A stretch of DNA of 11,994 nt from Chloroflexota bacterium (lineage in GTDB: Bacteria > Chloroflexota > Dehalococcoidia > SZUA-161 > SpSt-899): contig QLUL01000020.1 of assembly GCA_018725425.1 (NCBI GenBank), positions 1 through 11,994 on the forward strand, written 5' to 3'. The position numbers and the translations under genes were made by a program. How positions within the stretch are numbered: position 1 is the stretch's first letter; each line of letters begins with the position of its first letter. The notes under the pieces were generated by a model. That model searched no databases. It was not told where the DNA came from and saw only the letters and a program-made list of their open reading frames with translations. Shown one piece after another: positions 1 to 11,994 of this stretch.

Positions 1-1285
1 ACTGCCCCAGCAACTCCTTGGCATCATCGATGTCATTTCTCTCCATCAGGCAGCTCAGCAGTTTGTAACGAATGCCCTGGTTATCACTGGGATTCAGTCG
101 GAGCATATCCCTATAGTGTTCCATGGCAGCCTCAAATTCACCGAGAAAGTAGAGGCAATCAGCCAGCCCTTCGCGAGCCCGCATGTAAGGTCGCGTCTCG
201 ATTAGGCCCCAGAAATGACCCGCCTCGTTGGCAAGTACCTCAGGCCCCAAAGCACGCTGACCTGCTTCCACACCTCGCTGATACCAATTTCGTGCCTCTT
301 CAGGGATTTCTGCGGCCTCTTCCGCCAAAAGTACATAGGCATCGGCACAATCAGAGCATATTTCGAGGGATTCCATCGCCAGACGTATTCGCTCCTTTTT
401 CTCTGCGGTTTCCAATGCCTGGTAGATAAGCTCCTGGGCTTGCTCCAGAGGAGTCTCCGGGACCAATCTTGGAATACGACCAATTCCGGAAAACTGTTGA
501 AGATAGGCATTGATCTCGTCAACAGACGCGAAGTCCTGCTTTGCCATCAGCTTTTGAATAGCACGTAAGTTACGCTCCATCAATCTCCGATCAGGAGGCG
601 AGATAGGTTTGCTGGCTGACCCACAGCATTTCTTATATTTCTCCCCACTCCCGCAGGGACAGGTGTCATTTCTTCCGACCTTGGCCAGGTTCCCTGATTC
701 ATCCTCCGCAGCAAGAACTTTGAGTATCCCGTTGACCTCATCCATATCAAACGCCTTTGGGTCGAACCATCCGCCGAGCCATTCCATCATTTCCTCGTGC
801 TCTTCGTGACCAGGGTCACCGATGATTTCCAGGAGGTCGGCATAGCCCCAGATCCCACCGCAGTCTTCGGGCGGGCAAGCACGTCTACCCGCAAGACAGA
901 CGGGATAGCGTATCCCTGGCTCCGTTGGCAGAATTCTCTCAATCAAGATCTCGTGTTCCCAACTATCGCCGAAGTCGTACTCGTAGATGAACCTGGTTTT
1001 CTCCCGTGGTGCTACCTTACTCAGCTCGGTCTTTCGAGAGTTCTTCATCTTCAGACCATAGAAGTCGCCTTCTGGATCAGGCTCGCCGAACTCCGTGCCT
1101 CCAACCCTGAATTGGTACAAGTGGGCATTGGCCCAGCCCATGGCCACCTGCAGAATCAGGTGTAGTTTGTGAAGGCTGATGTTGCCAGGCACTTGAAGTC
1201 GCCTCCAGATCGGTGGTTTACTGCCCTTGAGCGTCACTTTGAGCTGATAGACCACATCATTCCTTGGTTGTAGTGTGGTTGCCAT
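1..1285 (-). CDS. pRiA4b ORF-3-like / SEC-C / TPR protein (3' end outside window)
   Basis: The minus-strand frame is open from the ATG at 1285 to the window edge, giving 428 residues of an unfinished protein. Residues about 10-190 resemble the plasmid pRiA4b ORF-3-like domain, including its typical block YDFGDSWEHEI and the IWRR motif near the N-terminus. Residues 206-222 are a SEC-C zinc-binding motif (NDTCPCGSGEKYKKCCG; cysteines 209, 211, 220, 221). From about residue 260 onwards the protein is helical with TPR-like units, for example the one around FEAAMEHYRDMLRLNPSDN. The start is set by a strong GGAGGA Shine-Dalgarno sequence about 8 bases upstream. It is divergent from everything else in the window. 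The biochemical role of this family is not established; SEC-C motifs bind zinc and often mediate protein contacts, and TPRs are protein-binding repeats. I see no catalytic signature, signal peptide or membrane segment. Confidence 0.85.
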   Translation of the reverse strand, partial: MATTLQPRNDVVYQLKVTLKGSKPPIWRRLQVPGNISLHKLHLILQVAMGWANAHLYQFRVGGTEFGEPDPEGDFYGLKMKNSRKTELSKVAPREKTRFIYEYDFGDSWEHEILIERILPTEPGIRYPVCLAGRRACPPEDCGGIWGYADLLEIIGDPGHEEHEEMMEWLGGWFDPKAFDMDEVNGILKVLAAEDESGNLAKVGRNDTCPCGSGEKYKKCCGSASKPISPPDRRLMERNLRAIQKLMAKQDFASVDEINAYLQQFSGIGRIPRLVPETPLEQAQELIYQALETAEKKERIRLAMESLEICSDCADAYVLLAEEAAEIPEEARNWYQRGVEAGQRALGPEVLANEAGHFWGLIETRPYMRAREGLADCLYFLGEFEAAMEHYRDMLRLNPSDNQGIRYKLLSCLMERNDIDDAKELLGQ

Positions 1286-1318
1286 CACTGTCTCCTCCTT
1301 GCTGGCTTGCTTGGGACA

Positions 1319-1412
1319 CCGGATATCATTAAAGGGTTAGTGCACTCCGCCTCAGATTCAGCGCCAGGCATAATGCTCTATGTCAATCGTTGCTAATGAA
1401 CCCTTTATCCGG
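1319..1412. repeat. Long imperfect inverted repeat in the leader of the SEC-C/TPR gene
   Basis: The right arm AACCCTTTATCCGG (1399-1412) is the reverse complement of CCGGATA plus AAGGGTT, which appear in the left arm (1319-1338) separated by six extra bases, TCATTA. The inner nine bases (1330-1338 and 1399-1407) pair without interruption. In the predicted minus-strand leader this could fold as a long-range hairpin of about 60 nt loop. It could equally be the remnant of a small inverted-repeat element. There is no T-run to make it an intrinsic terminator. Confidence 0.35.
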
Positions 1413-1477
1413 GCATCCTCTGCGATCAATCACATGGATAGATTATACAGCAAGAATGCGGGGTAAACAATCTGGCG
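1357..1477. repeat. 121-bp dispersed direct repeat, copy A
   Basis: Aligns without gaps to 2744-2864 with 10 differences by my count in 121 bases (about 92% identity). The copies are in the same orientation with a fixed offset of 1387 bp. Copy A contains the candidate promoter and part of the leader of the minus-strand SEC-C/TPR gene. It has no convincing open reading frame. A nine-base patch ACACCGGAT lies just to the left of both copies, at slightly different distances (1316-1324 and 2728-2736), so the original homology may have been longer. Confidence 0.85.
1442..1470 (-). promoter_or_regulatory. Candidate promoter for the SEC-C/TPR gene
   Basis: On the minus strand there is a perfect -10 hexamer TATAAT (1442-1447) with a weak -35 TTGTTT (1465-1470) at the ideal 17-bp spacing. 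Transcription would start near 1435 and leave a leader of about 150 nt before the ATG at 1285. The element lies inside a repeated sequence, and the second copy keeps the same TATAAT (2829-2834) with TTGTTC at 2852-2857. Assigned by motif matching only. Confidence 0.4.
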
Positions 1478-1608
1478 AATTGTTCACGCCGATCTGATGA
1501 GTCCACTCAACACGTGATCCAAACTGCACCTTTGGCAGTTATTAGGAAAAACTTTCATTAGGTGCTAAAATACCAGAAAGGGGTCTTTTCGGGTAAAGGG
1601 GGGATAAG

Positions 1609-1647
1609 GAGTAGGTTTATAGGTTTAAAGGTTATCTAAGCCTACTC
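1609..1647 (+). other. Intergenic hairpin with tandem TAGGTTTA
   Basis: Arms 1609-1619 (GAGTAGGTTTA) and 1637-1647 (TAAGCCTACTC) pair over 11 positions with one G-T wobble, leaving a 17-nt loop. The left arm and loop contain two abutting copies of TAGGTTTA (1612-1627). It is not followed by a T-tract, so it is not a typical terminator. Apart from this hairpin and a short AACTGC/GCAGTT dyad at 1522-1540, I see nothing else in the 1478-1696 stretch. Confidence 0.35.
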
Positions 1648-1696
1648 GCCAGGACCGCGGAGATAAGACCATGCCTAATCCATAATAGGTGGTGAT

Positions 1697-1807
1697 GTGG
1701 AAGTAAAGGAGCTCGAGCAACACATAGATGAGCTTGCCGCCCGAATCTGAGGGCTGACCACAGAGGAACTAGCTGAAATTAAGAGCTCTCTGGAAGAGAT
1801 GACTTGA
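1697..1807 (+). pseudogene. Decayed small ORF with in-frame TGA
   Basis: A GTG codon at 1697, preceded by AGGTGGTG that could serve as a ribosome binding site, opens a frame reading VEVKELEQHIDELAARI, a TGA at 1748-1750, then GLTTEELAEIKSSLEEMT and a second TGA at 1805-1807. Both halves have a charged, helix-like composition and stay in one frame, which suggests a former small protein of about 36 residues interrupted by a nonsense mutation. TGA is used as the normal stop of neighbouring genes, so recoding as Trp is unlikely. I recognise no family; chance is a real alternative. Confidence 0.3.
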
Positions 1808-1832
1808 CGGTTGAACACAAATAGTATACGAT
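1804..1832 (+). promoter_or_regulatory. Candidate promoter of the MNT/HEPN module
   Basis: TTGACG (1804-1809, 5 of 6 matches to the -35 consensus) and TACGAT (1827-1832, 4 of 6 matches to -10) are separated by 17 bp. Transcription would start around 1839, immediately upstream of the AAAGGAAG ribosome binding site of the gene beginning at 1861. A perfect inverted repeat covers both the spacer and the start region, which supports a regulated promoter. Confidence 0.45.
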
Positions 1833-1852
1833 AGAACATAAATTGTGTTCAA
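1811..1852. promoter_or_regulatory. Perfect 10-bp inverted repeat, candidate autoregulatory operator
   Basis: TTGAACACAA (1811-1820) and its exact reverse complement TTGTGTTCAA (1843-1852) are separated by 22 bp, so the half-sites lie 32 bp apart, about three helical turns. The left arm is between the -35 and -10 hexamers and the right arm is just downstream of the predicted start and directly before the ribosome binding site. Occupancy of these sites should block transcription of the downstream gene, whose N-terminus is a winged helix. As RNA the same arms could instead form a hairpin with a 22-nt loop. Confidence 0.55.
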
Positions 1853-1860
1853 AGGAAGCG

Positions 1861-2430
1861 ATGCTGGAATACTTCATAACCTCAAAAACAAAGCGCCTTC
1901 TCCTCAAACTGTTTCTCACCAATCCAGAGAGGCAATTTTATACCAGGGAGATAACCAGGCTTACTGGTGAACCGCTAAACGCGGTAAGAAGGGAACTCGG
2001 TCATCTGGAAAAGGCAGGATTGTTGAAATCACACCAGGCGGGAAACCTGAAATACTTTGGGGTTGTAAAGGAGTTCCCCTTCTATTTAGAGCTGAAGAAG
2101 ATTGTCTACTCCACTATAGGGCTTGGTGACTACTTAAGAAACAGACTCAAGGATTCAGACCAGATAGAGCTTGCCTTCATTTACGGTTCGGTAGCTAAAA
2201 ACCAAGAAAGAGAAAAAAGCGACATCGACCTTTTTGTGGTGGGGGAAATTGAGGAGGAAGAGATCCACAGGCTGGTGTCTGACATTGAAAGAGAAACTGG
2301 CCGGGAAATCAATTATACCTTGATGACGAAAAGGGAGTTCGAGGAAAGAAGTGAGAGAGGCGAACCATTTATCAAACGAATTGAGGGGGAAGAGAAACTG
2401 ATACTTAAAGGTAACCTTGATGTCTATTGA
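1861..2430 (+). CDS. Winged-helix + MNT-type nucleotidyltransferase domain protein
   Basis: 189 residues. Residues 1-75 form an ArsR/MarR-like winged helix (ITRLTGEPLNAVRRELGHLEKAGLL is the recognition region, followed by a wing ending at YFGVV). Residues about 95-175 are a minimal nucleotidyltransferase domain with G109-S110 and S120-D121-I122-D123, the GSx9SDxD signature. A third acidic catalytic residue is not evident in the following strand (EINYTLMT), as I recall for this subfamily. Such proteins pair with HEPN proteins in toxin-antitoxin-like modules, where the nucleotidyltransferase neutralises the HEPN RNase, in studied cases by AMPylation. ATG 1861 is chosen because it follows AAAGGAAG at good spacing; a TTG at 1843 would start inside the operator. 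The stop overlaps the next gene by 11 bp, implying coupled translation. The attached DNA-binding domain suggests autoregulation. Confidence 0.8.
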   Translation: MLEYFITSKTKRLLLKLFLTNPERQFYTREITRLTGEPLNAVRRELGHLEKAGLLKSHQAGNLKYFGVVKEFPFYLELKKIVYSTIGLGDYLRNRLKDSDQIELAFIYGSVAKNQEREKSDIDLFVVGEIEEEEIHRLVSDIERETGREINYTLMTKREFEERSERGEPFIKRIEGEEKLILKGNLDVY

Positions 2431-2644
2431 AGAACTCGTCAAAGCAGGCAGTATCCGTCCATTCAGAGCAACGCAGGACGAGGTTGACAGAGCTGTTGAG
2501 ATTGCTCGGCGCGATTTAGCCTTAGCGGGCAGAATGTTTGGGGAAAGCGATGAGGTGGAGCTGGTGACTGAACAAGAGGCAAAGGAATTACTCAAAAGGG
2601 AGAGAGAATTTCTATCTTACGTAGAGAGTAAGCTAAAGGAGTGA
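2420..2644 (+). CDS. Truncated HEPN-type partner with the core missing
   Basis: 74 residues from ATG 2420, overlapping the upstream nucleotidyltransferase gene by 11 bp. Residues 1-40 (IEELVKAGSIRPFRA, then EIARRDLALAGRMF) match the N-terminal helix typical of HEPN proteins encoded beside MNT genes. Residues 46-74 (VELVTEQEAKELLKREREF) match the usual C-terminal helix. Family members are generally about 130-150 residues. The middle that normally carries the DWAFTIAYNAML-like helix and the R-x4-6-H RNase motif is absent here, the two ends being joined near residues 42-47 (2543-2560) without a frame break. The product is probably a catalytically dead remnant or a small partner-binding protein. 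The comparison rests on my memory of the family consensus. Confidence 0.6.
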   Translation: MSIEELVKAGSIRPFRATQDEVDRAVEIARRDLALAGRMFGESDEVELVTEQEAKELLKREREFLSYVESKLKE

Positions 2645-2743
2645 TAAGTGTAGCGATGCATTATTCGTTTCCCCCTCAGATAGACCAGGTAAGAGTCGTA
2701 GTATATTGCCTCTATGGTTACCTGGATACACCGGATGACTTTC

Positions 2744-2864
2744 TTCAGCGCCAGGCGTAATGCTCTATGTCAATCGTTACTAGTGAAACCTTTATCCGGC
2801 CATCCTCTGCGATCAATCACCTGGATAGATTATACAGTAAGAATGCGGGGTGAACAAGCTGACG
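2744..2864. repeat. 121-bp dispersed direct repeat, copy B
   Basis: Same orientation as 1357-1477 and about 92% identical, with substitutions only. It retains the minus-strand TATAAT (2829-2834), but no gene follows it on that strand except antisense to the HEPN/MNT genes. It may be the leftover promoter-leader of a lost paralogue of the SEC-C/TPR gene, or a mobile or duplicated intergenic element. Confidence 0.85.
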
Positions 2865-2963
2865 TTTTGTTGCCTCACTCTGGATGCCTGGATGCCGGTG
2901 CTCGCTGTATTGCCCTAGTGGATGAGCATGGTGGCAGTTGCGGGGAAGAGCTTACTCGCTTCA

Positions 2964-3000
2964 TTTGCGAATTGCTCTCGGGAAGCAAGAGGTTCGCAAA
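2964..3000. promoter_or_regulatory. Inverted repeat overlapping the operon -35 (candidate operator)
   Basis: TTTGCGAA (2964-2971) and TTCGCAAA (2993-3000) are perfect reverse complements. Inside them TTGCT and AGCAA also pair, so the element can form 8 + 5 base pairs with a 4-nt bulge and a small loop. The right arm coincides with the likely -35 hexamer of the BREX-like operon. Without a T-run a terminator is less likely than an operator. The half-site AGCAAGAG recurs downstream at 3075-3082. Confidence 0.4.
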
Positions 3001-3020
3001 CCTGCCATTTCTGTTATAAT
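2993..3020 (+). promoter_or_regulatory. Candidate promoter of the BREX-like operon
   Basis: A perfect TATAAT (3015-3020) preceded by TGT forms an extended -10 element. TTCGCA (2993-2998) at 16-bp spacing matches the -35 consensus at 4 of 6 positions. Transcription would begin near 3027, leaving a leader of about 86 nt before the first gene at 3113. Confidence 0.5.
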
Positions 3021-3065
3021 ATCAATATCGGAGCTTCAAGTCGCCAGTGGCAATTCGAGATAACA

Positions 3066-3081
3066 TCTTGCTTGAGCAAGA
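3066..3081. promoter_or_regulatory. Short dyad in the BREX-like leader
   Basis: TCTTGCT and AGCAAGA flank a TG centre, a perfect 7-bp dyad of 16 bp. It shares the TTGCT/AGCAA half-site with the dyad over the -35. Two related sites on either side of a promoter are consistent with one repressor binding both; no such regulator gene is identified in the window. Confidence 0.35.
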
Positions 3082-3112
3082 GATTTGCCGAGTGTCCCAT
3101 TAACAATAAGAA

Positions 3113-3859
3113 ATGGCTACGAAAAAATCAGGCCCCCTCTATATCCAAGATTTTCTGTGGGACGAAGGTATCCAGGCTGTGAAGGACAGCTTGAGATTCC
3201 GCTCATTTGAAGAATTCTGCCGGCATCTTGAGACATCTCTCCCACAGAACTCGGAGTCTACTAGACATCGATACGCCCGAAATGTAATTAGGTGGTTTTT
3301 TCCGGAACGATCCATTGATGGGCTGGCAGCGCAGGCTTGGTGCTACTATCAAGATGAGGGTCTGCTAAAGGAGATTATGCGCTATCAGTTTCTTTCTGTC
3401 GAGCCTGTTGTAGCGCAGTTTATCACGGAGTATGTATTACCTGCAGAGCCAGGAACGACTCTTCGTTCGCCCATTCTTGATGAATTTGTGCAGTACAAAT
3501 ATGGAGCATCGAATAAGAAGGTCAAACAGCGACTCGGCAACACGATAGATCAACTTGGATTTGCCCAGCGTAATAAGGGCAACAGAATAATTGTCCAGCT
3601 TCCTGCTGCCAGGACCGCTCTCTTCTTGCTTACGCATCTCCTTTTTGCCCCGACTCCCGCGCTGGTCAGCTTAAAAGAAATACTAGAAAATCCCTTCTGG
3701 AAGTATCTGGGCTTCCGACATGCTGATGGAGTGCGTAAGGCTCTCAAGGAAGCAGCAGCAAATGATCTCGTGGCAAAGTATGTCATCGCTGACGAGCTGG
3801 AGCAGATAACTACCAAATACTCATTCAAGGAAATCCTGGGACAGAGGCTCTATCTATGA
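3113..3859 (+). CDS. brxA: BrxA-like (DUF1819-like) BREX accessory protein
   Basis: 248 residues, soluble and mostly helical, with no signal peptide or membrane segment. Residues 51-66 are strongly basic/aromatic (RHRYARNVIRWFFPER), and the C-terminal third (about 165-245) looks like a winged-helix fold ending in VIADELEQITTKYSF. BrxA proteins of known BREX systems are small helical DNA-binding proteins that open the operon just before brxB, as here. The name comes mainly from size, composition and position; the sequence match I can judge by eye is weak. It begins 93 bases after the candidate -10 element and has a poor Shine-Dalgarno sequence (AATAAGAA). Its TGA overlaps the next ATG in an ATGA, so translation of the second gene is probably coupled. 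An unrelated operon-specific protein remains possible. Confidence 0.5.
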   Translation: MATKKSGPLYIQDFLWDEGIQAVKDSLRFRSFEEFCRHLETSLPQNSESTRHRYARNVIRWFFPERSIDGLAAQAWCYYQDEGLLKEIMRYQFLSVEPVVAQFITEYVLPAEPGTTLRSPILDEFVQYKYGASNKKVKQRLGNTIDQLGFAQRNKGNRIIVQLPAARTALFLLTHLLFAPTPALVSLKEILENPFWKYLGFRHADGVRKALKEAAANDLVAKYVIADELEQITTKYSFKEILGQRLYL

Positions 3860-4370
3860 GACTGTTGGAGTTCGAGGAATTAATCGCTACTTTCTCTACT
3901 AAACCGAGGCCAGGCCGGCATGTTTATCTATGGCACGGCAAAGAAACAGAACTACGAGCCAAACTCCCCCCAGAATTACCCGATCTCTCGATATTGTTGA
4001 CCTGGCAGCATCCACACAGTCCCCCGCTTCAGCTCCCTTAGAGGTAGCGGAGCAATTAAGGAAGCTCATTGTTCAAGAACTGCAAAATCTCCGCACCAAT
4101 CTTACTCCGCCGATAATTCTCGTAGTCACAGGCTGTCACCTTTTGGCCAGGTATCGCACAGGACTTGGGATGTTCTTCCAGCATTATGTGAGCGATGGCG
4201 CTATGGCTATCTTTTGTGTTGCTGAGCAAGACCCCTCGATGCCTAGCCTACCCAGTTATGTGGAATTCGAGCCCCAGGCAACATCTCAATCTCTAGCAAG
4301 CCTTGTTGGAAGACAAAACCTCATTGAGGAGAACAGCCATGAAGCAAGCACAACGAACTCCTATAGATAA
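3856..4370 (+). CDS. brxB: BrxB-like (DUF1788-like) gene with apparent -1 frameshift
   Basis: The reading frame starting at ATG 3856 encodes MRLLEFEELIATF then HVYLWHGKETELRAKLPP and stops at 4039-4041. The protein-like sequence continues in the -1 frame (VDLAAS, then PPIILVVTGCHLLARYR) up to the stop at 4368-4370. Read through a slip near 3966-3972 the product is 171 residues, close to the roughly 200 of BrxB. The block ILVVTGCHLLARYRTGLGMFFQHY resembles the DUF1788 segment in which a TG-containing strand precedes a helix and a hydrophobic strand (AMAIFCVAEQDP here). BrxB is a small core factor of BREX whose exact activity is unknown. The gene overlaps the brxA-like gene by 4 bp and the brxC-like gene by 32 bp. 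Whether the break is a sequencing error, a mutation or programmed cannot be told from the sequence alone. Confidence 0.6.
3966..3972 (+). other. Slippery C-run at the brxB-like frameshift
   Basis: The bases C CCC CCA, read in the frame of ATG 3856, have the X XXY YYZ form of a -1 slippery heptamer. Slipping here joins ...ELRAKLPP directly to RITRSLDIVDLAAS in the second frame. A homopolymer of six C is also a typical place for sequencing indels and for phase variation. No strong hairpin is evident in the following 10 bases. Confidence 0.35.
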
Positions 4371-7300
4371 GCTTATAGCAGTCAAGGAGGAGCGCCCCGA
4401 GACTACTCTTTCCCTGGCTGTAGCCTGTAAGAATCCCATTAAAACCGTGAGTACCTATGTATTCACCGACTCTATTCGTGGGTATTTCTCTACCATCTTG
4501 GAAAGCGTAGCTACAGGTCGTGGTCAGGGGTTCTGGGTGCCAGCCGAATGGGGATATGGCAAGACTCACTTCCTTGCCACTATTGCCTCTCTACTCAGCG
4601 ATACTAGCCAGGAACTCTGGTCGAGCGTTCAAGATCGTGAGATCACCAACTATCATCACCGCCTGCAAAACGCCAAACTCTTCCCTGTCATCCTTAGTCT
4701 GCGTGGCGAAGGGCCTGTGGATATAAGTGGAGGTCGAAGCCTGCTGCAGATTATAGAGAAGCAGATTGGGGAAACACTAGACAAGTGTCACTTGCAGGAT
4801 AGAGTTGTAGTTACCTCCGCAGAGGAAATCTTCGCCTGGTTTAATCAGCTTCCCGCAATGTTGAAGGGGTCTATTTCGTCCTATGTCAGGCAGCAAATGG
4901 GAGTTGATGCTGCTGAATATGCTAAGGAAGCAGGTCGAGAGGCATTAGCCAGGCTCATTCGGCAGTTTTGTATTGAAAATACCATCAGTCCTCAGATTTC
5001 CGTTAGCACGAAGGAGCGGTTCTCACACATTTATGACCAGCTAACAGATGCAGGATACAATGGGCTGCTTTTTGTAATTGACGAATTTGCCTTCTGGCAG
5101 GACAGTCATCCTGAAGGCTCACCTGAATATGCTCATGATGAAGAGGTTCTGGAAACGCTTGCCTTTGTGCTCCCAAAGGAGCTTGGGCTGAGAATCTATA
5201 CCCTCGTTGCTTCTCAAAAGCCTGTTCCTGTCAAGCTCAGAGGCAGTCATGCCGGCGACCGTTTCATTGACTTTCCCCTTTTAGGGGGACGAAGTGAGAG
5301 AGATTACGACCTCATCGTCTCCCGGCGAGTTCGCGATGTATTATCCGAGATGACTCCTGAAATAAACCAGTATTACGACTATTATTTCCATAACTTCGAG
5401 TTCATGAAGGGGATGGATGAGGATGCATTTCGTGCTATATTCCCCTTCCAACCCCGCTGCTTTGAAGTGTTGCGCCACATCACCGCTAGAGGATTGGCTA
5501 CCACGCGAATAGGAATTAACGTTCTCTATGATGTTATCGACCCTCATGCCACTCATAATGAAGATCCAAACAGTGAGAATAATATTTTGGCCAAGGACAG
5601 GCTGATAACGGTTGGTGATCTTCTATTAAGCGATAATCTTATTCACGGACTCAGGGAGGTGCCAGACTACCGCCTTGCTTATCAGGCCTATGCCACTGCC
5701 CTGAATACCTTGCCTCTCTTAGACCTGGATGAAGATCAGGCAAGCGTGGCCCAGCGCGTTGTCAAGACCCTTTTCCTGTGGCACTTAGCGTATCTGGATT
5801 CTCCTCGCCAGATGTCCCTCCAGGATTTAACACAGGCTACTCTCACCACCGAAGATATTCTCAAACCTGAAGATACGGTAAATCTTATCCTGGCGAAACT
5901 GCGTGATCTACCACAGATTTCTTATACCAAAGAAAAGGGTGCTAGCTTCGTAGTTCAAGTTACCGGTCTCTCAGCACCACAAAGGTTTAATGAGATCAAG
6001 CAGCGCATTACCGAGCAACACCACATTCAGAAAAAGTGGAGGGAGAGCCTCTACTCAGCCCCTTCTGAGATGCTTGGGGAGTCCACGCTATTTGCTGACC
6101 TTCTTCCGCAGCAGTTGAAATCAATAAGGATAGAGAACCGCAGGCTTGAGTATTCAGGAGAGGTTATTCTCAGCGATACCTGGCGTCCTGAACTTGGCCA
6201 GCCGTTATACAAGGAGGATCATCATTTCAAGATTGTTATCCTCATGGAGAATACTGATGCGGGTGGGATTGCCATTGAGGACGAGCGTATCGCGGTCTGC
6301 ATTCCCAACGGGCTCTCTGAACTTGCCCATGATGCTGTTAGGGACTATATGGCGATTTGTGATATGGAGGAAATATATCGGCATGAGAGAGGCAGCGATG
6401 CCGAGCAAATTCGGGAATGGGTCAGGGGTAAGAAGCCAGAGGTGATAAGGGCACTTATCAGTAGTCAGCCCAAGCAGTATCAGTCGGGCAAAATCTGCAC
6501 CAGGAGTGCTCTAGCCATTGAGCCTAAGGAGGTATTCTCCCAGCCGAGTAACGAGCGGCGTTTTGCCCTTATCGCCAATGCACTCCTTGACAATGCCTAT
6601 ACAGCTCTCCCCCGGACCCTGGATTCTAGAGCGTTCAAAAAGACCCTCTCTTCTACCGATGTCGGCAAGGTCTTTAATGGATTCTTCCGTGGCGCTGCTT
6701 CAGCACAGGACACAAGTGCTCTGGACAACTTTGCCCTGGGTCTTCATTTAGCAGCGACTGACAATCGGCGCAAGTTTGCTCCAGCAGCAAATGCCCCTGT
6801 TTTTGACTATCTTAAGGGAAAGCTGGGGGAGAACGAAGGTCATCTACCCACATGGCAGGTGTATCGAGATTTGAGCAACATTCCCTATGGTCTTCCCTTT
6901 CCTCTCATCAGCCTGTATATCCTTTGCTTCACCCGCTATGGTATGCCTGCTATTGATCTCTATCTCAAGCCAAATCATCCCCTTATTCTGAGATCAGGCA
7001 GTAAGCCTCTTCATAACAAGCTTACCTCAGCCACCGTTCCAGAACTCGAGTGGAAGACTGGACTAGATAAGTATTTTGATGCCATCTCTCTCAGCACTGG
7101 CCCTACTTGGAATGAGGTGGTTCCTTTTGCCAGGGTGCTCAGGCCGGAATTGAAAACCACCGCTGACCCTGTAGAGATAGAGGGGCAAGCACAGTTGCTC
7201 CAAGAAGCCCTTGGATCTCTACACGCAATGGCAACGCAGATAGATAGCAGCATAAAGCTTTTGTCCGCCAGATTGGAGGACACCGTCGACGCTGGAGAAC

Positions 7301-8292
7301 ACGACGCAGTGTCTCGAATCACTGATATTGTGCAAGCGCCTAACTATGCCCAGTTTTACCAAGCGGTGCAGGATAGATATACCCAACCTGATGCCTTCGC
7401 TGCCGATATCTCAATTTACCGCCGCTGGGAAAACCTCTCCAAATCAGCAGCAGAGATCCTTGCTGTGAAGAATTACCTTAATGCTGCAAACTTGCGTGAC
7501 GGCGACCTTGAGCTAAGAACTGACCTCCTCTCCCTTAGGGGTCAACTGAACCTGAAATCATTCCTGAACAGCCCTTCTCTCTGGCCCAGTGTGAAAGCAG
7601 GGTTTAATGAATTTAAGCGGCGTTACCGCAATATCTATCAAGCCCACCACCGTGATTATTACAAGAAGGTGCAGGAACTACAGCAACAACTGGAGGAGCT
7701 GAAGCCAAAACTGGAAGCCCTAAATAAGCTCAACGAAGTTACAGAGCTAGGCGAGTCACTAGGCACCGATCTGCCCCAGCACTATCAGAGTTTGTTGCCA
7801 AGACTGGGTTCGTGCGATGTTAGTATCGTGACTGAGGTGTCAGTAGAAAATGACCCCGCTTGCTCTTCCTGCCGCCTCGCCCTAACTCAGGAGCCACCCG
7901 CAGAAGAGGTACAACACTTGAGTAGAGATCTGGGGAAGGCACTGAAAGAGCAATTGAGGCGACTGAGCTCAGAAGCGGTGAAAAGGGTTTTGGAACGGAG
8001 CAACGAAGACAAGGTGACTAAGCTGCTACAAATTGTCCATGCCAGTGAGCTTTCTTCGCTGGTTAACGTCATTGATGATGAAGTAATTAAGTTCGTTAGG
8101 ATTCTGCTCCTGGAGAGCAATATCCAAACAGTGGCACAGCCAGTTTTGGTAAGGCTGGCGGATAAGTACCCTGTGATTCAAGAAGATGGGATAGACGAGG
8201 CGGTAGCCGAGTTCAGGCGCTTGCTGCAAGAAGCTTTCGAGCAAGCCAAACGGCAGAACCCGGAGAAGAGGATTCAGCTTAGCCTGAGGTAG
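4339..8292 (+). CDS. brxC: BrxC/PglY-like large P-loop ATPase of BREX
   Basis: 1317 residues from ATG 4339, preferred over upstream TTG 4303 because GAGGAG sits 7 bases before it. Residues 69-76 (AEWGYGKT) are a Walker A motif, and LLFVIDEF around D248-E249 is Walker B. The segment TYVFTDSIRGYF before the P-loop and GFWVPAEWGYGKTHF are typical of the BrxC/PglY (DUF6079-like) family. Residues about 1105-1135 are a coiled coil, followed by a lone CxxC (C1175, C1178) in the family's C-terminal zone and another helical stretch. BrxC/PglY is a large ATPase required for BREX phage exclusion and works with the methyltransferase and PglZ, probably in a DNA-bound complex; the exact reaction is unsettled. 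The gene overlaps the brxB-like gene by 32 bp and ends 7 bp before the methyltransferase start. The length agrees with the family (about 1,200-1,300 residues). Confidence 0.8.
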   Translation: MKQAQRTPIDKLIAVKEERPETTLSLAVACKNPIKTVSTYVFTDSIRGYFSTILESVATGRGQGFWVPAEWGYGKTHFLATIASLLSDTSQELWSSVQDREITNYHHRLQNAKLFPVILSLRGEGPVDISGGRSLLQIIEKQIGETLDKCHLQDRVVVTSAEEIFAWFNQLPAMLKGSISSYVRQQMGVDAAEYAKEAGREALARLIRQFCIENTISPQISVSTKERFSHIYDQLTDAGYNGLLFVIDEFAFWQDSHPEGSPEYAHDEEVLETLAFVLPKELGLRIYTLVASQKPVPVKLRGSHAGDRFIDFPLLGGRSERDYDLIVSRRVRDVLSEMTPEINQYYDYYFHNFEFMKGMDEDAFRAIFPFQPRCFEVLRHITARGLATTRIGINVLYDVIDPHATHNEDPNSENNILAKDRLITVGDLLLSDNLIHGLREVPDYRLAYQAYATALNTLPLLDLDEDQASVAQRVVKTLFLWHLAYLDSPRQMSLQDLTQATLTTEDILKPEDTVNLILAKLRDLPQISYTKEKGASFVVQVTGLSAPQRFNEIKQRITEQHHIQKKWRESLYSAPSEMLGESTLFADLLPQQLKSIRIENRRLEYSGEVILSDTWRPELGQPLYKEDHHFKIVILMENTDAGGIAIEDERIAVCIPNGLSELAHDAVRDYMAICDMEEIYRHERGSDAEQIREWVRGKKPEVIRALISSQPKQYQSGKICTRSALAIEPKEVFSQPSNERRFALIANALLDNAYTALPRTLDSRAFKKTLSSTDVGKVFNGFFRGAASAQDTSALDNFALGLHLAATDNRRKFAPAANAPVFDYLKGKLGENEGHLPTWQVYRDLSNIPYGLPFPLISLYILCFTRYGMPAIDLYLKPNHPLILRSGSKPLHNKLTSATVPELEWKTGLDKYFDAISLSTGPTWNEVVPFARVLRPELKTTADPVEIEGQAQLLQEALGSLHAMATQIDSSIKLLSARLEDTVDAGEHDAVSRITDIVQAPNYAQFYQAVQDRYTQPDAFAADISIYRRWENLSKSAAEILAVKNYLNAANLRDGDLELRTDLLSLRGQLNLKSFLNSPSLWPSVKAGFNEFKRRYRNIYQAHHRDYYKKVQELQQQLEELKPKLEALNKLNEVTELGESLGTDLPQHYQSLLPRLGSCDVSIVTEVSVENDPACSSCRLALTQEPPAEEVQHLSRDLGKALKEQLRRLSSEAVKRVLERSNEDKVTKLLQIVHASELSSLVNVIDDEVIKFVRILLLESNIQTVAQPVLVRLADKYPVIQEDGIDEAVAEFRRLLQEAFEQAKRQNPEKRIQLSLR

Positions 8293-8299
8293 CGACACC

Positions 8300-10714
8300 A
8301 TGACTATAGTTGAGACTGAGAATAAACCGGGGCTCGCCGAATTCATCCGCGACTACGGCAAGCCATATGACCCTGAGACAGATGACTACAATGTGCCCCC
8401 ATTCTGCAAGAGCTTCGACCAGGCCTCAAAGTCGTCCAAAATCTACAATATGCACATGTATTGGGTGAAGCAGGATCCCTATGTGGTTAAGGAGTTCATC
8501 GAGCATTATACTCAGCCTGGCGACATTGTCCTGGATGCCTTCTGCGGCTCAGGAATGACCGGGGTAGCCGCCCTTATGGTAGGGAGGCACGCCATCTTAT
8601 TCGACATCTCCCCTGCCTGTATCCACATCACCCGTAATTACACCACTCCTATTGAGCCCCAACTCCTGCAACAGGCATATGAGGAGTTAATGGCAAGGGC
8701 AGAGCCGGAGATTCGTCCCCTCTATCGCACCAGGTGCCACCACTGCAACAACCCTGAGGCTCAAATCGCCAATACCATCCTCTCCGATGTTTACCGCTGC
8801 CCTCGGTGTGGAATTGGGGTTCTTTTTGCCGGTGGAGGGCGATGGGAGGGAATGAAGAGGGGCGAGAAGATAGCCAAGATTCGCTGTGATAATTGCCGCT
8901 ATGAGTTCACCAAGGCGAAGGTAAGTTTTGTGAGAATAGAGCCTGTCGAAATCAGGGTTGATTGCCCCAAATGCAAGATTAAAGGTGAGGCAAAAGCCAA
9001 ACCGCTGGATGAAGATGATTGGCGACGCTATATCGAGATTGAGGGAGGCGAGCAGTTCATCAACGAGCCAGGAAGCAAGGTTCTGGGGCAGATGAAACAA
9101 GAGCTTGGGCTGAAGGAAATACCTCCGAAAGAGTTCCCCTACTGGTATCCCAGGGATGTGAAGTTTTTTGGGCCGGAGCCAAGGCGCAATTTGAAGCGGG
9201 GCATTACTCATCCCTATCAGATGTTCTCACGGCGGAACCTTATTGCCCTGTCGGTGCTGTGGGAATATGTGAATGAGGTTGAGGATGATCAAGCCAAAAG
9301 TTATTTAAGGCTACTTTTCTCCAGCATTATTTACATGGTTAATTTACAATACAGGTGGCGCATTAGTGGGAAAGGCGGGATTCGGATGGGAACTTTGTAT
9401 ATCCCCGCGATAATTCAAGACATGAATGCACTCGGCTCATTTGCAGGCAAATATAGTGATCTCGCTAAGGCTGTTAATGAGATAAACCTTTTCAAAAGCT
9501 TTGTTACTCATATAGCGAGACAACAAGACGCTAGAGATTTATATCCTATCCCTGATAACTCTGTTGACTACGCCTTCTATGACCCTCCTTATGGCTCTAA
9601 CATAAACTATAGTGAACTCAACATTATGTGGGAGGCTTGGCTGGGCGAGTTCACCCCGGTAGAGCAGGAAATCATCGAAAACCAGTATCAAGGCAAAACG
9701 AGGGAAACCTATGAACAGATGATGACTACTGCCCTCAAAGAAGCCTACCGTGTTCTCAAGCCCGGACGGTGGCTTTCGCTGATTTACAGCTACACCGACC
9801 CGACCATGTTTCGGAGTGTGCAACGAATGGCCGCTCAGGCGGGCTTCATTGAACCAGGTGAAGTGAGACATATAAATTCAACCTCTAAGACGAAATCGCA
9901 ATTGGATTCCGACAAGACTCAGCAGCGCCTTCTGGTGATAAACTTTAAGAAGCCCAAAGAGAGTGTGGCGAGGAAGGAACTGGAGAAACCAGATATTGAG
10001 TACCGCGTGATAACCGTTATCCAGGAGTTTCTCACCAGGCAGGGTGGTCAACCCCGTGACTACATCTATGACGAGGTGATTAAAAGGTTCTTACCCACCG
10101 TTGAAATAGCAAAGTTCAACCTTGACGAGATATTGGAGAATTTCTTCCGCAAGGTCGGTGATAAGTGGTATGCTCCGGGAACCTTGCTGGCACGCCAGCC
10201 CAAATTCGCCAAGACACCCCAGTTGAGAATGGCACTGGATAAAGGAGACGCTGGGGAAGAGACAGTATTGCGCCTGCAGGAGTTTCTCCGCAAATATGGC
10301 ACGGTGCCCCTTCACGAGCTAAGGGAATACTATCTCAGGGAGATTTCTATTGAATGGCAGGAAATCGTAGATTTCAACAAAGCTATTGAGGGATTCACTG
10401 TCAAGGAAGGTAAGGTTCGCCTTCCCACTGCCGAGGAGCAACAACACAAGCAAGATATGGCTGTCAGCTATCGAAAAGCTCAAATCCATCGCTACCTCAA
10501 CGGTGCGCTCACTAAGAAACTCACCAATGAGGAACTTTGCCAATGGGTAGAATTCTGCTATCGGAATGAAATGTATGAAGAAGCTACCAGGCTCTTCTCC
10601 GGGATTGATGATAGTTCCGTAGACAGGGAACTCTGGAGGAGAACCAGGCGCATTGCTGAGGCATGTCAGTTGTTGAAAGTGTCAGAAGAGGGGAGCGAAT
10701 ACAATGCGCCGTAA
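8300..10714 (+). CDS. pglX: BREX DNA adenine methyltransferase (PglX/PglXI-like) with zinc ribbons
   Basis: 804 residues. Motif I is D79-AFCGSG and binds S-adenosylmethionine; catalytic motif IV is D428-P-P-Y431 followed by GSNINYSE, which points to N6-adenine methylation; AYRVLKPGRWLSLIY follows. Between them four CxxC pairs (C146/149, 167/170, 196/199, 222/225) predict two zinc ribbons, and a long helical block probably includes the target-recognition region. After the catalytic domain come two similar winged-helix-like segments (near VIQEFLTRQGGQPRDYIYDE and RLQEFLRKYGTVPLHELREY), then a helical TPR-like end. In BREX this enzyme marks host DNA and is needed for exclusion. It is much shorter than the roughly 1,200-residue type 1 PglX and closer to the COG0863/COG1743-type enzymes of other subtypes. 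GAGGT at 8286-8290 serves as ribosome binding site; the stop overlaps the next gene by 11 bp. Confidence 0.8.
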   Translation: MTIVETENKPGLAEFIRDYGKPYDPETDDYNVPPFCKSFDQASKSSKIYNMHMYWVKQDPYVVKEFIEHYTQPGDIVLDAFCGSGMTGVAALMVGRHAILFDISPACIHITRNYTTPIEPQLLQQAYEELMARAEPEIRPLYRTRCHHCNNPEAQIANTILSDVYRCPRCGIGVLFAGGGRWEGMKRGEKIAKIRCDNCRYEFTKAKVSFVRIEPVEIRVDCPKCKIKGEAKAKPLDEDDWRRYIEIEGGEQFINEPGSKVLGQMKQELGLKEIPPKEFPYWYPRDVKFFGPEPRRNLKRGITHPYQMFSRRNLIALSVLWEYVNEVEDDQAKSYLRLLFSSIIYMVNLQYRWRISGKGGIRMGTLYIPAIIQDMNALGSFAGKYSDLAKAVNEINLFKSFVTHIARQQDARDLYPIPDNSVDYAFYDPPYGSNINYSELNIMWEAWLGEFTPVEQEIIENQYQGKTRETYEQMMTTALKEAYRVLKPGRWLSLIYSYTDPTMFRSVQRMAAQAGFIEPGEVRHINSTSKTKSQLDSDKTQQRLLVINFKKPKESVARKELEKPDIEYRVITVIQEFLTRQGGQPRDYIYDEVIKRFLPTVEIAKFNLDEILENFFRKVGDKWYAPGTLLARQPKFAKTPQLRMALDKGDAGEETVLRLQEFLRKYGTVPLHELREYYLREISIEWQEIVDFNKAIEGFTVKEGKVRLPTAEEQQHKQDMAVSYRKAQIHRYLNGALTKKLTNEELCQWVEFCYRNEMYEEATRLFSGIDDSSVDRELWRRTRRIAEACQLLKVSEEGSEYNAP

Positions 10715-11994
10715 AGCTATGCCAAACAATGTCCAGGAGTACTTTCAGCAATTCCTTGCCGGACTTCCCCAGGCAAGCCGACTGGTTGTTGCTCTTGACC
10801 CAGAAAGGCTTCTAAATCTTAATGAGAAAATCATTGATCCCAAAGGGAAGAGGTGGGCTGTATTTCATTACTTTGAGAATGATTTTGGCTTCCGAGTCAA
10901 GTATTCTCGGAGGCCAGACGACCCTAACTTTCCCCATATTGTTTGGGTGACCTTCCCTCGCTTTGGAGCTAAAAGCAAAATAAATCTGAGTTTCATCTCA
11001 GATATTCTGGAAGGAGCAGATAGAATCGAGGACTTCAGTTTGCGCGGCATTTTGAGCCAGCTCATTCCTCGTGAAAAGTGGAATCCTGAAGCGTTGGCAA
11101 AGTATGCCACAGCTATCGCTTCCAACCTCTCGCAGTTTGTGGTCGCTCACGATCAACTCCGCCACTATGTGCCCAAAGATGCTCCCTTAAGCATTCATCA
11201 TGTTCGCATTCTGACATTAATATGCCTCCATCCAGGGTTGTCCGTTCAAGCTCTGATGTTTGAAGAGTTATCAGCCTCCGAAGTGCTCGTCCACTATCTA
11301 GGTCTCGCCTGGTCTGGCAACTGGGATAACCAGTCCTCCGCTATTCTTAAGGAGTTAGCTGGTGAAAGCCCTAAGATTGACACCAGGTCTATCTCCCCCT
11401 GGCTTATTCCGCATCCTCAAACTTTGGCCCTCTATGTTTACTTGCGGCAATCCTTGGAAAGATACCATGTGCCCAATCCTGCTAACCAGTTACGAGGGCT
11501 GCAGATGCTGGAGTTTGCCCCCGAAGAGCTAGAACAACAAGTATCAGCGGTAATCGCTCACCTGGGAAAGAGCCCGAATCTACAGTCAAAAATGATCAGG
11601 CTAGCTGAAGATGGGCTATCTGCTGAGGACTTGGACAGGTTGATTCAACTTGTGTCACCACAATCTACAGTGATAGCGCAAGTTCTGGCTAGAGAATCTT
11701 CACCAGCTATAGCGTATGGCTTAGCTATTCACTTCCTGCAGAGTGCTTTGGCTGCAAAGGCTCTCAGTGACATCATCCTTAGCTCACATGTTGGCGCTGA
11801 CCTTAGTTCCAGGTCCAGGCTTTCGGAGGCTGCTTATACATCTCGGGCTGGAGAAGTATTCGCCCTAATATCGGAGCTAGCTGACATTGAAGAAGTCCTC
11901 AGCCATCCCCCTGAGCCAACTGCTGACTTGAATGCCTTGCTCGATTGGTACATTCAAAGCAGAGCCTTCAGATTGGAATTGGCTCATGCTAAAG
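10704..11994 (+). CDS. pglZ: PglZ-like protein, N-terminal 430 residues (cut by window end)
   Basis: Frame open from ATG 10704 to the last base, following an AGAGGGGAG Shine-Dalgarno sequence at 8-base spacing. The start lies inside the end of the methyltransferase gene, so it is coupled. The N-terminal region contains blocks I recognise from PglZ proteins: RLVVALDPERLL at residues 26-37, then SFISDILEGADRIEDFSLRG, a basic LIPREKW, and VPNPANQLRGLQMLEF. The alkaline-phosphatase-like core that defines PglZ, with its metal-binding Asp/His residues, would lie beyond the window, so the catalytic state cannot be judged. PglZ is the one component found in nearly all BREX systems. Context (directly after a brxC-like ATPase and a pglX-like methyltransferase) raises confidence. 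A different helical protein in the same operon is the alternative. Confidence 0.65.
   Translation, partial: MRRKAMPNNVQEYFQQFLAGLPQASRLVVALDPERLLNLNEKIIDPKGKRWAVFHYFENDFGFRVKYSRRPDDPNFPHIVWVTFPRFGAKSKINLSFISDILEGADRIEDFSLRGILSQLIPREKWNPEALAKYATAIASNLSQFVVAHDQLRHYVPKDAPLSIHHVRILTLICLHPGLSVQALMFEELSASEVLVHYLGLAWSGNWDNQSSAILKELAGESPKIDTRSISPWLIPHPQTLALYVYLRQSLERYHVPNPANQLRGLQMLEFAPEELEQQVSAVIAHLGKSPNLQSKMIRLAEDGLSAEDLDRLIQLVSPQSTVIAQVLARESSPAIAYGLAIHFLQSALAAKALSDIILSSHVGADLSSRSRLSEAAYTSRAGEVFALISELADIEEVLSHPPEPTADLNALLDWYIQSRAFRLELAHAK

Follow-up and report, generated by a model that had tools for sequence, protein, structure and literature searches.

The closest described systems are those of BREX types 1, 3 and 4. 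In its sections on the individual components, a 2026 survey assigns BrxL to types 1 and 4 alone and calls it 'entirely absent' from types 2 and 3, heads its section on the BrxXI methyltransferase 'Type-3 specific', proposes that BrxHI or BrxHII fills the place of BrxL in types 2 and 3, and finds BrxHII in 77% of type 3 taxa (PMC12839542). Because BrxXI is specific to type 3 in these sections and BrxL is absent from type 3, they list no pairing of a BrxXI-class methyltransferase with BrxL. In another paper, the passages that name pglXI, brxHII and brxL concern a cyanobacterial type 1 system with extra genes, which is not the kind of system presented here (PMC9716671). A search of titles and abstracts in the open-access literature, with subscription papers mostly outside its range, found neither a BREX type 7 nor such a combination.

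Two of the components have described activities. BrxL is a chambered, MCM-like ring that binds DNA and depends on ATP; of its point mutations, only loss of the ATPase site fully abolishes restriction (PMC10164562). In type 1, PglZ is a metal-dependent nuclease; it has a part in defense but none in methylation, and it binds BrxB (PMC12205998).

Results

Gene order and continuation of the operon

The window, which is the whole stretch of DNA analyzed, is an entire contig (C113) of 11,994 bases from a 1.52-Mb draft genome, whose bin has 342 contigs and is 81% complete. An earlier note on this DNA had described a BREX operon with a type 1-like gene order at positions 3113–11994. We confirm this order: five plus-strand genes, abutting or overlapping, follow one another as brxA-brxB-brxC-methyltransferase-pglZ (Table 1), and the order is repeated at two other loci, L011 and L111. 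The pglZ gene is cut by the contig's 3′ end, and a second contig of the same genome, C82 (3,222 bases, locus L002), opens mid-pglZ and then carries brxL. We take C82 to be the continuation of the window because the two ends have 7 bases in common in the same reading frame, because the window's part of PglZ aligns to residues 18–441 and the C82 part to residues 440–888 of the full-length, 888-residue L011 PglZ, and because the single PglZ-domain match and the single BrxL match of a genome-wide profile search both lie on C82.

The sequence beyond position 11994 therefore holds the rest of pglZ and then brxL, not a helicase gene. The earlier note had also seen no helicase between the methyltransferase gene and pglZ, where type 3 would have one; a BrxHII profile has no match in the window, L011 or L111. 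Since BrxHII occurs in just 77% of type 3 taxa, its absence alone is weak evidence against type 3.

Table 1. Features of the operon in the window and on contig C82
Feature	Position	Strand	Description
brxA-like	3113..3859	+	248 aa; DNA-binding BREX component
brxB-like	3856..4370	+	split between two frames; L011 (161 aa) and L111 (158 aa) have unbroken copies
brxC	4339..8292	+	AAA+ ATPase, 1317 aa from ATG 4339; frame open from TTG 4303
N6-adenine DNA methyltransferase, BrxXI/PglXI class	8300..10714	+	804 aa; PF01555, PADLOC PglXI
Two four-cysteine (zinc-ribbon-like) motifs in methyltransferase	8735..8974	+	residues 146-225
pglZ, 5′ part	10704..11994	+	430 aa; rest at C82 (L002) 1-1404
brxL	C82 (L002) 1432-2859		475 aa; PF13337, TIGR02688; downstream of pglZ

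BrxA, BrxB and BrxC

Pfam and NCBIfam models leave BrxA, BrxB and BrxC unnamed in both the window and L011. We assigned BrxA by its fold and by a chain of profile links to PF08849. This fold also fits SspB (DUF4007); a one-sequence DUF4007 profile found nothing in the window, L011 or L111. A protein search with BrxA returned 14 matches, its own included, with MAGs named Methanosarcinales and Halobacteria among the sources. The BrxB-like protein agrees with BrxB in position, length and AAA+-like fold; profile comparison with type 1 BrxB, type 3 BrxF and the Halorarius protein gave no sequence link, and the comparison of its model with solved structures, where the listed matches include no BrxB structure, carries no evidential weight. 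In the window, homology to intact BrxB lies in two frames (25 bits at 3793–4038 and 62 bits at 3903–4367). This brxB is possibly impaired by a true mutation, or mis-assembled.

The window's BrxC matches the PADLOC BrxC model (E 3.3e-7), and profile-profile comparison links it to the BrxC of Halorarius and of types 1 and 4, type 1 being the best-scoring named type (3.5e-16 over 728 columns). The likely start is ATG 4339, with GGAG upstream. Walker A and Walker B are present; in L011, Walker A has R in place of S/T. No Pfam DUF499 match was found at E 0.1 in the BrxC of the window or L011, and comparing L011 BrxC with solved structures returned nothing useful. Against plasmids, L011 BrxC matches a single record (Halorarius, E 0.01), versus 320 records for BrxL.

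Placement of BrxC, PglZ and BrxL

The locus belongs to BREX by the presence of both BrxC and PglZ. In the BrxC tree, the window, L011, the Halorarius locus (L022) and locus L104 of genome G183 form one branch (97/96), and types 1, 3 and 4 each form a clade without lineage rows (100/99, 100/100 and 100/98). This tree is a rerun in which L104 was added and the BrxC of L023, L050, L070, L079, L083 and L088 was omitted; row L079_C had been dropped by the program from the earlier set. AU tests do not reject a grouping of the whole lineage with type 1 (p 0.40) or with type 3 (p 0.51), and the lineage already stands with type 4 in the tree, at 53/6. Earlier rejections of the window and L011 with types 1, 3 and 4 (p 0.003, 0.012 and 0.006) are discounted, as those sets omitted Halorarius and G183.

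The last gene of the window is a PglZ by profile search: its C82 part matches PF08665 (7.4e-12), the active-site columns D, T, D, DH and H are invariant in 40 of 40 rows, and about 130 residues extend beyond the catalytic domain. We scored four PglZ proteins (C82, its 3′ part only; L011; L111; L046) with the NCBIfam BREX PglZ models for types 1A, 1B, 2, 3, 4, 5 and 6, whose cut-offs are 140–400. None exceeds 62.5 bits with any model. The maxima are 29.7 bits for types 1A and 1B (cut-offs 270 and 400), 60.6 for type 3 (250), 62.5 for type 2 (200) and 22.7 for type 5 (250), with no match reported by the type 6 model. The same proteins reach at most 68 bits with PorX. Control proteins pass their cut-offs (type 3, 666 over 250; type 1A, 945 over 270).

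Each type forms one clade in the PglZ tree (type 3, 99/100; 1A, 94/87; 1B, 100/100; 4, 89/89). C82, L011 and L111 group at 98/97; L046, Halorarius and G183 are placed close to this group and to type 3, without support, and the four rows accompanied by BrxL form a single group at 50/29 only. Grouping with type 3 is weak (85/60 in the 40-row tree; whole lineage with type 3 at 77/94), the later tree having 28 chosen rows. For the whole lineage, AU tests reject neither standing alone (p 0.31) nor grouping with type 1 (p 0.33) or type 4 (p 0.19); tests against type 3 with narrower sets gave p 0.062 for the window and L011 and p 0.128 for four rows. A plasmid search with L011 PglZ matched 5 records: Halorarius, three annotated as type 3 and one unannotated Prevotella.

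The C82 BrxL is identified by PF13337 (5e-116) and TIGR02688 (470 bits, cut-off 329), and L011 BrxL matches the solved BrxL 8emc (E 5.7e-93). The motifs GPRETGKT and FDE occur in 4 of 4 lineage rows; the strict pattern misses two control BrxL. In a tree of 25 chosen rows, made after one of 38, these four rows group at 100/100, outside the type 1 (100/99) and type 4 (100/100) clades. An AU test of the lineage's BrxL with type 4 (p 0.023) is void, its set having omitted L059, which falls inside type 4.

We thus looked for a placement of BrxC or PglZ inside a named subtype and found none, with types 1, 3 and 4 compared in the trees and types 2, 5 and 6 through the NCBIfam PglZ models. The suggestion that the combination may be an undescribed subtype gains support from BrxC, which joins none of the type 1, 3 and 4 clades, and from PglZ, which scores far below all seven NCBIfam cut-offs.

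A BrxXI-class methyltransferase with eight insert cysteines

The methyltransferase had been judged to resemble those of other subtypes, and this judgment stands: it is of the BrxXI class, as in type 3, though outside the type 3 clade. It matches PF01555 (6.3e-20) and PADLOC PglXI (347 bits); BrxXI profiles match the enzymes of the window and L011, and type 1 BrxX profiles match neither at E 1e-3. In the methyltransferase tree, the window's clade (100/100) stands beside the type 3 BrxXI clade (100/99) as a clade of its own. The insert cysteines are at residues 146, 149, 167, 170, 196, 199, 222 and 225. The 15 rows that make up the window's clade together with Halorarius all retain the eight, and type 3 enzymes have the inner four only (11 of 11 rows). 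Eight cysteines are not unique to the window's clade, because the last one is also kept in 3 of 7 other methyltransferases of the phylum, some of which exceed four cysteines.

Of 4832 matches in a protein search with the window's enzyme, the 120 listed include 58 clusters at 40–100% identity, the remainder of the 120 being proteins of 1186–1352 residues at about 30% identity; among the matches listed, Candidatus Aerophobetes and Thermodesulfobacteriota are sources of relatives, one each.

The methyltransferase family varies between loci beside one BrxL clade, an exchange of METHYLTRANSFERASE. Judged from the sequences, the self-marking methyltransferase is exchangeable, with different families at different loci and the same BrxL clade. 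The small proteins encoded between the methyltransferase and pglZ end in a helical stretch, some 55 residues long, that aligns with the methyltransferase C-terminus, and a methyltransferase profile matches the L011 small protein at 47 bits. Speculatively, this common stretch may be a shared docking piece.

Recurrence and rarity

The order brxA-brxB-brxC-methyltransferase-pglZ-brxL occurs at three loci: across the contig joint in the window and C82, and with inserted genes in L011 and L111. Locus L011 (JAOZPP010000010.1, MAG: bacterium isolate GMC4.metabat2.244) holds the genes on one 61-kb contig, with a nucleotidyltransferase gene before the methyltransferase and an Mrr_N protein gene after it. 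Its identity to the window is 49% for BrxA, 40% for BrxC, 63% for the methyltransferase and 76% for BrxL; the two parts of PglZ have 39% and 50%. Locus L111 (G448:C101, same class as the window) has the order on one contig, with two small proteins between the methyltransferase and pglZ; identities are 34% for BrxA, 35% for BrxC, 35% for the C82 part of PglZ and 69% for BrxL. Its methyltransferase is spread over three frames, the N-terminal piece having 55% identity to the methyltransferase of L110 and 43% to that of the window. L110, on another G448 contig, is a partial brxC-methyltransferase-pglZ locus with an open 806-residue methyltransferase frame; the methyltransferases of L110 and L111 were left out of the tree.

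A further locus, L046 (genome G191, same phylum), begins with a methyltransferase truncated at the end of the contig and goes on to two small proteins, pglZ and brxL; its BrxL has 65% identity to the window's. Its methyltransferase was rejected as a member of the window's clade and groups with 1280-residue XRE-fused enzymes (100/99). Because that enzyme belongs to another family, calling G191 a carrier of the same system rests on BrxL, gene order and weak PglZ similarity.

Within the phylum, a sample of 400 genomes had BrxL matches in 40 of them, at 46 places. Inspection of 42 of these gave 20 of type 1, 12 of type 4, 8 without another BREX profile nearby and 2 of the present kind (the window with C82, and L046); the other four are weak or fragmentary (G153, G082, G232 and G196). 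The class sample, of 393 genomes, includes 11 with BrxL: 2 of the present kind (G000 and G448), 7 of type 1 and 2 without other matches (G313 and G577). The methyltransferase matched 18 genomes of the phylum sample at 1e-40, with the window's clade only in its own genome, and 5 genomes of the class sample, which added G448 with a more distant enzyme. Pattern scans found no methyltransferase relative among 27 matches in viral contigs and 1 among 41 in GTDB contigs; the GTDB scan gives no prevalence estimate, as it relies on two short patterns. The variant is rare and recurrent, and apparently undescribed.

Comparison with named systems

Type 1 systems, such as those of L. plantarum (L034) and Rhodococcus (L028), share with the lineage the A-B-C-X-Z-L order, the C-terminal extension of PglZ, and BrxL. 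The lineage differs from them in a methyltransferase of the BrxXI class, not BrxX, in the placement of BrxC and BrxL, neither of which joins its type 1 clade, and in PglZ far below the type 1 cut-offs. Its BrxL is also about 200 residues shorter than plasmid type 1 BrxL, though some type 1 BrxL in the phylum are short as well. Type 3 systems (Roseomonas, L025; Roseicitreum, L023; Enterococcus, L026) have a like methyltransferase, with motif I, a nested cysteine insert and DPPY/DPPF, and type 3 is weakly the nearest for PglZ. Unlike them, the lineage lacks BrxHII and the brxF-first order, has BrxL, carries eight insert cysteines in the window's methyltransferase rather than four, and is left out of the type 3 clade in each of the BrxC, PglZ and methyltransferase trees. 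The likeness to type 4 (Pseudanabaena, L033) lies in a short BrxL without a Lon-like or HKD C-terminus and in the BrxA fold that matches SspB (DUF4007), whereas the lineage has a methyltransferase where type 4 has a PAPS reductase/DUF4007 modification module, and does not fall in the type 4 clade of the BrxL, BrxC or PglZ tree.

The Halorarius halobius plasmid (L022, NZ_CP101162.1) shares the BrxC branch, BrxA and a BrxXI-class methyltransferase with eight cysteines. Its order is methyltransferase-A-B-C-Z; no BrxL is annotated, and neither a BrxL nor a BrxHII profile matches. The annotation of this locus names BrxA-family and PglZ-domain proteins only. As described in the survey's section on DUF499 systems, BR type 3 also combines PglZ and a BrxB-like protein with a BrxXI-class methyltransferase, which in some cases has two 4C motifs (PMC12839542); it has a DUF499 ATPase, a helicase and a stand-alone PglZ, whereas the window's lineage has a long PglZ and BrxL, without a DUF499 match or a helicase.

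Discussion

Observed directly are the six genes, the way they are ordered in three loci, the family or fold of each, and the conservation of active-site residues in PglZ. Our reading, to which we give a probability of about 0.7, is that these genes probably form a BREX system with the order brxA-brxB-brxC-methyltransferase-pglZ-brxL, in a lineage outside the named types sampled. By analogy with described systems, BrxA, BrxB, BrxC and PglZ would help the methyltransferase to place N6-methyladenine on a host site. A BrxC-centered complex of BrxA, BrxB, BrxC and PglZ would recognize unmarked phage DNA, which PglZ may nick, and BrxL, as an MCM-like ring, would close on the DNA and block replication. 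BrxL would then take the slot that the BrxHII helicase holds in type 3.

Because grouping with a named type is not rejected for BrxC or PglZ, the lineage could be called a deep branch of type 1, 3 or 4. A type 3 system, derived or deep-branching, that had exchanged the BrxHII helicase for brxL and had its genes reordered would account for a methyltransferase nearest in class to BrxXI, for the weak grouping of PglZ with type 3, for the three type 3 annotations among the five plasmid records and for a BrxC sisterhood that is not rejected. We consider it unlikely, since well-supported type 3 clades of BrxC, PglZ and methyltransferase omit the lineage rows, the window's methyltransferase has twice the insert cysteines, PglZ carries residues past its catalytic domain that are said to be missing from type 3 PglZ, the gene order is unlike brxF-brxC-XI-HII-pglZ-brxA, and BrxHII is unmatched at three loci. 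We hold it very unlikely that the locus is a deep-branching type 1 in which a BrxXI-class enzyme took the place of PglX. Its gene order is identical to type 1, PglZ has the type 1 extension, type 1 is the best named type in the BrxC profile-profile comparison, and sisterhood with type 1 BrxC is not rejected; against this stand type 1 clades of BrxC and BrxL without lineage rows, PglZ scores at a small fraction of the 1A and 1B cut-offs, and the one plasmid record for L011 BrxC beside hundreds for BrxL.

The operon lies over two contigs of an incomplete bin, and unrelated halves might have been joined by assembly or binning. Such a chimera is barely credible, given the in-frame overlap, the tiling halves of PglZ and the repetition of the order on single contigs in L011 and G448. 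There is a modest chance that the window genome holds a decayed BREX remnant that no longer works, which would be compatible with the preferred reading of a lineage outside the named types: brxB is split over two frames, yet the other frames are open across 8 kb with active-site motifs present, and faulty assembly can produce a lone frame change in a single draft contig.

We see an even chance that the core of BrxA, BrxB, BrxC and PglZ is inherited together in a further major BREX lineage, found in bacteria and haloarchaea, with interchangeable methyltransferase and motor slots. The interchangeable-slot reading refers to at least two methyltransferase families beside one BrxL clade, and to a motor that is BrxL here, with neither BrxL nor BrxHII found in Halorarius. 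The lineage would widen BREX detection, because Pfam and NCBIfam models left three of its components unnamed. A BrxXI-class methyltransferase paired with BrxL, where the methyltransferase changes while BrxL stays, is a natural swap experiment that lets one ask which BREX parts read DNA and which stop phage. If the slots are truly interchangeable, motif recognition and the DNA motor would be plug-in parts of one core machine.

Gene content and sequence irregularities of related BREX operons

The window's BREX operon is closely preceded by an HTH-nucleotidyltransferase and its small partner, both on the forward strand, which match PDC-M05A/B, a candidate defence pair in PADLOC. A different nucleotidyltransferase gene (9273-9923) lies within the BREX operon itself on JAOZPP010000010.1 (L011). 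Small proteins also occupy the interval between the methyltransferase and pglZ genes at L011, at L111 (genome G448) and at L046 (genome G191), and we found that these proteins have a helical segment at the C-terminus, roughly 55 residues long, in common with the methyltransferase.

The methyltransferase of L111 (9957-12608) is spread over three frames, and in L110, a second partial copy in G448, the methyltransferase frame is open across 806 residues. The Walker A motif of the window's BrxC reads GYGKTH, whereas that of the L011 BrxC (5111-8944) reads GAGKRH, with R in the usual S/T position.

At two related loci, L053 in G015 and L104 in G183, a UPF0758_N (RadC-type) domain stands in frame ahead of a BrxA-like protein; its cut-off of 27.1 bits is passed by L104 only, where the BrxC and PglZ genes follow, and L053 falls below it. 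In the Enterococcus faecium type 3 operon, a hypothetical protein occupies the place of brxA, and no BrxHII is found among the annotated genes. A profile search of the haloarchaeal L022 operon returned no match to BrxL or BrxHII, and in the BrxC tree its BrxC clusters with that of the window.

Features at the window and related loci
Feature	Locus	Position	Strand	Detail
HTH-nucleotidyltransferase	window	1843-2430	+	PDC-M05A/B, 1.2e-51
Small partner	window	2417-2644	+	PDC-M05A/B, 1e-5
Small protein, MTase-pglZ interval	L011	12392-13144		Mrr_N, PF14338, 2.9e-17
Two small proteins, MTase-pglZ interval	L111	12503-13147; 13160-13780		
Two small proteins, MTase-pglZ interval	L046	8276-8773; 7507-8262 (-)		
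UPF0758_N/BrxA-like protein	L053 (G015)	1007-2197	-	24.0 bits
UPF0758_N/BrxA-like protein	L104 (G183)	6506-7819	+	33.2 bits
Type 3 BREX, brxF-brxC-MTase-pglZ-hypothetical	L026	5495-14706		Enterococcus faecium plasmid
BREX-like operon, MTase-BrxA-BrxB?-BrxC-PglZ-metallophosphoesterase	L022	13953-25189		Halorarius halobius plasmid
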